This document shows positions 1-64,000 of a stretch of DNA of 64,000 nucleotides, one piece after another. The stretch spans positions 310,001-374,000 of the forward strand of contig NZ_CAJQTX010000006.1 in NCBI RefSeq assembly GCF_907163085.1. The letters are read 5' to 3'. The notes under the pieces were generated by a model. That model had not been told where the DNA came from. It did no database searches and saw nothing but the letters and a program-made list of their open reading frames with translations. Numbering within the stretch: position 1 is the stretch's first letter; each line of letters opens with the position of its first letter. Source of the stretch: Candidatus Accumulibacter sp. ACC003. Lineage in GTDB: Bacteria; Pseudomonadota; Gammaproteobacteria; Burkholderiales; Rhodocyclaceae. The position numbers were made by a program, and so were the translations under genes.

Positions 1-872
1 ATGATCTTCGCTGCGAGGAGTTCCGGATTGATCGTGTCCTTGTTGCTCTGCAGGAAGCTTTCGAACCCGACTACGTCCTGCCGCATCATCTTGAAAACCC
101 CAAAACTGCCGTTCCTCCCGAGCTGCGGTGGTTCTGGGAGGTAATAATTCTCAGCCTCTTCGAGGAGCACGAACAACCATGGCTCGCACGGCTCTTGGTG
201 GTCGGGTTGAGTGGGTTCCGGTCCGCCGCGAATGGTCGGCGTACTGATAGCATCCACATAGCCGAAGTGAACTTTTGGCACGGGTACCGGTTTGCCGTCC
301 TGAATTTCGAGGAGGGCCATGCCATCGCCGTGCCAGAGCTGCTCGAACGCACCTCCCTGCTCGAACAGAGCGGTAAGCCGCAGGGCGTAGCTTCGCAGCG
401 CTTCAAAGCTCAAGGCGTGCAGCGTCACCATGACGTGGTCGCTTCCGGTTCCGAACCCGCCGATCCAGTGCTCCGGCGCATTGAGTCCCTTGTCGCCAAC
501 CCGCTCGGCGCGCTGCGCCGCCCCCTCAACGAACGCCGTGAAGGACTTGAACGAAAGGGCAGGAACGCGATCGCTTACTTCGAGTGCCACTAACCCAGGC
601 CACGTGATGCCCACATTGAGGCAATAGTCCGGTCTGCGGCACGGGCTTGCCGACGGGTCATCGCCCGGCCCCGGCGCGAACCCGACCTGCCACTCTTCGG
701 CAGTCGTGACCTGCGGGGCATCCTTTTCCTCGCCACTTACCAGCCGCCCGAGTAAGGCGCGCGCTGCCGCGGGCGTCTTCACCTTCAGCAGGTAGTATCG
801 CACCATTGGCATGCGATACCCGCGCAGTATCAAGCCTTGAATGTCTTCGAGATCGAGCTTGCTCGTGCTCAT
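1..872 (-). CDS. DyP-type peroxidase-like protein, C-terminus beyond window edge
   Basis: The reading frame is open from an ATG at 872 to the window edge, giving about 290 residues without a stop. Family features seen: an opening DIQG.ILRGY motif (about residues 9-18), a VTTAEEW motif, LNVGITWPGL, then HFGYVDAISTPTIRG, and near the edge NGSFGVFKMMRQDV...ELLAAK. These match the order in DyP-type haem peroxidases, which oxidise dyes and phenolic compounds with H2O2. The proximal-histidine part lies outside the window. Oddity: the usual GxxDG catalytic motif reads GYVDA, so the aspartate is kept but the following glycine is not. The start lies 5 bases after the stop of the preceding minus-strand gene, so the three genes probably form one operon. 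The family assignment is firm; peroxidase activity is uncertain. Confidence 0.8.
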   Translation of the reverse strand, partial: MSTSKLDLEDIQGLILRGYRMPMVRYYLLKVKTPAAARALLGRLVSGEEKDAPQVTTAEEWQVGFAPGPGDDPSASPCRRPDYCLNVGITWPGLVALEVSDRVPALSFKSFTAFVEGAAQRAERVGDKGLNAPEHWIGGFGTGSDHVMVTLHALSFEALRSYALRLTALFEQGGAFEQLWHGDGMALLEIQDGKPVPVPKVHFGYVDAISTPTIRGGPEPTQPDHQEPCEPWLFVLLEEAENYYLPEPPQLGRNGSFGVFKMMRQDVVGFESFLQSNKDTINPELLAAKI

Positions 873-877
873 GGCAT

Positions 878-1309
878 TCACCGATGCTCCGCCATGGCCA
901 ATGTCTTGATGTCGCCAACGCTCAAGTTCGGATAGGCGCTGTAGAAGGCTAGCGGCTCGATATTGTGCGCCTTAACCCATTCGAGCAACGCTTCTGCATT
1001 CTTCGCGACCGGCGTCGGCGGAGGGTCAACAACGTGAGCGAAAATGGTGTCGAAGATTGGGCCGAGATGCTTGGTGAAATCCATGACGTAGTCCCGCAAC
1101 TCGCCGTCATACTCGCTCACAAAGGCGAGTGTCGTTTCGCCCAGAACGACGAATCGCGCGAAGTGCAATGTGCCGATGATATCTGCCGCGTCGAACAGCT
1201 TGGGAATCAGCGGAGGCAGCGTTAGCGCCAGGGTTTGCATGTCGGAGGCCGACTTGACTGGAAAAATCAGGAAGAAAGGTGATTGAACGTTACCGTCTAC
1301 GGTGCCCAT
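878..1309 (-). CDS. Single-domain protein related to the downstream DyP-like gene cluster
   Basis: This 143-residue protein consists of one copy of a domain that also occurs twice in the next gene upstream. Shared landmarks are GTLHFARFVVL, a YDGELRDY stretch, LGPIFD, a DPPPTP turn and a C-terminal W..AHN...P..FY..YP element. The HFARFVVL...YDG pattern resembles the ferredoxin-like lobes of DyP/EthD-type proteins, but I cannot name the family. No signal peptide or membrane segment is visible. It lies between the two-domain gene and the DyP-like peroxidase gene on the same strand with short gaps, which suggests co-expression and perhaps a shared complex. Function is not assigned. Confidence 0.65.
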   Translation of the reverse strand: MGTVDGNVQSPFFLIFPVKSASDMQTLALTLPPLIPKLFDAADIIGTLHFARFVVLGETTLAFVSEYDGELRDYVMDFTKHLGPIFDTIFAHVVDPPPTPVAKNAEALLEWVKAHNIEPLAFYSAYPNLSVGDIKTLAMAEHR

Positions 1310-1378
1310 GATCTCTCCATGCCAGGCCGAAGGGTTGGTTTTCGCACAGCGCGGCTGCAGCGGGCCGTCGCAATCGCA

Positions 1379-2236
1379 CTAGCCGGGAAGGAGCGCGTTC
1401 ACGTCTTGCACGGTCAACCCGGGATAGGCCTTATAGAACCCGATCGGTTGCAGGTCGCGTGCTGCCACCCACTCGGCCAACGCATCGGCATTCTTTGCGC
1501 TTGGCGTGGGTGGCGGGTCGATGACAAACTTGAACAAAAGGTCGAAGATCGGCCCGAGCTTCTCCGCAAAATCCTGGATGTACTTGTCGAAGGGACCGTC
1601 GTAGACGGTGAAGAAGCCCAGCTTGCTGTCCTCGAGCGGAACGAAGTGGGCGAAATGCAACGTTCCAACCGTATCCGACCCATTGACCAGCGTGGAGCCT
1701 GCCACGCGAAATACCACCTGTTCCAACGCGAGCTCGGCCACCTTCCCCTTGAGCGGCATGATGACCAGGAATGGAAGCTGCTCGCTCGCACCGGTAACAC
1801 CCGCCGCCGCCGCTTGGGACTTGATTTCTCGCACTGTGGCGGTCGGATTGGACGTATACACAGCGACAGGGTCCAGCGCATGCGCACGTGTCCATTGGAT
1901 GAATGCGTCGGCATTGTCGGCCACGGGCGCGGGCGGCGGGCTCTCCAGGCAGCCGAGTATGGCGTCAAATACCGGCCCAGCTTGCTTGGCGAGATGTCCA
2001 AGGAACTCCGCGACTTCCCCGTCGATGTCGGCGAGAAACAGCAGGGTCTTGTCGCTCAACACGACGAACCGGGAGTAATGCACGGTGCCGGCGGCCTCTG
2101 TCGCCTCGAGCAGTGCAGGCATCAATGGGGGCAACTTGTCTGCCAGCGACTTCGCGTCCGATGGCGATTTTATCGGGAATGCGATCGTGACGTGATTTTG
2201 CACGCCAGACCGGCCGGCAACAGCCAACTTACTCAT
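1379..2236 (-). CDS. Two-domain repeat protein of the DyP-like cluster
   Basis: This 285-residue protein contains two tandem copies of the domain seen singly in the following gene. Copy one carries GTVHYSRFVVL, LLFLADIDGE, AGPVFD and ESPPPAP. Copy two carries GTLHFAHFVPL, GFFTVYDGPFDKY, LGPIFD and DPPPTP. Each copy ends with a W..A......P...Y element. The second copy is closer to the single-domain neighbour than to the first copy, which points to local duplication. The start at 2236 was chosen because the domain begins within 15 residues of it. It is the first gene of the three-gene minus-strand cluster that ends in the DyP-like peroxidase. Function unknown; an accessory or substrate-binding role is only inference. 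Confidence 0.65.
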   Translation of the reverse strand: MSKLAVAGRSGVQNHVTIAFPIKSPSDAKSLADKLPPLMPALLEATEAAGTVHYSRFVVLSDKTLLFLADIDGEVAEFLGHLAKQAGPVFDAILGCLESPPPAPVADNADAFIQWTRAHALDPVAVYTSNPTATVREIKSQAAAAGVTGASEQLPFLVIMPLKGKVAELALEQVVFRVAGSTLVNGSDTVGTLHFAHFVPLEDSKLGFFTVYDGPFDKYIQDFAEKLGPIFDLLFKFVIDPPPTPSAKNADALAEWVAARDLQPIGFYKAYPGLTVQDVNALLPG

Positions 2237-3148
2237 GCGAGCATCCTTCCTTGTCAGAGTGTTCGGCGTGGGCAGGGTGCATTCTCAACGTGCCAGAGTC
2301 CGCACAACGACTGTTCAATGATCGCCCATGGATTCAATAATAGAGGCAGGTGCCAGCCGTTGTCGACGAAAGCCTTCTCGTCGTTGCGATGTTCTTTGCG
2401 GCATTCGGGGCCGTGATCAAGTCCGTCGGAGATCGTGGACCGTGCGGCCCAATGACTTTGGGGCCCTTTAAGCAATTTGTTGTTCAATTAGGAGGACCCC
2501 TATGGGTCCCTATGGTCAACCCCTTCACCGCGCTGGTACTGCTCCACCACCACTTCTCAGCGAGAAAGAGCGCTTTGGAGGCAGAACTCAAATGGCCGGT
2601 CGTGGCCGAGACTTGCCTGATGTTGTACTGACCTGACTGGCCGTTCCCGCTGCATTGCCGCCATTGACGCCAAGAGCCTGAACGGCAGCAACGGGTCGAT
2701 TCCTGCCAGTGGCCTGAAGAATCTGAACGACTGCTCTCAGTCAGATCCGGCCTTTGGCGCTCGGCCTCAGCAGTAACTGGTCTGGCTGGCCGCTTGTGGT
2801 TTGGGAGCGGCCACTGAGTTGTCGTGGTTTGGTGACGGCAATCGACCCATACCCGCCTGATGCATTTATCATCCTCAATGGCGGCTTACTGATCATACAG
2901 CTGCCGGTCACGACCATCTGGGTCCTCGGCCGGAGCGGCCGTTGGCGGCACATGGCGTGGACAGCCGCTATAGCGCCTTGACCGGACGTACGGGAAGAAC
3001 TTGCGCCGAACGGCTGCCCCGATCTTTTCGCTACGCCCAGATCCGACCCGTATGGAAAACTTTGCAAGGGTCGTTAAGAGACAACCGAGCCGTGAAGGAT
3101 TTCGAGCGGCAACGGCTGCCTCCCGCGAGCAAGCGATTCACCCACCCA
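2237..3148. other. 912-bp gene gap
   Basis: No convincing gene was found on either strand. The short open frames here have no recognisable motif, and none has a good ribosome binding site. The upstream signals of the minus-strand peroxidase cluster should lie near 2240-2330. The segment around 2640-3060 looks like decayed sequence. Confidence 0.5.
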
Positions 3149-4561
3149 CTACAAGGCGATTGTAAGTACCTTGTCGTCGCCGGTGAAGCGTTTGCCGCCG
3201 ACTGATTTACGCGACTGAAAGAAGCTGCCGCCGAGAAAATAGACGGTGAGCGCGCTCATATCCCAGTTGTCACCGGAAATGCCGCCGCCGAAGGTCGTGC
3301 TGACGATGAGCCTGCGAATCTGATCCTTGCGCACGGCGCGTTGCAGAACGATCTGGGCGAACTCATTGGAGCCCGGACCCCAGCGCGCGTTGAGGTTGAT
3401 GTTGCGGTAGGTCTGCTGCGTGCCGTCGGCCAAAACAACGACCAGGTCGACATTGTCATTGCCACCGCGCAAATCATCCGGCCCCGTGGCGAACTGAAGA
3501 ACCACCTCGTACACCAGCTCGTCATTGGGGTACTTGGTGCTGCGCACCGCTGGTGGCCGGCGAACCTGGTAGTTCTTGTCCACGAAGTAGGTGCGGTACT
3601 GCACGTCCGGCTGATCCTTGGGGCAAAAAACCTGGCGCGAGCGGTCGGCAATGTACGTGCGCACAACGCCGGCCCGGTTCGGGTCATAGACGTAGATTTC
3701 GAAATCTTCAAGGTAGGGGCCCAGATCACACTTGTAGCGCCCCAGTTTGTAGCCGATGGCGATCACCTGATGACCCAGGTCGCCGACGCTCTTCAAGCAG
3801 AGGACGCAGGGCTTTCCTTGGTCGATGAACTGCCGCATTTCGCCGATGCGACCCGCCGAAATTCCCCAGTTGAAAAATTCCGTATTGCGCGCGCCGAAGG
3901 GGTTTAAGTAGACCTCGGCCCATTTGTCGAGATTGCTGGTCAGCGATTCCACCTGTCGATCATAGAGATACCGCCGCAAGGCGGTATTGGAGGCTGGGCG
4001 GAAGGGCTGGTCGGGAACCGGAATGTTCAAGAAGTAGTAATCAAGCGCGGCATAGCTCATGCCACCGCACAGCGCGTCGGTCTGGATGTTGAGTGCCGGA
4101 AAGACGTCGTTCTTGAAACCGTCATTCTGGAACCTGAACCCGTGCACGTCGGGTGCAAACATCTTGCCGCGTACCGCGATTTCTTCAAAAGTTTCCCATT
4201 GCCCCGCTTTCGGCCGATTGGCGATCAAGGGCAGGGTGCCGCCGTTCTCCGCGCACAAATACTTGCCGTTGGCCAAGGCACGATACGCGTATCGACCAGG
4301 CGCGACGGGAATCTTCTCGAAGGTTTCCCACTGCCCCACCCGGTCACGGTTGGCGATCAGGGGGTCGGCGCCACCGGTTTCGGCGCAGACATACTTGCCA
4401 TTGACCATCGCCCGTAGAGCGACCCGGTTGTTGCCGAGGTCGATCAAGTCGAAGGTCTCCCACTCGGCCACCGCGTCGCGGTTGGCGATAAGCGATTTCG
4501 CGCCGGCATTTTCGGCACAAACGAACTTGCCGTTGGCCATCGATTTCAGTGCAATTAACAT
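3149..4561 (-). CDS. Fascin-like repeat protein with papain/C39-like peptidase domain and beta-rich C-terminal domain
   Basis: The protein has about 470 residues. Residues 1-130 hold three repeats of the pattern LRA.(A/V)NGKYVCAE..G...LIANR...WE.F, typical of beta-trefoil fascin/actin-crosslinking-like folds. A middle region has DALCGGMSYAALDY (candidate nucleophile Cys), GHQVIAIGY (candidate His) and VYDPN, the order seen in papain/C39-like peptidases. The last 130 residues contain DDLRGGNDNVDL and TTFGGGISGDNWDM, a PLAT-like or carbohydrate-binding-like module. I chose the start MLIALKSMANG because a GGAGA ribosome binding site precedes it; an upstream ATG would add 38 residues unlike the family. 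No signal peptide is visible. The catalytic assignment is inference; it could be a non-enzymatic fold. Confidence 0.65.
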   Translation of the reverse strand: MLIALKSMANGKFVCAENAGAKSLIANRDAVAEWETFDLIDLGNNRVALRAMVNGKYVCAETGGADPLIANRDRVGQWETFEKIPVAPGRYAYRALANGKYLCAENGGTLPLIANRPKAGQWETFEEIAVRGKMFAPDVHGFRFQNDGFKNDVFPALNIQTDALCGGMSYAALDYYFLNIPVPDQPFRPASNTALRRYLYDRQVESLTSNLDKWAEVYLNPFGARNTEFFNWGISAGRIGEMRQFIDQGKPCVLCLKSVGDLGHQVIAIGYKLGRYKCDLGPYLEDFEIYVYDPNRAGVVRTYIADRSRQVFCPKDQPDVQYRTYFVDKNYQVRRPPAVRSTKYPNDELVYEVVLQFATGPDDLRGGNDNVDLVVVLADGTQQTYRNINLNARWGPGSNEFAQIVLQRAVRKDQIRRLIVSTTFGGGISGDNWDMSALTVYFLGGSFFQSRKSVGGKRFTGDDKVLTIAL

Positions 4562-5699
<1,138 letters not shown>

Positions 5700-6117
5700 C
5701 GGCTCGTGTTGTGTGGCTAGCCTTTATATGCTCGAGAGTTGCTCCCTCCAGGGCCAGACGGTGCCTGTTCCTTGACGCTCCCCGGAACTGACCCGCTCTT
5801 GCTCACCAAAGCTGACCCATCAAGCGTGACCCAGTGTGCCCTGGTTGAGGTCCGCAGCGATTCCCGGGAGCCGAACTTCGTAGCCCCCCCACGCTCGGTC
5901 GGTAGGCCACGCCGGTTGGCCATGCGTCAGCGGGCGGAAGCCCGGTTGCCCGCTCTGCTGATCGCGCGCTGAAGCCCCCCTTCGCCAAGCTCGCCGCGTC
6001 CGCCCAGTTCGCCCGCCGCCAGGTTGCGCTCAAGCCTCGCCGGATCTCCGGCAGCGCGACAGGAAGCACGGCACAGGCCCATTCTTCCCGCACGACGTCG
6101 TGTGGGGAGAAACCGTC
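5700..6117. other. Leader region of the IS21-like element
   Basis: No gene was found. The left end of the ParB-carrying IS21-like element should lie here, but I could not fix its terminal repeat by eye. A ribosome binding site (GGGGAGA) at the right end serves the first gene of the element. Confidence 0.4.
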
Positions 6118-6468
6118 ATGGAATTCCGACAGTGCGAGGCGTGTCGTCAGCCGTTCCGGCCGCGTCCGCGGAATCCCGACCAATGCTTTTGTTCCGCCGC
6201 CGCGTGCCAGCGCGAACGGCGACGGCGTTGGCAGGCGGCCAAGCGCCAGAGCGATCCCGACTATCGCGAGAACCAGAAGCGTGCGCAGAAGGCCTGGGCG
6301 GAGCGTCACCCCGACTACTGGCGCACGTATCGAGATCAGCATCCGGAGTACGTCGCACGCAATCGGGCCCGGCAGCGGGAACGTGCGCCCGCCCCGACCG
6401 GCGTTGCAAAGATGGACGCGTGGATGGTCGAAATCACCGTTATTTCAGCCGGTTGCGCCTCGCCATGA
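6118..6468 (+). CDS. Small cysteine-rich (zinc-motif) protein of the IS21-like element
   Basis: The product has 116 residues. The N-terminus has a CEAC pair (CxxC) and, about 20 residues on, CFCSAAAC, which looks like a small zinc-binding knuckle. A basic helix follows (QRERRRRWQAAKRQ), then HPDYWRTYRDQHPEYVARNRAR. The start was chosen at 6118 because a strong GGGGAGA site precedes it. The same protein, without its cysteine part, is found again at 20617-20760 next to the second ParB-like copy, so it is an accessory gene of the element rather than a chance ORF. A DNA-binding or regulatory role for transposition is inference from the zinc motif and basic stretch. Confidence 0.65.
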   Translation: MEFRQCEACRQPFRPRPRNPDQCFCSAAACQRERRRRWQAAKRQSDPDYRENQKRAQKAWAERHPDYWRTYRDQHPEYVARNRARQRERAPAPTGVAKMDAWMVEITVISAGCASP

Positions 6469-6554
6469 GGCCCCTGCCGCGGCTTGCAAAGAGAGGACTC
6501 GATCGCCTTGCGGTGGCCGCCTCGCTAAGCTGGATGCCATAGGAGGTCAAGCGC

Positions 6555-7550
6555 ATGGATCACACGGCCGCTACGGCTCAGACTCTGGATTTGCACCGCC
6601 TGGAGTTGCGCTACGCCGATCTTCGCGTGCTGGATACGGCGGCGATCACGCGTCTGGCCCAGTCGATCGCGGTCAATGGCCAGCTCGTCCCGTGCATCGC
6701 GGTCGCCGGCGAGGGAAACTCGGCGATCCTGCTCGACGGCTATCGACGCGTCGCCGCGTTACGGCAACTCGGCCGGGATACGGCCGAGGTCGAATGCTGG
6801 GACGGCGATCCGGTGCAAGGCCTGCTGGGCGTGTTGGCACGAACCCGCAGCCGCGCGTTTGCGCCGATCGAAGAAGCGCTGCTGCTGCGCGAACTGATCG
6901 CCAGCGGCCCCCTGAGCCAGCATGAAATCGCCCGCCGCTGCGGCCGCGACGTGAGCTGGGTCAGTCGCCGCCTGCAACTGGTGACGGTCCTCTCGGACGC
7001 GGTGTTGACGGCGATACGCCAGGGAAAGGTCTCGACCTGGGCGGCGGTGCGGATTCTCGGCCCGTTGGCGCGCGCCAACAACACCCATGCCGAACAGCTA
7101 CTGGAGAGTTTGCACACGACGCCGCTGACGACCCGGCAGCTGGCGACCTGGTTCGCGCACTATCAAGGCGCTTCGCGGACGGTGCGCGAGCGGATGGTCG
7201 AGGCGCCGCAACTGTTGCTCAATTCGCTGACCGCCAAGGCCGACGAGAAGAGCGCCGAGCGCCTGCACCAGGGTCCAGAAGGCGAGGTGCTGGCCGACAT
7301 CCGCATTCTCGACGCGGTGGGCGCCCGCTTGACTCGGCGTCTGTTCGCCCTGGCGCCCTCGCCAGCGGAGCTGCCGCCCGCCATCACCGCCGCGGTCGGC
7401 GCTTTGCAATTGGCGCTGGCGTCTCTCCAGTGCCATCTGAGGAAGGTATGCCCCGATGAAATCGCCCGAAATTCATCAAGCCGTGCAGACACTGCATCAG
7501 CAAGGTCTGGCGCTGCGCGAGATCAGCCGGCTCTTGAAGCTCTCGCGTAA
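6555..7550 (+). CDS. ParB-like DNA-binding protein of the IS21-like element
   Basis: The product has 331 residues. Residues 8-105 form a ParB/Srx-type N-terminal domain: paired LELRYADLRV, LAQSIAVNGQLVPCIAV, then LLDGYRRVAALR, where the ParB GxRR box is present. A helix-turn-helix of the ParB/KorB kind follows (LSQHEIARRCGRDVSWVSRRL). A perfect AGGAGGT site lies ahead of the ATG. The C-terminus overlaps the start of istA by 95 bases, which is unusual; the last 30 residues may be an artefact of a lost stop. It is not a chromosome or plasmid partition gene: there is no ParA nearby, and it sits between the zinc-motif gene and the transposase. A second copy lies at 19028-20356. A role in target choice or transposition control is inference. 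Confidence 0.75.
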   Translation: MDHTAATAQTLDLHRLELRYADLRVLDTAAITRLAQSIAVNGQLVPCIAVAGEGNSAILLDGYRRVAALRQLGRDTAEVECWDGDPVQGLLGVLARTRSRAFAPIEEALLLRELIASGPLSQHEIARRCGRDVSWVSRRLQLVTVLSDAVLTAIRQGKVSTWAAVRILGPLARANNTHAEQLLESLHTTPLTTRQLATWFAHYQGASRTVRERMVEAPQLLLNSLTAKADEKSAERLHQGPEGEVLADIRILDAVGARLTRRLFALAPSPAELPPAITAAVGALQLALASLQCHLRKVCPDEIARNSSSRADTASARSGAARDQPALEALA

Positions 7551-8156
7551 CACCGTTCGCCGTATCTTGCGCTCGCCCGTGGCGGCTCCGCCCGATACCG
7601 CAGAGGGTGCGCGGCCAGCCGCGTGCCCGGCGCCTGTCGCGTGCCCGGCGCCGGTTCGGCTGTGGCTGGTCTCGGCCTTCGAGCGCGCGCGCGGCAATGG
7701 GGTGCGGATCCAGGAGATGCTGGCGGCGGAGCTGGACCTGCGTCCGGGCTACAGCACGCTGACCCGCTGGATCCGCGAAGCCGATCTGCGCACGCCGCCG
7801 AAACGCGCCGGCGAATATTACTTCGCCAGGAGATGCAGCACGACACCTCGCCGCATCGCGTGATCCTGGCCGGCAAGCCGCTGACGGCGCAATGCGCGTC
7901 ACTGATCCTGGCGTACTCGCGGCGGCTCTTCGTTCAGTACTTTCCGCGTTTCACGCGTTTCGAAGCCAAGCAGTTCCTGCTCGAAGCCGTCCGTTTCATG
8001 GCCGGCAGCTGCCCGACCTGCGTCATCGACAATACCAGCGTGATCGTCGTCGCCGGGGCCGGCGACGAGGCCGTGTTCGCGCCCGAGATGGTCGCCCTGG
8101 CACGTACGCTGGGCTTCGCTTTCCGCGCGCACGCGGTGAACAAACCCGATCGCAAG
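7456..8156 (+). pseudogene. istA: istA N-terminal part (IS21-family transposase), frameshifted and interrupted
   Basis: The first 125 residues carry an N-terminal helix-turn-helix (LREISRLLKLSRNTVRRIL) and lead to GEYYFA. There a single missing base after 7827 shifts the frame. Restoring it gives EMQHDTSPHRVI, the first catalytic Asp of the DDE core. The second Asp is in CVIDNTSVIV, followed by FAPEMVALARTLGFAFRAHAVNKPDRK. Right after RK (8156) the sequence switches to the inserted serine-recombinase element, and the rest of the protein continues at 11501. The transposase is therefore dead twice over. The start ATG has a GAGGAAG site and overlaps the ParB-like gene. Confidence 0.85.
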
Positions 8157-8177
8157 GAGTGTGCTGCATATTGCACC

Positions 8178-10256
8178 TCATGCGGTATGTGCGGGGAAAC
8201 TTCCCTCGCGGGTGGTTGATTTGCCTGTGGTTTTGCCTTGATGTTGATGCTTGATCGGCGTGTCAGAATCAGGCAGTTCGAAGAGGTAGCCGCCCCTGTC
8301 GTCATACTTGTGCGCTTTGAGCAGGCCGGCGCGGCGCCAGTATTTGAGGGTGTCCGAACAGATGTCGAGACGCTGTGCCATTTCATGCAGGGTCAGCAAG
8401 CCACGTGTCTGCAGGCGATCATGACGACTGGGGAGCGCATAGGCCATTCGGATGTGACGAACCATCAGGCGATGCAAGGGTTTGCCCTCGCCCGAGAGCA
8501 AGCCCTGGCCGTTGAGCAAGGCGGCGATTTCGCCGTCGGTATGATCTTCCAGGAGTCGGTCAATCTCGGCCACCACCTTGGCCGGTGTCTGGCGCAGCAG
8601 CCAGGCCGGCTTGGGCGGGGGAAGGTGTAGCGTGTGCGTCGCACCGCCGTGAAAGCGCACTTGCGCCCGGACCCCGCTCTCCTTGAGCAAGGTGACATCG
8701 GCAATCAGCAGGCGAGCCATGCGTTTGCGCTCCCGGTCAGCCGTATGGGGATCGTTCCACAGTCGCGGGAAGTCTTTCGCCAGCGCCAGGATGGCGGCGC
8801 GCTGCTGGTCGTCGAGCCCGGTCTCGCTCTCGCGCTGTTTGTCGTAGTGCTCCTGGGCCGCCGTCTGGTTGCGCAGCGCCTGGTTCCATTCCGCTTCCAG
8901 CGAGTCGGCGACCAGGCGGTTGTCGGGATCGCAGCGCATATACCGGCGGCGTGCCAGATCGGACTCGTAGCGTGCCCGTTCAACGGCTTGACGGCGCAAG
9001 CGGTCGCTTTCCTCGGAGCGACTCTCCAGTTCCTTCTGCACGGCCAGCGCCACCTCCAGGGTGACCGGGGTCACCGCCTCCACCAGCAAGCGGCCGATGG
9101 CCGCGTCGAGTTCGCCGCCCACGATCTGCTGACAGATAGGTTCGGCATGCGCGACACCGTGGTGCTGACAGAGATAATCCGGCACGCGCCGTGCGCCTTG
9201 CAGGTGATAGCGCACGGTCATGCGATCACCACACTTGGCGCAGATCAGCAATCCCTGTAGCAGCGCCGGCCCTTCACGCGGCGGGCCCCGATCACGCCCC
9301 GCGGCCGGCCCCTGGGTATTGTCACGCAGGATCTGGAGGTTCTGCTCGTACTCGTCCCAGGTGATGTACCCGGGGTGGGCGTCACGAATCAGCGCGATCC
9401 ATTCTTCCGTCGGCAGCCGTTGATGCTGGCAAGAACCGTCGGGCCGTTTGCGTACGCGCGTGCGTCCAAAGCAAAAGGCGCCGGTATAACGCGGATGATG
9501 CAGAAGCCATAGCGCGCGCGAGTGTTCGAGATCAGTCCACAACAGCTCGCCGGTTTGGGGGCCGCGGTAAATCCGGTGCGGGAAGCTCAGCCCTTCGGCA
9601 CGAAAGGCCTTGACCGTCGCCGTCGCCGAGCCGGTGCGCCGAAACGTCCGGAAGAACTGGCGCAGGCTTTCCTGAACACGGACATCGGGATCCAGACGGA
9701 CGCGCCCGGCCGGATCGTAGTCAAAGCCAATCGGCAAGCGCATCTCCAGTTCGCCACGGCGTGCCTTGTTGAGGATGCCGCCGCGTAACCGGGCCCGCAA
9801 GACGTGCAGCTCGGCTTCGCTCATCGTTCCCTTCAGACCGAGCAGCAAGCGATCATTGAAGTGCGCCGGGTCGTACACCCCGTCCTCGTCCAGGATCAGC
9901 GTGTCGGCCAGCGCACAGATTTCCAGGAGGCGGTGCCAGTCGGTCGAATTGCGCGCCAGACGCGACACTTCCAGGCCCATGACGATTCCCGCCCGCCCCA
10001 GACCGACCTCGCTGACCAGATGCTGGAAACCTTCGCGATCCACTGCACTCGCGCCCGATTGCCCGAGATCAGAATCGATGACGATGACTTGATCGAGACG
10101 CCACCCCAGCGCCACGGCCCGCTCGCGCAAAGCATACTGGCGCTTGGTACTCTCGGTATTCTCGAGGACCTGGCGCAGTGTCGACTGGCGCACGTAGAGA
10201 TAGGCATTTCTCTTGAGGTGTCGTGCCTGCACTTTCGCGTGTGTCTCACCCATCAT
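8178..10256 (-). CDS. Large serine recombinase
   Basis: The 692-residue protein has a resolvase-type catalytic domain (residues 15-165). It contains AYLYVRQST with the nucleophilic Ser, DSDLGQSGA, GLEVSRLARN and a regulatory-helix region. A recombinase domain follows, then a zinc ribbon (CAKCGDRM ... YLCQHHG ... C) and a coiled-coil-like charged region. The C-terminus has a MerR-like helix-turn-helix (LTLHEMAQRLDICSDTLKYWRRAGLL). Such enzymes catalyse att-site integration and excision through 2-base staggered cuts. Its ATG overlaps the stop of the small gene before it. Its TGA (8178-8180) overlaps an ATG at 8179-8181, which opens toward the element end and may start the DUF5372 frame in a circular form. 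Confidence 0.9.
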   Translation of the reverse strand: MMGETHAKVQARHLKRNAYLYVRQSTLRQVLENTESTKRQYALRERAVALGWRLDQVIVIDSDLGQSGASAVDREGFQHLVSEVGLGRAGIVMGLEVSRLARNSTDWHRLLEICALADTLILDEDGVYDPAHFNDRLLLGLKGTMSEAELHVLRARLRGGILNKARRGELEMRLPIGFDYDPAGRVRLDPDVRVQESLRQFFRTFRRTGSATATVKAFRAEGLSFPHRIYRGPQTGELLWTDLEHSRALWLLHHPRYTGAFCFGRTRVRKRPDGSCQHQRLPTEEWIALIRDAHPGYITWDEYEQNLQILRDNTQGPAAGRDRGPPREGPALLQGLLICAKCGDRMTVRYHLQGARRVPDYLCQHHGVAHAEPICQQIVGGELDAAIGRLLVEAVTPVTLEVALAVQKELESRSEESDRLRRQAVERARYESDLARRRYMRCDPDNRLVADSLEAEWNQALRNQTAAQEHYDKQRESETGLDDQQRAAILALAKDFPRLWNDPHTADRERKRMARLLIADVTLLKESGVRAQVRFHGGATHTLHLPPPKPAWLLRQTPAKVVAEIDRLLEDHTDGEIAALLNGQGLLSGEGKPLHRLMVRHIRMAYALPSRHDRLQTRGLLTLHEMAQRLDICSDTLKYWRRAGLLKAHKYDDRGGYLFELPDSDTPIKHQHQGKTTGKSTTREGSFPAHTA

Positions 10257-10531
10257 GGCTGGCTCTCCCTTGCCATCGCCAGCGTCATGTTGGCGACGAG
10301 ATGAATCAGGTTCTGCTCGATCCCCGCCGGTAAGCGCGACTCACTTGGCGAGGCGGCGGGGATCGGACGCGGGGCGGTCTCGTCCGCGCCGCGCATCCAG
10401 GCCGCCATCCCTTTGAACATCAGCAGCGCGCGCCCGTGCACACCGCGCCCGCACAACTCGACCACGTCTTGCCGCAAGGACTCGTAACGCTCGGCCAGCG
10501 TGTGGCCACCGATCACCGTAGCGGCTTTCAT
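10253..10531 (-). CDS. Small conserved protein of the recombinase element
   Basis: The product has 92 residues, begins MKAATVIGGHTLAERYESLR and ends in VANMTLAMARESQP. I do not recognise a family. It has no membrane segment or cysteine cluster and is mostly helical in character. Its start overlaps the end of the helix-turn-helix gene, and its end overlaps the recombinase start, both in ATGA-like fashion. This tight coupling marks it as part of the recombination operon. A recombination directionality factor or recombinase partner is a reasonable guess from size and position, but nothing in the sequence proves it. Confidence 0.55.
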   Translation of the reverse strand: MKAATVIGGHTLAERYESLRQDVVELCGRGVHGRALLMFKGMAAWMRGADETAPRPIPAASPSESRLPAGIEQNLIHLVANMTLAMARESQP

Positions 10532-10995
10532 GGGTGTTTTTTTTTGCTCCGGGCCAGAGCCCGTTCCACGGTCCGCCGATGGACGGCCAGCCCGAAGTGC
10601 TGCGCGATCCTCTCGACCAGAACCTGGGCCTCCAGGCCTTCTTCCTGGGTGCGTGCCGTTTCGATGAAGGCCATCACCTCGGCGGTGATCTTGTGCGGTC
10701 CGTGCGGTCCCCGTTTAGCCGGCAGCAGCCCCGCCAGACCGGCCCGTTCGAAATCTGCCTGGACCTTGTAGAAAGTCGGCCGGGAGACCCCGAAGCGCGT
10801 CGCGATGTCGGCAATGCTCTGACCCTCGGTGCGTACCCGACGCAGCATCTCGTAACGCACCTGCACCAAATCCCGCGCATCGAAGAAATCGCTGCCGATG
10901 AAGGCGGCATCCTGCACGTCCTGCGCATGCGGATTCACGGTGCCGCTCTCTGCCAGCGCAAGGAGCTTGAGGTCGGGTTTGAAGGAGTGGGCCAT
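10528..10995 (-). CDS. Helix-turn-helix protein of the recombinase element
   Basis: The 155-residue protein has a clear helix-turn-helix in its middle (QSIADIATRFGVSRPTFYKVQADF). A following stretch resembles the second helical domain of transposase-type repressors (ITAEVMAFIETARTQEEG, HFGLAVHRRTVERAL). It lies first in the three-gene overlapping operon with the serine recombinase, downstream of an AT-rich stretch (10996-11160) that probably holds the promoter. A DNA-binding regulator or an element-end binding protein is the likely role. It could also derive from the N-terminal half of an IS481/IS630-like transposase that was domesticated; no DDE core follows. Confidence 0.65.
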   Translation of the reverse strand: MAHSFKPDLKLLALAESGTVNPHAQDVQDAAFIGSDFFDARDLVQVRYEMLRRVRTEGQSIADIATRFGVSRPTFYKVQADFERAGLAGLLPAKRGPHGPHKITAEVMAFIETARTQEEGLEAQVLVERIAQHFGLAVHRRTVERALARSKKKHP

Positions 10996-11165
10996 GTGTA
11001 ATTTAAATTATGTCAAACATTGCACGACGTCAAGGGATATTTGTGAGAATCTGACGATAACCCAAGGATTATTATCCACTATATGCCCGCCAATACGCCT
11101 TCTAGAGGCCGGACCACGAGCCTGGCCTCGTCAAACAAGGCATAATTGTCTTTACATCGACGGCA

Positions 11166-11500
11166 TTATTTACTTGACACTTTCCGCGACCGCGGACGCG
11201 CCCTGAGGGCACCCTTGGCCTCGTTCTGGCGGGCAATCAGCGCCACGAGGTGCAAGAGGTGGTCGACGCGGAAGTGCGAGCGTCCGGCCGACACCCTCTC
11301 GAACGGATCTGGCGCAACCGCGTTGGTCCAGGCGGCCGTCAGGCGGCGTACCCGGCCACTGTCATCGTGAAAGTAGACGCGCTCCTCGCCCCAGGCATTG
11401 CGCCGCTCGATCAGAACGAACTCGCGTCCGAAGAGGGGGTGGAAGGGATGGGTGACCTGAAAGACTTCTTGCCCATCGACTGCATCACGTGCAGTCGGCT
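11166..11500 (-). CDS. DUF5372-family protein lacking a start codon in the integrated element
   Basis: The frame encodes VTHPFHPLFGREFVLIERRNAWGE, then RVYFHDDSGRVRRL, W.....PDPFERV.AGRSHFRV.HLLHL. This matches the DUF5372 family, small proteins often seen near serine recombinases. No ATG, GTG or TTG occurs in frame between the element end (11500) and the conserved domain. The open frame continues outward only through antisense istA sequence, so the gene as integrated has no proper start. Joining 8157 to 11500 in a circle would put the ATG at 8181, which overlaps the recombinase stop, in frame with this domain. The family assignment is from memory; the circle model is inference. Confidence 0.6.
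11478..11496. repeat. Dyad at right end of the serine-recombinase element (candidate attR)
   Basis: GACTGCA (11478-11484) is followed after 5 bases by its inverse TGCAGTC (11490-11496). A weaker dyad with TGCA halves lies at the other end (8165-8175). Position at the element ends and dyad symmetry suggest recombinase binding sites. Confidence 0.45.
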
Positions 11501-12232
11501 GCTCATTTGAAGGGGAGGATTGAAAGACCTTTTTCCTGGATCGAAGGCAATTTCCTGGCCGGCCGGACGTTCCGCGATTTCGCCGACCTGAACGCGCAGG
11601 TGCTGGCCTGGTGCGAGAACGTCGCCAATGCCAAACCGAAGCGCGCTCTGGGGGTGGCGCCAAGCGCCGCCTACGCCGTCGAGAGGCCTTGCCTGCAGCC
11701 GCTGCCGGCGGTGCTGCCGCCGGTCTATCAAGTCGTCGAGCGGGTGGTCGATCTGCAGGGCTTCGTGTCGCTTGAGACGAATCGCTATTCGGTGCCCGAG
11801 CGCTGGGTGGGCAAGGCGCTGAGCGTCTATCTGTATGCCACCGAGGTCAGGGTCTGCCGGGGTGAGCAACTGCTCGCCGTGCATGCCCGCCTGCTTGGCG
11901 TGCGCGATACGAAGCAGAAGCTCCCCGGGCATCACCCGACCCCGCAGCCGCGGCCGCGCACGCCGCCTCGCGAGGCGACATTGTTGCAGGGGCACGACCC
12001 GCTGCTCGATGCGTATGTCGCCGCGCTGGTCCGGCAGGCGCATGGCCGGGGGGTGCGACCGCTGCGCCGCTTGCTGGACTTCAAGCGGACCTATCCGAAG
12101 GAGCCTTTGCTGGCAGCCGTGGCACAGGCGCTGCAGTTCGGTCTGTTCGACATGGGTCGCCTGGAGCACATGATCCTGCAGCAGGTGGCGGGGGATTTCT
12201 TCAATCTCGACGATGGAGGTGATGATGCGTGA
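11501..12232 (+). pseudogene. istA: istA C-terminal part
   Basis: This piece starts with AHLKGRIERPFSWIEGNFLAGRTF, which holds the catalytic Glu of the DDE triad (RIERPF) and continues the frame that stops at 8156. After the core come the Mu-C-like beta-barrel (GFVSLETNRYSVPERWVGKALSVYLYATEVRV) and the C-terminal region ending in FFNLDDGGDDA. Fully joined and frame-corrected, IstA would be about 475 residues, a normal length for the family. Its stop lies inside the beginning of istB, the usual IS21 overlap that couples translation. In the present arrangement this part has no start of its own. Confidence 0.85.
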
Positions 12233-13043
12233 GCGTCTGAAGGCTTTGCTTGGGCAGATGCGCTGGTCGGGGATGGCGGCGGTGCTCGATGCGGAACTCG
12301 ATTTGGCCGAGCGCCAGGGGACGCCGGTTCCGGAGGTGCTCTTCCGTCTGCTCGGCGCGGAAGACGCGGCCCGACGTGAGAAGAGTCTGGCTTATCGCCT
12401 GAGCCAGGCGCATTTGCCTTGGCCGTGGACCTTGCAGTCGTTTCCGTTTGCGCGGCAGCCGAGCGTGAACAAGGCGCAGGTGATGACGCTGGCCGGACTG
12501 GAATTCCTGCGCCGGGGCGAGAACGTGTTGTTGATCGGTCCGCCGGGGACCGGCAAGTCCGGGATCGCGCTGGGATTGCTCCGTGAAGCGTGTCTGAACG
12601 GTTATCGCGCACGCTTCTTCAACGCGCAGGCTTTGCTCGACGCCTTGTATGCCTCGCTTGCCGATCGCTCGACGGTGGGCCTGCTCAACCAGTTGTGCCG
12701 CATGCCGCTGATCGCCATCGATGAACTGGGCTACCTCAACCTGAAGCCGGAACAGGTCAACGCCTTCTTCCGCCTGATGGATCAGCGCTATAGCCTGGGG
12801 CTGTCAACGCTGATCACGACGAATCTCGATCTGCCCGACTGGTACGAGCTGTTTCAGAGGAAGCCGCTCGTCGATGCGCTGCTCGACCGACTTCAGCATC
12901 GTTGCATCATTCTGCGCTTGAGCGGACCGTCTTTGCGCAGTGAGCCAGAAAGCGCTGCGACGATCGCGACCGAGGCCTCGACAGCGGCGGCTAAACGCTC
13001 GGCGTCGAGGAACATCGCCACGGACGAGTCCTCTGCGTCCTGA
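12225..13043 (+). CDS. istB: IstB-like ATP-binding helper of IS21-type transposition
   Basis: The product has 272 residues. It is an AAA+ ATPase with Walker A GPPGTGKS, Walker B PLIAIDELGYL, sensor region STLITTNLDL and an IstB-type N-terminal helical domain. IstB assembles on target DNA and activates the IstA transposase. I chose the ATG at 12225 because the GGAGG at 12215-12219 is 5 bases ahead; ATGs at 12213 and 12222 are also in frame. The C-terminal 35 residues are rich in Ala, Ser and Thr and probably lie outside the fold. The gene is intact although its partner istA is broken, so it could serve other copies of the element in trans. Confidence 0.9.
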   Translation: MRERLKALLGQMRWSGMAAVLDAELDLAERQGTPVPEVLFRLLGAEDAARREKSLAYRLSQAHLPWPWTLQSFPFARQPSVNKAQVMTLAGLEFLRRGENVLLIGPPGTGKSGIALGLLREACLNGYRARFFNAQALLDALYASLADRSTVGLLNQLCRMPLIAIDELGYLNLKPEQVNAFFRLMDQRYSLGLSTLITTNLDLPDWYELFQRKPLVDALLDRLQHRCIILRLSGPSLRSEPESAATIATEASTAAAKRSASRNIATDESSAS

Positions 13044-13484
13044 AGGCGCGACGGCGCGTGCATTTGCGCGCTCGCCGGCCGCCGACCTGCTCGCCCGCTC
13101 GCGCCCAGAGCGCGCGCCGGGAGGGTCACGATGGTCAGTGGCTGAAGCGGCGATCGGGGCGAATTCGACACACACACGAGTACCGGTCTCCATGGCAGTA
13201 AGCCCGATACTGCCGCGCTTACTGCCACCCCTCAGTCTCGTGCCCCTCCGCTGCGTCAAGGGAGGCTTCGCCAGGCTGCAAAAAGCCGCAGCCTGCCCTT
13301 GACCCAGCTCCGAGGCTTTCCTGCCGCACGCGCCAAGCGCATCCATCACCCCAAAAACGATCTGCATCGGACGGAGCGTGTCGCCGAGCCGCTGCCAAAC
13401 TTCGTTCGATCACCGCCGACATCGCGCAGATCGCAGACTCCCGCGCATCTCCTGGATCCGTTCCAGTGAGCGAAAAAGGGTCAG
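13044..13484. other. Gap after istB holding the IS21 right end
   Basis: No gene is supported. The right end of the IS21-like element should lie here. I could not match an inverted repeat with the left side by eye. The right part runs into an IS4-type transposase remnant. Confidence 0.4.
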
Positions 13485-13705
13485 GTTTCGTGAGCGCCGA
13501 GGGCCTGTTCCGTTTGAACTCCTCCTCGATTCGCCACCGAGAGTGATACAGAGCCGCGAACTCGGCGCCGGAAGGCGTTCATGTCTGGGCACGACGTGAC
13601 GAGGACGCGCACCTTGTGGCCGAACATCTGGCGAATGAGGCGAACCTCGCACGGTGTGGAGGCAATTTCGTAGTCGCGGGCGTCCTGTTTGCAGGGGGCT
13701 GGCAG
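13485..13705 (-). pseudogene. IS4-family transposase fragment
   Basis: Two frames together give the end of an IS4-type DDE transposase core: ARDYEIA.TPCEVRLIRQMFGHKVRVLVTS.PDMNAF in one frame, then SGAEFAALYHSRWRIEEEFKR in another. The LYHSRWRIEEEFKR stretch holds the YREK-type signature with the catalytic Glu. The frames are separated by a shift near 13572. Both ends are lost: neither the Asp-containing N-terminal part nor terminal repeats are present. It is an old scar between the IS21-like element and the membrane repeat-protein gene. Confidence 0.7.
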
Positions 13706-14036
13706 CGTAACAAGTTGCTCGGCCAGGCCCGACCGGCGAAATGCTTGGATAGCGCTGAAATTGAGGCTGTCCGCCCGCCTGAAAACTGTCGTCCGCTTGT
13801 CTTTGTTTTGCCTACCGGCAGCACCCAAGTCATCACTGGCGTTAGCCGCGACAGGGGAGAGATGACAGCTTTCGGATGTCGAGCGGTTGTTCAACCAACG
13901 ATCATCACCTTGGGGCTTTCGGCCTTGTGTGACGCTCAATATAGGGCCAGAATATCGGGGGCGGCGCACCTTATTACTCTTGGCGGACAAGAGGGTTTGA
14001 TCGTAGCATCTACTAGGATAGGAGTGGTTACCTACC
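13706..14036. other. Gap upstream of the membrane repeat-protein gene
   Basis: No gene is supported. An AGGAG at about 14019-14023 lies 12 bases ahead of the following ATG. The upstream signals of that gene should lie in the AT-richer stretch 13930-14030. Confidence 0.4.
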
Positions 14037-16340
14037 ATGTCAGAAGATAGAGTGCTTGATGCCTTAAGCAAAATACCGTCGTTGTTCCTCTGGATGCCCG
14101 TGTATCGGGATGTCATTCGCTCGGTTGTAAATGGATTCGAATATCCTGGAAAGGCGGGGTTCAGCAAGATCCACATCGAACTCATAAAACAGCTCCTCCT
14201 AGTCCCAGAGCGAGAGAAGATCTTTCATCCGCGTGGCATCGCACTGCGAGATGTGGAGTTCTATGGCGATAAAAGCAACTTCGATTTCAGCAGCTTGCGA
14301 TTTCGCTTTCCCCTCTCCCTTAAGAGCTGTGACCTCAAGGGAAAGCTTGTTTTGAGATCAACCAGAGGCGGGTCTTTGGACCTAACGGGATCGACGCTCG
14401 TGGGTCTCGATCTGGCGGAAGCCCGCTTCAGTGGCTCCGTGATCTTGGACGAAACCTTCCTCATGCGCCCTCAGGTTGATGGCGAGAAACCGGAAGCCGC
14501 TGTGCACGCTGATGGTCTGGTAACAAAGCAAAAATTTTCATTCAAGAGATGTGTGGCGATCGGCGGCATAGACCTTACGCGTGCCACGATTGGCGGAAAC
14601 GTGAATGGTGAGGGGGCGTGCTTGATCAACCCCCACTACGCAGAATATATTTTTCCCTCTTACCGCGAGTGCAAGTGCGCCCGCGGAACCTTCAGCGGTC
14701 TTGCCATGCGCGAGTGGTGCGATCACGACGTAAGCTGTATAGGTCGCTTGCCATACCCGTTACATTCTGACGGTGACGGAGCCAGTGTCAAGGCTTTACG
14801 GCTCAAGCAATTGCCGCCTTATGATCCAAATATCAAGACGTTCAATGTACTACGGCTGCACAATGCTCACGTGCATGGCTCCGTGCTCCTGCAAGCGGAG
14901 AAGGAAAAGCCAAGGCGCTTCTTGGCTTTCGGAGAGGTGTCGCTTAACTCTGCGCGCGTCGACGGCGGCATATTTTGTCGTGGCGCCTTGTTTTTCCAGC
15001 ATGACGGTGTTGCACTATCCTTGGATGGACTCGTGACCCGTTTGAGCATTTATCTCGAGGAGCGTGCGGAAACCGGCCTGCCGCTTTGGGTAAACGGCAC
15101 GATCAGTATGCAGGGCGTGGAAGTAGGACACCGGTTCGTCTACAACGCGGGGCGTCATTTCAAGGCATGCACAAATGCCAAAGCTAAGAATGCCAATCCC
15201 TTGCACGATCGCCAGAAGTATGCATTTTTCGCGGCGAGAGCGCACATTTCTGGCGATTTGTTTTTTAATTGGCAGTTCGACAATCAGCGGACCGATGGAT
15301 TAGTATTGCTCGACAATGCTCAGATCGGTGGTCAACTGTCGTTGGCGATTGCGCCAAACCGATCCGCTGAAAGCCCGCCTGAACTCAGTTTGGCTTTTGT
15401 GCAGGTGGCAAGTACGCTGAAATTATCTATTAGACCAAGCGGCAGTACTCAGGCCGTTAGCCAGTGGTATCGCGTGGACCTTCGAAGTGCCAGAATTGGC
15501 AGTATTGACCTGTCAGCATGTAGTCATGGAGAAATCAGGTGGGATCTGGATGGGATGTTGTATCGGAACGTGGAAAACGTGGAGAAAGTTTCGTTGGCAT
15601 TCAATGGTTCCCAGGATAAATCTGAAACATCTTGGGAGCGTGTTTGGACCGATGACATCTTGGGCGGCTCGCGCGTTCGCGACGAGAAGTGGTCAGTCGC
15701 GCTTCAGCCGTTCGAAATATTTGCCACTGTACTTCGGGAGTCGGGCCGAGAAGACACCGCCCGGAGAGTTGGTGTTGCCAAAGAGGATATAATCACCAAG
15801 AATATTTGGATTAACCTCCAACTGGAGTGGCCGACAAGAAGCGTTTACGGCGCTTGGCGCGAATCCATTAATTTTTTTTCGCACTATGGATATAATCCAG
15901 CACGTGCCTTTATATCGTTTGTAATTCTCGTTGTCGTGGGGTCGCTATTCTTTTCGTTGGGGGTCGGCCTCCCCTTTGCTGATGGGTTTAGTGGATGCCT
16001 GGGTACGACATGGGAAAAATCGCTAAATAAACAAGAAGATACGAAAGAAATACATGGCGTGTTCCCAACGAAAGTGTTCGTGTATACTGGCGTTCAACAC
16101 GGAGAGATTGACCCCAAGAAATATCTCGGTAAACAAATTCCGAGCAACTACCCTGGTTACTGCCCTTTGATCTATTCCCTGGAGTTGGCGACCCCTCTCG
16201 CCAACCTTGGACAGGGAAGCCACTGGGAAGTTGAAGGGGGACATTTGATCGATGTCTATCGGTGGGCGCACGTTCTTTTGGGGTGGTTCTTATGCTTGTT
16301 GATTGTTCTGTCACCTACGGAGTTACTTCGCAAGGATTGA
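14037..16340 (+). CDS. Large membrane-anchored repeat protein (pentapeptide-like, oxidoreductase-annotated family)
   Basis: The 767-residue protein is made of irregular short beta-type repeats (LDLTGSTLVGLDLAEARFSGSV, VNGEGACL, LHNAHVHGSVLLQ, ISGDLFF, AQIGGQLSL) like a pentapeptide-repeat or beta-helix protein. After residue 550 a helical segment with a TPR-like sequence (FATVLRESGREDTARRVGVAKE) leads to two membrane segments (FISFVILVVVGSLFFSLGV near 620 and VLLGWFLCLLIVLS at the end). Proteins of this layout are often annotated as membrane-associated oxidoreductases without proof. No catalytic motif is visible. GC content and codon use are clearly lower than in neighbouring genes, and both sides are IS remnants, which points to recent acquisition. 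Function unknown. Confidence 0.75.
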   Translation: MSEDRVLDALSKIPSLFLWMPVYRDVIRSVVNGFEYPGKAGFSKIHIELIKQLLLVPEREKIFHPRGIALRDVEFYGDKSNFDFSSLRFRFPLSLKSCDLKGKLVLRSTRGGSLDLTGSTLVGLDLAEARFSGSVILDETFLMRPQVDGEKPEAAVHADGLVTKQKFSFKRCVAIGGIDLTRATIGGNVNGEGACLINPHYAEYIFPSYRECKCARGTFSGLAMREWCDHDVSCIGRLPYPLHSDGDGASVKALRLKQLPPYDPNIKTFNVLRLHNAHVHGSVLLQAEKEKPRRFLAFGEVSLNSARVDGGIFCRGALFFQHDGVALSLDGLVTRLSIYLEERAETGLPLWVNGTISMQGVEVGHRFVYNAGRHFKACTNAKAKNANPLHDRQKYAFFAARAHISGDLFFNWQFDNQRTDGLVLLDNAQIGGQLSLAIAPNRSAESPPELSLAFVQVASTLKLSIRPSGSTQAVSQWYRVDLRSARIGSIDLSACSHGEIRWDLDGMLYRNVENVEKVSLAFNGSQDKSETSWERVWTDDILGGSRVRDEKWSVALQPFEIFATVLRESGREDTARRVGVAKEDIITKNIWINLQLEWPTRSVYGAWRESINFFSHYGYNPARAFISFVILVVVGSLFFSLGVGLPFADGFSGCLGTTWEKSLNKQEDTKEIHGVFPTKVFVYTGVQHGEIDPKKYLGKQIPSNYPGYCPLIYSLELATPLANLGQGSHWEVEGGHLIDVYRWAHVLLGWFLCLLIVLSPTELLRKD

Positions 16341-16368
16341 TGTTTGGACGCAACGGTGTCCGGCTTCC

Positions 16369-16560
16369 TCACAGGTATGCCAACAACAATGGCCGCAACT
16401 GGGCCTCATAAAGCGCCTGCGAGGCCGGTTTGTGAAAACAGTGCTTGAAGAATCGCAAGACCTGGCGGCTAACCTTGGAGGTGTAGCGGAATACCGGGGT
16501 GCTCCAGTCGGGGCGATCGGTTCCGTCGGTCGCCGAGGTCTGGCGCCAATGCTCCCAACC
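16369..16560 (-). pseudogene. C-terminal coding fragment of an unrecognised gene
   Basis: A minus-strand frame of about 62 codons has good amino-acid character (DWSTPVFRYTSKVSRQVLRFF, then LYEAQLRPLLLAYL before a TGA). It has no start before the IS3 end at 16634. It appears to be the tail of a gene destroyed when the IS3 element or a neighbouring deletion arrived. I do not recognise the family. Confidence 0.3.
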
Positions 16561-16696
16561 TCACGCGCCGTTGTCATAATTCGATCAGCCGACAAAGAAA
16601 TGGGTTGCGCGCCGGACCGGGGCCCGGCAGGAGTATAGTGGTCCCTGGAAATCAGACAGTGGTTTAAGCTGTGCTCCATCATAGGAGCGAGAAGCG

Positions 16697-16996
16697 ATGA
16701 GTGAAGCAACGACGCGGAAGGTACATACGCCGGAGTTCAAGGCCAAGGTTGGTCTGGAGGCGGTACGCGGGGTCAAGACGATCAACGAGATTGGGCGGGA
16801 ATACGGTGTGCATCCTGTGCAGGTTGGGCAATGGAAGAAGGCCATCCAGGAGAATGCCAAGACGCTGTTCGAAGGCAAGCGCGGCCCCAAGCCGGCGGCG
16901 GCGCACCGGGAGCCGGAGCTGTTGTACAGCGAGATCGGCAAGTTGAAGATGGAACTGGACTGGCTGAAAAAAAAGTCTGGAATCAGCCTGCCGTGA
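16697..16996 (+). CDS. IS3-family OrfA
   Basis: The product has 99 residues: a helix-turn-helix N-terminus (TPEFKAKVGLEAVRGVKTINEIGREYGVHPVQVGQWKK) and a leucine-zipper-like C-terminal helix (EIGKLKMELDWLKKKSG). It binds the element ends and, when fused to OrfB by a -1 frameshift, forms the active transposase. Near its end the sequence CTG AAA AAA AAG contains an A8 run (16967-16974). This is the slippery type used by IS3 elements for programmed -1 frameshifting. OrfA read without slippage ends at 16996 after GISLP. Confidence 0.9.
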   Translation: MSEATTRKVHTPEFKAKVGLEAVRGVKTINEIGREYGVHPVQVGQWKKAIQENAKTLFEGKRGPKPAAAHREPELLYSEIGKLKMELDWLKKKSGISLP

Positions 16997-18075
16997 TACG
17001 GCATGCGTGGATCGACCCCGGCGAGGCCGTCGCCGTGGTGCAGCAATGCGCTCTGGCAGGCTTATGCCGAGCCACGGTCTACGCGCAGCGTCGGCCGCCG
17101 GTGGTCGATGCCAACGATCTCCTCCACAGTCGGCTGATTGACGAGGAGTACACGCGGCATCCGTTTTACGGCACCCGCCGGATGGTGATCTTTCTGGCGA
17201 AGGCGGGGCACACGGTCAATCGCAAGCGCGTGCAACGCCTGATGCGACTGATGGGGCTGTCGGGCATGGCGCCGGGGCCGAACACCAGCCGTCCGCGCCC
17301 AGAGCACCCGGTCTATCCGTACCTGCTGCGTGGCGTTCCTGTGGTCAGACCCAACCAGGTGTGGAGCACGGACATCACCTATATCCGGCTGGCCCACGGC
17401 TTCGCTTATCTGGTCGCCGTGATCGACTGGTATAGCCGCAAGGTGCTCAGCTGGCGGATCAGTAACAGCATGGAATCGGTGTTCTGTGTCGATTGCCTGG
17501 AGGAGGCCCTGCGTAGCCACGGCAAGCCAGAAATCTTCAACAGCGATCAAGGCGCGCAGTTCACCAGTGAAGCCTTCACCGCGGTGCTGAAACGGGAAGG
17601 CGTCGTCATCAGCATGGATGGGCGGGGGCGCGTGTTCGACAACATCTTCGTCGAGCGCCTCTGGCGCAGCGTCAAGTACGAGGACGTGTATCTGAAGGGC
17701 TATGCCACGATGGGCGAATTGATGCTTGGCCTGACCGAGTATTTCGCCTTCTACAACGCAGAGCGTCCGCACCAGTCGCTGAGCAACACGGCACCCGCAG
17801 TCGTCTATCGAAACGGCATAGGTGGCGGGGCGTTGATCCTCGACAAGTTTGGCCGCGCGGGTGGGGCATCGCCTGTTCCGCTACGCTCCACAGGCGATGC
17901 CCCACCCGCAAAAGCAAAATCAACGACAGCATCAAAGGCAGAGTCAAAGGCAGAGTCAAAGGCAGAGTCAAAGGCAGAGTCAAAGGCAGAGTCAAAGGCA
18001 GAGTCAAAGGCAGAGTCAAAGGCAACACCGGGGCAGCGCCGTCCAGCTGCTAGCGAAGTCAAATGCACAACTTAA
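16975..18075 (+). CDS. IS3-family OrfB (DDE integrase core) reached by -1 frameshift
   Basis: The frame opens behind the A8 run and encodes an HTH_21-type region (FYGTRRMVIFLAKAGHTVNRKRVQRLM) and the rve integrase core. The triad is Asp in WSTDITYI, Asp in FNSDQGAQFTS and Glu in FVERLWRSVKYE. YNAERPHQSL closes the core. Unusually, the C-terminus goes on for about 70 residues: a segment encoded by a perfect 20-bp inverted repeat, then seven AESK repeats and a basic tail. The core is intact, so the element could be active if the tail is tolerated. Confidence 0.9.
   Translation, partial: VWNQPAVIRHAWIDPGEAVAVVQQCALAGLCRATVYAQRRPPVVDANDLLHSRLIDEEYTRHPFYGTRRMVIFLAKAGHTVNRKRVQRLMRLMGLSGMAPGPNTSRPRPEHPVYPYLLRGVPVVRPNQVWSTDITYIRLAHGFAYLVAVIDWYSRKVLSWRISNSMESVFCVDCLEEALRSHGKPEIFNSDQGAQFTSEAFTAVLKREGVVISMDGRGRVFDNIFVERLWRSVKYEDVYLKGYATMGELMLGLTEYFAFYNAERPHQSLSNTAPAVVYRNGIGGGALILDKFGRAGGASPVPLRSTGDAPPAKAKSTTASKAESKAESKAESKAESKAESKAESKAESKATPGQRRPAASEVKCTT
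17857..17909. repeat. Perfect 20-bp inverted repeat inside orfB
   Basis: Arm 17857-17876 pairs fully with 17890-17909 across a 13-base loop. It is GC-rich and encodes part of the extra C-terminal tail of OrfB. It could act as a transcription attenuator or terminator-like hairpin; no T-run follows. Confidence 0.7.
17937..18020 (+). repeat. Seven perfect 12-bp tandem repeats (unit GGCAGAGTCAAA)
   Basis: The unit is repeated without error seven times and adds seven AESK tetrapeptides to the OrfB tail. Perfect identity suggests recent expansion by slippage. Confidence 0.95.
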
Positions 18076-18111
18076 ACTGGGTTGATATTTGTCTTGACTC
18101 AGGGGACCACT

Positions 18112-18924
18112 TTAGGTGTAGGCATCGTGCCCGGCGCGGAGCAGTTCCAGAAAATTGATCCGGCTCTTGCTGTCGGTGCTCGCGAACCAGGCGAAGCGTT
18201 CGTTGCCGACATGCGTACAGTACCCATTCTTGCCCTGATGGCGCGCACCCGTATCGTCCACATGAACGTACCGGCTGCATTGCAGTCCCGCTTGCAGCAG
18301 AGCGTCTTTCTCGCGATGGAAGTCCGTATGGCCGTCGGTGATCAAGGCGCTGAGCTGCCCGGCCGAGATGTCGATCTGCCACTCGCGCAACTGTTCGAGC
18401 AATAACGGCTGCGTCACATGGGCATGGTGGTACTGGTACAGGATGAAAGTGCGCAGCTGCGGACCGAAGTGCACACCCCCGATCTCGGCAGGCAACTGCC
18501 CGATCAGGCTCACTCCCTCAGGGGTGACCCAGCGCTCCAGCCGATACCGGGTATTGTGCACGCCGATCCGGATGTCCTGCACCACGAAATCCTGGTAGCC
18601 CTTGAAGCGACTGTTCGGCGGAACACCCTCCGCCGGTTGCCGCTTGACCGACTCGTGGATCTCAAGCTCTGCCGTCTTGTGGCGCTTGCCGCGGGACCTG
18701 GGCTTGCGTCCTTTCTTCTGCCCGGTTCGCTCGCCTTCCAGCGCAGAGGGCTTGATCACCGGTTTCGGCTTCTCGCCCTTCAGCCGCGCAACCTCATCGC
18801 GCAGCGCCTGAATCTGTTCCTGCTGCCCATGACAGAGTTCCAGCAGGAGCACCACCGCCGGCGTCATCTCGTCGGCAGGGATATCAGGGATACCAGGAAG
18901 TTTCCGAGGGGGCTCCGTGCTCAT
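18112..18924 (-). CDS. IS66-type transposase, truncated by IS3
   Basis: Starting at MSTEPPRKLPG, the product has a coiled-coil region (QQEQIQALRDEVARLKGEK), a basic linker (GQKKGRKPRSRGKRHK) and the first part of the transposase core, including YVHVDDTGARHQGKNGYCTHVGN and STDSKSRINFLELL. The first catalytic Asp is likely in HVDDTG. It stops after about 270 residues at the IS3 end, where roughly the last 200 residues (second Asp and Glu) should follow. It cannot be active. It is a different IS66 subgroup from the one in oadA. Confidence 0.8.
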   Translation of the reverse strand: MSTEPPRKLPGIPDIPADEMTPAVVLLLELCHGQQEQIQALRDEVARLKGEKPKPVIKPSALEGERTGQKKGRKPRSRGKRHKTAELEIHESVKRQPAEGVPPNSRFKGYQDFVVQDIRIGVHNTRYRLERWVTPEGVSLIGQLPAEIGGVHFGPQLRTFILYQYHHAHVTQPLLLEQLREWQIDISAGQLSALITDGHTDFHREKDALLQAGLQCSRYVHVDDTGARHQGKNGYCTHVGNERFAWFASTDSKSRINFLELLRAGHDAYT

Positions 18925-19027
18925 GCCTGCAGATTGAACCACGCTTCGCGCGCTGTGTTCAGCACCAGCTGCAAGCAAAAATCACAGATTCAGCGAACGG
19001 TCATGCCCGGGGTTTTTGAGGAGTTAC
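18115..19027 (-). mobile_element. IS66-type element fragment
   Basis: One end is present: read on the minus strand from 19027 it starts GTAACTCC, with the GTAA terminus typical of the IS66 family. The other end is cut off by the IS3 element at 18114. It lies inside the second copy of the ParB-like gene. Confidence 0.65.
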
Positions 19028-20356
19028 CCTCGACCATCCGCTCGCGCACCGTCCGCGAAGCACCTTGATACTGCGCGAACCAGGTCGCCAACTGGCGGGT
19101 CGTCAGCGGCGTCGTGTGCAGGCTGGCCAGTAGTTGTTCGGCGTGGGCGCTGTTGGCGCGCGCCAACGGAGCGAGAATCCGGACCGCCGCCCAGGTGGAG
19201 ACCTTTCCCTGGCGTACGGCCGTCAACAAGCCGTCCGAAATGGCCGTAATGAGTTGCAGGCGGCGACTGACCCAGCTCACGTCGCGGCCGCATCGGCGGG
19301 CGATGTCATGCTGGCTCAGTGAGCGTGTGCCGCAGGGACACAGGAAGGAAGTTCGCTATGAACTGACGAACTGTGTTGAAGCTGCACGGAAGATGAGGGT
19401 AGGTCCCTCGGGGTCGGCTTTCAGGAGCGGGCCTCAAACCACCCCAAGCTGCTGCGATCAAGAGCCGTGGTGGTGAGCGTTGGGGCAAGAGTCCAAGGAA
19501 TACCTTGGGCAGGTATGGATCAGAGAGACGAACGAAAGTGAACCTTCGATGAGGCGTCGTAATCCAGAGCTTTGTCGTCAAAACCAGAAGCCACTCGTAC
19601 TTCTGGGACAAGCTTGCCGGGCACCTGATTACTGGGCAAGCGGCGGCCGGCGTAGAGGAGGCGTGAAGCTGATCCTGGCTTCTGTGCGGAACTGCGGGAA
19701 CCAGTCGCCCCGATGTTAAGGGAGAAGCACAAGTGGCAGAAACCACGAGGCGAGAGTACCGATGCGGAGCACTGGGACGGACCGACCTGTATGAGCGTTG
19801 AAGGCTGTGTAATGCGGCTGGAGCAAAGGGGTCGGGTCAAGCGGTTGTGTTTGACGTCCAACTGACAACAGGAGGAGACGCCGAATTCAACGAGGCGATC
19901 TGTCGTGAGATAGGTATGCGTGCTTGATGGGAGCGGTGTGAATCGAGAGGTTCACGCACCGTTCTGTGAGCGGCCGGAGGTGCAATTCCTCCGGCCGACT
20001 CTCCCAATCGAGAGCAATTCGCGCAGCAGCAGCGCTTCTTCGATCGGCACGAACGCGCGGCTGCGGGTGCGCGCCAGGACGCCCAGCAGGCCTTGTACCG
20101 GATCGCCGTCCCAGCATTCGACCTCGGCCGTATCCTGGCCGAGTTGCCGCAACGCGGCGACGCGTCGATACCCGTCGAGTAGAATGGCCGCGTTGCCCTC
20201 GCCGGCCACCGCAATGCAGGGGACGAGTTGGCCATTGCCCGCGATCGACCGGGCCAGACGGGTGATCGCCGCCGTATCCGGCACGCGAAGCTCGGCGTAG
20301 CGCAACTCCAGTCGGTGCAAATCCAGAGTCTGAGCAGTAGCGGTCGTCTGATCCAT
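19028..20356 (-). pseudogene. Second ParB-like gene copy, split by a group II intron and cut by IS66
   Basis: Start at 20356 behind GGAGGTCA. The first piece (20356-20000) encodes the ParB/Srx domain (LELRYAELRV, ARSIAGNGQLVPC, LLDGYRRVAAL) up to LLRELLSIGR. The second piece (about 19318-19028) continues with LSQHDIARRCGRDVSWVSRRL and QGASRTVRERMVE. The two pieces join in frame with the same residue count as the intact copy at 6555, if the roughly 680-base intron is removed. The intron lies in antisense orientation, so it cannot splice out of this gene's mRNA. The C-terminal third is missing because the IS66 end follows at 19027. Protein identity with copy one is high but not complete, so the copies are not a recent duplication. 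Confidence 0.85.
19319..19999 (+). ncRNA. ORF-less group II intron
   Basis: The last 70 bases show the hallmark folds. Domain V is exactly 34 bases (19931-19964): GAGCGGTG pairs with CACCGTTC, a 2-base bulge follows, then an upper stem with a GAGA tetraloop, and an AGC triad at its 5' side. Domain VI follows (about 19971-19997), a GGCCGGAGG/CCTCCGGCC hairpin ending in GAC. The 5' end is GTGAGCG at 19319. The boundaries agree with the point where the ParB-like copy is interrupted. No reverse transcriptase is encoded in the roughly 680 bases, so mobility would need a maturase from elsewhere. The ribozyme parts look intact, so self-splicing is plausible. End positions may be off by one base. Confidence 0.8.
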
Positions 20357-20616
20357 GCGGTTGACCTCCTGTTGCATCCAGCCTATCGAACGTACCGCTG
20401 CAAGGCGATCGAGTCCTCTCTTTGCAAGCCGCGGTAGGGGCCTCAGGGCGAGGCACAAGCAGCTGAAAGGACGGTGATTTCGACCATCCACGGGTTCTTC
20501 TTTGCAAGTGACGCGTCCACCACCGGGGACAAGCGATAAGTGCCTGAGGAAAGGGGTATTTCAGCCTTTGCTGCGTCCATCTTTGCAATTGCGGCCTAGT
20601 CATGCGCACGCGCCTG

Positions 20617-21174
20617 CTACCGGGCACGACTGCGCGCGACGTATTCCGGATGCTGGTCTCGATAGGCCCGCCAATAGTCGGGGTGACGCTCGGCCCAGGC
20701 TTTCTGCGCGCGCTTCTGGTTATCGCGATAGTCGGGATCGTTCTGGCGCTTGGCCGCCTGCCCCGCGTCCTCGGCCGACTGATCCTTCGCGTACTTCTCG
20801 TACCACCACGCGAGCCCCATCGTGATCTGGGCAAGGCCTGCGTCCAGCGTCTTTGGGCAGGTCGGGCAGTCGGAAGGTTGCACCATCACCTTGCCCACGA
20901 TACGGCGGTACCGGTCGCGCTTTTGCCAGTGGACATCGACCTCTTTGCCGAACACGAGCGCCGACATGTTTTGCTTGGACCGCTGCCCGTATGGCTGGGC
21001 CTTTTCGGGGGAATCGACTCCCCCGATCCTGATCTTGTGCTGCTGATGGTCAGCGTCGAGAACGGTGACGGTATCGCCATCGGCCACGCCCACCACCGTG
21101 CCAACCAACGTTTCCGCCCGGGCAGGGATGCTTGCCAGCAACAGAAACGCAAATACCAAATGTCCGGCCTGCAT
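20617..21174 (-). CDS. Staphylococcal-nuclease-like protein fused to an IS accessory protein fragment
   Basis: Residues 1-20 form a signal peptide (LVFAFLLLASIPARA). Residues 22-138 are an SNase/thermonuclease fold: VVGVADGDTVTVLD, HKIRIGGVDSPEKAQPYG, then DRYRRIVGKV with the catalytic Arg region and LAWWYEKYAKDQS. Such exported nucleases are common in integrative conjugative elements. After residue 138 (20761) the normal C-terminal part is replaced by 47 residues from the zinc-motif protein of the IS21-like element (AAKRQNDPDYR ... ARSRAR). The join is in frame, giving a chimera. It may still fold, since most catalytic elements precede the junction. The gene belongs to the left edge of the conjugative remnant. 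Confidence 0.85.
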   Translation of the reverse strand: MQAGHLVFAFLLLASIPARAETLVGTVVGVADGDTVTVLDADHQQHKIRIGGVDSPEKAQPYGQRSKQNMSALVFGKEVDVHWQKRDRYRRIVGKVMVQPSDCPTCPKTLDAGLAQITMGLAWWYEKYAKDQSAEDAGQAAKRQNDPDYRDNQKRAQKAWAERHPDYWRAYRDQHPEYVARSRAR

Positions 21175-21304
21175 TGTTCTCTCTTCTCCTTCCTCACCGT
21201 CGCCTCTGCAGCAACCGGGTCATTGAGCTTTCATTCATGACACGCGCTGCGCGAGGCACTTTTCCCGTCGTGGCTTGCTCGCCGGACAGCAAGAGCTCGA
21301 ACAC

Positions 21305-21721
21305 TCAGTGCTCAAGCGCCAGGTCCACCAAGGCGCGCTCCTCGTTCTCCGTGGGTTTCCATTTGTACTCAGCGCGATACTGCTTCTCCGCCAGATACGG
21401 CCCAAAGTCGACGACCCGTTCGGCGGTGCCTGTCATCCCGAAGCCGAACATCTCCCCGGCCAGCATCAGCTTGCGCGATTGAAGGTCCGCGTCGACCCGC
21501 CCTTCCGGATCCAGCGGAAGCACCATGTAGTCGATGCGGACCACCTCCACGGGCTTGCGATCGGCGAGTTCCACATAGACCATCGCACAGCGAACACGTT
21601 GGCCTGCATACTCAGGCATGGCTTCATTGAAGTCTCGATCGAAGAGGCGATCGAAGCGGCGCAGGGGCACGCGGATGATCCGATCACCGTCAACAAACAT
21701 GACCCGAATGCCGATGCTCAT
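21305..21721 (-). CDS. Conserved hypothetical protein of the conjugative element
   Basis: The product has 138 residues, starts MSIGIRVMFVDGDRIIRVPLRRFDRL and contains RVRCAMVYVELADRKPVEV and RIDYMVLPLDPEGRVD. The amino-acid composition and frame are convincing for a real gene. No membrane segment, signal peptide or catalytic motif is visible. It lies on the same strand as the nuclease and the YbjQ-like gene, opposite to the tra genes. I do not recognise the family. Its place beside conjugation genes suggests accessory cargo of the element. Confidence 0.6.
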   Translation of the reverse strand: MSIGIRVMFVDGDRIIRVPLRRFDRLFDRDFNEAMPEYAGQRVRCAMVYVELADRKPVEVVRIDYMVLPLDPEGRVDADLQSRKLMLAGEMFGFGMTGTAERVVDFGPYLAEKQYRAEYKWKPTENEERALVDLALEH

Positions 21722-22287
21722 ACCGAATTCCCCCGAACTTTTGAGCGCTCAACTTTGCCGCCGCCTGCCCAAAGGGCAGTGACCCTTGGACCTCCGACGC
21801 CCGTTGGGAAGAAAACGCCGCTCGTCGGCGCTGCATTAGCCCAACAGCTCGGCGGACCTCCATGATCGGAGAGCCGACGATCACCCGTTGACTGCCAGTA
21901 GCGTCACGGCAAATGAACGTGGCACTTCCCGTCTGGTCGCCCATCGTCGATCCGATGATGAGCCGCCAGAGTGAAATCTCGCGACAAGCGCCACTCGAAC
22001 ATTGACGGTCTTTACGTCGTTTGTCATCACGACAGCTTCGGGCGCGCGGGCCGGGTTAGTGAGCTGCGGTTCGAGAAGGCAGCAACACCGATCGTCGCCG
22101 ACCAAAACGTCCGTGCGCGCCGCGATCGCAGGGCGGCTATCGCCTTCGCTCCGGCCGAGCACCGCTTGCTTCACCGCATGGCTTGCCCGAGGACACGCTC
22201 GCTGCTTCCAGAGGTTCAGTCCGGCGATCAATCAAGCTGGCCTTGGCGTTGTGCCACCTGTTGTTGCCAGAAGCCGCAGCGCCCTGT
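21722..22287. other. 566-bp gap
   Basis: Overlapping small frames occur on both strands but none has a family motif or good start. The sequence may be a decayed gene of the element. Confidence 0.4.
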
Positions 22288-22758
22288 TCACGCCGCCGCT
22301 TCAGCGCTCGGCACTTTCTGGTTCACGACGACGGCCGTTCCCTGGTAGGTGACTCTCGACACGCGCCATTGCGATCCGGCCTGGTCATAGTGGGCATGGC
22401 TCTTGCGGAGTCCCACAATGGCATTGGCCCCCATGGCAATTCCCTGGCGCGCCAGATCCAGCAACGCTTGTTTCTCCGCCAGGCGGTACTCCCAGTCGGA
22501 TGCTGCCTCAGTTTCGGACAGTGCCTCCACGTAGCCGATCGTTCTGACGGTCCGTTCGCCGGGAACGGCGTTCGTGGTGACCAGCAAGATCTCATTTCTG
22601 ATGCGCTTGAGCTGCTGCTCCAGTTGATCGAGCTGGCGTTTCGTGACAGCCTTCGATCGCCGATTCCAGCGGAACACGGCGATGGCGAATAGCAGCAGCG
22701 CCAATAGCGGCAAAGTGCTGAAGATGGCGCTGGATTGTGATGCAGCGGCGATAGTCAT
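22288..22758 (-). CDS. Membrane-anchored YbjQ/UPF0145-like protein
   Basis: The product has 156 residues. A single membrane segment near the N-terminus (LPLLALLLFAIAVFRW) is followed by a basic stretch and short coiled coil (KRQLDQLEQQLKRI). A YbjQ-type domain follows: ILLVTTNAVPGERTVRTIGYVEAL, RQGIAMGANAIVGLRKSHAHYD, and YQGTAVVV. The start MTIAAASQ was chosen because GGAGG lies 5 bases ahead. YbjQ-like domains are small pentamer-forming folds of uncertain, perhaps metal-related, function. It is divergent from the S26 peptidase gene, with a shared intergenic region containing a 29-bp dyad. Confidence 0.7.
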   Translation of the reverse strand: MTIAAASQSSAIFSTLPLLALLLFAIAVFRWNRRSKAVTKRQLDQLEQQLKRIRNEILLVTTNAVPGERTVRTIGYVEALSETEAASDWEYRLAEKQALLDLARQGIAMGANAIVGLRKSHAHYDQAGSQWRVSRVTYQGTAVVVNQKVPSAEAAA

Positions 22759-22880
22759 GGGGGCCTCCATTCAGTTGATCACCGCTCCAGATTCTCATGG
22801 GTCCGCAAAACTGCAAGCACCTTCCGGCATAACGCTCGTTACCCTCCCGAGCCTGCACGCATTCCCGATTCGCCTGCTGC

Positions 22881-22909
22881 CGAAAAGCGTCACCGCAGGG
22901 CACATTTCC
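22881..22909. promoter_or_regulatory. 29-bp dyad, copy 1 (candidate operator)
   Basis: CGAAAAG, 15 bases, CATTTCC. It lies between the divergent YbjQ-like and S26 peptidase genes, 37 bases ahead of the ATG at 22946. The same layout, cgaaatg-N15-catttcg, recurs at 25869 and 37649. Copies 1 and 2 also share the AAATCC that follows. Confidence 0.45.
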
Positions 22910-22945
22910 AAATCCTGACGCTTGCGGCGCCGATACAGTGGCGGC

Positions 22946-23428
22946 ATGTCTATCCGCCTTTTCGATCTCCTGGGGCGCTGGTTTCCGCTGCTGCTTTGGG
23001 TCATTGCCGCCCATTTGGCGTTTGGCCGCGCCTATCTGCTCGCCTTAAACCTCACCGAAAGCCTTCCCGGCACGCTCTTTCTGGTCGAGAAAAACGTGAT
23101 GCCAGCGCGCGGGGACCTGGTGGCCTTCCGGTGGGAGGCCAACTGGCCCTATCCGCGCGGGTGCCTGTTCCTCAAACGTTTGATCGGCTTGCCCGGCTCC
23201 GTCGTCACCGCGACAGGCCGAGCCTTCTTTGTCGACGGCGAGTCGGTCGGTCGTGCGAAGGAGCGCGCCAGGACCGGCGAGCCGCTCGATATCGGCCCTG
23301 TTGGGACCATTCCCGACGGGCGTTACTACGTTGCCGGCTCGCATCCTGACAGCCTCGATTCACGCTATCGCCTGACCGGCTGGGTGAGTCGGCAGCAGAT
23401 CGTCGGGAAAGCGCATCGGGTCTTCTGA
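22946..23428 (+). CDS. traF: Conjugative transfer signal peptidase (TraF/TrhF-like, S26)
   Basis: The product has 160 residues. An N-terminal membrane segment (FPLLLWVIAAHLAFG) precedes SLPGTLFLV, whose Ser fits the S26 nucleophile. RGCLFLKRLIGLPGSVV carries the catalytic Lys. The C-terminus has YYVAGSHPDSLDSRYRLTGWV, like the SxDSRY box of the family. Such peptidases process pilin or other exported transfer proteins in conjugative elements. It is the first of a plus-strand tra run. The next gene begins one base after its stop, which indicates an operon. Confidence 0.85.
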   Translation: MSIRLFDLLGRWFPLLLWVIAAHLAFGRAYLLALNLTESLPGTLFLVEKNVMPARGDLVAFRWEANWPYPRGCLFLKRLIGLPGSVVTATGRAFFVDGESVGRAKERARTGEPLDIGPVGTIPDGRYYVAGSHPDSLDSRYRLTGWVSRQQIVGKAHRVF

Positions 23429-23429
23429 C

Positions 23430-23771
23430 GTGCGACGAACGGGGTCTTGGGGAATCCTCGTCGACTGCGCTGAACGCGAGGTTGCCAAGCGCTCTAAGCG
23501 CCTGTGGATCGCCGTCCTCCATCAAGCGATCGAAGATGCCAACGGCCGCACGCGATCGGCCGAGAAATCGGCAAGCACGATCGGAGACGTGCAGCGGGAC
23601 GCCCTGATCTGGATTTTTCATGACCAATCCACGGCCGGCAATTCCTTCCACACGATCTGCGACATCCTCGATCTCGACCCCGATCAGGCGCGCCAGCGTC
23701 TTCGCCGTGTGCCCGCGATTCGGCGCGGCTTGCACCGAACCCGGCTGGATGTGGGCCAAGGGGAGGGCTGA
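23430..23771 (+). CDS. Hypothetical protein between traF and traI
   Basis: The product has 113 residues and begins at a GTG one base after the traF stop. It contains RDALIWIFHDQSTAGNSFHTICDILDLDPDQARQRLRR, which reads like a small helical, possibly DNA-binding, domain. The N-terminal half has few features. The tight spacing to both neighbours supports translation. Proteins of similar size often occur at this position in MobH-type integrative conjugative elements. I do not assign a function. Confidence 0.55.
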   Translation: MRRTGSWGILVDCAEREVAKRSKRLWIAVLHQAIEDANGRTRSAEKSASTIGDVQRDALIWIFHDQSTAGNSFHTICDILDLDPDQARQRLRRVPAIRRGLHRTRLDVGQGEG

Positions 23772-23774
23772 CCG

Positions 23775-25537
23775 ATGTTCGGCTTGATCAGGAAAGCGAT
23801 TCGGCAGGATAACCAGGGCCAAAAACCGGCCGCAAGCCTTCCCGTAAACCCGCCGTCGGAGCAGGCCATGGACGACGAGATTCCACGCTACCCACCGTTC
23901 ATGAAGGGCCTGCCGGCAACCCACCCCGACAAACTCATCGAGACGCAGCGGGAGCTGATCGGCCAAATCCGCGAAGCCGGCCTCGCGTCTTCGGAGATCT
24001 TCGAGCAGTTCTATCGGCAGTCGCTGCGTCGCTTTGCTTCCTATGCCCACCTCCTGCCGGCCAGCCAGACGCATCATCATCGCGGGGCCGGTGGGCTGCT
24101 GCGTCACGCGGCCGAAGTCGCCCTGTGGTCGCTCCAGTCCGGCGATCGCGTGCTTCTCCCCGGAGAGCAGGCGCCGCGACGCCGCCGCGAACTTCAACCG
24201 CGGTGGCATCTGGCGGTATTCCTCGCCGCCCTTTGCCACGACGTCGGCAAGCCGGTCACCGACCTGGCCGTCACCAGCCGGGATGGCGCGCAGGTCTGGA
24301 ACCCTTTGTCGAAGACCTCTACACCTGGGCCTGCCGGCATCAGGTCGATCGCTACTTCCTGCACTGGCGCGAGAATCGTGGCAAGAAGCACCAGGCCATT
24401 TCCGCCTTGATTGCCGAGCGCATCATCAGTCCGCAGGGTCTGGCCTGGATCGCCGCGGCTGACACCGAGCTGGTGCTGTGGATGATGGAAACGATCAACG
24501 GCTCACCCAGCGCCGAGAATCCGATTCACGATCTCGTCATTCGCGCGGATCAGGCCAGCGTCGAGCGCGACCTGCGCAGTCTTGGCGTCGCGTTCACCGG
24601 CTACGAGATCGGCCTGCCGGTCGAACGCTTTCTGGTGGACATCATGCGTCGGCTGGTCCGGGAGGGAACCTGGGGAGTCAATCAACCGGGCGCACGGCTC
24701 TGGCACATCGACGGGCATCTCTACCTGGTCTGGCCGGCCGCCGGCGAGGAAATCGCTGCCCTCATCCATCAGGAGAAAATCCCCGGGTTGCCGAGAACGC
24801 CGAACAGCCTTCTCGATATGCTTGTGGAACGTCAGTTGGCGAGTGTCCGCGAGGATCGCGTCGACGGCCATCGCTACTGGGTGATCGCCCCGGCGGTGCT
24901 GGCCGAGAAGATCCCGAACATCCGACTGACGGCGATCAGGCTTCGTGAGGTGGCACTGCTCGTCGAGCCCGCGCCACCCTCCGTGCCGGGCAGGCTTCTC
25001 GACCAGGACGAAACCGTAACCGAGCCGGCCGACCTACCGGCGCTGAAGTTGTCACCCTCCGTGACGCCACGCGCTTCACCTGAACAGGGTGGGTTGCCAG
25101 AGAGGCCTGCCCAGCCCGAGTCCACGCCCAACCCGCCAGCGGCACCCACCGATCAGCTTGATGGTGCTGTTGGTGAAGCGCTGCAGGCGCTTGCCCGGGA
25201 CATTCAGGCGGGCAAGAAAGCTGCCGAGACCCTGATCCACATCGACCCCTCCGGCGTGTTGTGTCTGAAGTGGCCCGATGCGCTCACTGGCTGCGGTCTG
25301 GACAGCAAGGCGATCCTCGACGAGCTGTCGCACCGCAACTGGCTGGCGCTTGATCCTTTGGCACCGTTTCGCAAGGTAACCGAGATCGCGGTCGAGCACG
25401 GCCAGCCGTGGAAAGTGATTCGCCTCCAGCCAGCGGTCAAGCAGCTCATGGCTATCGGAAACCTACAGCCCAAACCCGCAACCGGAGCGCCTCCAGCTAC
25501 CCAACCCGTTCAGGAAGTCCAGGCCGAGCCAGGGTAA
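23775..25537 (+). pseudogene. traI: traI, MobH-family relaxase, frameshifted
   Basis: The protein starts at 23775 and carries the MobH/TraI_2 relaxase signature: THHHRGAGGLLRHAAEV and, 60 residues on, CHDVGKP, an HD-hydrolase-like metal site replacing the HUH fold. After DGAQVWNP a T seems missing (near 24308). The correct continuation FVEDLYTWACRHQVDRYFLHW lies in another frame and runs to a stop at 25535-25537 with an IRLTAIRL region and a proline-rich linker. There a second shift is likely, because the adjacent frame continues with KTEKPGEDERLKLIQGI to about 25860. A relaxase nicks oriT and starts DNA transfer; this copy is broken unless the shifts are sequence errors. Confidence 0.85.
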
Positions 25538-25868
25538 GACCGAGAAGCCCGGTGAAGACGAGCGGCTGAAGTTGATTCAGGGCATCGTCGCCACCTTGCG
25601 CGACGGCGTAAAAACTGGCGTCCTGACATCAGAGCGGGAGGGGAACTTCACCTGGATTCCCTCCCGCCAGGCCGAACCCCTGTTGGTCGAGCGACTCCAG
25701 CTGGCCAGGATGCAGATCCTGCGCCTGGGGAGCGTCGTCCCGGACGTGTTTCTGTGTCAAACGCGGAATCGGGCGCATTGCTACCGAATTCCGGTCCCGC
25801 CCGCTGGCGACTGGCAGCCAGAAGCTGGAGCGCGTAGCCGCGGCAACCATCATCGCCCCATGCCGAGG

Positions 25869-25897
25869 CGAAATGCGCCCCGGAAAGCCACATTTCG
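25869..25897. promoter_or_regulatory. 29-bp dyad, copy 2 (candidate operator)
   Basis: CGAAATG, 15 bases, CATTTCG. It overlaps the assumed start of traW and lies 41 bases ahead of an ATG at 25938. It resembles the copies at 22881 and 37649 in sequence and spacing. Confidence 0.45.
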
Positions 25898-26568
25898 AAA
25901 TCCACAGCCGCCGGACGGCAGACCAGAATCGATTCCCATGTCGATTCAGCGCTCCACTGCCGTTCTTCGCCCTGCTACTCGCCGCTTCGATGCCCATCGC
26001 GCACGCGGAGGATCTCGGCGTCGTCGGGCCGACCTACGACATTGCCGAGCCAGATCTGCTGGACGTCATCGAATCACGTCTCAAACACCTGGAGAAGACC
26101 GGCGAACTCGCCCGGAAACAGAACGAACACCGCGATCGCGTCGTCGCGGCCGTCGAGAAACCCAGACCCGTCGACGGCCTCAAGGCCACCGTGACCCGTC
26201 GCCGCTTCTACATCGACCCGACGTGGATCCTCGACCACGACATCCGCGATGCCGACGGCGCGATCCTTTTCGCGCGCGGACTAAGGGTGAATCCTCTCGA
26301 TCACGTTTCCCTTCGCGAACGACTCCTCTTCTTTGACGGGCGGGATCGCCGCCAAGTCGCCTTTGCGCAAGAGGCGCTGGCGAGCCCCGAGGGGGGCGCC
26401 AAACCCATCCTGATCGCCGGCGAACCGCTGGCGCTGATGCGCGTGTGGAAACGCCGCGTCTTCTACGACCAGGGCGGCAGCTTGAGCCGCCGCCTGAGCA
26501 TTCGTCAGGTGCCGGCGGTGGTCAGTCAGGAAGGCAAGAGGCTAAGGGTCGATGAAGTGCGTCCGTAA
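25873..26568 (+). CDS. traW: TraW-family conjugative transfer protein
   Basis: The mature part matches TraW: YDIAEPDLLDVIESRLKHLE, FYIDPTWILDHDIRDADG.ILFARG..VNPLDHV.L, and the C-terminal RQVPAVVSQEGKRLRVDEV. TraW is a periplasmic type IV secretion protein needed for F-type pilus assembly. A signal peptide (PLPFFALLLAASMPIAHA) is present, but the only ATG in frame is 25873, which adds an odd 25-residue hydrophilic leader. A better-placed ATG at 25938 is in another frame, so a small indel in the leader is possible. The end overlaps traU by 17 bases. Confidence 0.85.
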   Translation: MRPGKPHFEIHSRRTADQNRFPCRFSAPLPFFALLLAASMPIAHAEDLGVVGPTYDIAEPDLLDVIESRLKHLEKTGELARKQNEHRDRVVAAVEKPRPVDGLKATVTRRRFYIDPTWILDHDIRDADGAILFARGLRVNPLDHVSLRERLLFFDGRDRRQVAFAQEALASPEGGAKPILIAGEPLALMRVWKRRVFYDQGGSLSRRLSIRQVPAVVSQEGKRLRVDEVRP

Positions 26569-27565
26569 GTGCCTCCTGTTGTTCGTCTTGGCGGTGGCGA
26601 TCGGGCGCCCGGGGCCAGCCTTGGCATCGCCGACCTGCACCGGCCGCTTCGCCAATCCGATCACCGATATCTGTTGGCGCTGCATGCTGCCGATCCGCTT
26701 CGGCGGCCTCGATCTGCTGTCGATGGGGCAGGAAGACACGCCGAATCCCGGCGGCTCACCGCTTTGTGCGTGCCCCTCCCAATTGCGCGTGGGTTTCAAG
26801 GTGAGCTTTTGGGAGCCAGTCAGGCGAGTCGATGTGGTGCGTCGCCCGTTCTGCCTGACCAGTCTCGGCGGACTCGAGCTTGATCCCGGGTTCGATGCGC
26901 CCCGTGGTTCGCGTTTCAGCCAGGACAGCACGTCGACCTCGTCTTTCTATCAGGTCCATTGGTACGTCGACCCGGTCATCTTCTGGCTGGAAGCGATCTT
27001 CGACAACGCCTGCCTGGAGCCGGGCGGTTTCGATGTCGCCTATCTCACCGAACTGGACCCGATGTGGCACGACGACGAGCTGACCTTCATCCTCAACCCC
27101 GAGGTCGCCCTGTTCGGCAACCTGGCGGCCCGCGCCGCCTGTGCCGCCGATTGCGCGGCGGCCACTGCCGGCTTCCCGCTCAACTCCCTTTTCTGGTGTG
27201 CCGGCTGCCAGGGCAGCCTCTATCCGCTCAATGGCAACGTGCAGGCCCATATCGGCGGTGTCCAGGCATCGAGTCTGGAAATGACTCGCCTGATCGCCAA
27301 GATGCATCGGGAAGGGCTGATGTGGGCGGCCTCGGGCGAGGACGGACTCTGCGGCTACTACCCGCAGCCGATCATGGACAAGACCGATTACAAATATCAC
27401 ATGCTCTATCCGATTCCCCAGACCGCACAGATTGCCGGGAAATGCTGCCAGCCGCTCGGGCGATCGACGATTCTGTGGGGCGCCGGGCGCGAGTTTCCCT
27501 TCGAGGGCGAGGAATTTGCGTACATGGTCTTCCGCAAACGCAACTGCTGCCAGGGCGCGTTCTGA
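26552..27565 (+). CDS. traU: TraU-family conjugative transfer protein
   Basis: The product has 337 residues. A signal peptide (LLLFVLAVAIGRPGPALA) is followed by the cysteine-rich TraU body: ITDICWRCMLPIRFGG, PLCACPSQLRVGFKVSFWEPVR, FCL..LGG, FYQVHWYVDPVIFWLE, LTELDPMWHDDELTFILNPE and a C-terminal GKCCQPLG and RNCCQGAF. The many cysteines suggest disulphide bonds formed in the periplasm. TraU acts in DNA transfer and pilus assembly of F-type systems. It overlaps traW and is followed 4 bases later by trbC. The gene is intact. Confidence 0.92.
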   Translation: MKCVRKCLLLFVLAVAIGRPGPALASPTCTGRFANPITDICWRCMLPIRFGGLDLLSMGQEDTPNPGGSPLCACPSQLRVGFKVSFWEPVRRVDVVRRPFCLTSLGGLELDPGFDAPRGSRFSQDSTSTSSFYQVHWYVDPVIFWLEAIFDNACLEPGGFDVAYLTELDPMWHDDELTFILNPEVALFGNLAARAACAADCAAATAGFPLNSLFWCAGCQGSLYPLNGNVQAHIGGVQASSLEMTRLIAKMHREGLMWAASGEDGLCGYYPQPIMDKTDYKYHMLYPIPQTAQIAGKCCQPLGRSTILWGAGREFPFEGEEFAYMVFRKRNCCQGAF

Positions 27566-27569
27566 GGCC

Positions 27570-28280
27570 ATGAGCAGGCGATCGTGGATCTCGCCGTGGG
27601 TGCTTTGCCTCGGCGTCGGCGCCTGGGGTGGGCTGATGACGTTCGCGCTGGCTCAAGGCGTAGGACCCGCGGACAGCGAGCTACGGGCAGCCCGAGAGCG
27701 AATGGGTTCTGCGCTGAACGCCATCGAGGTGCGGAAGGCCACTGGCCGTCTGACGGTTCCCGATCCGACCAAGCTGCCCCAGCCGGCGACCACAGGCCCC
27801 GACATTGCCCGGATGGCTGAGACCTACCGCCAGGCCCCACCAAGCTCGGCACCGGGCAAGGATGTCCCGGAGTTGATGGTGTTTGTTTCCTTTTCGTTGC
27901 CGAAGGAAACGCTGCAGCGAATCGTCAGCCAGGCAGAGAAATCCGGCGCCGTCTTGGTCCTGCGCGGACTTCACGGGAATTCGCTCACGCGGATGGGTGA
28001 GGAGATCGCGCGACTGGTCGGCGACCGTAAGGTCACGGCGATCATTCATCCACCGGCCTTCAAGCAGTTCAAGGTGCACCAGGTGCCGGCACTGGTGCTG
28101 GCGCGATCCGGCCAGGCGTCAAAGATCGGCGAAGACGGCTGCGCCCCGGTGTCGAGCTTCATCCGCGTCGACGGTGATGTCACACAGGACTATGCGCTCG
28201 ATCTCATCGAGCGACAGGCGCCGGCGTGGGCCGATGTGGCGCGCCGCTATGCCTCACGACTCTCGGGATCACGGCGATGA
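27570..28280 (+). CDS. trbC: TrbC-type (F-type) conjugative transfer protein
   Basis: The product has 236 residues. It has a signal-anchor (WVLCLGVGAWGGLMTFALAQG), a helical linker, and a thioredoxin-like TrbC domain: ELMVFVSFSLPKETLQRIVSQAEKSGAVLVLRG, then FKQFKVHQVPALVLAR, and VDGDVTQDYALDLIE. TrbC is a periplasmic partner of TraW in pilus formation. I chose the ATG at 27570 because it follows the traU stop by 4 bases and gives a proper signal; an upstream frame is antisense-like noise. The end overlaps the next gene by an ATGA. Confidence 0.88.
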   Translation: MSRRSWISPWVLCLGVGAWGGLMTFALAQGVGPADSELRAARERMGSALNAIEVRKATGRLTVPDPTKLPQPATTGPDIARMAETYRQAPPSSAPGKDVPELMVFVSFSLPKETLQRIVSQAEKSGAVLVLRGLHGNSLTRMGEEIARLVGDRKVTAIIHPPAFKQFKVHQVPALVLARSGQASKIGEDGCAPVSSFIRVDGDVTQDYALDLIERQAPAWADVARRYASRLSGSRR

Positions 28281-29473
28281 GCAAGCGGTACTGGCTGCTC
28301 ATCGCGCTGCTCCTGGCAAGTCGTGCCTGGGCGCAGGGAGATGCTGCGAGCAGCGCGTTTGCCAAGGGCAAAGCGCTGGGCGCCGGCACGATCGACAGCG
28401 CCTTCCAGGGAATCGGCAACGGCACCGGCGCCGCGACCGTGCCGGGGTTCGGACAGCCCACTCCCCAATCACAAGTGTTCCAGGCGGGGCAGGGCCAATT
28501 GTCGGGGCCGGGGGCGGCCAAGATCATCGACTGCGCTAGCCAGGCCCCTGAAGTGGATTCCTACCGGCGGCAGGAGTGTGACGCCGTCAATTTTGTGGCG
28601 CGCAACCCGGCGGTGCGACCGGCGTTCTCGATCGATCGCGCCAACGATCCGCTGATCAGTCGTGCCCGAGCGCTGGTCCGCAATCCCACGATGAGCGGCA
28701 CCGGCATCACCGCCGGGAATCCTGCCGAACAGTGCCGGGTGGTGACCGAGACCCAGCCCGCGTCGTTCAGCAAGGAAACCTGCAATGACTACCGGCCGGT
28801 GAGCAGCGCTTTCTGTTCGACCGCGCGGCAGATCAGCGTCGATCAGCATCACCGCTACCAGTGCGTTGAACAGATGCAATCGGTGAGCAATGCCTCCTGC
28901 GTCATTGGCCAACAGATCGCGGTCGATACCCGCTACCGCTACCAGTGCAATCAGACCGTGCAGGGCTACGAGTCGCTGAGTTGTCGGCGAGGGGTCTCCG
29001 TCACTGTCGGATTTGGCCAATGCACGCCCGGTGTCTGGCTCGGGCGCACGGCCTTCGTCGATTGCGGCCACTGCGTCGATCCGTACATGGCGATGAACAT
29101 CTATTGCGGCAGCGATGGCCGATCGTACGAGGTGGAACCCTACCGTTCCGGCGACGGTGCCAATCGCTTCGACTATCGCCCGCTGGGTTATTCCTGGGAT
29201 GGCAGCTACGGTCGTTTTCCGGTGGCGGTCGCGCCGGGTCAATCGATCAGCGATCACTACGTCAGCGATCTGGGTTATGGCTGCCATCTCTACGTCTATT
29301 TCAGCGTCAGCTGCAGCGCGACCACCTGCACACCCTCAGTGCGCAACGTCAGTGCCGGCTGCAACTCTGCCGGCGGCAGCGGCACCGGGGCTGCGCTGCA
29401 GCTGCCGATGTCCACGACGGTCAGCAGTTGGCGGTCGAGCGAGTGCGCCAGCTTGCAGCAGCGAGCACAGTGA
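28277..29473 (+). CDS. TraN-like cysteine-rich transfer protein
   Basis: The product has 398 residues. After a signal peptide (YWLLIALLLASRAWA) come a Gly-rich region and then cysteine repeats. Repeated elements include RQISVDQHHRYQC and QQIAVDTRYRYQC, with SLSCRRGVSV and GHCVDPYMAMNIYCG later. These fit mating-pair stabilisation proteins of the TraN group, which sit at the outer membrane and contact the recipient. Start and stop both overlap neighbours (ATGA with trbC, TGATG with the next gene), so the genes are co-translated. A second TraN-like gene follows directly; it is unusual to have two in a row, and they may be a split or duplicated ancestor. Confidence 0.7.
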   Translation: MSKRYWLLIALLLASRAWAQGDAASSAFAKGKALGAGTIDSAFQGIGNGTGAATVPGFGQPTPQSQVFQAGQGQLSGPGAAKIIDCASQAPEVDSYRRQECDAVNFVARNPAVRPAFSIDRANDPLISRARALVRNPTMSGTGITAGNPAEQCRVVTETQPASFSKETCNDYRPVSSAFCSTARQISVDQHHRYQCVEQMQSVSNASCVIGQQIAVDTRYRYQCNQTVQGYESLSCRRGVSVTVGFGQCTPGVWLGRTAFVDCGHCVDPYMAMNIYCGSDGRSYEVEPYRSGDGANRFDYRPLGYSWDGSYGRFPVAVAPGQSISDHYVSDLGYGCHLYVYFSVSCSATTCTPSVRNVSAGCNSAGGSGTGAALQLPMSTTVSSWRSSECASLQQRAQ

Positions 29474-30314
29474 TGAAGGCATTGCTTGCGATGCTGTTCG
29501 CCATGACTCTCGCTGGCCGGGCGATCGCCGGCGACTGTCAGCTGGCGAGTTCGACCTGTGTCGATAGCAGCGCGAGCAAGACGATCTCCGGCATCGTGGT
29601 GACGCTCGCACAAGTCGGCGGTTGCTGGGAGTATCAGGACACCTACACGTGCATCAAGCCCGAGGCGATCGACTACTGCGCCGCGCTGACCACGGCAGGC
29701 TGCGGGCAGATCGGTTCGACCTGCAGCGACACGGCGTTCAACGGGACGTGCAACACCTACAGCAAGACTTTCCAGTGCGGCACCGATCAGGGGGAGCCGA
29801 GCAACACGCTGCGCTTGAGCAATAGCTACACGCTGCTCACCGACGCTGCCGACGCCAGTGCCTGCAGCAGCTATGCGCAGAATGCGCGCTGCCGGCTGGC
29901 GGCGCATACCTGTGTCGATTCGACGCCGTGCAAGCTGGATGCCAGTGGGGCCACAGTTTGCCTTGCTGGCGTCAAGCCGCCGGAAGGCGGGCTGAATTCC
30001 ACGGCGATCTGTTGGCGCTATCAGGATGACTATTCGTGCATTGCCGACAACCCGCTCGATTACTGCGCGGCGATCAAGGCCACCGCGGGTTGTTCCCTGG
30101 CGGCTTCAACGTGCGACAGCACGGCCTTTGACGGGTCGTGCAATCAATACACGCGCCAGTATCGGTGCACCAACGTGGCGGCGGCGACGAACCCGCCGAC
30201 GGTCGTGCAACTCGACACCTCGTACACCATCACCTCGAACACACTCGACACCAGCGGCTGCACCTCGCTGTCGGAAAGCAGCAACTGCGTCCACGCCGCG
30301 CACACCTGCACGGA

Positions 30315-31055
30315 CAACGAATAAGGATAGATCGTGCGAAGCCACGATCTGATCCGTTTGTTGGACGAGCCCGGGCCGGAGCGCTGGGCGCGCCCTCTGC
30401 AAATATCTTTTTTGGATTTACCCCGCAGGCATGAATGCCGAAGGGCGGGGAGCGGGCCGTCGCCGCGCGCTGCGGCACCGTCAGCGAAGATCGCGCAAAT
30501 CCGGCCGTTTTGGCGTCCCGGCCACTGAACTCCGGGCGACCCCGTCACTCAGCTTGGGGAAACTGAAGTCCCAAAGGCGGCCGGACAGCGCTGTGAAGGC
30601 GGCTTACACGATCAGGCAGCGATCGCGACGAGCGGTGGAGCAGCGACGAAGGCGGGCGATGTTGATCGAATACGCGTCCGGACAATTGACATCACGGAGC
30701 CACAGCACGGGCAAAGCATCGCTGGCCGCTCCTTGCGCGGCGGCGTGAAGCGGCTGGGATCGAACTTCAGCAAGCGGTGCAGCAAACTGATCAGGCGCTT
30801 GCAGTTGGCGTGCAGGAAGCCGAAATTGCGGGCGCGGCGAAAGCCCTTGGGTAGCACGTGCTGGAGGATCAGCCAGAGGAAATCGGCGCCGGCTAGCGAG
30901 CGCTTTTCCGACTTGCCGGTTTGTGCGTTGCGGTAGCGGAAGCTCACCCGCCCATCCTTACAAGCGAGGATGTCCTGTTCACGGATGACGCCGCGGTAGA
31001 GGTAACGACCGAGGTAGATCAGGGCCTTCTCGCCGCTGCCCACCGATTTGCAGTG
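30315..31055 (+). repeat. 741-bp tandem duplication, unit 1
   Basis: Unit 1 appears identical to unit 2 (31056-31796), both beginning CAACGAATAAGG. It carries the terminal part of the IS91-like element and the last 240 or so codons of its transposase, without a start. Confidence 0.95.
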
Positions 31056-31796
31056 CAACGAATAAGGATAGATCGTGCGAAGCCACGATCTGATCCGTTT
31101 GTTGGACGAGCCCGGGCCGGAGCGCTGGGCGCGCCCTCTGCAAATATCTTTTTTGGATTTACCCCGCAGGCATGAATGCCGAAGGGCGGGGAGCGGGCCG
31201 TCGCCGCGCGCTGCGGCACCGTCAGCGAAGATCGCGCAAATCCGGCCGTTTTGGCGTCCCGGCCACTGAACTCCGGGCGACCCCGTCACTCAGCTTGGGG
31301 AAACTGAAGTCCCAAAGGCGGCCGGACAGCGCTGTGAAGGCGGCTTACACGATCAGGCAGCGATCGCGACGAGCGGTGGAGCAGCGACGAAGGCGGGCGA
31401 TGTTGATCGAATACGCGTCCGGACAATTGACATCACGGAGCCACAGCACGGGCAAAGCATCGCTGGCCGCTCCTTGCGCGGCGGCGTGAAGCGGCTGGGA
31501 TCGAACTTCAGCAAGCGGTGCAGCAAACTGATCAGGCGCTTGCAGTTGGCGTGCAGGAAGCCGAAATTGCGGGCGCGGCGAAAGCCCTTGGGTAGCACGT
31601 GCTGGAGGATCAGCCAGAGGAAATCGGCGCCGGCTAGCGAGCGCTTTTCCGACTTGCCGGTTTGTGCGTTGCGGTAGCGGAAGCTCACCCGCCCATCCTT
31701 ACAAGCGAGGATGTCCTGTTCACGGATGACGCCGCGGTAGAGGTAACGACCGAGGTAGATCAGGGCCTTCTCGCCGCTGCCCACCGATTTGCAGTG
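31056..31796 (+). repeat. 741-bp tandem duplication, unit 2
   Basis: Second copy, continuous with the rest of the element. It begins with the same CAAC that precedes unit 1 and ends inside the transposase gene, where the full-length sequence continues. Confidence 0.95.
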
Positions 31797-32483
31797 CGCT
31801 ACCCATTCCCGCGGATAGGACGCCGGCAGGCAAATGCCGGCCGCCTCGATCGCCGCCAGCATTTTGGCCCGGAAGACCTTGGCCATCGCCTTCTCGTTGA
31901 ACAGGTAGGTGCCGTTCTTGCCGCGCCGCTTGCGTCGCCAGCGCTGCTTCGCGGCATCGATCGCTGCCGCGGGGACGACGAGATGGACATGCGGGTGGAA
32001 GTCGAGCCGACGCGAGTGCGTGTGCAGGACCGCGATGGCGCCGGGCGTGCCCTGCAACTGCCGGTCGTTCTGACTGAAGCGGTGCACCGTTTCCCAGGCA
32101 CAGCGCATCAAGCCATCGAAGACGACGTCGGCGTGCGCCGCAGCGAGCCCGCGCAATTCGGCCGGCAGCGTGAAGGTCAGCAGAAAGTAGTCGGCCGGGA
32201 CGAGGCGCTCTATCTGACGTTCCAGCCATTGCTGGCTCTCGTGGTGCTGGCAGTGCGGGCAAAGGCGATGGCCGCAGGAATGCGGAACGAGTTTTTGCTG
32301 ATCGCAGCCTTCGCACTGGAGCTGCATCATCGGGCTGGCCGGGCCGCGGCAATCGCGCATCGCCGAGAGTGCCCGAAGCTGATCGAAGCTCAGGCGGTGG
32401 CGAAATTGCGTCATGAAGTCCGCTTCGAATTCGGCAATGACAGAGCCGAGGCGGATCATCGCGGCGTCCCCTTGCTCAGACAA
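31353..32483 (-). CDS. IS91-family transposase (HUH, zinc-binding N-terminus)
   Basis: The product has 376 residues. The N-terminus has a zinc-binding region (CEGCDQQKLVPHSCGHRLCPHCQ). The catalytic region has FHPHVHLVVP, a histidine pair of the HUH fold, and IYLGRYLYRGV, which carries the tyrosines that nick and join single strands in rolling-circle transposition. The C-terminus is basic with CPCCGSVM. The ATG lies inside the end of the tyrosine-recombinase gene, so the two are translated together. This copy is intact; a second, start-less copy of its C-terminal part lies in the 741-bp duplication to the left. Confidence 0.9.
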   Translation of the reverse strand: MSEQGDAAMIRLGSVIAEFEADFMTQFRHRLSFDQLRALSAMRDCRGPASPMMQLQCEGCDQQKLVPHSCGHRLCPHCQHHESQQWLERQIERLVPADYFLLTFTLPAELRGLAAAHADVVFDGLMRCAWETVHRFSQNDRQLQGTPGAIAVLHTHSRRLDFHPHVHLVVPAAAIDAAKQRWRRKRRGKNGTYLFNEKAMAKVFRAKMLAAIEAAGICLPASYPREWVAHCKSVGSGEKALIYLGRYLYRGVIREQDILACKDGRVSFRYRNAQTGKSEKRSLAGADFLWLILQHVLPKGFRRARNFGFLHANCKRLISLLHRLLKFDPSRFTPPRKERPAMLCPCCGSVMSIVRTRIRSTSPAFVAAPPLVAIAA

Positions 32484-33390
32484 AAGCGGTCCATCAGCGC
32501 GTTGATGCGGTCGATGGCGTGATGCCGGGTTTGATCCGTCAGATGGGTGTAGCGAACCGTCGTGAGAATCGAGTGATGGCCGAGAATGCTCTGCACCTCG
32601 GTGAGCTCGACGCCCGCCTCGATCAGGTGCGTGGCATAGGCGTGACGCAAACTGTGCGGCGAAATGTTTTTTTTAGCCCGCAGGATTCGACCACCGCCCG
32701 CAGTGCCTTCTGAACGCCGCTGCGATTGAGCGGTGTCCTGGCGCTGCTCGCACCTGGCAAGCCGCCGCGGCGATTGGGAAACAGCAGAACGGGATTACGG
32801 TGGCGCTGCCAGAAACAACGCAGGAGTCGGTAGGTGGCCGTCGGCAGCGGCACCAGGCGATCCTTGTTGCCCTTGGCATCGCGGATATGCACCCGCCCGC
32901 GCGCGCCGTCGATGTCGGCGACCGTCAGCCGTAAGCCTTCGCCCAGGCGCAGGCCGAGACTGTAGAGGGTGAAGAAGAAAACGCGGTAACTGAGCACCTG
33001 CGTGGCCAGAAAAATCCGCTCGGTCTCCTCGACCGTGACGATGTCCGGCAGGCGCAGCGAGCGCGGCGGCTTGATCAGACCGGGCGCCACCCAGGGTTTC
33101 TTCAGCACGTGCTCGTAGTAAAACTTGAGCCCGTACAGATCGAGCTTGAGCGAACTCCAGGAGTGCGTCTCACGCAGGTCGGCGAAGTAATCCAACAGGT
33201 CGGCCTCGCTCAGATCGTCGATCTGATGAGCGAAGTAATCTCCCACCCGGCGGACCGCGCGCGAATACGCGTCGATCGTCTTCGGCTGCAAGCCCTTGAG
33301 CTTCAGGTGCTTCTGGTGCAGCTCGTAGTTCGTGTCAAAAATCGTCGTTGCGACAGGGGACATCTCTTCCATCTTGCGGTAACCTCGCAT
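32456..33390 (-). CDS. Tyrosine recombinase of the IS91-like element, with an A8 frameshift site
   Basis: The first frame (to about 32670) has a SAM-like N-terminal domain (LKGLQPKTIDAYSRAVRRV) and the catalytic Arg region (LYSLGLRLGEGLRLTVADID). At CTA AAA AAA (A8 run, 32667-32674 on the plus strand as T8) the frame must shift by -1 to read NISPHSLRHAYATHLIEAGV and the C-terminal LGHHSILTTVRYTHL with the nucleophilic Tyr. A AAA AAA is a slippery heptamer, so -1 frameshifting or transcript slippage could yield the full enzyme. Otherwise it is a pseudogene. The start is at 33390, or 18 bases later. The gene overlaps the HUH transposase by 28 bases. Confidence 0.8.
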
Positions 33391-34951
33391 TCGTCATGAA
33401 CATCCCTCGGATGAGGGGCGAGGTCACATCTTGAGTCAACGCGACGACAGCACCGGGGTTTCCTCCGCGTAGCGGCTTCGTCCAACACGCCGTGCAAGAC
33501 GATCAACGGCCTGCAGGTCTGCCTGGACAGCGTCTCGCCGCTGCCGGAACGGGCCCAAAGTGCGGGCGACTCCTGCTGGGCGTGGTCGGAGGACTACACC
33601 TGCGCCGCGACAGCGCTGAGCGATGACTGTCAGGAACTGATCGACCGGGGATGCACCCAGGTGGGCAGCGATTGTGTTGATCGTCTGCCGTCGGGCGCTT
33701 GCGACCTGAACGAGCGCACCTACTCGTGCCAGACCTCACCGGCGGTCCAGACGCAGCGCACGGTGTGCGATCAGGCGGCGTTCTGCCAGGGCGGTAACTG
33801 CTTCGACACGAGTCATCCGGCCGATGAGGATTTCGGCAAGATCATGGCCACGCTGGAGGCGGCGCGCGAAGCGGGGGTCTATGGCGGCGATCAGCGGCTG
33901 TTCACGGGCGTCACGGAGCAGTGTCGCAAGAAGCTGTTTGGTCTGGTGAACTGCTGCAAGAAGGGCGGCGGTGGCGCGGCGAAAAGCAACAACGCGCTGA
34001 TGTCGGCGGCGATCCAGGGGGCGTATGCGGGAGGGCAGCTGGCGGTGAACGCAGGCAGCAAGTACGTCTTCGATTTCATGTACCCGCAGTACGCGGGCTA
34101 TCTCGAAGCGGGCGCGAAAGCGATGATTTCGTCCGAGGTGCTGTTTACGCCGACGAATTTCCAGCCGTCGTTCAGTTTCTATGGGCTGACCTTGTCCACC
34201 GGGACAATGACCAGTGGCCTGCTCGGCGGGCCGATTTTTTCTATCGGGTCGCTGGGCAGCTTCAACTTCTATTTCGATCCTTACTCGTTAGCCGTGGCGG
34301 TGGCCCTCGAGTTGCTCTCGGACCTGCTCTCGTGTGATCAGGCCGAGCAACTGCTGGCGATGCACCGTGATGCCAATCTCTGTGTCGCGGTGGGGTCCTT
34401 CTGCTCGGTCCGGGTGCCGATCATCAGGACGTGCATCGAGCAGACCCAGTCGTATTGCTGCTTCAATTCTCGCCTGGCCCGGTTGATCAATGAACAGGGC
34501 AGGGGACAGATCGGCAAGAGCTGGGGAAGCGGCAGGCATCCGGATTGTTCCGGATTCACACCTGCGGAGTTCGAACGGCTCGATTTCTCGCGCATCGACC
34601 TGAGCGAGTTCATCGCGGAAGTCACGGCCAGCGTGCGCGTACCTACTGCGTCGTCGATCGGGCAGAACGTCCGGGGCACCGTCGAGCAGCGCGTCAATAG
34701 CTACTATAACCGGTGATGACTGAGCACGCTTTTCTGTCCGGGCGAGGGCAGCGCGATGCGTTTGGACAGGTGGATGGCGTGCATTCTCTCGGGGAGATGA
34801 TTCGATGAAAGCACCTCTGACGGATCTTCCACGCACCATCAATGTAAGTCGTTGATGTAATTGAAGTAAGCCATAAATCGCCCGAACGCGTAGGCATGTA
34901 ACAATGTATTTACGGCTTTACAAACATGTCGTTATATTGTTAAGTGTCGGC

Positions 34952-36556
34952 ATGTACATCGCCCACATCCCCAACCGCAAGTCTAGGCCAGCCATTCTGC
35001 TTCGCGAATCGTATCGCGAGGGGGGCAAGGTCTGCACACGGACTATCGCCAATCTGACGAATTGGTCTGCGGAGCAGATCACCGCGATGGAACGTCTGGT
35101 GAAAGGCGAGTTCGACGATTGGTCCGGGGAGATGACCAGTGGTGAGATTTTCGGTGTTCTGTTTGCGCTCAAGCATCTGGCTGACCAGGTGGGCATCACG
35201 CGGGTGCTGGGCACGGCCCCGGAAAGCAAGCTCAACTTGTTCCTGATTCTGGCACGCATCGCGCATGGTGGGTCGCGGTTGTCGGCGGTGCGCTGGGCGC
35301 AGCAGCACGCGGTGGCCAGCGTGCTGGGGGTGGACGACTTTGATGAGAATGATCTCTACGCGGCGCTGGACTGGCTGGCGAGCCAGCAGGAGCGCATTGA
35401 GCGCGAGCTGTACCAGGCCTATGTCAAACAACAGGGCCAGCCACCGGTATTGGTGCTCTACGACGTCACCTCGAGCTACTTTGAAGGGGAATGCAACGAA
35501 TTGGGGCGGTACGGTTACAACCGCGACGGCAAGCGGGGCAAGCAGCAAATCGTCATCGGTTTATTGACCGCGGAGGACGGGGAGCCCCTGGCTGTGCGAG
35601 TCTTCGAAGGCAACACAGCGGACCCGACGACGGTGGCCAGTCAGATCACGATTCTCAAAGAACAATTCGGCCTGGCCGAGGTGGTGCTGGTCGGCGACCG
35701 GGGGATGATCAAAGCCAAGGGGAAAGCGGCGCTGTCGGCGCAGGGCTTTCGTTATATTGACGCCCAGGTGCGTACCTTTCTCAAGCAGGGCGTGTTGCAG
35801 ACGGATCTCTTCGACGCGCATCTGTGCGAGGTGGAGCACGGCGACAAGCGCCTGATCGTGCGCCGCAACGATACCGTGCGGGTACGCGAGGAGCGGCGGC
35901 GGGACGACAAGCTGACCCAGTTGCAGGCAAAGATCACCGCACGTAACGCCTTCGTCAAGGACTCCACCCGCGCCAGCGCCGCGACAGGCCTGGCCGCCCT
36001 GCAGAACTGGGCCAAGCGCCACAAGCTCAGCGGGTTTGTCACGCTGACGCTGGAGGAACGCGTCATTGTCTGGTCTATCGACGAGGAGGCCAAAGCGCAG
36101 GACGCTCTGCTCGACGGCTGCTACCTCCTGGAAACGAACGTGCCGGTGGACATGATGGATGCCAAGACGGTCGATGCGCGCTATCGGGACCTGCAAAAAG
36201 TCGAGCGCAACTTCCGCACCGTGAAGACCGCCTTCCTGGAAATCCGTCCGATCTTCCTGCGCAAGGCCGAGCGCACCAAAGCGCATGTGTTCGTGGCGAT
36301 GCTGGCGTTGAAGATCACCCGACAGTTTGAAGCGGGGCTGCGTCAGGCCTTCGGCACGACCGAAAGCAGTAGTACCGCCATTACCTCGGACGACGCCCTA
36401 CTGGCGCTCGGACGACTGACCTACCTCTACAGCACCGACCGCAACGGTCAGCGTCACACTCACCTGCCGCGCCCGGACGAGCAACAGGCACAGATCCTCG
36501 GTGCCATTGGCCTTGCCTTCCCCCTCAAGCCAAAAGCCCAGAAGCGCGCTGCGTAG
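34952..36556 (+). CDS. IS1634-type (IS4 superfamily) transposase
   Basis: The product has 534 residues. It contains a DDE core with Asp in VLYDVTSSYFEGE, Asp in VVLVGDRGMIKAKG and Glu in VERNFRTVKTAFLEIRP (the last in a YREK-like context). The N-terminus begins MYIAHIPNRKSRPAILLRESYREGGK, typical of the IS1634 group; an in-frame ATG 48 bases upstream is less likely. The gene is intact. The element lies between traN and the next gene of the conjugative remnant, and its right end has probably removed that gene's start. Terminal repeats could not be fixed by eye. Confidence 0.9.
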   Translation: MYIAHIPNRKSRPAILLRESYREGGKVCTRTIANLTNWSAEQITAMERLVKGEFDDWSGEMTSGEIFGVLFALKHLADQVGITRVLGTAPESKLNLFLILARIAHGGSRLSAVRWAQQHAVASVLGVDDFDENDLYAALDWLASQQERIERELYQAYVKQQGQPPVLVLYDVTSSYFEGECNELGRYGYNRDGKRGKQQIVIGLLTAEDGEPLAVRVFEGNTADPTTVASQITILKEQFGLAEVVLVGDRGMIKAKGKAALSAQGFRYIDAQVRTFLKQGVLQTDLFDAHLCEVEHGDKRLIVRRNDTVRVREERRRDDKLTQLQAKITARNAFVKDSTRASAATGLAALQNWAKRHKLSGFVTLTLEERVIVWSIDEEAKAQDALLDGCYLLETNVPVDMMDAKTVDARYRDLQKVERNFRTVKTAFLEIRPIFLRKAERTKAHVFVAMLALKITRQFEAGLRQAFGTTESSSTAITSDDALLALGRLTYLYSTDRNGQRHTHLPRPDEQQAQILGAIGLAFPLKPKAQKRAA

Positions 36557-36661
36557 GCAGAAGCCGATCTCGCTTCATCCACCGTTATTTAAAAAAATAC
36601 AAAGACATACAGCAGAACTTCGGCTACCAGCGCGAGGAAGATCCGTCTGAAAAAGCTTGCG

Positions 36662-37072
36662 ATGGCGCTGTCCGTGCTGGCTCTGCTCGGCACCACAGAC
36701 GTTGTTGCTGCCGATCTGAAGCAGGTTCTGATCGCGGCGATCGATGCGCCCGATGGTCGATCCGACGAGGAGCTGAGTGGGCGGATGGCGGAGTTCTTCA
36801 AGGGGCAGACGCGGTCGTTTTCGCCGGTGCGGGTTAAGGTCAGAACACTGAGGAAGTTTGCCGAGGCCGGTTGTGCTCGCCTGGAGGCCACGCTGATCCA
36901 GGACGAAGTGCCGACCAAGGATGGCAAGCGGATTCCATTTGCCGTTCGCTACGAGCTCAATCTGTGTCGTGACGGACAGCCGCCAAGTGAAGGGATCGAC
37001 CTTGACGCGGCGTCACGCGTGCTTTCGGGTGAGTCGCCGGCGGCAATGATGCGAGAATCGGGCCCTCAATAA
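36662..37072 (+). CDS. Exported hypothetical protein of the conjugative element, N-terminus likely lost
   Basis: From the ATG at 36662 the product has 136 residues: a hydrophobic stretch (MALSVLALLGTTDVVAA) like the core of a signal peptide, then a soluble domain (LKQVLIAAIDAPDGRSDEELSGRMAEFF ... LNLCRDG). Upstream in frame, KIRLKKLA codes for the missing positive N-region, but a stop follows and there is no start codon. The IS1634 insertion has therefore probably removed the true start by a few codons. Family not recognised. Position after traN suggests a transfer-region accessory protein. Confidence 0.55.
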   Translation: MALSVLALLGTTDVVAADLKQVLIAAIDAPDGRSDEELSGRMAEFFKGQTRSFSPVRVKVRTLRKFAEAGCARLEATLIQDEVPTKDGKRIPFAVRYELNLCRDGQPPSEGIDLDAASRVLSGESPAAMMRESGPQ

Positions 37073-37093
37073 CCACCAACAGGGAGTACCTTG

Positions 37094-37390
37094 ATGAACA
37101 AGTCCGAGCTGATTGAAGCGCTGGCGAGCAAAGCTGATCTGTCCAAAGTGGCCGCGGGCCGTGCCGTCGATGTCCTGCTTGAAGAAATCGTGGCAGCGGT
37201 CGCCAACGGCGATTCGGTGACACTGGTGGGCTTTGGCTCTTTCAAAGCGGCACCGCGCGCGGCTCGCGAAGGCAAGAACCCGAAAACCGGCGAGAAGCTC
37301 AACATCGCCGCCACGACGGTGCCCAAGTTTTCTGCGGGTGCCGTCTTCAAGCAAGCAGTGGCTGGCAAAGGCGAAGGCAACAACAGCTAG
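37094..37390 (+). CDS. HU-family DNA-binding protein
   Basis: The product has 98 residues and is clearly HU/IHF-like: MNKSELIEALASKADLSKVAAGRAVDVLLEEI, TLVGFGSFK, the arm region ARREGKNPKTGE-like (AREGKNPKTGEKLNI) and VPKFSAGAVFKQAV. HU proteins bend DNA non-specifically. Here the gene sits in the conjugative remnant near the AlpA gene, so it may be an element-borne copy that aids integration or transfer rather than the main chromosomal HU. A short AGGGAG lies ahead of the start. Length is normal. Confidence 0.9.
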   Translation: MNKSELIEALASKADLSKVAAGRAVDVLLEEIVAAVANGDSVTLVGFGSFKAAPRAAREGKNPKTGEKLNIAATTVPKFSAGAVFKQAVAGKGEGNNS

Positions 37391-37775
37391 ACGGTTCTGG
37401 TGGTGGCGCTGCCTGCACAACCTCGGTGGCGATGATCAAATTCTGTCGACGTCTTTGCCCAGGGAGTGAATGCCAGGCCAATTCAAACACCGGCCTGTCG
37501 TCGGTTTGTGGATCGGTTAGAGGCCGCTTGGTGCCGTCAGGAGAATGACACTCGCTGCGAGCAATCGGCACCGGCGCTCCTGCTTGATCGCCGCATCCCT
37601 CGTAGAGCAATTGCCCTCCACCATTCACCGCCAGCGTCCCGCGCCGTGCGAAATGCGCACGAAAAGTTCGCATTTCGGCACCGTGATTCTCTCGTCGCCG
37701 TACTAAAGTCGACTCATGAAATCGATTCCTGGCGCGGGTTAATCGGGTCTGTCCGACGGAACGTGAGGTGATGCT
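37391..37775. other. 385-bp gap between HU and alpA
   Basis: No gene is supported. It holds the third 29-bp dyad and a short leader-like frame of 8 codons starting at 37716, which precedes alpA. Confidence 0.4.
37649..37677. promoter_or_regulatory. 29-bp dyad, copy 3 (candidate operator)
   Basis: CGAAATGCG (37649-37657) and its inverse CGCATTTCG (37669-37677). An ATG follows 39 bases later, as at the copies near traF and traW. It lies 99 bases ahead of alpA, a likely regulator of the element. Confidence 0.5.
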
Positions 37776-37988
37776 ATGAATCAACGGTTGATACGTCTTC
37801 CCCAGGTCAAGGCCATGGTAGGGCTTGGCCGATCGTCGATTTACGACAAGATCAAGCGGGGCGAATTTCCAAAACAGATCAAGCTCGGGCGCTCGTCGGG
37901 ATGGGTCGAGGCTGAGGTGCAGACGTGGATCAGCGAGCAGATCCGGGCGAGTCGGTTCGGTCAGGTGGGCCCTTCGCCGAACTCGTGA
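37776..37988 (+). CDS. alpA: AlpA-family transcriptional regulator
   Basis: The product has 70 residues with the AlpA/MerR-like winged helix: LIRLPQVKAMVGLGRSSIYDKIKRGEFPKQIKLGRSSGWVEAEVQTWI. AlpA-type proteins activate integrase or transfer genes of prophages and integrative elements. It is the last gene of the conjugative remnant before the tRNA-Arg side. No integrase gene follows it here, so the attachment machinery has been lost or lies elsewhere. The start ATG has a weak GAGGTGAT site. Confidence 0.88.
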   Translation: MNQRLIRLPQVKAMVGLGRSSIYDKIKRGEFPKQIKLGRSSGWVEAEVQTWISEQIRASRFGQVGPSPNS

Positions 37989-38577
37989 ACGCCGCTCTAG
38001 AAGCAGCCATCTTCAATAATTCTCACTAATCTCATACGGCGCTGAGGGTGGGTAACTGTTTCGTGGCGTAGCGAACTTTCGGTAGTTCGTGGCCGTCCGC
38101 GCGTTGACGGGATCAAAGCCGGGCTCGCGCAATTCAGGCGCAATGCGCATATCCGTGTTGACTGCGCGGACGTGTCCCCCACGATCCTGGAACCCGTGTG
38201 CTGCCCCTTTCGGTCGAGCGGTCCGAACCGCTGAGTGCACAAGAGCTTGTCGGCGCACGCCGTCGCCTCAAACGGGCCTGCCAATGCCACCACTTCACGG
38301 CTTTACGTATGCCGTACCAGACGGGACTCGCTGGATCTATTGGCGACCGGGTTTGGTGGCTCTTGCTCTTGGGTGTGGCTGACGAATAGGGGATTCGTCC
38401 CGGGGGGGGGCCAAGCCTTGCTTCCGCGCGACACCCGTCATTACTCGTCACTTTGGGGCTGGGTGGAACAGATTCACTGCCGAGTGCTTATTCATGCGGA
38501 CGATTAGGTCAAGGTCCAAGCCTACTCATCTGTTGGGCACTTTGTTGGGCACATTTTCATGCAACCGCTTGCCAGAA
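37989..38577. other. 589-bp gap at the conjugative-element edge
   Basis: No gene is supported. Near the right end TGTTGGGCAC occurs twice, separated by two bases (38531-38552). The stretch is a candidate for the tail of a lost integrase region or for the attachment side of the element. Confidence 0.4.
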
Positions 38578-38610
38578 ACACTTAAGCCACCTTGGAGGTG
38601 GCTTAAGTGT
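38578..38610 (-). terminator. Strong 14-bp hairpin downstream of tRNA-Arg
   Basis: Arms 38578-38591 and 38597-38610 pair perfectly around a 5-base loop. Read on the minus strand it follows the tRNA by 10 bases and is followed by a short TTT. It probably ends the tRNA transcript. Confidence 0.65.
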
Positions 38611-38620
38611 TTGAATCTAT

Positions 38621-38697
38621 TGGTGCGCCCGGAGCGATTCGAACGCCCGACCCCTTGGTTCGTAGCCAAGTACTCTATCCAACTGAGCTACGGGCGC
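38621..38697 (-). tRNA. tRNA-Arg (anticodon ACG)
   Basis: On the minus strand the sequence folds as a cloverleaf: acceptor GCGCCCG/CGGGCGC, D-arm AGCTCAGTTGGATAGAGT, anticodon arm CTTGG-CTACGAA-CCAAG, T-arm with GTTCGAATC, and an encoded 3' CCA. The anticodon is ACG, read as ICG for arginine CGU, CGC and CGA codons. Its 3' end faces the conjugative-element remnant, the usual side for integration by a tyrosine integrase. This makes it the likely attachment gene. Confidence 0.95.
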
Positions 38698-38829
38698 CTT
38701 GCCTTGCTGAAGCGGCGAATTATACAGAGGCGATCGGCCGCGCTCAAGCACTATCTGGCCAATTTCTACCTCGGCTGCCGTTTCCCCTGCTGCACTGCGC
38801 GCTGGCTTTGCGACAGGTCGGAATGCGGC

Positions 38830-41490
38830 TTACTGATCCAGCGCTCGCCCGACGATCTCGCGCACGTCGGACGACAGGCCGTCGAGCGAACGCAGCTTTT
38901 CGAGGGCGAGTCTGGCGTGTTGCTGGCGGGCTTCGTCGAACTTGCGCCAGCGATCGAAGCGCCGCGTTAGACGCGCGGCGACCTGCGGGTTGAGGCGGTC
39001 GAGGCGAGCGATCTGCTCGGCGAGGAAGTGGTAGCCACTGCCGTCGGCGGCATGAAAACGGACGTGGTTGTTGCCGAAGGTGTTGAGCAGCGCGTAGACC
39101 TTGTTGGGGTTGCGCAGATCGAAGGCCGGGTGCTCGAGCAGGCCCTTGACCACCGCCAGCGTGTCGGGCAGACGGCTCGCCGCCTGGACCGACAGCCACT
39201 TGTCGACCACCAGCGCTTCGTCGTGCCAGCGCTCGTAGAAGCTGGCGAGCGCGCGAACGCGTTCGGGGCAGTCGTCCTGCGCCAGCGTCGCCAGCGCGGC
39301 GAACTGGTCGGTCATGTTGTCGCTGGCGGCGAACTGCGCCATCGCCAGGCGGCGCGTCTCGTCGCTGTCGAGTTCGCCGAGGTAGCCGAGGCAGACGTTG
39401 CGCAGCGCTCGCCGGCCGGCGTCGGCCGGTGTCGGCTGGTAGGGGCCGCTGGCGGCCAGCGACTGGTAGGTGTGCAGTAGCGGCGCGCGCAGTTGTTCGG
39501 CGAGAAAACGGCGCAGGCCGTTGCGCGCGGCGTGCAGCGCGTCGGGGTAGACCCGCGTCATGTGCTCGGCCAGCGTCGCTTCGCCAGGTAAGGTCAGCGC
39601 TTCGGCGGCGAAGGCGGGGTCGTCGTCGGCGTGCTCGAGTAGCCGCGCGACGGCGTCGATGATGCCTTGTGGCCAGAGCGCCTGGCGGCCGAGCGCCAGT
39701 TCGTCGGCGGTCGCCAGGAGCAGCCGGCTGGCCAGACGCTGGCCGGCCTCCCAGCGGTTGAAGGGGTCGCTGTCGTGCGCCAGCAGCTGCGTCAGTTCTT
39801 CGTCGCTGTACGCGAAGTCGAGAATCACCGGCGCCGAGAAGTTGCGCAACAGCGAGGCGACGGGAGCGTCTGAGAGGTCTTCGAAGACGAACTGCTGCTC
39901 GCGCTCGGTCAGGGAGACGACGCGCGTCGTGCAGCCACTGCCGGCGGCGCTGCCCTCGCCGGCGATCAGCAGCGGTAGGTCTTCGCCGTGCGCGCCGTTG
40001 AGGCCGATCGCCACCGGCATGTGGAACAGCGGCGAGTCGTCGCTGCTTGCTGTCGGCGCGGCGGATGGCAGCGACTGCGCCAGCGTCAGCGTGTAACGGC
40101 GGTGCTCGGCGTCGTAACTGCCGCTGGCGTGCAGGTGCGGCGTGCCGGCGTATGCGTACCAGCGCTTGAACTGTGTCAGGTCGACTCCGGAAGCGTCGGC
40201 CATCGCCGCGACGAAGTCGTCGCAGGTCACCGCCTGGCCGTCGTGACGTTCGAAGTAGAGGTCCATGCCGCGCCGGAACGCTTCCTGGCCGATCAGCGTC
40301 TGGATCATGCGCACGACTTCGGCGCCCTTTTCATAGACCGTGCTGGTGTAGAAGTTGTTGATCTCGATATACGAATCGGGGCGCACCGGGTGCGCCATCG
40401 GGCCGGCGTCCTCGGGGAACTGGGCGGCGCGCAGGGTGCGCACGTCGCGGATGCGGACGACCGCGCGGCTGTGCATGTCGGCGCCGAATTCCTGGTCGCG
40501 GAAGACCGTCAGGCCCTCTTTTAGCGACAGCTGGAACCAGTCGCGACAGGTGACGCGGTTGCCGGTCCAGTTGTGGAAGTATTCGTGGGCGACGACGCGG
40601 TCGATGTTCTGGTAGTCGCTGTCGGTGGCGGTGTCGGCGCGGGCGAGGACGTACTTGGTGTTGAAGACGTTCAACCCCTTGTTTTCCATGGCGCCCATAT
40701 TGAAGTCGCCGACGGCGACGATCATGTAGTGATCGAGATCGCATTCGAGTCCGAAGACTTCTTCGTCCCAGCGCATCGCGCGCTTGAGCGCGTCCATGGC
40801 GTGCGCGCACTGGTCGAGCTTGCCGGCTTCGACGAACACCGCCAGTTCGACTGTGCGGCCGCTGCAGGTGGTGAATTGGTCGCGCAGCACGTCGAGGCGG
40901 GCGGCGACCACGGCAAACAGGTAGCAGGGCTTGGCGAAGGGATCGTCCCAGCGCGCCCAGTGGCGGCCGTCGCCCTCGTCGCCGCTGCCGGCGGGGTTGC
41001 CGTTGCCGAGCAGCACCGGCAGGCTGGCCTTGTCGGCGTGCAGCGTGACGCGGTAGCGCGACATGATGTCCGGGCGATCGGGGAACCAGGTGATGCGCCG
41101 GAAACCCTGCGCTTCGCATTGCGTGAAATAGCCGTCTTTCGAGCGAAAGAGCCCCGACAGGCTGCTGTTGTGGTCGGCGTCGATGCGCACCTGCGTGCGC
41201 AGTGTCAGCGCGTCTGGCGCGTTGGCGATGCGCAGCAGCGACTCACTGCATCTGTAGTCGTCCTTGCTCAGTGGCTTTCCGTCGATCGCCACGGCGATCG
41301 TTTCGAGCCCCTGACCGTCGAGTTGCAGGTCGGCGCCGGGCGCTACTGCCGGATTGCGGCGTAGGCGCAGCTGGCTGTCGACCAGCACTTCGCCGGCGTT
41401 GAAATGCACGTCGAGTTCGACGTCGTCGACCAAAAATGGCGGCGGCGTGTAGTCGTGGCGATGGATTCTCTGTGGCGTTTCGGTTGTCAT
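38830..41490 (-). CDS. pepN: Aminopeptidase N (M1 family)
   Basis: The product has 886 residues. The exopeptidase motif GAMENKGLNVF is followed by the zinc site VAHEYFHNWTGNRVTCRDWFQLSLKEGLT (HExxH with the downstream Glu). The N-terminal beta domain and the C-terminal helical repeats match bacterial PepN. The enzyme removes N-terminal residues from peptides in the cytoplasm. I chose the start MTTETPQRIHRHDYTPPPFL, since family members begin just before the DY.PP motif; an ATG 51 bases upstream is also open. It is the last gene of the minus-strand block that begins with dapC. Intact. Confidence 0.93.
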   Translation of the reverse strand: MTTETPQRIHRHDYTPPPFLVDDVELDVHFNAGEVLVDSQLRLRRNPAVAPGADLQLDGQGLETIAVAIDGKPLSKDDYRCSESLLRIANAPDALTLRTQVRIDADHNSSLSGLFRSKDGYFTQCEAQGFRRITWFPDRPDIMSRYRVTLHADKASLPVLLGNGNPAGSGDEGDGRHWARWDDPFAKPCYLFAVVAARLDVLRDQFTTCSGRTVELAVFVEAGKLDQCAHAMDALKRAMRWDEEVFGLECDLDHYMIVAVGDFNMGAMENKGLNVFNTKYVLARADTATDSDYQNIDRVVAHEYFHNWTGNRVTCRDWFQLSLKEGLTVFRDQEFGADMHSRAVVRIRDVRTLRAAQFPEDAGPMAHPVRPDSYIEINNFYTSTVYEKGAEVVRMIQTLIGQEAFRRGMDLYFERHDGQAVTCDDFVAAMADASGVDLTQFKRWYAYAGTPHLHASGSYDAEHRRYTLTLAQSLPSAAPTASSDDSPLFHMPVAIGLNGAHGEDLPLLIAGEGSAAGSGCTTRVVSLTEREQQFVFEDLSDAPVASLLRNFSAPVILDFAYSDEELTQLLAHDSDPFNRWEAGQRLASRLLLATADELALGRQALWPQGIIDAVARLLEHADDDPAFAAEALTLPGEATLAEHMTRVYPDALHAARNGLRRFLAEQLRAPLLHTYQSLAASGPYQPTPADAGRRALRNVCLGYLGELDSDETRRLAMAQFAASDNMTDQFAALATLAQDDCPERVRALASFYERWHDEALVVDKWLSVQAASRLPDTLAVVKGLLEHPAFDLRNPNKVYALLNTFGNNHVRFHAADGSGYHFLAEQIARLDRLNPQVAARLTRRFDRWRKFDEARQQHARLALEKLRSLDGLSSDVREIVGRALDQ

Positions 41491-41557
41491 CGGTGGGTCC
41501 ATGTGGTTCTGCCGCTGCGCGCTTGCGCCCGCCTTCGCCATTCACCGCCTTCGGTGT

Positions 41558-42229
41558 TCAGCGCTTGCTCAGCAAGCCGGCGCGTTGCAGTTGCTCGGCA
41601 ATGCCGTCAGCGAGTTTCCGGTAGCCGTCGGCGTTGGGGTGTATGGGGTCGGCTTTCAGCGCCGGGTCGGACAGCGTCTCGGCGAGCACGCCGGCGACCA
41701 GCGGCAGCTTTTCTTCTTTGGCCAGCTCGGCGTAGATCGGCGAATCGGGCAGGCGGCCGGTGGCCGCGCCGAGCAGCGAGAACTTCGGTACGGCGACCAG
41801 GACGACCTGCGCTCCCGACGCTCGGATCGACGCGACGATGGCGCGCAGGTCTTCCTTGACCGCCGCTTCGGGGCGTCGTCGCAGGAAGTCGTTGCCACCC
41901 ATTTCGACGATCACCAGCGCCGGCCGGGCCTCGGCGATCGCCGCGTCGATGCGGCCGCGCGCTGTCGCGGCGGTCTCGCCGGGAATGCCGGCGTTATGCA
42001 CCTGCCAGCCGCTGCGCGCCGCCAGGTGACGGGGATAGTCGTCGCCGACAGCGGCACCGGTGCCGAAGGTGATGCTGTCGCCAAAGGCCAGGACGCGGCT
42101 GCCCGCCGGTAGCGGCGCCAGCGGTATCGACTGGCTGCAGCCGAGCAGCGCCAGCACGGCGAAGCTCAGCAGCAGGCGCCGCCAGGTGGCCAGCACGCCG
42201 TCGCGCAGCGCTTGCTGGCAGCGGCTCAC
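41558..42229 (-). CDS. SGNH-fold esterase/lysophospholipase, lipoprotein
   Basis: The product has 223 residues. A signal sequence with lipobox (LLLSFAVLALLGCS) is followed by the SGNH blocks: LAFGDSITFGTGA (Ser), AGIPGETAATARGRID (Gly), EMGGNDFLRR (Asn) and DPIHPNADGYRKLAD (Asp and His). It resembles TesA-type thioesterase/lysophospholipase but is lipid-anchored. The GTG start at 42229 overlaps the prmB stop; a second GTG 30 bases later would also give a good signal peptide. It acts in the envelope, probably on phospholipids or acyl esters; the substrate is not known. Confidence 0.85.
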   Translation of the reverse strand: MSRCQQALRDGVLATWRRLLLSFAVLALLGCSQSIPLAPLPAGSRVLAFGDSITFGTGAAVGDDYPRHLAARSGWQVHNAGIPGETAATARGRIDAAIAEARPALVIVEMGGNDFLRRRPEAAVKEDLRAIVASIRASGAQVVLVAVPKFSLLGAATGRLPDSPIYAELAKEEKLPLVAGVLAETLSDPALKADPIHPNADGYRKLADGIAEQLQRAGLLSKR

Positions 42230-43119
42230 GGCAAGTCGTCGCGATGCAACAGGAAGACGTACTGATCGCCGGCGCAGGTATCCAGCCAGGTGAACGGCGT
42301 CTCCGGGAAAGCCGCCTCGAGGAGTTCGCGGTTGTGGCCGATCTCGACGACCAGCAGCCCGCCGGGTCTGAGCTGCGTGCGCGCGGCGGCGAGGATGGCG
42401 CGCGTCAGATCGAGTCCGTCTTCGCCGCTGGCCAGCGCCAGTGCGGGTTCGCAGCGATACTCGGCGGGCAGGCTGGCCATCGACTCGGCCTTGACGTAGG
42501 GCGGATTGCTGACGATCAGGTCGTAGCGCCGGCTCCTGACGCCGGCAAAAAGATCGCCTTCGACCAGGCGAATGCGCTCGCCGAGTTCGTAATCGGCGAC
42601 GTTGCGGCTGGCGACGGCGAGCGCGTCGGGCGAGATATCGACGGCGTCCACGCTGGCCTGCGGGAAAGCGTGGGCGGCGAAGATCGCCAGGCAGCCCGAG
42701 CCGGTGCACAGGTCGAGAACGGTGGCCACCCGCTCCGGGTCTTCGATCCACGGTGCGAGTTGTTCTTGCAGCAGTTCGGCGATGAACGAGCGCGGCACGA
42801 TGACGCGCTGATCGACGTAGAAGTGATAGCCGGCGAGCCAGGCCTCGTTGCTCAGGTAGGCGACCGGCAGGCGCTCGCTGATTCGTCGCTCGACGGCCTG
42901 CAGGACGAGCCGGCGTTCATCGCTGGTCAGGCGCGCGTCGAGAAAAGGTTCGAGGCGATCGAGCGGCAGGTGCAGGCTGTGCAGCAGCAGGTACGCGGCT
43001 TCGTCCCAGGCGTTGTCGGCGCCGTGCCCGAAGAAAAGGCCGGCCTCGTTGTAGCGGCTGACGGCAAAGCGCAGCACGTCGCGCAGCGTCAGCAGTTCGC
43101 TTTGTGCCTGCTCAAACAT
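42226..43119 (-). CDS. prmB: Ribosomal protein uL3 glutamine methyltransferase
   Basis: The product has 297 residues. The N-terminal helical domain ([22 protein letters not shown]) and catalytic domain with [14 protein letters not shown] (SAM binding) and IVSNPPYV (NPPY, binding the target glutamine) define PrmB, which methylates a glutamine of ribosomal protein L3. The start at 43119 (MFEQAQSEL) was chosen over an ATG 78 bases upstream because it matches the family length. It overlaps the dapE end by 8 bases, and its own stop overlaps the next start. Intact. Confidence 0.93.
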
Positions 43120-44200
43120 GGCGCGGCAGCAGCTGTTCGAGAATGCCGCGGTAGATGGCGGCGAGTCGGGGCAGGGCGGCGATTTCAACACATTCATTGA
43201 CCTTGTGGATGCTGGCGTTGACCGGACCGATCTCGATCACCTGCGGGCAGATTTCGGCGATGAAGCGTCCGTCCGAGGTGCCGCCGCTGGTTGACAGCTC
43301 GGCTTCGACGCCGGTTTCGACGCGGATCGCGTGCAGCGCCGCGTCGATCAGCGCGCCACGGCCGGTGAGGAAAGGTTTGGCGCCGAGCGTCCAGGCGATG
43401 TCATACGACAGCCCGTGCCGGTCGAGCAGCGCGCAGGTTCGCGCCTGCAGGTCGGCGGGGCTGCTGGCGGTCGCGAAACGGAAGTTGAAGTCGATGTCGA
43501 CGCGGCCGGGGATGACGTTGTTGGCGCCGGTGCCGGCGTGCATGTTCGAGACCTGCCAGGTGGTCGGCGGGAAGAATTCGTTGCCCTGGTCCCAGATCGT
43601 CTGCGCCAGTTCGGCAATCGCCGGCGCCACCAGATGGATCGGGTTCTTCGCCAGCTGTGGGTAGGCGATGTGGCCCTGCACGCCCTTGACGGTCAGCTTC
43701 GCCGACAGCGAACCGCGGCGGCCATTCTTGATCGTGTCGCCGAGCGTGTTTACCGCCGTCGGTTCGCCGACGATGCAGTAATCGATCAACTCGCCGCGCT
43801 GGCGTAGCGCCTCGGTGACGACGACCGTGCCGTCGATGGCGTCGCCTTCCTCGTCGGAAGTGAGCAGCAAGGCCAGCGTACCGCCGTGTTCGGGTGCGCT
43901 CGCGAGGAAGTCCTCGGCGGCGACGACAAAAGCCGCCAGCGAGCCCTTCATGTCGGCGGCGCCGCGGCCGTAGAGCAGGCCATCGCGCCGTTGCGGCGTG
44001 AACGGGTCGCTGTGCCATTCGCTCGCTGGGCCGCTGGGAACGACGTCGGTGTGGCCGGCCAGGCACAGCAGCGGGCTGCCGTGGCCGTGCCGCGCCCAGA
44101 GGTTGCTGACGCCGCCGCGGTCGAGAAATTCGCAGTCGAAGCCGATCGCTCGCAGGCGCGCGGCGATCAGCGGCAGGCAACCGGCGTCTTGCGGAGTCAC
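43112..44200 (-). CDS. dapE: Succinyl-diaminopimelate desuccinylase
   Basis: An M20-family zinc peptidase: [12 protein letters not shown] (first metal His, Asp), [11 protein letters not shown] (bridging Asp), TSDEEGDA (Glu pair) and the C-terminal ASIHKVNE. It converts N-succinyl-LL-diaminopimelate to LL-diaminopimelate in lysine and cell-wall synthesis, one step after DapC. Start is a problem: conserved residues ([13 protein letters not shown]) extend 5' of the GTG at 44200, but no ATG, GTG or TTG lies in frame between there and the upstream stop. An ACG at 44254 sits where the family start is expected. Either initiation uses a rare codon or there is a recent base change. Full family length would be about 380 residues. 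Confidence 0.92.
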
Positions 44201-44264
44201 CGAGCGGCAGGCAATGAGCTGCTCGGCGAGCTCGACGGTCGCCTCGGAAGTCGTTGCCGGCTGG

Positions 44265-45485
44265 CTACTTGTTGGCGCGTTCGTCGTATTCGTCCTCGGC
44301 GTCGTCGTTCATGCTGATCGTGAACTCCTTGAACGAGGCGCTGCTGGGGTCGGTCATCGACAGTTCGTACGACTTGTCGCTACGCTTGTCATCGCCCCGT
44401 GGCGGATCGACGTGGTCGCTGTTATTGATCAGCCACGACAGGTTGGTCGGTGAGTCGGCGTTGCGCAGCGCTTCTTCGAGGGTAATCAAGCCGCCGCGGT
44501 AGAGGCGGAAAAGATCCTGCTCGAAGGTCTGCGAACCGGGCGCCAGGCTTTGTTCCATCGCTTCCTTGAGCGCCGGGATGTCGCCGCGCTCGACCAGCTC
44601 CTGCACGTGATAGCTGTTCAGCAGGACTTCGACCGCTGGCGCCAGCTTGCCGCCTTCCTTCATCTTGACCAGTCGCTGCGAAACGATCGCCTTCAGGCTC
44701 ACCGCCAGGTCCATGTACAGTGCGCTGCGGCTTTCCAGCGGAAAGAAGTTGATGATCCGGTTGAGCGCGTGATAGCTGTTGTTGGCGTGCAGGGTGCCGA
44801 GGCACAGGTGGCCGGTCTGCGCGTAGGCAATCGCCGCCTGCATCGTTTCCTTGTCACGGATTTCGCCGATCAGGATGCAGTCGGGTGCCTGCCGCATGGC
44901 GCTCTTCAGGGCGTTGTTCCAGCCGAGCGTGTCCATGCCGATTTCGCGCTGGTTTACGATCGACTTCTTGTGCTTGAACAGGTACTCGATCGGATCCTCG
45001 ATGGTCAGGATGTGGCCCGCCGTGTGGATATTGCGATGATCGAGCATCGAGGCGATGGTCGTTGACTTCCCGGAGCCCGTCGAGCCGACGATCAGGATCA
45101 GGCCTCGCCTTTCCATGACCAGGTCGGCGAGCGTCGCCGGCAGCATCAGGGTTTCGAGCGCCGGGATATTGCCGAGGATGTAGCGCACGACAACCGCGAT
45201 CGATCCGCGCTGCCGGAAGATGTTGATCCGGAAGTTGCCGAGCTTGGGGACGCCGACCGAGAGGTTCATCTCCTTGGTCGCTTCGAAGGTCTGCGCCTGC
45301 TCGGGAGTCATCAGCTCGTGGGCGATCTTGTCGGTCATCGCCGGTTCCATGATCTGCTGATTGACCGGTACGGTGACGCCCTGGATCTTGATGTGGATCG
45401 GCACGCCGGCGGAAATGAAGAGGTCCGAGGCTTGCCGGTCGGCCATCACCTGAAACAGCTTGTCGAGGATCATCGGTTTTTCCAC
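44265..45485 (-). CDS. pilU: Type IV pilus retraction ATPase PilU
   Basis: The product has 406 residues. A PilT/PilU-type N-domain ([20 protein letters not shown]) precedes the ATPase core with Walker A GSTGSGKS, an Asp box ([10 protein letters not shown]), Walker B with [13 protein letters not shown], and a His box ([15 protein letters not shown]). The extended acidic C-terminus and length above 380 fit PilU rather than PilT. It powers pilus retraction with PilT at the inner membrane. It lies between dapD and dapE, an order shared by several betaproteobacteria. Starting at MILDKLF (45473) is also possible. Confidence 0.9.
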
Positions 45486-45511
45486 CGCGTCAAGAGCCGA
45501 TCAGCAAGCGA

Positions 45512-46333
45512 TCACTCGCCGCGCAGCAGATCGTTGATGCTGGTCTTGGCGCGCGTCTGCGCGTCGACCTTCTTGACGATGACTGCGCAATAGAGGCTGT
45601 GGCTGCCGTCTTTGGCCGGCAGGCTGCCGGAGACGACGACCGACCCAGGGGGAACGCTGCCATAGCTGACCTTGCCGGTTTCGCGGTCGAGAACTCGGGT
45701 CGATTGCCCGAGAAAAACGCCCATCGAGACCACCGAGCCCTCGCCGACGATAAATCCCTCGACGACTTCCGAGCGGGCGCCGATGAAGCAGTTGTCTTCG
45801 ATGATCGTCGGGCTGCCCTGAACGGGTTCGAGAACGCCGCCGATACCGACGCCGCCCGAGAGGTGCACGTTCTTGCCGATCTGCGCGCACGAGCCGACTG
45901 TCGCCCAGGTGTCGACCATCGTTCCGTCGTCGACGTAGGCGCCGATGTTGATGTACGACGGCATCAGCACGACGTTCTTGCCGATGAAGGAACCACGCCG
46001 GGCGCTGGCCGGTGGCACGACGCGGAAGCCGCCGCTGGCGAACTTCTCGGCGTCGTAATCGGCAAATTTGCTCGGCACCTTGTCGAAATAGCGCAGCGGA
46101 CCGGCTTCGACGAGCGCGTTGTCGCTCAGGCGGAAAGAGAGCAGGACGGCCTTCTTGATCCACTGGTGCGTGACCCACGCCCCATCGATCTTCTCGGCGA
46201 CGCGCAGGCTGCCGTCGTCGAGTCGCTTGAGGACGTCGGCGACGGTCAGGCCGATGGTGTCATCGGCATTGCCGGGCTGCAGCGAAGCGCGGTTTTCCCA
46301 GGCCTCGTCGATCACTTGCTCGATTGCCTTCAT
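45512..46333 (-). CDS. dapD: Tetrahydrodipicolinate N-succinyltransferase
   Basis: The product has 273 residues. It has an N-terminal helical domain ([15 protein letters not shown]) and a left-handed beta-helix of hexapeptide repeats: [53 protein letters not shown]. The latter includes the DapD catalytic region, followed by [17 protein letters not shown]. The enzyme transfers succinyl from CoA to tetrahydrodipicolinate in the lysine pathway. The start MKAIEQVID was preferred over an upstream ATG inside dapC. It follows dapC by 10 bases. Intact and of usual length. Confidence 0.95.
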
Positions 46334-46343
46334 GGCGGGTTTC

Positions 46344-47537
46344 CTAGAGTCTTGAAACGAATGAATGGATGCGTTCGGCGGCTTCGATGCAGTCGGCGAG
46401 CGGCGCGACCAGCGCGATGCGGACGAAGCCGGCGCCCGGGTTGATTCCCTGCGCGCTGCGCGCCAGGGCGCTGCCCGGCAGAAGGACGACATTATAGTCA
46501 GCGAGTAGCGCGCGGGCGAATTCGCCGTCGTCGATGGGCGTCCTCGCCCACAGATAGAAACCGGCGTCGGGAATTGCCGTGGCGAGCACTTCGCGCAGCC
46601 GCGGCGTCACCGCGGCGAACTTCTGCACGTACCGGCGGCGATTGTCGACGACGTGCGCCTCGTCGTTCCAGGCGGCGGCGCTCGCCGCCTGCACCGCCGG
46701 ATTCATCGCGCTGCCGTGATACGTGCGGTAGAGCAGGAAGGACTTGAGCGTCGCCGCGTCGCCAGCGACGAAGCCCGAGCGCATGCCGGGAACGTTCGAG
46801 CGCTTGGACAGGCTGGAGAACATCACCAGGCGCTCGAAACCACGCCCGAGCAGGCTGGCCGCCTGCAGGCAGCCAAGCGGCGGTTCGCCCTCGTCGAAGA
46901 AGATTTCCGAGTAGCACTCGTCCGAGGCGATGACGAAGCCATAACGATCGGCGAGGGCAAAGAGCTGTCGCCAGTCGTCGAGAGACAGGACCTTGCCGGT
47001 CGGATTGCCCGGCGAGCAGACGTAGAACAACTGCACGCGCTGCCACTCGGACTCGCTCAAGGCCTTGAAGTCGAAAGCGTAGTCGTTGTCGGGCAGGGTG
47101 TTCAGAAAGCGCGGCTCGGCACCCGCCAGGTAGGCGGCGCCCTCGTAGATCTGGTAGAAGGGGTTGGGGCAAACGACCAGCGGCGGGCCGCCGCGCGTTG
47201 GGTCGATCACCGTCTGGGCGAATGCGAACAAGGCCTCGCGCGAGCCGTTGACCGGCATTACCTGCGTCTCCGGATCGATCTCCGGCAGGCCGTAGCGACG
47301 CTTCAGCCAGGCTGCCAGGCTGCGTCGCAGTTCGGCGCTGCCGAGGGTGCTAGGATAGCTGGCCAGGCCGGCGAGATTGGCCGTCAGCGCGTCCTTGATG
47401 AACGCTGGCGTCGCGTGCTGCGGCTCGCCGATCGACAGTCTGATCTCGCGCAGCTGCGGGTTCGGCGTGACGCCGGCGAAGAGTTGCCGTAGTTTCTCGA
47501 AGGGATAGGGCTGCAGCTTGCTGAGGTGGGGATTCAC
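46344..47537 (-). CDS. dapC: Succinyldiaminopimelate transaminase
   Basis: The product has 397 residues, a class I/II PLP aminotransferase: [13 protein letters not shown] at the N-terminus, [50 protein letters not shown] and [16 protein letters not shown] with the PLP-binding Lys. It aminates N-succinyl-2-amino-6-oxopimelate. Together with DapD and DapE it supplies the succinylase branch of diaminopimelate synthesis. It is the first gene of the minus-strand block and is divergent from the transporter gene, with about 65 bases between them for both promoters. Confidence 0.93.
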
Positions 47538-47601
47538 GGGCGTGTTTTTTCGTCGCGGGAGGGCAGGTTGTGCAGGCGATTATAAGGGGCATCGACTGAG
47601 C

Positions 47602-48528
47602 GTGAAAGGAATCAAGCGGCCGATCGCAAGCCTTGCGGCGGCGCCCGAGCAGCGCCTGGCGGTGTTGGCATTGCTCGCCGGCGCGCTGATCTGGGGCGTC
47701 ATCTGGTACCCGTACCGGCTGCTGCGCGACGGTGGCATCGATGGCATCGCCGCGTCGACGCTCACTTACGGTCTCGCCTTCGCTCTCGGGCGGTTGTTCT
47801 TTCGCCGGCAAGTGGGCCGCTGGCCGCTATCGTGGCCGCTGCTCTGGCTGGCGCTGTCGGCTGCCGGCTGCAACCTTGGCTACGTGCTGGCGACGCTCAA
47901 TGGCGAAGTGGTGCGCGTCCTGCTGCTGTTCTACCTGGCGCCCTTATGGACTGTCCTGCTGTCGCGTCTGCTGCTCGACGAGCGGCTGACCCGCGCCGGT
48001 GTCGGCGTCATCGCGCTGTCGCTGCTCGGCGCGGCGATCATGCTTTGGCACGTGCCGACGGGTCTGCCACTACCGCAGGGACTTGCCGATTGGCTCGGCC
48101 TGCTCGCCGGCTTTTCGTTTGCCCTGTTCAATGTCCTCTCGCGGCGTGCCGCCGATCTGCCGATCACGATCAAGGCGATGGCCGCTTTTGCCGGCGTCAC
48201 GCTGACTGGCGTGGTCCTCCTGCTGGCCGGCGTCGGCAGCCTGCGGCTACCCGGTGAGCCGTCGTTGTGGCTGTTGCTGGCGCTGCTCGGCGGTGTCCTG
48301 GTGGTCGCCAACGTGGTCGTCCAGTTCGGTCTGGCGCGGGTCGCCGCCAACCGGGCGATCGTCATCATGCTCACCGAAATCGGCTTTGCCGCGCTCGCCG
48401 CTTGGCTGCTGGCCGACGAGGCGCTGGCGCCGCGCGACTGGCTGGGTGGCGCATTGATCGTCGCCGCCAGTTTGTTCTCGGCGAGCATGGAAGGCGCTGC
48501 TGACGAGCGGCGGCGCGCGGCCACTTGA
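47602..48528 (+). CDS. DMT-superfamily (EamA) transporter
   Basis: The product has 308 residues with about ten predicted membrane helices in two EamA repeats. The first is LAVLALLAGALIWGVIWYPYRLLRDGG; the repeat ends are LLLFYLAPLWTVLLSRLLLDERLTRAGV and AIVIMLTEIGFAALAAWLLADEALAPRDWLGGALIVAAS. Such exporters move metabolites such as amino acids across the inner membrane. The GTG at 47602 is the best start; an ATG further upstream would extend into the dapC promoter. Being divergent from dapC makes export of a lysine-pathway amino acid tempting, but this is only a guess. Confidence 0.85.
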   Translation: MKGIKRPIASLAAAPEQRLAVLALLAGALIWGVIWYPYRLLRDGGIDGIAASTLTYGLAFALGRLFFRRQVGRWPLSWPLLWLALSAAGCNLGYVLATLNGEVVRVLLLFYLAPLWTVLLSRLLLDERLTRAGVGVIALSLLGAAIMLWHVPTGLPLPQGLADWLGLLAGFSFALFNVLSRRAADLPITIKAMAAFAGVTLTGVVLLLAGVGSLRLPGEPSLWLLLALLGGVLVVANVVVQFGLARVAANRAIVIMLTEIGFAALAAWLLADEALAPRDWLGGALIVAASLFSASMEGAADERRRAAT

Positions 48529-48937
48529 GCGCTGCGCCGCCGCTGTCGTCGTCCGCGTGTCGCCGCGGAATGCAGCGCGGTTGTCGTGTCGCCGGCATGG
48601 CAGCAAACTCGACTTCTCCGGGACTATCTGGCCGCTACCCGCGTTCTCTTGTACATTGCCGCAGCGATCGGAGCTGTCTAGGGGCTTTTGTCGGCTCCAT
48701 GGCTGTCTGTATTCATATCGGTTGAATAAGTGAAACATATATAAAACCAGCGCCTTGTATTATGCTTTCAGCTTATTTGATAATTTTCCAGAGGCGCCGC
48801 CGATAGATCATGGCCGGCAGTCGATTTCGCCATGCCGGCGGTCCCTGCAGTGGCAAGATCGCTTCAAATGCGATAGGCTGGCAGCCATTGGTTCGCAGAC
48901 ATCGAGTCTCACCAGGCCTTTGAAAGGGGCGATATTA
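48529..48937. other. Upstream region of the oad operon
   Basis: No gene is present. A stretch at 48715-48795 is AT-rich against the GC-rich surroundings, with TATTAT near 48757, and is the likely promoter region for oadG-oadA-oadB. Confidence 0.45.
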
Positions 48938-49174
48938 ATGAATTCCGGAGAATTGTTCGCAGAAGGCGTGACCCTGATGTTTATGGGTATGGGCGCCGTT
49001 TTCTTCTTTCTCTCGATCCTCGTGATGGTGACCTCGTTAATGTCGTCGCTGATCCAGAAATATCTGCCCGAAAAGCCTGCGGCGCCGAACAAGCGGGTAG
49101 CGTCCGGGGAACCGAACGATCAAATACTTCTTGCCGTTATAGCTGCGGCGATCCACAAGCATCGCTCCAGGTAG
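48938..49174 (+). CDS. oadG: Oxaloacetate decarboxylase gamma chain
   Basis: The product has 78 residues. One membrane helix near the N-terminus (GVTLMFMGMGAVFFFLSILVMV) is followed by a polar region with KPAAPNKR and a C-terminal DQILLAVIAAAIHKHRSR. This is the usual layout of OadG, which anchors the complex and binds zinc through its C-terminal tail. It is the first gene of oadG-oadA-oadB, 39 bases ahead of oadA. Start at 48938 was chosen because the membrane helix then begins within 10 residues. Confidence 0.9.
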   Translation: MNSGELFAEGVTLMFMGMGAVFFFLSILVMVTSLMSSLIQKYLPEKPAAPNKRVASGEPNDQILLAVIAAAIHKHRSR

Positions 49175-50539
49175 ATTCCAAATTGTAGCTACAGACGAAA
49201 AGGCTGACCAGATATGATTAAAGCTAGAAAACCGGTGGGGATTACCGAAGTCGTATTAAGAGACGCTCACCAATCGCTGTTTGCAACGCGCCTCCGTCTG
49301 GAGGACATGCTGCCGATCGCGGCAAAGATCGATCAGGTTGGCTACTGGTCGGTAGAAACCTGGGGCGGGGCGACCTTTGATGCCTGCATCCGCTATCTTG
49401 GTGAGGACCCGTGGCAGCGCCTGCGCGAACTCAAGAAAGCGATTCCCAATACGCCGCACCAGATGTTGTTGCGCAGTCAGAATCTGCTGGGCTATCGCCA
49501 CTACGCCGACGACCTGACCGAGCGCTTCGTCGAGCGTGCGGCGAGCAATGGCATGGATGTCTTCCGGATCTTCGATGCCATGAATGACCCGCGCAATATG
49601 GAGTGCTCGGTCAAGGCCGTTCGCAAGGTCGGCAAGCATGCCCAGGGCACCTTGTCCTACACCACCAGTCCGGCGCATAACACCGAGACCTGGATGACCC
49701 TCGCCAAGCAGCTCGAGGGCATGGGCGCACATTCTATCTGCATCAAGGATATGGCGGGGCTGCTGAATCCTTACGATGCCTACGACCTGGTAAGCAGGCT
49801 CAAGGCAGAGACCTCGCTGCCGGTGCATATGCATTGTCACGCGACGACCGGTTTGTCGGTGCCGACGCTGGTAAAGGCCATCGAAGCCGATATTGACAAT
49901 GTCGATACGGCGATTTCGTCGATGAGTATGACCTATGGTCATTCGCCGACGGAAACGATCAACGCCATTTTCGAAGGGCGTCCCGGTGATCCCGGTCTGA
50001 ACCTCGATCTGTTGGCCGAAATTGCCGACTACTTCCGCGAAGTCAGAAAGAAATACGCCAAATTCGAAGGCGAGCTCAAGGGCGTTGACGCTCGTATCCT
50101 CGTCGCACAGGTGCCCGGTGGCATGCTCACCAACATGGAAAGCCAGCTCAAGGACCAGCGCGCCAGCGACCGGATGGCCGAGGTGCTGAAGGAGATCCCG
50201 CGTGTCCGCCAGGATCTCGGCAATATCGCGCTGGTCACGCCGACCTCGCAGATTGTCGGCAGCCAGGCGGTCCTGAACGTTCTGACTGGCGAGCGCTACA
50301 AGAACATCACCAAGGAAACCGCCGGCGTTCTCAAGGGCGAATACGGCTCGACCGCGTCGCCGGTAAACAAGGAGTTGCAGGCCCGGGTGCTGGCTGGCGC
50401 GGCGCCGATCACCTGCCGTCCGGCGGATCTGCTCAAGCCCGAAATCGAGACGCTGACCAACGAACTGCGCAAGCTGGCGAAGTCTGAAAACTTCAAACTG
50501 GAAAGTGGCGAGCGGGAAATCGACGACGTGCTGACCTAT

Positions 50540-50547
50540 GCGCTGTT
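50540..50547. repeat. 8-bp target duplication, left (GCGCTGTT)
   Basis: Identical to 53264-53271 at the other side of the IS66 element. An 8-bp duplication is the IS66 rule. Confidence 0.95.
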
Positions 50548-50659
50548 GTAAGTATTCGGTGAACCCGTAGCCCCCGCTTTTTTGGTCGGCGTGGTTCAGT
50601 CAGCGATTGGCGGGTAGACCGGAAATCTGGACTGGACACAGCAGCGGAAATCCGGCACC

Positions 50660-52360
50660 ATGCGGCGCATGGACACGGGTGCGGACATCATTGGCGGAGG
50701 ATCGGCGGCAAGTCACCGCCAAGTGGCGCCGTTCGCCGAGGTGTTGGTGACGTTGACCAAGGAGCAGGAAATCAAGCTCCGCTGGGAGGCCAGCTTCTGG
50801 CGGAGCCAACATCGACAAGCGCTGGTTCGGTTGGCGCAATCGGAGGCCGCTCATCGGGTGGAAATGGCGCAAGCGGCGGCGCGCGAGGCGGCCTTGCGCA
50901 GCGAACTGGAGCAGGCCAAGGGCAAGATCCGCGATCTGCAAAAACGCCTGTTTGGTCGCAAGTCAGAACGCTCTTCGGGAGCCGAGAAGAACCCGGCGGC
51001 GGACCAAAAATCGTCGCGAGCTCGAGGTCAGCAACCGGGAGCAGCGGGTCACGGGCGGAACCCGGAAAGTCACTTGCCGACGCAGATCGAGGTCATCGAC
51101 ATCGACTGCCCGCATTGCCCGGACTGTGGTCTGGGCTACGTCGACTTTCCCGGCACGGAAGACAGTGAAGTCCTCGAGATCGAGGTCAAGGCCTACCGCC
51201 GGAAGATCTGCCGGCGGCGCTACCGGCGGACCTGTCAGTGTTCGGGCGCGCGGGGTATTCTGACCGCGCCACCGCCGGCACGATTGATCCCGCGTGGAAA
51301 GTACGGCGTGTCGATCTGGGTGCACCTGCTGCTGTCGAAGTTCTTGTACGGCCAGCCGACGCATCGGCTTCTGCGAGACTTGTCCGACCACGGACTGACG
51401 CTCTCGGCAGGAACGGTGGCCGGCGGACTGCGTGCCTTGGCACCGCTGTTCGAGCCGCTTGAAGAAGCACTGCTTGGCCAACTACGCAGCGAGAAACAGT
51501 GGCACGCAGACGAGACCCGCTGGCGGGTCTTTGCCGAGACCGAAGGGAAGGTCGGACATCGCTGGTATTTCTGGGTGTTCCACGGCCCATCGGTCATCCA
51601 CTTCGTGCTCGACCCGAGCCGCTCGGCGGCGGTGCCGATCCGGGAGCTCTCCGGTAGCGCCGGAGGAGTCATCATCTGTGATCGCTATTCGGCCTACAAG
51701 AAGCTCGCGCGAGTTCTTGACCACTTCATTCTGGCTTTCTGCTGGGCACATCAGCGGCGTGATTTCCTGGAACTGGCCAACGCCCATCCGGAGCTCGCGG
51801 ACTGGGCACTGGCCTGGGTCGAGCAGATCGCTCAGCTCTACCACTTGAATGGACGGCGCCTGGAAGTCCGTAGCGACCCAGTACAGTGGGCCGAACGCGA
51901 CCGCGCCTTGCGGCAGGCGATCACGCAAATGGCCAGTCAACGGGAAAGCGAACTGGCGAACCCGGCGCTCAAAATGCCGGCGAGCAAGGTGCTGCGAAGC
52001 ATGCGCAAACATTGGTCCGGCCTGACCGTCTTTGTCGACCGCCCCGAGGTGGCGATGGACAATAATGCCGCCGAGCGCGCACAGCGCACGCCGGTGGTCG
52101 CACGCAAGAACTTCTATGGGTCGGGCAGTCTCTGGTCCGGCGCACTCGCCGCGACGATGTTCAGCTTGCTGCTGACGCTGCGCTTGTGGGGAATCAACCC
52201 GCGCACCTGGCTGACGGCGTATCTGGAGGCCTGCGCCGCCAACGGCAACCTGCCGCCGACGGACTTGAGTGCCTTTCTGCCCTGGGCGATGGCGACCGAT
52301 CGACTGGCTCAGATGCGTGGCATCCCGGTCGATCAGAGCCGTCCCATCGATAGCTCGTGA
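50660..52360 (+). CDS. IS66-family transposase
   Basis: The product has 566 residues. It has an N-terminal coiled coil (EAALRSELEQAKGKIRDLQKRLFGRKSE), then a zinc-finger region (CPHCPDCGLGYVDF ... RYRRTCQC). The DDE core has Asp in QWHADETRWRVF, Asp in GVIICDRYSAYKKL and Glu in DNNAAERAQRTPVVARKNF. The C-terminal helper segment includes GSLWSGALAATMFSLLLTLRLWGINPRTWLTAYL. It is intact and flanked by intact ends, so the element is probably active. The passenger gene begins inside its stop codon. Confidence 0.93.
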   Translation: MRRMDTGADIIGGGSAASHRQVAPFAEVLVTLTKEQEIKLRWEASFWRSQHRQALVRLAQSEAAHRVEMAQAAAREAALRSELEQAKGKIRDLQKRLFGRKSERSSGAEKNPAADQKSSRARGQQPGAAGHGRNPESHLPTQIEVIDIDCPHCPDCGLGYVDFPGTEDSEVLEIEVKAYRRKICRRRYRRTCQCSGARGILTAPPPARLIPRGKYGVSIWVHLLLSKFLYGQPTHRLLRDLSDHGLTLSAGTVAGGLRALAPLFEPLEEALLGQLRSEKQWHADETRWRVFAETEGKVGHRWYFWVFHGPSVIHFVLDPSRSAAVPIRELSGSAGGVIICDRYSAYKKLARVLDHFILAFCWAHQRRDFLELANAHPELADWALAWVEQIAQLYHLNGRRLEVRSDPVQWAERDRALRQAITQMASQRESELANPALKMPASKVLRSMRKHWSGLTVFVDRPEVAMDNNAAERAQRTPVVARKNFYGSGSLWSGALAATMFSLLLTLRLWGINPRTWLTAYLEACAANGNLPPTDLSAFLPWAMATDRLAQMRGIPVDQSRPIDSS

Positions 52361-53214
52361 AGCCTTATTGCGGGCGTCACTTTACCGACGACGAACTGCA
52401 GGCCCTCTGCCGCCTGATCGAAGCCCATCCTGGCAGCAGCCGCGCGCAACTGTCGCGCCAGGTGTGTGAGCTCTTCGACTGGCGTAAGCCCAATGGCGAG
52501 CTGAAGGATATGACCTGCCGGGTGGCCATGCTGCGTATGCAGGCCGACGGCCTGCTCACCCTGCCGGCGGCACGACGGGCCGCTCCTCGCCAACCCGAGT
52601 ATCTGCCTACTCACGCCACCGATCCACAACCGTTGCTCACCCAGCCGGTGCATGAACTGCCGCCGCTGCGTCTGCATCAGGTCGTCGGTTCGGCGAACTC
52701 GCGTCTGTGGAACGAGTACATCGCCCGCTACCACTATCTCGGCCACACGCCCATGGCGGGCAGTCAGAGCCGCTACTTCGTCTTCGCCGGCGAGACCCTG
52801 GTCGCCTTGCTCAGCTTCGGCGCCAGCGCCTGGAAACTCGCCGCGCGCGAGCAATTCATCGGTTGGCACGATGAGCAGCGACAAAGGAACCTGCAACTGG
52901 TGGTGAACAATGCCCGCTTTCTGATCCTGCCCTGGATCCAGTGCAAGGGCCTGGCCTCCAAGATCCTCTCGCTTATGCAGCGGCAACTGCCCAAGGACTG
53001 GCTGGCGCGCTACGGCTACCGCCCCGTGCTGCTCGAAACCTTCGTCGAGACGCCCCGCCATCGCGGCACCTGCTACCAGGCCGCCAACTGGATCAAGGTC
53101 GGTCAAACCGCCGGGCGAGGCAAGAAATGCCCCACCAGCAAGTCGATCCTCCCGATCAAGGACATCTGGCTCTACCCCCTTCACAGAGCCTTCCGATCAG
53201 TCCTCTGCCGCTAA
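52357..53214 (+). CDS. DruA-like (DUF4338) passenger protein
   Basis: The product has 285 residues. The core matches the DUF4338/DruA family: SRLWNEYIARYHYLGHTPMAG, YFVFAGETLVALLSFGASAWKLAARE, FIGWHDEQRQRNLQLVVNN, RFLILPWIQCKGLASKIL, LLETFVETPRHRGTCYQAANW and VGQTAGRGKK. DruA is a protein of the Druantia anti-phage systems, but none of the other Druantia genes (helicase DruE and partners) is present. The GTG start overlaps the transposase stop (GTGA), so the two are translated together. It may aid transposition, defend against phage, or both; the sequence does not decide. Confidence 0.8.
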   Translation: MKPYCGRHFTDDELQALCRLIEAHPGSSRAQLSRQVCELFDWRKPNGELKDMTCRVAMLRMQADGLLTLPAARRAAPRQPEYLPTHATDPQPLLTQPVHELPPLRLHQVVGSANSRLWNEYIARYHYLGHTPMAGSQSRYFVFAGETLVALLSFGASAWKLAAREQFIGWHDEQRQRNLQLVVNNARFLILPWIQCKGLASKILSLMQRQLPKDWLARYGYRPVLLETFVETPRHRGTCYQAANWIKVGQTAGRGKKCPTSKSILPIKDIWLYPLHRAFRSVLCR

Positions 53215-53749
53215 CCCGCCTCGGCAATGGCGCTGGCGCGCTACGGGTTGGCCGAATACTTACGCGCTGTTTCCCCAGATCGGCCTGAAGTTCCTGAAAA
53301 ATCGCGGCAATGCCAGTGCTTTTGAGCCGGCGCCCAGCGCCGACGTCGCGCCAGCCAAGCCTGCGCTCGCGGCGGCACCGACGGGCGGCGCCAGCGTCTA
53401 TACGGTCAGCCTCAACGGGCAATCGTACGTCGTGCAGGTCGCTGACGGCGGTGACATTACACAGCTGGCACCGATTGCCGCGGCGACTGGCACAGCCGCT
53501 GCACCAGTCGCGGCAGCCGCAGGAAGCGGCGGCGAAGCAATGAAATCTCCGCTGGCAGGCAATATTGTCAGGGTAGAAGTCGCTGCTGGCGACCGGGTTA
53601 ACGAAGGCGACATACTGATCATTCTTGAAGCGATGAAGATGGAGACCGAGATCAGAGCCGCGAAGTCGGGGCTTGTCGGCAGTGTGGCGGTCAAATCCGG
53701 CGATGCTGTAGCCGTCGGCGACGCGCTGCTGACCATAGGATAAAAGACC

Positions 53750-54928
53750 ATGGATGGCCTGCTTATCTTGCTCAAGGACTCCGGTGTCTATCAGTTGGAG
53801 GCCGGGCAGTTCGTCATGATGCTGGTCGGCCTGCTGCTCGTCTATCTGGCAATCAAGAAGAACTTTGAACCATTATTGCTGCTGCCGATTGGTTTTGGCG
53901 CCATTCTGGTGAACGTCCCTGGCGCTGGCTTTCTCGCGGCGCCGGTGTTCGATGCCGCTGGCCACATGGCCAACCCCGGCGGCATTCTCCACTACATCTA
54001 TGAAGCGGGAATCGCCACGGGGGTATTCCCGCTGGTGATTTTCATGGGTGTTGGCGCGATGACCGATTTCGGGCCCGTACTGGCCAATCCGAAAACGCTG
54101 CTCCTCGGCGCTGCCGCGCAGTTTGGTATTTTCACGACCGTGATTGGTGCCGTCGCGCTATCGGCCATCAACGTCATGGACTTCAGCTTGGCGGACGCCG
54201 CGGCGATCGGCATTATCGGCGGCGCCGATGGGCCAACGGCGATTTTTGTCGCCAGTCGGCTGGCCCCCGATCTGCTGGGAGCGATTGCCGTCGCGGCCTA
54301 TTCGTATATGGCGCTGGTGCCCTTGATTCAGCCGCCAATCATGCGTCTGCTGACCACCGTTGAAGAACGGCGGATCGAGATGACGCAGCTCAGAACCGTA
54401 TCGAAGACGGAAAAGATATTTTTTCCTTTGGCGCTGCTGCTGCTCGTCGCACTGTTTCTGCCGACCGCTGCGCCACTGCTGGGGATGTTCTGCTTTGGCA
54501 ACCTGATGCGCGAGAGTGGCGTCGTTGATCGTTTGAGCGACACGGCGCAGAACGCGCTGATCAACATCACCACCATCTTCCTTGGTTTGGGCGTCGGCTC
54601 GAAATTGAGCTCGGAAGCTTTTCTGAATCAGCGAACGCTGGGGATTCTCGTTCTCGGGATTTTTGCCTTTGCCATTGGTACGGCGTCGGGCGTCCTGATG
54701 GCGAAACTGATGAACAAGTTTACCCGCAGCCAGATCAATCCCCTGATCGGTGCGGCCGGCGTATCGGCCGTGCCGATGGCCGCCAGGGTGGCCAACAAGG
54801 TTGGCCTGGAAGCCAATCCGCAGAACTTCCTGCTGATGCACGCGATGGGTCCCAATGTCGCCGGCGTGATCGGCTCGGCGGTCGCTGCCGGGGTGATGAT
54901 CAGTTATGTCACAGGGCTTGGTTTGTAG
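53750..54928 (+). CDS. oadB: Oxaloacetate decarboxylase beta chain (sodium pump)
   Basis: The product has 392 residues with about nine membrane helices. Family motifs: [62 protein letters not shown] with the Asp thought to carry sodium and the decarboxylation site, and [20 protein letters not shown] near the end. OadB decarboxylates carboxybiotin and pumps sodium outward. Starting 6 bases after oadA, it is in the same operon; IS66 polarity may lower its expression. The gene is intact. Confidence 0.95.
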
Positions 54929-55199
54929 GGCGCGACAAGGGCAGCGGGTCGACGCTTCTGCATCGGCCGTGAAGGAGGGCGGCGCTGGATTGCCGCGTCG
55001 GCTTTGCCTCCTCGCAATGACGGTATGGGTGCGTGCCGCGTGTCGGCTGTGGCACCCGGCAAGGCTCGCCGAGTGGGGCGTTTACCCTTGAAGGGTGGCC
55101 GCCAGCGCTTTGGCAGAGGCCCATTTCAGCGACCACAATGTTTTGCTCTGGCCTTGCTTTCAGGCTTGCGGAAGGTTTCGTCAAGAATGCAGCACTACG
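54929..55199. repeat. Gap with a dispersed ATTGC-GCAAT short repeat
   Basis: The segment about 54988-55023 has ATTGCCGCG, then CGGCTTTGCC and CTCGCAATGACGG. It is of the widespread type of short imperfect palindrome found between genes in many proteobacteria. No gene is present. Confidence 0.4.
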
Positions 55200-55918
<719 letters not shown>

Positions 55919-55922
<4 letters not shown>

Positions 55923-56374
55923 GATCGTGGCCAGTCGCTGGTATTCGATTGCCGCGGGAAGTCGCTCAGCAGCACCCTCGGCAGCGGCGTCCAGCCGAAC
56001 TGGCGGTGTTCGGCGACGACCGTTGTGAAAATTCCACCACGGACGTAGAAGCGCGCCGTCAGCTGCATGTAGCGCGGTTCGGTGACGCGTACCAGATCGT
56101 CGAGAATGCGGTTGGTGACATCCTCGTGAAAGCAGCCGACGTTGCGGAACGACCAGATGTAGAGCTTCAGGCTCTTCAGCTCGACGCACGTCGTGTCGGG
56201 GATGTAGTCGAGGATCAGCGTTGCGAAATCGGGCTGCCCGGTCTTCGGGCACAGGCAGGTGAACTCGGGAATTTCCATGTGGATGTGGAAATCCCGCTGC
56301 GTGGCGGGGTTTGGAAAGGTAGCCAGGGCGGTGGCCAGGGCGGTGTCCAGGTTGTCGGCTGCTGGGGCGCTCAT
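55919..56374 (-). CDS. queF: NADPH-dependent preQ0 reductase (7-cyano-7-deazaguanine reductase)
   Basis: The product has 151 residues and is the short form of Que[18 protein letters not shown] holds the catalytic Cys and the CPxTGQPDFA signature. [26 protein letters not shown] is the NADPH/substrate motif, and RGGIFT lies near the end. It reduces preQ0 to preQ1 in queuosine synthesis for tRNA. The start at 56374 (MSAPAADNL) was chosen from family length; an ATG 72 bases upstream would add a Pro-rich leader. It is divergent from smc, with about 230 bases between them. Confidence 0.93.
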
Positions 56375-56602
56375 GCTTGTTCCGAGTGGTGTTGCAGGTG
56401 GCGGGGGGTGGCTGGCCGTGCCCGGCGCTGGCAAGCTGGCCGGCAAATCGGTCAGGCAGGGTGCTATTATAGGCGGCCGTTTTTATGCCCCGCCGGAATA
56501 TTCGCTGATTGCCAGCCTGGCGGACGGGGGCACTCGCTCGAGACAGGGCTTTTTCCGATCTCTTCCAGCGCCGCCGTGAAGGCAGCGCCTCAGTGCTAGT
56601 TC

Positions 56603-59600
56603 ATGCGCCTGACCAAACTGAAACTCGCCGGCTTCAAATCCTTTGTCGATCCAACGAGCATCGCGCTGCCTGGTCAGCTGGTGGGCGTCGTCGGCCCCAA
56701 CGGTTGCGGCAAGTCGAACGTGATGGATTCGGTGCGCTGGGTGCTCGGCGAATCGCGCGCGTCGGAGTTGCGTGGCGAGTCGATGCAGGACGTGATTTTC
56801 AACGGCTCGGGGTCGCGTAAACCGGTTTCGCGGGCGGCTGTCGAACTGGTCTTCGACAACACCCTCGGTCGCCTCGCCGGGCAGTGGTCACAGTACGCCG
56901 AGCTGTCGGTCAAGCGGCTGCTGACGCGTGCTGGCCAGTCCGAGTACTACATCAACAACCAGCACGTTCGCCGCAAGGACGTGACCGACCTGTTTCTTGG
57001 CACCGGCCTGGGTCCGCGCGCTTACGCGATCATCGGCCAGGGCACCATCTCGCGGATCATCGAAGCCAAGCCGGACGAGCTGCGCGTCTTCCTCGAGGAA
57101 GCAGCTGGCGTCACGCGCTACAAGGAAAGGCGCAAGGAAACCGGCCATCGCCTGGCCGATACGCGTGACAACCTGACGCGTGTCGAAGACATTCGCCTCG
57201 AACTCGCGTCGCAGATGGAGCGCCTCGAGGGCCAGGCCGCCGTTGCCCGCCAGTATCGCCAGTACAACGACGACCTGCTGCGCAAGCAGCAACTGCTGTG
57301 GCTGCTGCGGCGCAACGACGCGCAGGCCGAGCGGCAACGCCTGGCGCGCGACGTCGAACAGGCGACGACCGACCTGGAAGCCGGCAACGCGGCGCTGCGC
57401 GATACCGAGGCGCGCCTCGAAGAAGCGCGTGAAACGCATTTTGCGAGCAGCGACGGCGTCCATCGCGCGCAAAGCGAACTTTTTGCGGCGAACGCCGAGG
57501 TGGCGCGGCTGGAGGCCGAAATTCGCCATCGCCGCGAAGCGCAGCGCGAATACGAGACGCGCCTGGCGCAGCTCACCGACGAACGCCAGAGCTGGCAGAC
57601 GCAGGCCGGCAAACTGGCCGCCGACGAGCTGAGCTGGCAGGAGCTGCTGACGGCCGCCGACGGACGCGTCGAAGAGGGGCAGCTGCGCCTTGAAGCGTCG
57701 CACGAGCGCTTGCCGCTGGCCGAGGAGCGACACGCCGCGGCGCTCGAAGCGGTCAATGCTCAGCGGGCGGCGATTGCCCAGGCCGAACAGCGCTTGCACG
57801 TCGAGCAGGCGAACCGCGGCCACGCGCAGCGTTCGCTGCAGATCATCGCCAGCCGGCGCGAGCGCCTGGTCGGCGAGCGTGCAGCGCTGCCGGCGCCCGA
57901 CGAAGGTGAGTTTGCCGACCAGCAGGAGCGGCTCGCCGAGTTGCACGAGCGGATCGAGGTGGCGCAGGAGCAGCAGCACGAGCAACAAGGCGATTTGCCG
58001 CGTCTCGAAGAGCAGCGCCGGCAGCTGCTTGGCGAAGTGCAGCGGGCGCAGAAGGAGCGCGCCGAGGCCAACGCCAGGCGAATCGCGCTGCAGCAGTTGC
58101 AGCAGCGCCTGCAGAGCAACGGCAAGCTCGACGACTGGCTGCGCCGCCATCAGCTGCCGCCCGGCGACGCGCTGTGGCGGTCGCTGCAGGTCGACGCCGG
58201 CTGGGAAGACGCCGTCGAAGCGCTCCTGCGCGAGCGCCTTGGCGCGCTGCGTGCCGAGGCTGCCGACCCGGCGTGGAGCGCCGACCGGCCAGGCAGCAAG
58301 CTGACCTTGTTGCTGCCCGCCGCCGCCGGCGCGTCGCTGGCGAGCGCCGCGGTGATCGCCGACGATCGCCTGCTGGCGCGCGTTCGTTGCGGCGATCCGG
58401 CGTCGTCGGCGATTCTCGCCGACTGGTTGGGCGAGGTGCTGGTCGCCGCCGATCTGGCGGGCGCGCTGGCGCGTCGCGGCGAGCTCTCGGGCGGCGCGTG
58501 CTGCGTGACGCCCGGCGGTGATCTCGTCGGCCGCCAGAGCGTGACCCTGTTCGCGCCCGATAGTGGCGAGCACGGCCTGCTTGAACGGCAGCGCGAGATC
58601 GACGAGCTGGTCGGCGTGATCAGCGAGCGCGACGAGTTGGTCGAACAGGCGCAGGCCAGGCTGGCCGAGCTCGAGCAGCAACTGCTCGACGCGCAGCAGC
58701 GCTTGCACGATTGTCGCCAGCAGCTCGGCGCTCTGCAGGAGCGCGCACACGCCATGCAGGTCGAGTCATTGAAACTCGCGCAGGCGCGCGAGCGCTTTCG
58801 TGAGCGGCAGGCGCAGATCGACGACAACCTGGCCGAAATGGCCGCCGAGGAAGAGACCGAGAGCGAACGCCTGTTGATCGCCGACGAGGCGATCACGCTG
58901 CTGGCCGAAGACCTCGCGCAGCTGCAGACGGTGATCGCCGGCGCCCGCGCGCTCCTCGAGCAGACCGAGCGGGCACTGCGCGACGAGCGCGAGCAAGTCG
59001 TCGTTGGCGAGCGCGAACTGCGCGAGGCCGAGTTCTCGCAGCGCGAGTGCCGCAACAAGCTGCAGGAATTGGCCAGCGGCCGCGCGCTGGCGCAGCAGCA
59101 ACTCGAACGGATTGCCGGGGAGCTGCTGCGCTGTCAGGAGAACGCCACGGCGATGCACGCCGATGACCTCGAGCCGCGCTTGCAGGAGGCCCTTGATCAT
59201 CGCGTTGGCCGCGAACACGCCATCGCTGCGGCGCGCGATGCGCTGGAAGTTGCGGCGAATTCTTTGCGCACGCTCGACGAGCAGCGCCTGCGCGTCGAGC
59301 ATGGCCTCGAGCCGCTGCGCAACCGGATCGGCGAGCTGAAGCTCAAGGAGCAGGCGGCCAGCCTGAACGTCGAACAGGCAGCCGAGCAGTTGGCTGCGGC
59401 CAAGGCCGACGAGCAGTCGCTGGCCGGCGAAGTCGCTGGCGTGCGCGTCGGCACTTTGCAAAGCGCGATCGCTGCGCTGCAGCGTTCGCTTGACGCCCTC
59501 GGGGCGGTGAACCTGGCGGCGCTCGACGAGCTCGAAGCGGCGCGCGAGCGCAAGAGCTACCTCGACGCGCAGTCGGCCGACCTGACGCAGGCGATGGAAA

Positions 59601-60118
59601 CGCTGGAAAATGCGATTCGCCGCATCGACCGCGAAACCCGGGAGTTGTTGCAGAATACGTACGATGCGGTGAACCGCAGTTTCGGCGAGTTGTTCCCGGC
59701 GCTCTTCGGCGGCGGTGAGGCGCGCTTGATCATGACCGGCGACGAAATCCTCGACGCCGGTCTGCAGGTGATGGCGCAGCCGCCGGGCAAGAAGAACTCG
59801 ACGATTCATCTGCTGTCGGGCGGCGAGAAGGCGCTGACGGCGATTGCCCTGGTGTTTTCGATGTTTCAGCTCAACCCGGCGCCGTTCTGCCTGCTTGACG
59901 AAGTCGATGCACCACTGGACGATACCAATACCGAGCGTTTCTGTTCGATGGTCCGGCGGATGTCGACCAACACACAGTTTCTGTTTATCAGTCACAACAA
60001 GATTACGATGGAGATGGCGCAACAGCTCGTCGGTGTCACCATGCAGGAATCCGGCGTCTCGCGTATCGTTGAAGTCGATATGGAAGAAGCTCTGCGCATG
60101 CGCGAGCAACTCGTTTAG
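56603..60118 (+). CDS. smc: Chromosome partition protein SMC
   Basis: The product has 1,171 residues. The N-terminal head has Walker A GVVGPNGCGKSNVMDSVRWV. Two long coiled coils (about residues 170-490 and 640-1010, rich in Gln, Glu, Arg and Ala) flank a hinge region. The C-terminal head has the ABC signature LLSGGEKALTAIALVFSMF and Walker B FCLLDEVDAPLD. SMC dimers organise and separate chromosomes with ScpA and ScpB. Start at 56603 fits the conserved MRLTKLKLAGFKSFVDP. It begins the smc-zipA-ligA-hpt run with short gaps. Intact. Confidence 0.97.
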   Translation: MRLTKLKLAGFKSFVDPTSIALPGQLVGVVGPNGCGKSNVMDSVRWVLGESRASELRGESMQDVIFNGSGSRKPVSRAAVELVFDNTLGRLAGQWSQYAELSVKRLLTRAGQSEYYINNQHVRRKDVTDLFLGTGLGPRAYAIIGQGTISRIIEAKPDELRVFLEEAAGVTRYKERRKETGHRLADTRDNLTRVEDIRLELASQMERLEGQAAVARQYRQYNDDLLRKQQLLWLLRRNDAQAERQRLARDVEQATTDLEAGNAALRDTEARLEEARETHFASSDGVHRAQSELFAANAEVARLEAEIRHRREAQREYETRLAQLTDERQSWQTQAGKLAADELSWQELLTAADGRVEEGQLRLEASHERLPLAEERHAAALEAVNAQRAAIAQAEQRLHVEQANRGHAQRSLQIIASRRERLVGERAALPAPDEGEFADQQERLAELHERIEVAQEQQHEQQGDLPRLEEQRRQLLGEVQRAQKERAEANARRIALQQLQQRLQSNGKLDDWLRRHQLPPGDALWRSLQVDAGWEDAVEALLRERLGALRAEAADPAWSADRPGSKLTLLLPAAAGASLASAAVIADDRLLARVRCGDPASSAILADWLGEVLVAADLAGALARRGELSGGACCVTPGGDLVGRQSVTLFAPDSGEHGLLERQREIDELVGVISERDELVEQAQARLAELEQQLLDAQQRLHDCRQQLGALQERAHAMQVESLKLAQARERFRERQAQIDDNLAEMAAEEETESERLLIADEAITLLAEDLAQLQTVIAGARALLEQTERALRDEREQVVVGERELREAEFSQRECRNKLQELASGRALAQQQLERIAGELLRCQENATAMHADDLEPRLQEALDHRVGREHAIAAARDALEVAANSLRTLDEQRLRVEHGLEPLRNRIGELKLKEQAASLNVEQAAEQLAAAKADEQSLAGEVAGVRVGTLQSAIAALQRSLDALGAVNLAALDELEAARERKSYLDAQSADLTQAMETLENAIRRIDRETRELLQNTYDAVNRSFGELFPALFGGGEARLIMTGDEILDAGLQVMAQPPGKKNSTIHLLSGGEKALTAIALVFSMFQLNPAPFCLLDEVDAPLDDTNTERFCSMVRRMSTNTQFLFISHNKITMEMAQQLVGVTMQESGVSRIVEVDMEEALRMREQLV

Positions 60119-60126
60119 GAATAGAT

Positions 60127-63987
<3,861 letters not shown>

Positions 63988-63988
63988 C

Positions 63989-64000
63989 GTGCTGGCAATC
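63989..64000 (+). CDS. First four codons of a downstream gene, possibly mtnP
   Basis: A GGGAGG site lies about 7 bases ahead of GTG CTG GCA ATC (M L A I). Methylthioadenosine phosphorylases often begin this way and follow hpt in related genomes. Only 12 bases are visible, so this is a guess. Confidence 0.3.

Follow-up and report, generated by a model that had tools for sequence, protein, structure and literature searches.

In the transposon Tn4451, a promoter is formed at the joint of the circular form, and in mycobacteriophages the repressor truncated by integration loses a degradation tag. A further element lies on plasmid pNGR234a of Sinorhizobium fredii, where its genes (locus NGR_RS29820-29835) are presumably those named y4bA-y4bD / y4pH-y4pK. 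Tn4451 and Tn4453 are TnpX transposons with a large serine recombinase, a circular form and a 2-bp target (PMC3158075). Mycobacteriophages with integration-dependent immunity have attP within a coding gene of the element, the product of which is altered on integration; their tyrosine integrase uses a tRNA gene, and the truncated gene is that of the repressor (PMC9262239). In ICEKp1, an integrative and conjugative element, a gene is expressed differently in the excised and integrated forms, through promoter exchange for the integrase, and the abstract makes no mention of a split coding gene (PMC13023037). Our literature search returned nothing on DUF5372 and nothing relevant for y4bA/y4pH, which is a statement about that search and not about print at large; for serine recombinase elements in transposase genes or split genes, no title or opening of an abstract describes the arrangement reported here. 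In this arrangement, as judged from the sequence, the DUF5372 gene of a serine recombinase transposon is very probably split by integration and restored by excision, so that it would be translated from a circle or tandem and not, or hardly, from the integrated copy.

A serine recombinase transposon in an IS21 element

The window, a 64,000-nt stretch of the Candidatus Accumulibacter sp. ACC003 genome, contains an element of 3356 bp including one core copy (8156..11511, minus strand). Same-genome copies and empty sites show that it is inserted in istA of an IS21 copy, of which the 5' part (7456..8153) and the 3' part (11512..12232, beginning inside a K-G-R-I-E motif) remain on the plus strand, together with istB of the same copy (12213..13043, plus strand; Pfam IstB_IS21, E 1e-50). 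Across the insertion site, four empty istA copies of the same genome have the sequence GATCGCAAGGGGAGG. The ends had originally been placed at 8157 and 11500; the empty copies, together with relatives, move the crossover to AA (TT on the minus strand) at 8154..8155 and 11510..11511, and the cut within AAGG would fall at these 2 bp. As originally claimed, istA reads in frame from one side of the insertion to the other, although at a point further upstream three empty copies (L006, L008 and L010) are 7 nt longer than the window's. The three copies of the element in the genome have no mismatches over 3355 aligned nt, with a one-base gap in one copy, whereas their left IS21 flanks show 10 to 54 differences in about 1500 nt. 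Mismatch-free copies inside differing flanks support the mobility of the element.

The element carries four genes and no others, all on the minus strand. The large serine recombinase (8178..10256, 692 aa) displays Resolvase, Recombinase, zinc ribbon and C-terminal MerR-like HTH regions, and the co-occurrence of PF00239, PF07508 and PF13408 in this one protein (Pfam) assigns it to the large serine recombinases. ATGA overlaps link its gene to those of a small protein (10253..10531, 92 aa), which at E 0.001 is without a match in Pfam or NCBIfam, and of an HTH protein (10528..10995; HTH_23/HTH_28/HTH_32) with weak, below-cut-off similarity to IS481, IS630 and IS21 transposase models. The fourth gene encodes DUF5372 (PF17342), represented at the left end by a 3' part without its own start codon (11166..11511, Pfam E 2e-26). 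DUF5372 was found at 74 of the 80 genome-contig loci kept, and in 52 out of 52 members Pfam gives DUF5372 only and no repressor domain, save four single weak matches. The DUF5372 profile had no match below E 0.75 among solved structures, and a sigma-70 scan of the gap between DUF5372 and the HTH gene gave no site. Overall, the element is a site-specific transposon with a large serine recombinase and belongs to the type known from pNGR234a.

Start codon and att arms at the right end

The sequence of the window bears out three observations of the original prediction: the DUF5372 frame lacks ATG, GTG and TTG from the element end to the conserved domain, the recombinase TGA (8180-8178) overlaps an outward-reading ATG (8181-8179), and this ATG is in frame with DUF5372 once the ends join. 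As the DUF5372 start, however, it gives way to a second ATG (8169-8167), 12 nt past the first, in the same frame and behind a Shine-Dalgarno-like GAGGTG (8179-8174). This second ATG is the one conserved in the relatives' tails and is the probable start of DUF5372 (8167-8169); the 5' part of the gene (8154..8169, minus strand) consists of it, three further codons, CC and TT, and the joined ORF counted from it has 119 aa.

The right att arm GGTGCAAT (8170..8177, minus strand) overlaps GAGGTG and is mirrored by the left arm ACTGCACG (11488..11495, minus strand), with the core 14 nt away on either side. Among relatives, the commonest 8-mers give GGTGCAGT-N14-TT-N14-ACTGCACC, a short core between symmetrical arms in which the exact 2-bp cut is presumed. 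Since GAGGTG overlaps a mirrored arm, its conservation may serve the recombinase. The right arm is present in 85 of the 88 tails examined, counting variants from a list drawn from tails already seen. A start codon was not required by this search, but the codon directly behind the arm is ATG in 65 tails, GTG in 14 and another in 6, and in these six the next codon is TTG (4) or ATG (2). The mirrored position at the head end is a start codon in 0 out of 58. Furthermore, in right-end searches that demanded ATG or GTG, as did those behind the longest-ORF and frame-blind counts below, the distance of the start, counted from the first base of the recombinase stop, is −8, −1, +4, +11, +14, +34 or +37 nt; it is the stop that shifts, against a constant arrangement of start, 9 nt and core. 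Because the stop moves, the ATGA overlap between recombinase and DUF5372 is ruled out as a conserved signal.

The joined frame and selection on DUF5372

With the core picked frame-blind from the target Glu codon, all 44 elements with the Glu-codon motif (26 clusters) have an in-frame site; among all matches, 44 are in frame and 4 and 1 fall in the other two frames. With the core set by the longest restored target ORF, 33 of 37 clusters are in frame, and in the remaining four an end or the target is damaged or the core shortened; here L013, L017 and L062, for which short recombinase pieces were compared, count separately, the 34 representatives used elsewhere coming from the corrected clustering. 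Out-of-frame junctions would have spoken against the original prediction, which came through both counts. Joining the ends in silico yields one continuous gene in 34/34 representatives (80% recombinase identity), and an ORF of at least 85 aa that includes the THPFHP motif is formed in all of these and in 57 of the 58 elements with an assigned core; unlike the frame-blind and longest-ORF counts, these joined-ORF counts are partly circular, as they used in-frame distances only or cores hand-set after inspection (eight loci: L012, L014, L032, L033, L067, L075, L089 and L090). Six of 64 elements stand outside the counts, three for want of a core (L029, L070, L085) and three damaged ones removed by hand (L047, L058, L060). 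Start and motif are 21, 23, 24 or 25 codons apart in the joined genes. Stops are absent from the joined DUF5372 frame (0 in 815 codons), compared with 39 and 49 in 781 codons of the other two frames. The same layout was seen by eye at both ends in 7 out of 10 further plasmid loci (Rhizobium, Alloyangia, Rhodococcus, Chlorohelix, Bradyrhizobium, Caballeronia).

Values of dN/dS of 0.12-0.41 in 16 pairs of relatives show purifying selection on DUF5372; in pairs with L013, L017 or L062, the recombinase dN/dS refers to a C-terminal piece. Pooled pN/pS is 0.54 for the leader and 0.29 for the whole DUF5372 protein. It could be argued that the open joint is a by-product, with the right end kept only as recombinase-binding DNA and recombinase C-terminus, and DUF5372 a relic. 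The arms are indeed mirror images about the core, and in some elements the recombinase frame extends beyond the start codon. Nevertheless, none of the 58 heads has a start codon as its mirrored trinucleotide, the only stop-free frame is that of DUF5372, and dN/dS is at most 0.41 in every one of the 16 pairs, making this explanation very improbable.

A second alternative is that DUF5372 is also made from the integrated element, from internal GTG, ATG or TTG codons or from antisense starts in the target, the joint supplying just an N-terminal extension. Between core and motif, 12 out of 34 representatives do have an in-frame ATG, GTG or TTG, at differing positions, and the remaining 22 have none, a result that we read as favouring the original prediction. 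In addition, the integrated DUF5372 frame continues without a stop into antisense istA, and a TTG there (11663) begins a frame of 165 aa; in the window's genome the DUF5372 frame is open into the target for 226, 226 and 484 codons, so that chimeric starts are possible. Annotation also starts some DUF5372 copies at internal codons, as in pNGR234a at a GTG. On the other hand, the internal codons occupy unrelated positions, most of them show no suitably spaced Shine-Dalgarno sequence on inspection, and they leave unexplained why a start is conserved at the opposite end; moreover, no DUF5372 gene was annotated over the match in four plasmid records, from a PLSDB gene table that is itself incomplete. 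We consider expression from the integrated copy improbable.

Proposed mechanism

Anatomy, frame, conservation and selection are read from the sequence, and from them we infer a circle, a transcript across its joint and a translation start there. The attP site would sit inside the first codons of DUF5372, the fourth gene of the element. Integration would cut the gene in two: ribosome site, start and first few codons would end up downstream of the recombinase gene, at the right end, and the startless body at the left end. By joining the ends at the TT core, excision would restore one continuous gene, which in the circle would be the last of an operon HTH - small protein - recombinase - DUF5372. 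With its coordinates corrected, the earlier interpretation is supported at the level of sequence.

The original prediction also proposed a search for genomes in which DUF5372 immediately follows the recombinase, and no such copy was found in plasmids, genomes of the genus and class, IMG/VR or fetched loci. None of 76 plasmid records matching the joint DNA covers 80% of a joint query, and no match came from 28 genomes of the genus, three of which carry the element. The joint pattern occurs neither in 369 genomes of the class, whether or not they carry the element, nor in IMG/VR, and in the fetched loci (91 rows) DUF5372 never follows the recombinase within 600 nt. Such an outcome is expected if genomes get sequenced with the element integrated. 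Contigs of roughly element length were weighed as candidate circles, and three of them (L018, L026 and L091) end at the core; since no fetched locus under 4.2 kb shows its first 20 bases a second time, these contigs look more like collapsed repeats. In IMG/VR, a single recombinase query gave no locus and an alignment query three, among them an ordinary integrated copy (L132), while the weak matches in 69 phage records all cover less than 80%.

Target sites and possible function

Of 49 insertions with a left flank, 43 lie at a Lys or Asn codon with a Glu codon four codons on. All 13 restored targets with the Lys/Asn-Glu motif that were scanned match DDE-type transposases, and insertion at catalytic-motif codons implies that the target transposase is disabled. 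The recombinase family finds conserved catalytic-motif codons in several different insertion-sequence families, and recombinases with so short and widely distributed a site may interest those seeking new integration tools.

As to function, our best guess is that DUF5372 works on the circular form, most likely partnering the recombinase to promote integration or the choice of target, and is no longer made once integration is achieved. Directionality factors of serine integrases also inhibit integration. The same anatomy could accordingly serve the opposite function, with DUF5372 as a lock of the directionality-factor type that opposes integration in the circle and is cut by it, the element locking itself in. 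Indeed, the reverse reaction of serine integrases requires such a factor (PMC5737554), and a split gene would make integration self-stabilising. However, an excision factor should be at hand in the integrated state, precisely where DUF5372 has no start, and we regard the lock as unlikely, though by no means negligible. Returning to a role in favour of integration, a broader hypothesis can be put forward tentatively: a widespread transposon family would prey on DDE transposons just before the catalytic Glu, and DUF5372 would be a circle-only topological sensor that licenses the next integration and is switched off by its own crossover. The split-gene reading by itself would explain PF17342, an uncharacterised family: routine annotation is bound to miscall a gene whose true start is about 3 kb off, across the element's own ends. 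It would also offer a plain DNA logic for making a protein in the excised state only, without promoter switching.

Comparison with known systems

As in the mycobacteriophages, attP lies within a gene of the window element whose product would change on integration. The two systems differ in that the window element has a serine recombinase instead of a tyrosine integrase, transposase genes instead of a tRNA gene as targets and, by Pfam, no domain in its split gene of a repressor that would give superinfection immunity; moreover, integration would remove the start, leaving the gene whole only in the circle. With the TnpX transposons it shares the large serine recombinase and, presumably, a circular form and a 2-bp target, but its joint would create a coding start in place of the promoter of Tn4451. 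ICEKp1 resembles it in the state-dependent expression of a gene, which in the window element would come from a split coding gene as opposed to promoter exchange. A close counterpart is the pNGR234a element, which has the gene order DUF5372, HTH, small protein, large serine recombinase, the order read in the window and at L012. Its recombinase is 52% identical to that of the window (alignment), and it shares the att layout and the in-frame joint. It is inserted at the Lys codon before a KGRVE motif in an ISNCY-family transposase and, unlike the window element, contains the internal GTG that annotation uses as the start.

A gene split between the ends of the element

The large-serine-recombinase element (3356 bp, 8156–11511, minus strand) is inserted in an IS21 istA gene. 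ATGA overlaps connect its HTH gene (10995–10528), a 92-aa gene (10531–10253) and the recombinase gene (10256–8178), all on the minus strand; the frame of DUF5372 (PF17342; 11511–11166, same strand) lies at the opposite end, ahead of the other three. As stated in the original prediction, this frame contains no ATG, GTG or TTG from the domain outward to the element end. The right end, behind the recombinase gene, reads GAGGTGCAAT-ATG-CAGCACACT-CC-TT on the minus strand, TT being the crossover core, and when the ends are joined at TT, the ATG at 8169–8167 opens a 119-aa frame, MQHTPSNEQPTARD...FQVTHPFHP. The ATG over the recombinase stop (8181–8179), originally proposed as the start, is indeed in frame with DUF5372, but the conserved start is the second ATG, 8169–8167. 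Among 34 representatives (80% recombinase identity), 22 have no start-like codon between the core and the THP motif; in the remaining 12 there are one or two such codons, GTG for the most part, and their positions differ.

Three copies of the element are found in this genome, all at the same place of an istA gene, and four more istA copies are empty, their site reading GATCGCAAGGGGAGG. The three copies show no mismatches across 3355 aligned nt, with a one-base gap in one copy, whereas their IS21 left flanks display 10 to 54 differences in about 1500 nt; the right flanks differ at 0 to 14 positions. The element has therefore moved or been copied recently and independently of the left IS flank. 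The istA genes of the window (around 7830) and of copy L003 are 7 nt shorter than the empty L006, L008 and L010, so this istA was broken independently of the element insertion. A ParB/KorB-like gene (HTH_ParB, E = 1e-7; 6555–7550) directly precedes istA. Besides the window's own, it has six full matches, which by their coordinates lie at the six other IS21 copies, so that the gene may be part of this IS21-like element; outside these copies there are one near-full match and two partial ones.

Conservation of the start codon

A recombinase scan of genome_contigs yielded 133 relatives, of which the best 80 loci were kept. These occur in Accumulibacter, Paraburkholderia, Bradyrhizobium, Polaromonas, Acidobacteria, Chloroflexi, Planctomycetota and others, and 74 of the 80 have a DUF5372 match. 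Adding four plasmid records and a copy from the window's genome gives 64 elements with both genes and a right-end motif. DUF5372 directly downstream of the recombinase, an arrangement for which the original prediction proposed a search, was found within 600 nt in none of 91 recombinase rows. In L126, a Candidatus Chlorohelix plasmid locus, the recombinase directly follows DUF5372, and neither an HTH nor a small protein gene is listed in between. In another locus, L093, two recombinase genes, both of this family, stand in tandem and are preceded by a single DUF5372 match.

The most frequent att arms, GGTGCAGT and ACTGCACC/G, mirror each other, each separated from the TT core by 14 nt. The arm survey, which required no start codon and counted near-identical copies, took in 95 loci; the recombinase stop was located in 88, and 85 of these tails had a recognisable arm. 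The trinucleotide behind the right arm is ATG in 65 tails, GTG in 14 and another in six, where the next codon is TTG (4) or ATG (2); the three remaining tails of the 88, where no arm was recognised, contain an ATG as well. L046, L055, L057 and L059 share a variant with CAG behind the arm and the presumed start, TTG, one codon on. The counterpart position at the left arm, when read in the direction of the core, carries a start codon in 0 of 58. The start lies from −8 to +37 nt relative to the recombinase stop, which argues that the start codon, and not the ATGA overlap, is what is kept. The right arm is overlapped by a Shine-Dalgarno-like GAGGTG, and one sequence may thus serve both the recombinase and the ribosome. 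This overlap weakens the argument from the ribosome site but leaves that from the start codon intact, since the arm, unlike the start codon, is mirrored at the other end.

Reading frame across the joint

Two choices of core blind to the frame bear on the out-of-frame junctions named as grounds for rejecting the original prediction. Taking any TT at fixed spacing from a Glu codon in the target gives an in-frame site in all 44 elements having such a site (26 clusters), of which L047, with its damaged left end, is a doubtful case; five extra sites are out of frame, one of them in L075 and the other four in Polaromonas copies that are nearly identical. Taking the core that yields the longest restored target ORF places 33 of 37 in frame. 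Among the four exceptions, L017 and L062 have a poor target ORF, but the core at their Glu motif is in frame; L058 lacks a core at the usual position, and in L060 the core is one base short. With cores set by hand or restricted to in-frame distances, a partly circular choice, joining gives a continuous DUF5372 ORF in 57 of 58 elements and in 34/34 representatives, the sole exception (L084) being in frame with a stop within the domain. From the start to the THP motif (21, 23, 24 or 25 codons), the representatives have no stops in 815 codons of the DUF5372 frame, against 39/781 and 49/781 in the other frames. In seven of ten further plasmid loci both ends could be read, and by eye these show the same layout.

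For 16 pairs of related elements, dN/dS of DUF5372 is 0.12 to 0.41, which argues for a protein in use, despite most integrated copies giving it no start. The recombinase values are 0.05 to 0.32 in 15 pairs and 0.95 in L002–L017, where only the C-terminal piece of a frame-shifted copy is compared. Pooled pN/pS is 0.54 for the leader alone versus 0.29 for the whole protein.

Target site

A core was assigned in 58 elements, 49 of which have left flank sequence. In 43 of these, spread over 25 of 30 clusters, a Glu codon lies exactly four codons past the Lys/Asn codon holding the core AA (the complement of TT), compared with 79/2623 (3.0%) at other offsets. The motif takes forms such as KGRVE, KAVVE, NAVME, NPYVE and NIVE, and it is the motif in which DDE enzymes have their third catalytic residue. 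Of 13 restored target pieces with the motif, eight hit transposase models of IS21, IS3, IS481 or ISNCY, although two of these hits fall just short of or under the curated cut-off, as can happen with partial sequences; the other five contain rve, rve_3 or IS66 domains. Annotation places rhizobial relatives within or next to IS66 tnpB. From these matches, the element appears to land in repeated transposase genes, disabling each. The six elements without the motif (L065, L068, L069, L072, L073 and L076) seem to use another target, and by eye a similar motif is present in L065, L073 and L076. The L068 target appears to be a gene for an ISCR/IS91-type Y2_Tnp protein, which scores under the cut-off of the ISCR model; this gene is apparently oriented the other way with respect to the element.

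Possible function of the split gene

In the integrated state, the HTH–small protein–recombinase operon is complete and reads outward, the orphan start yielding at most a few element codons followed by antisense target sequence. In the excised state, the same transcript would continue into DUF5372, which would then act on the circle. The role we favour for this protein is that of an integration partner; our second choice is a directionality factor that integration would cut. A scan upstream of the HTH gene found no sigma-70-like site. The joint was not found in the assembled records searched (plasmids, genus genomes, IMG/VR and class genomes), which is to be expected if the element spends almost all its time integrated. 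We infer the circle itself from what is known of this recombinase family.
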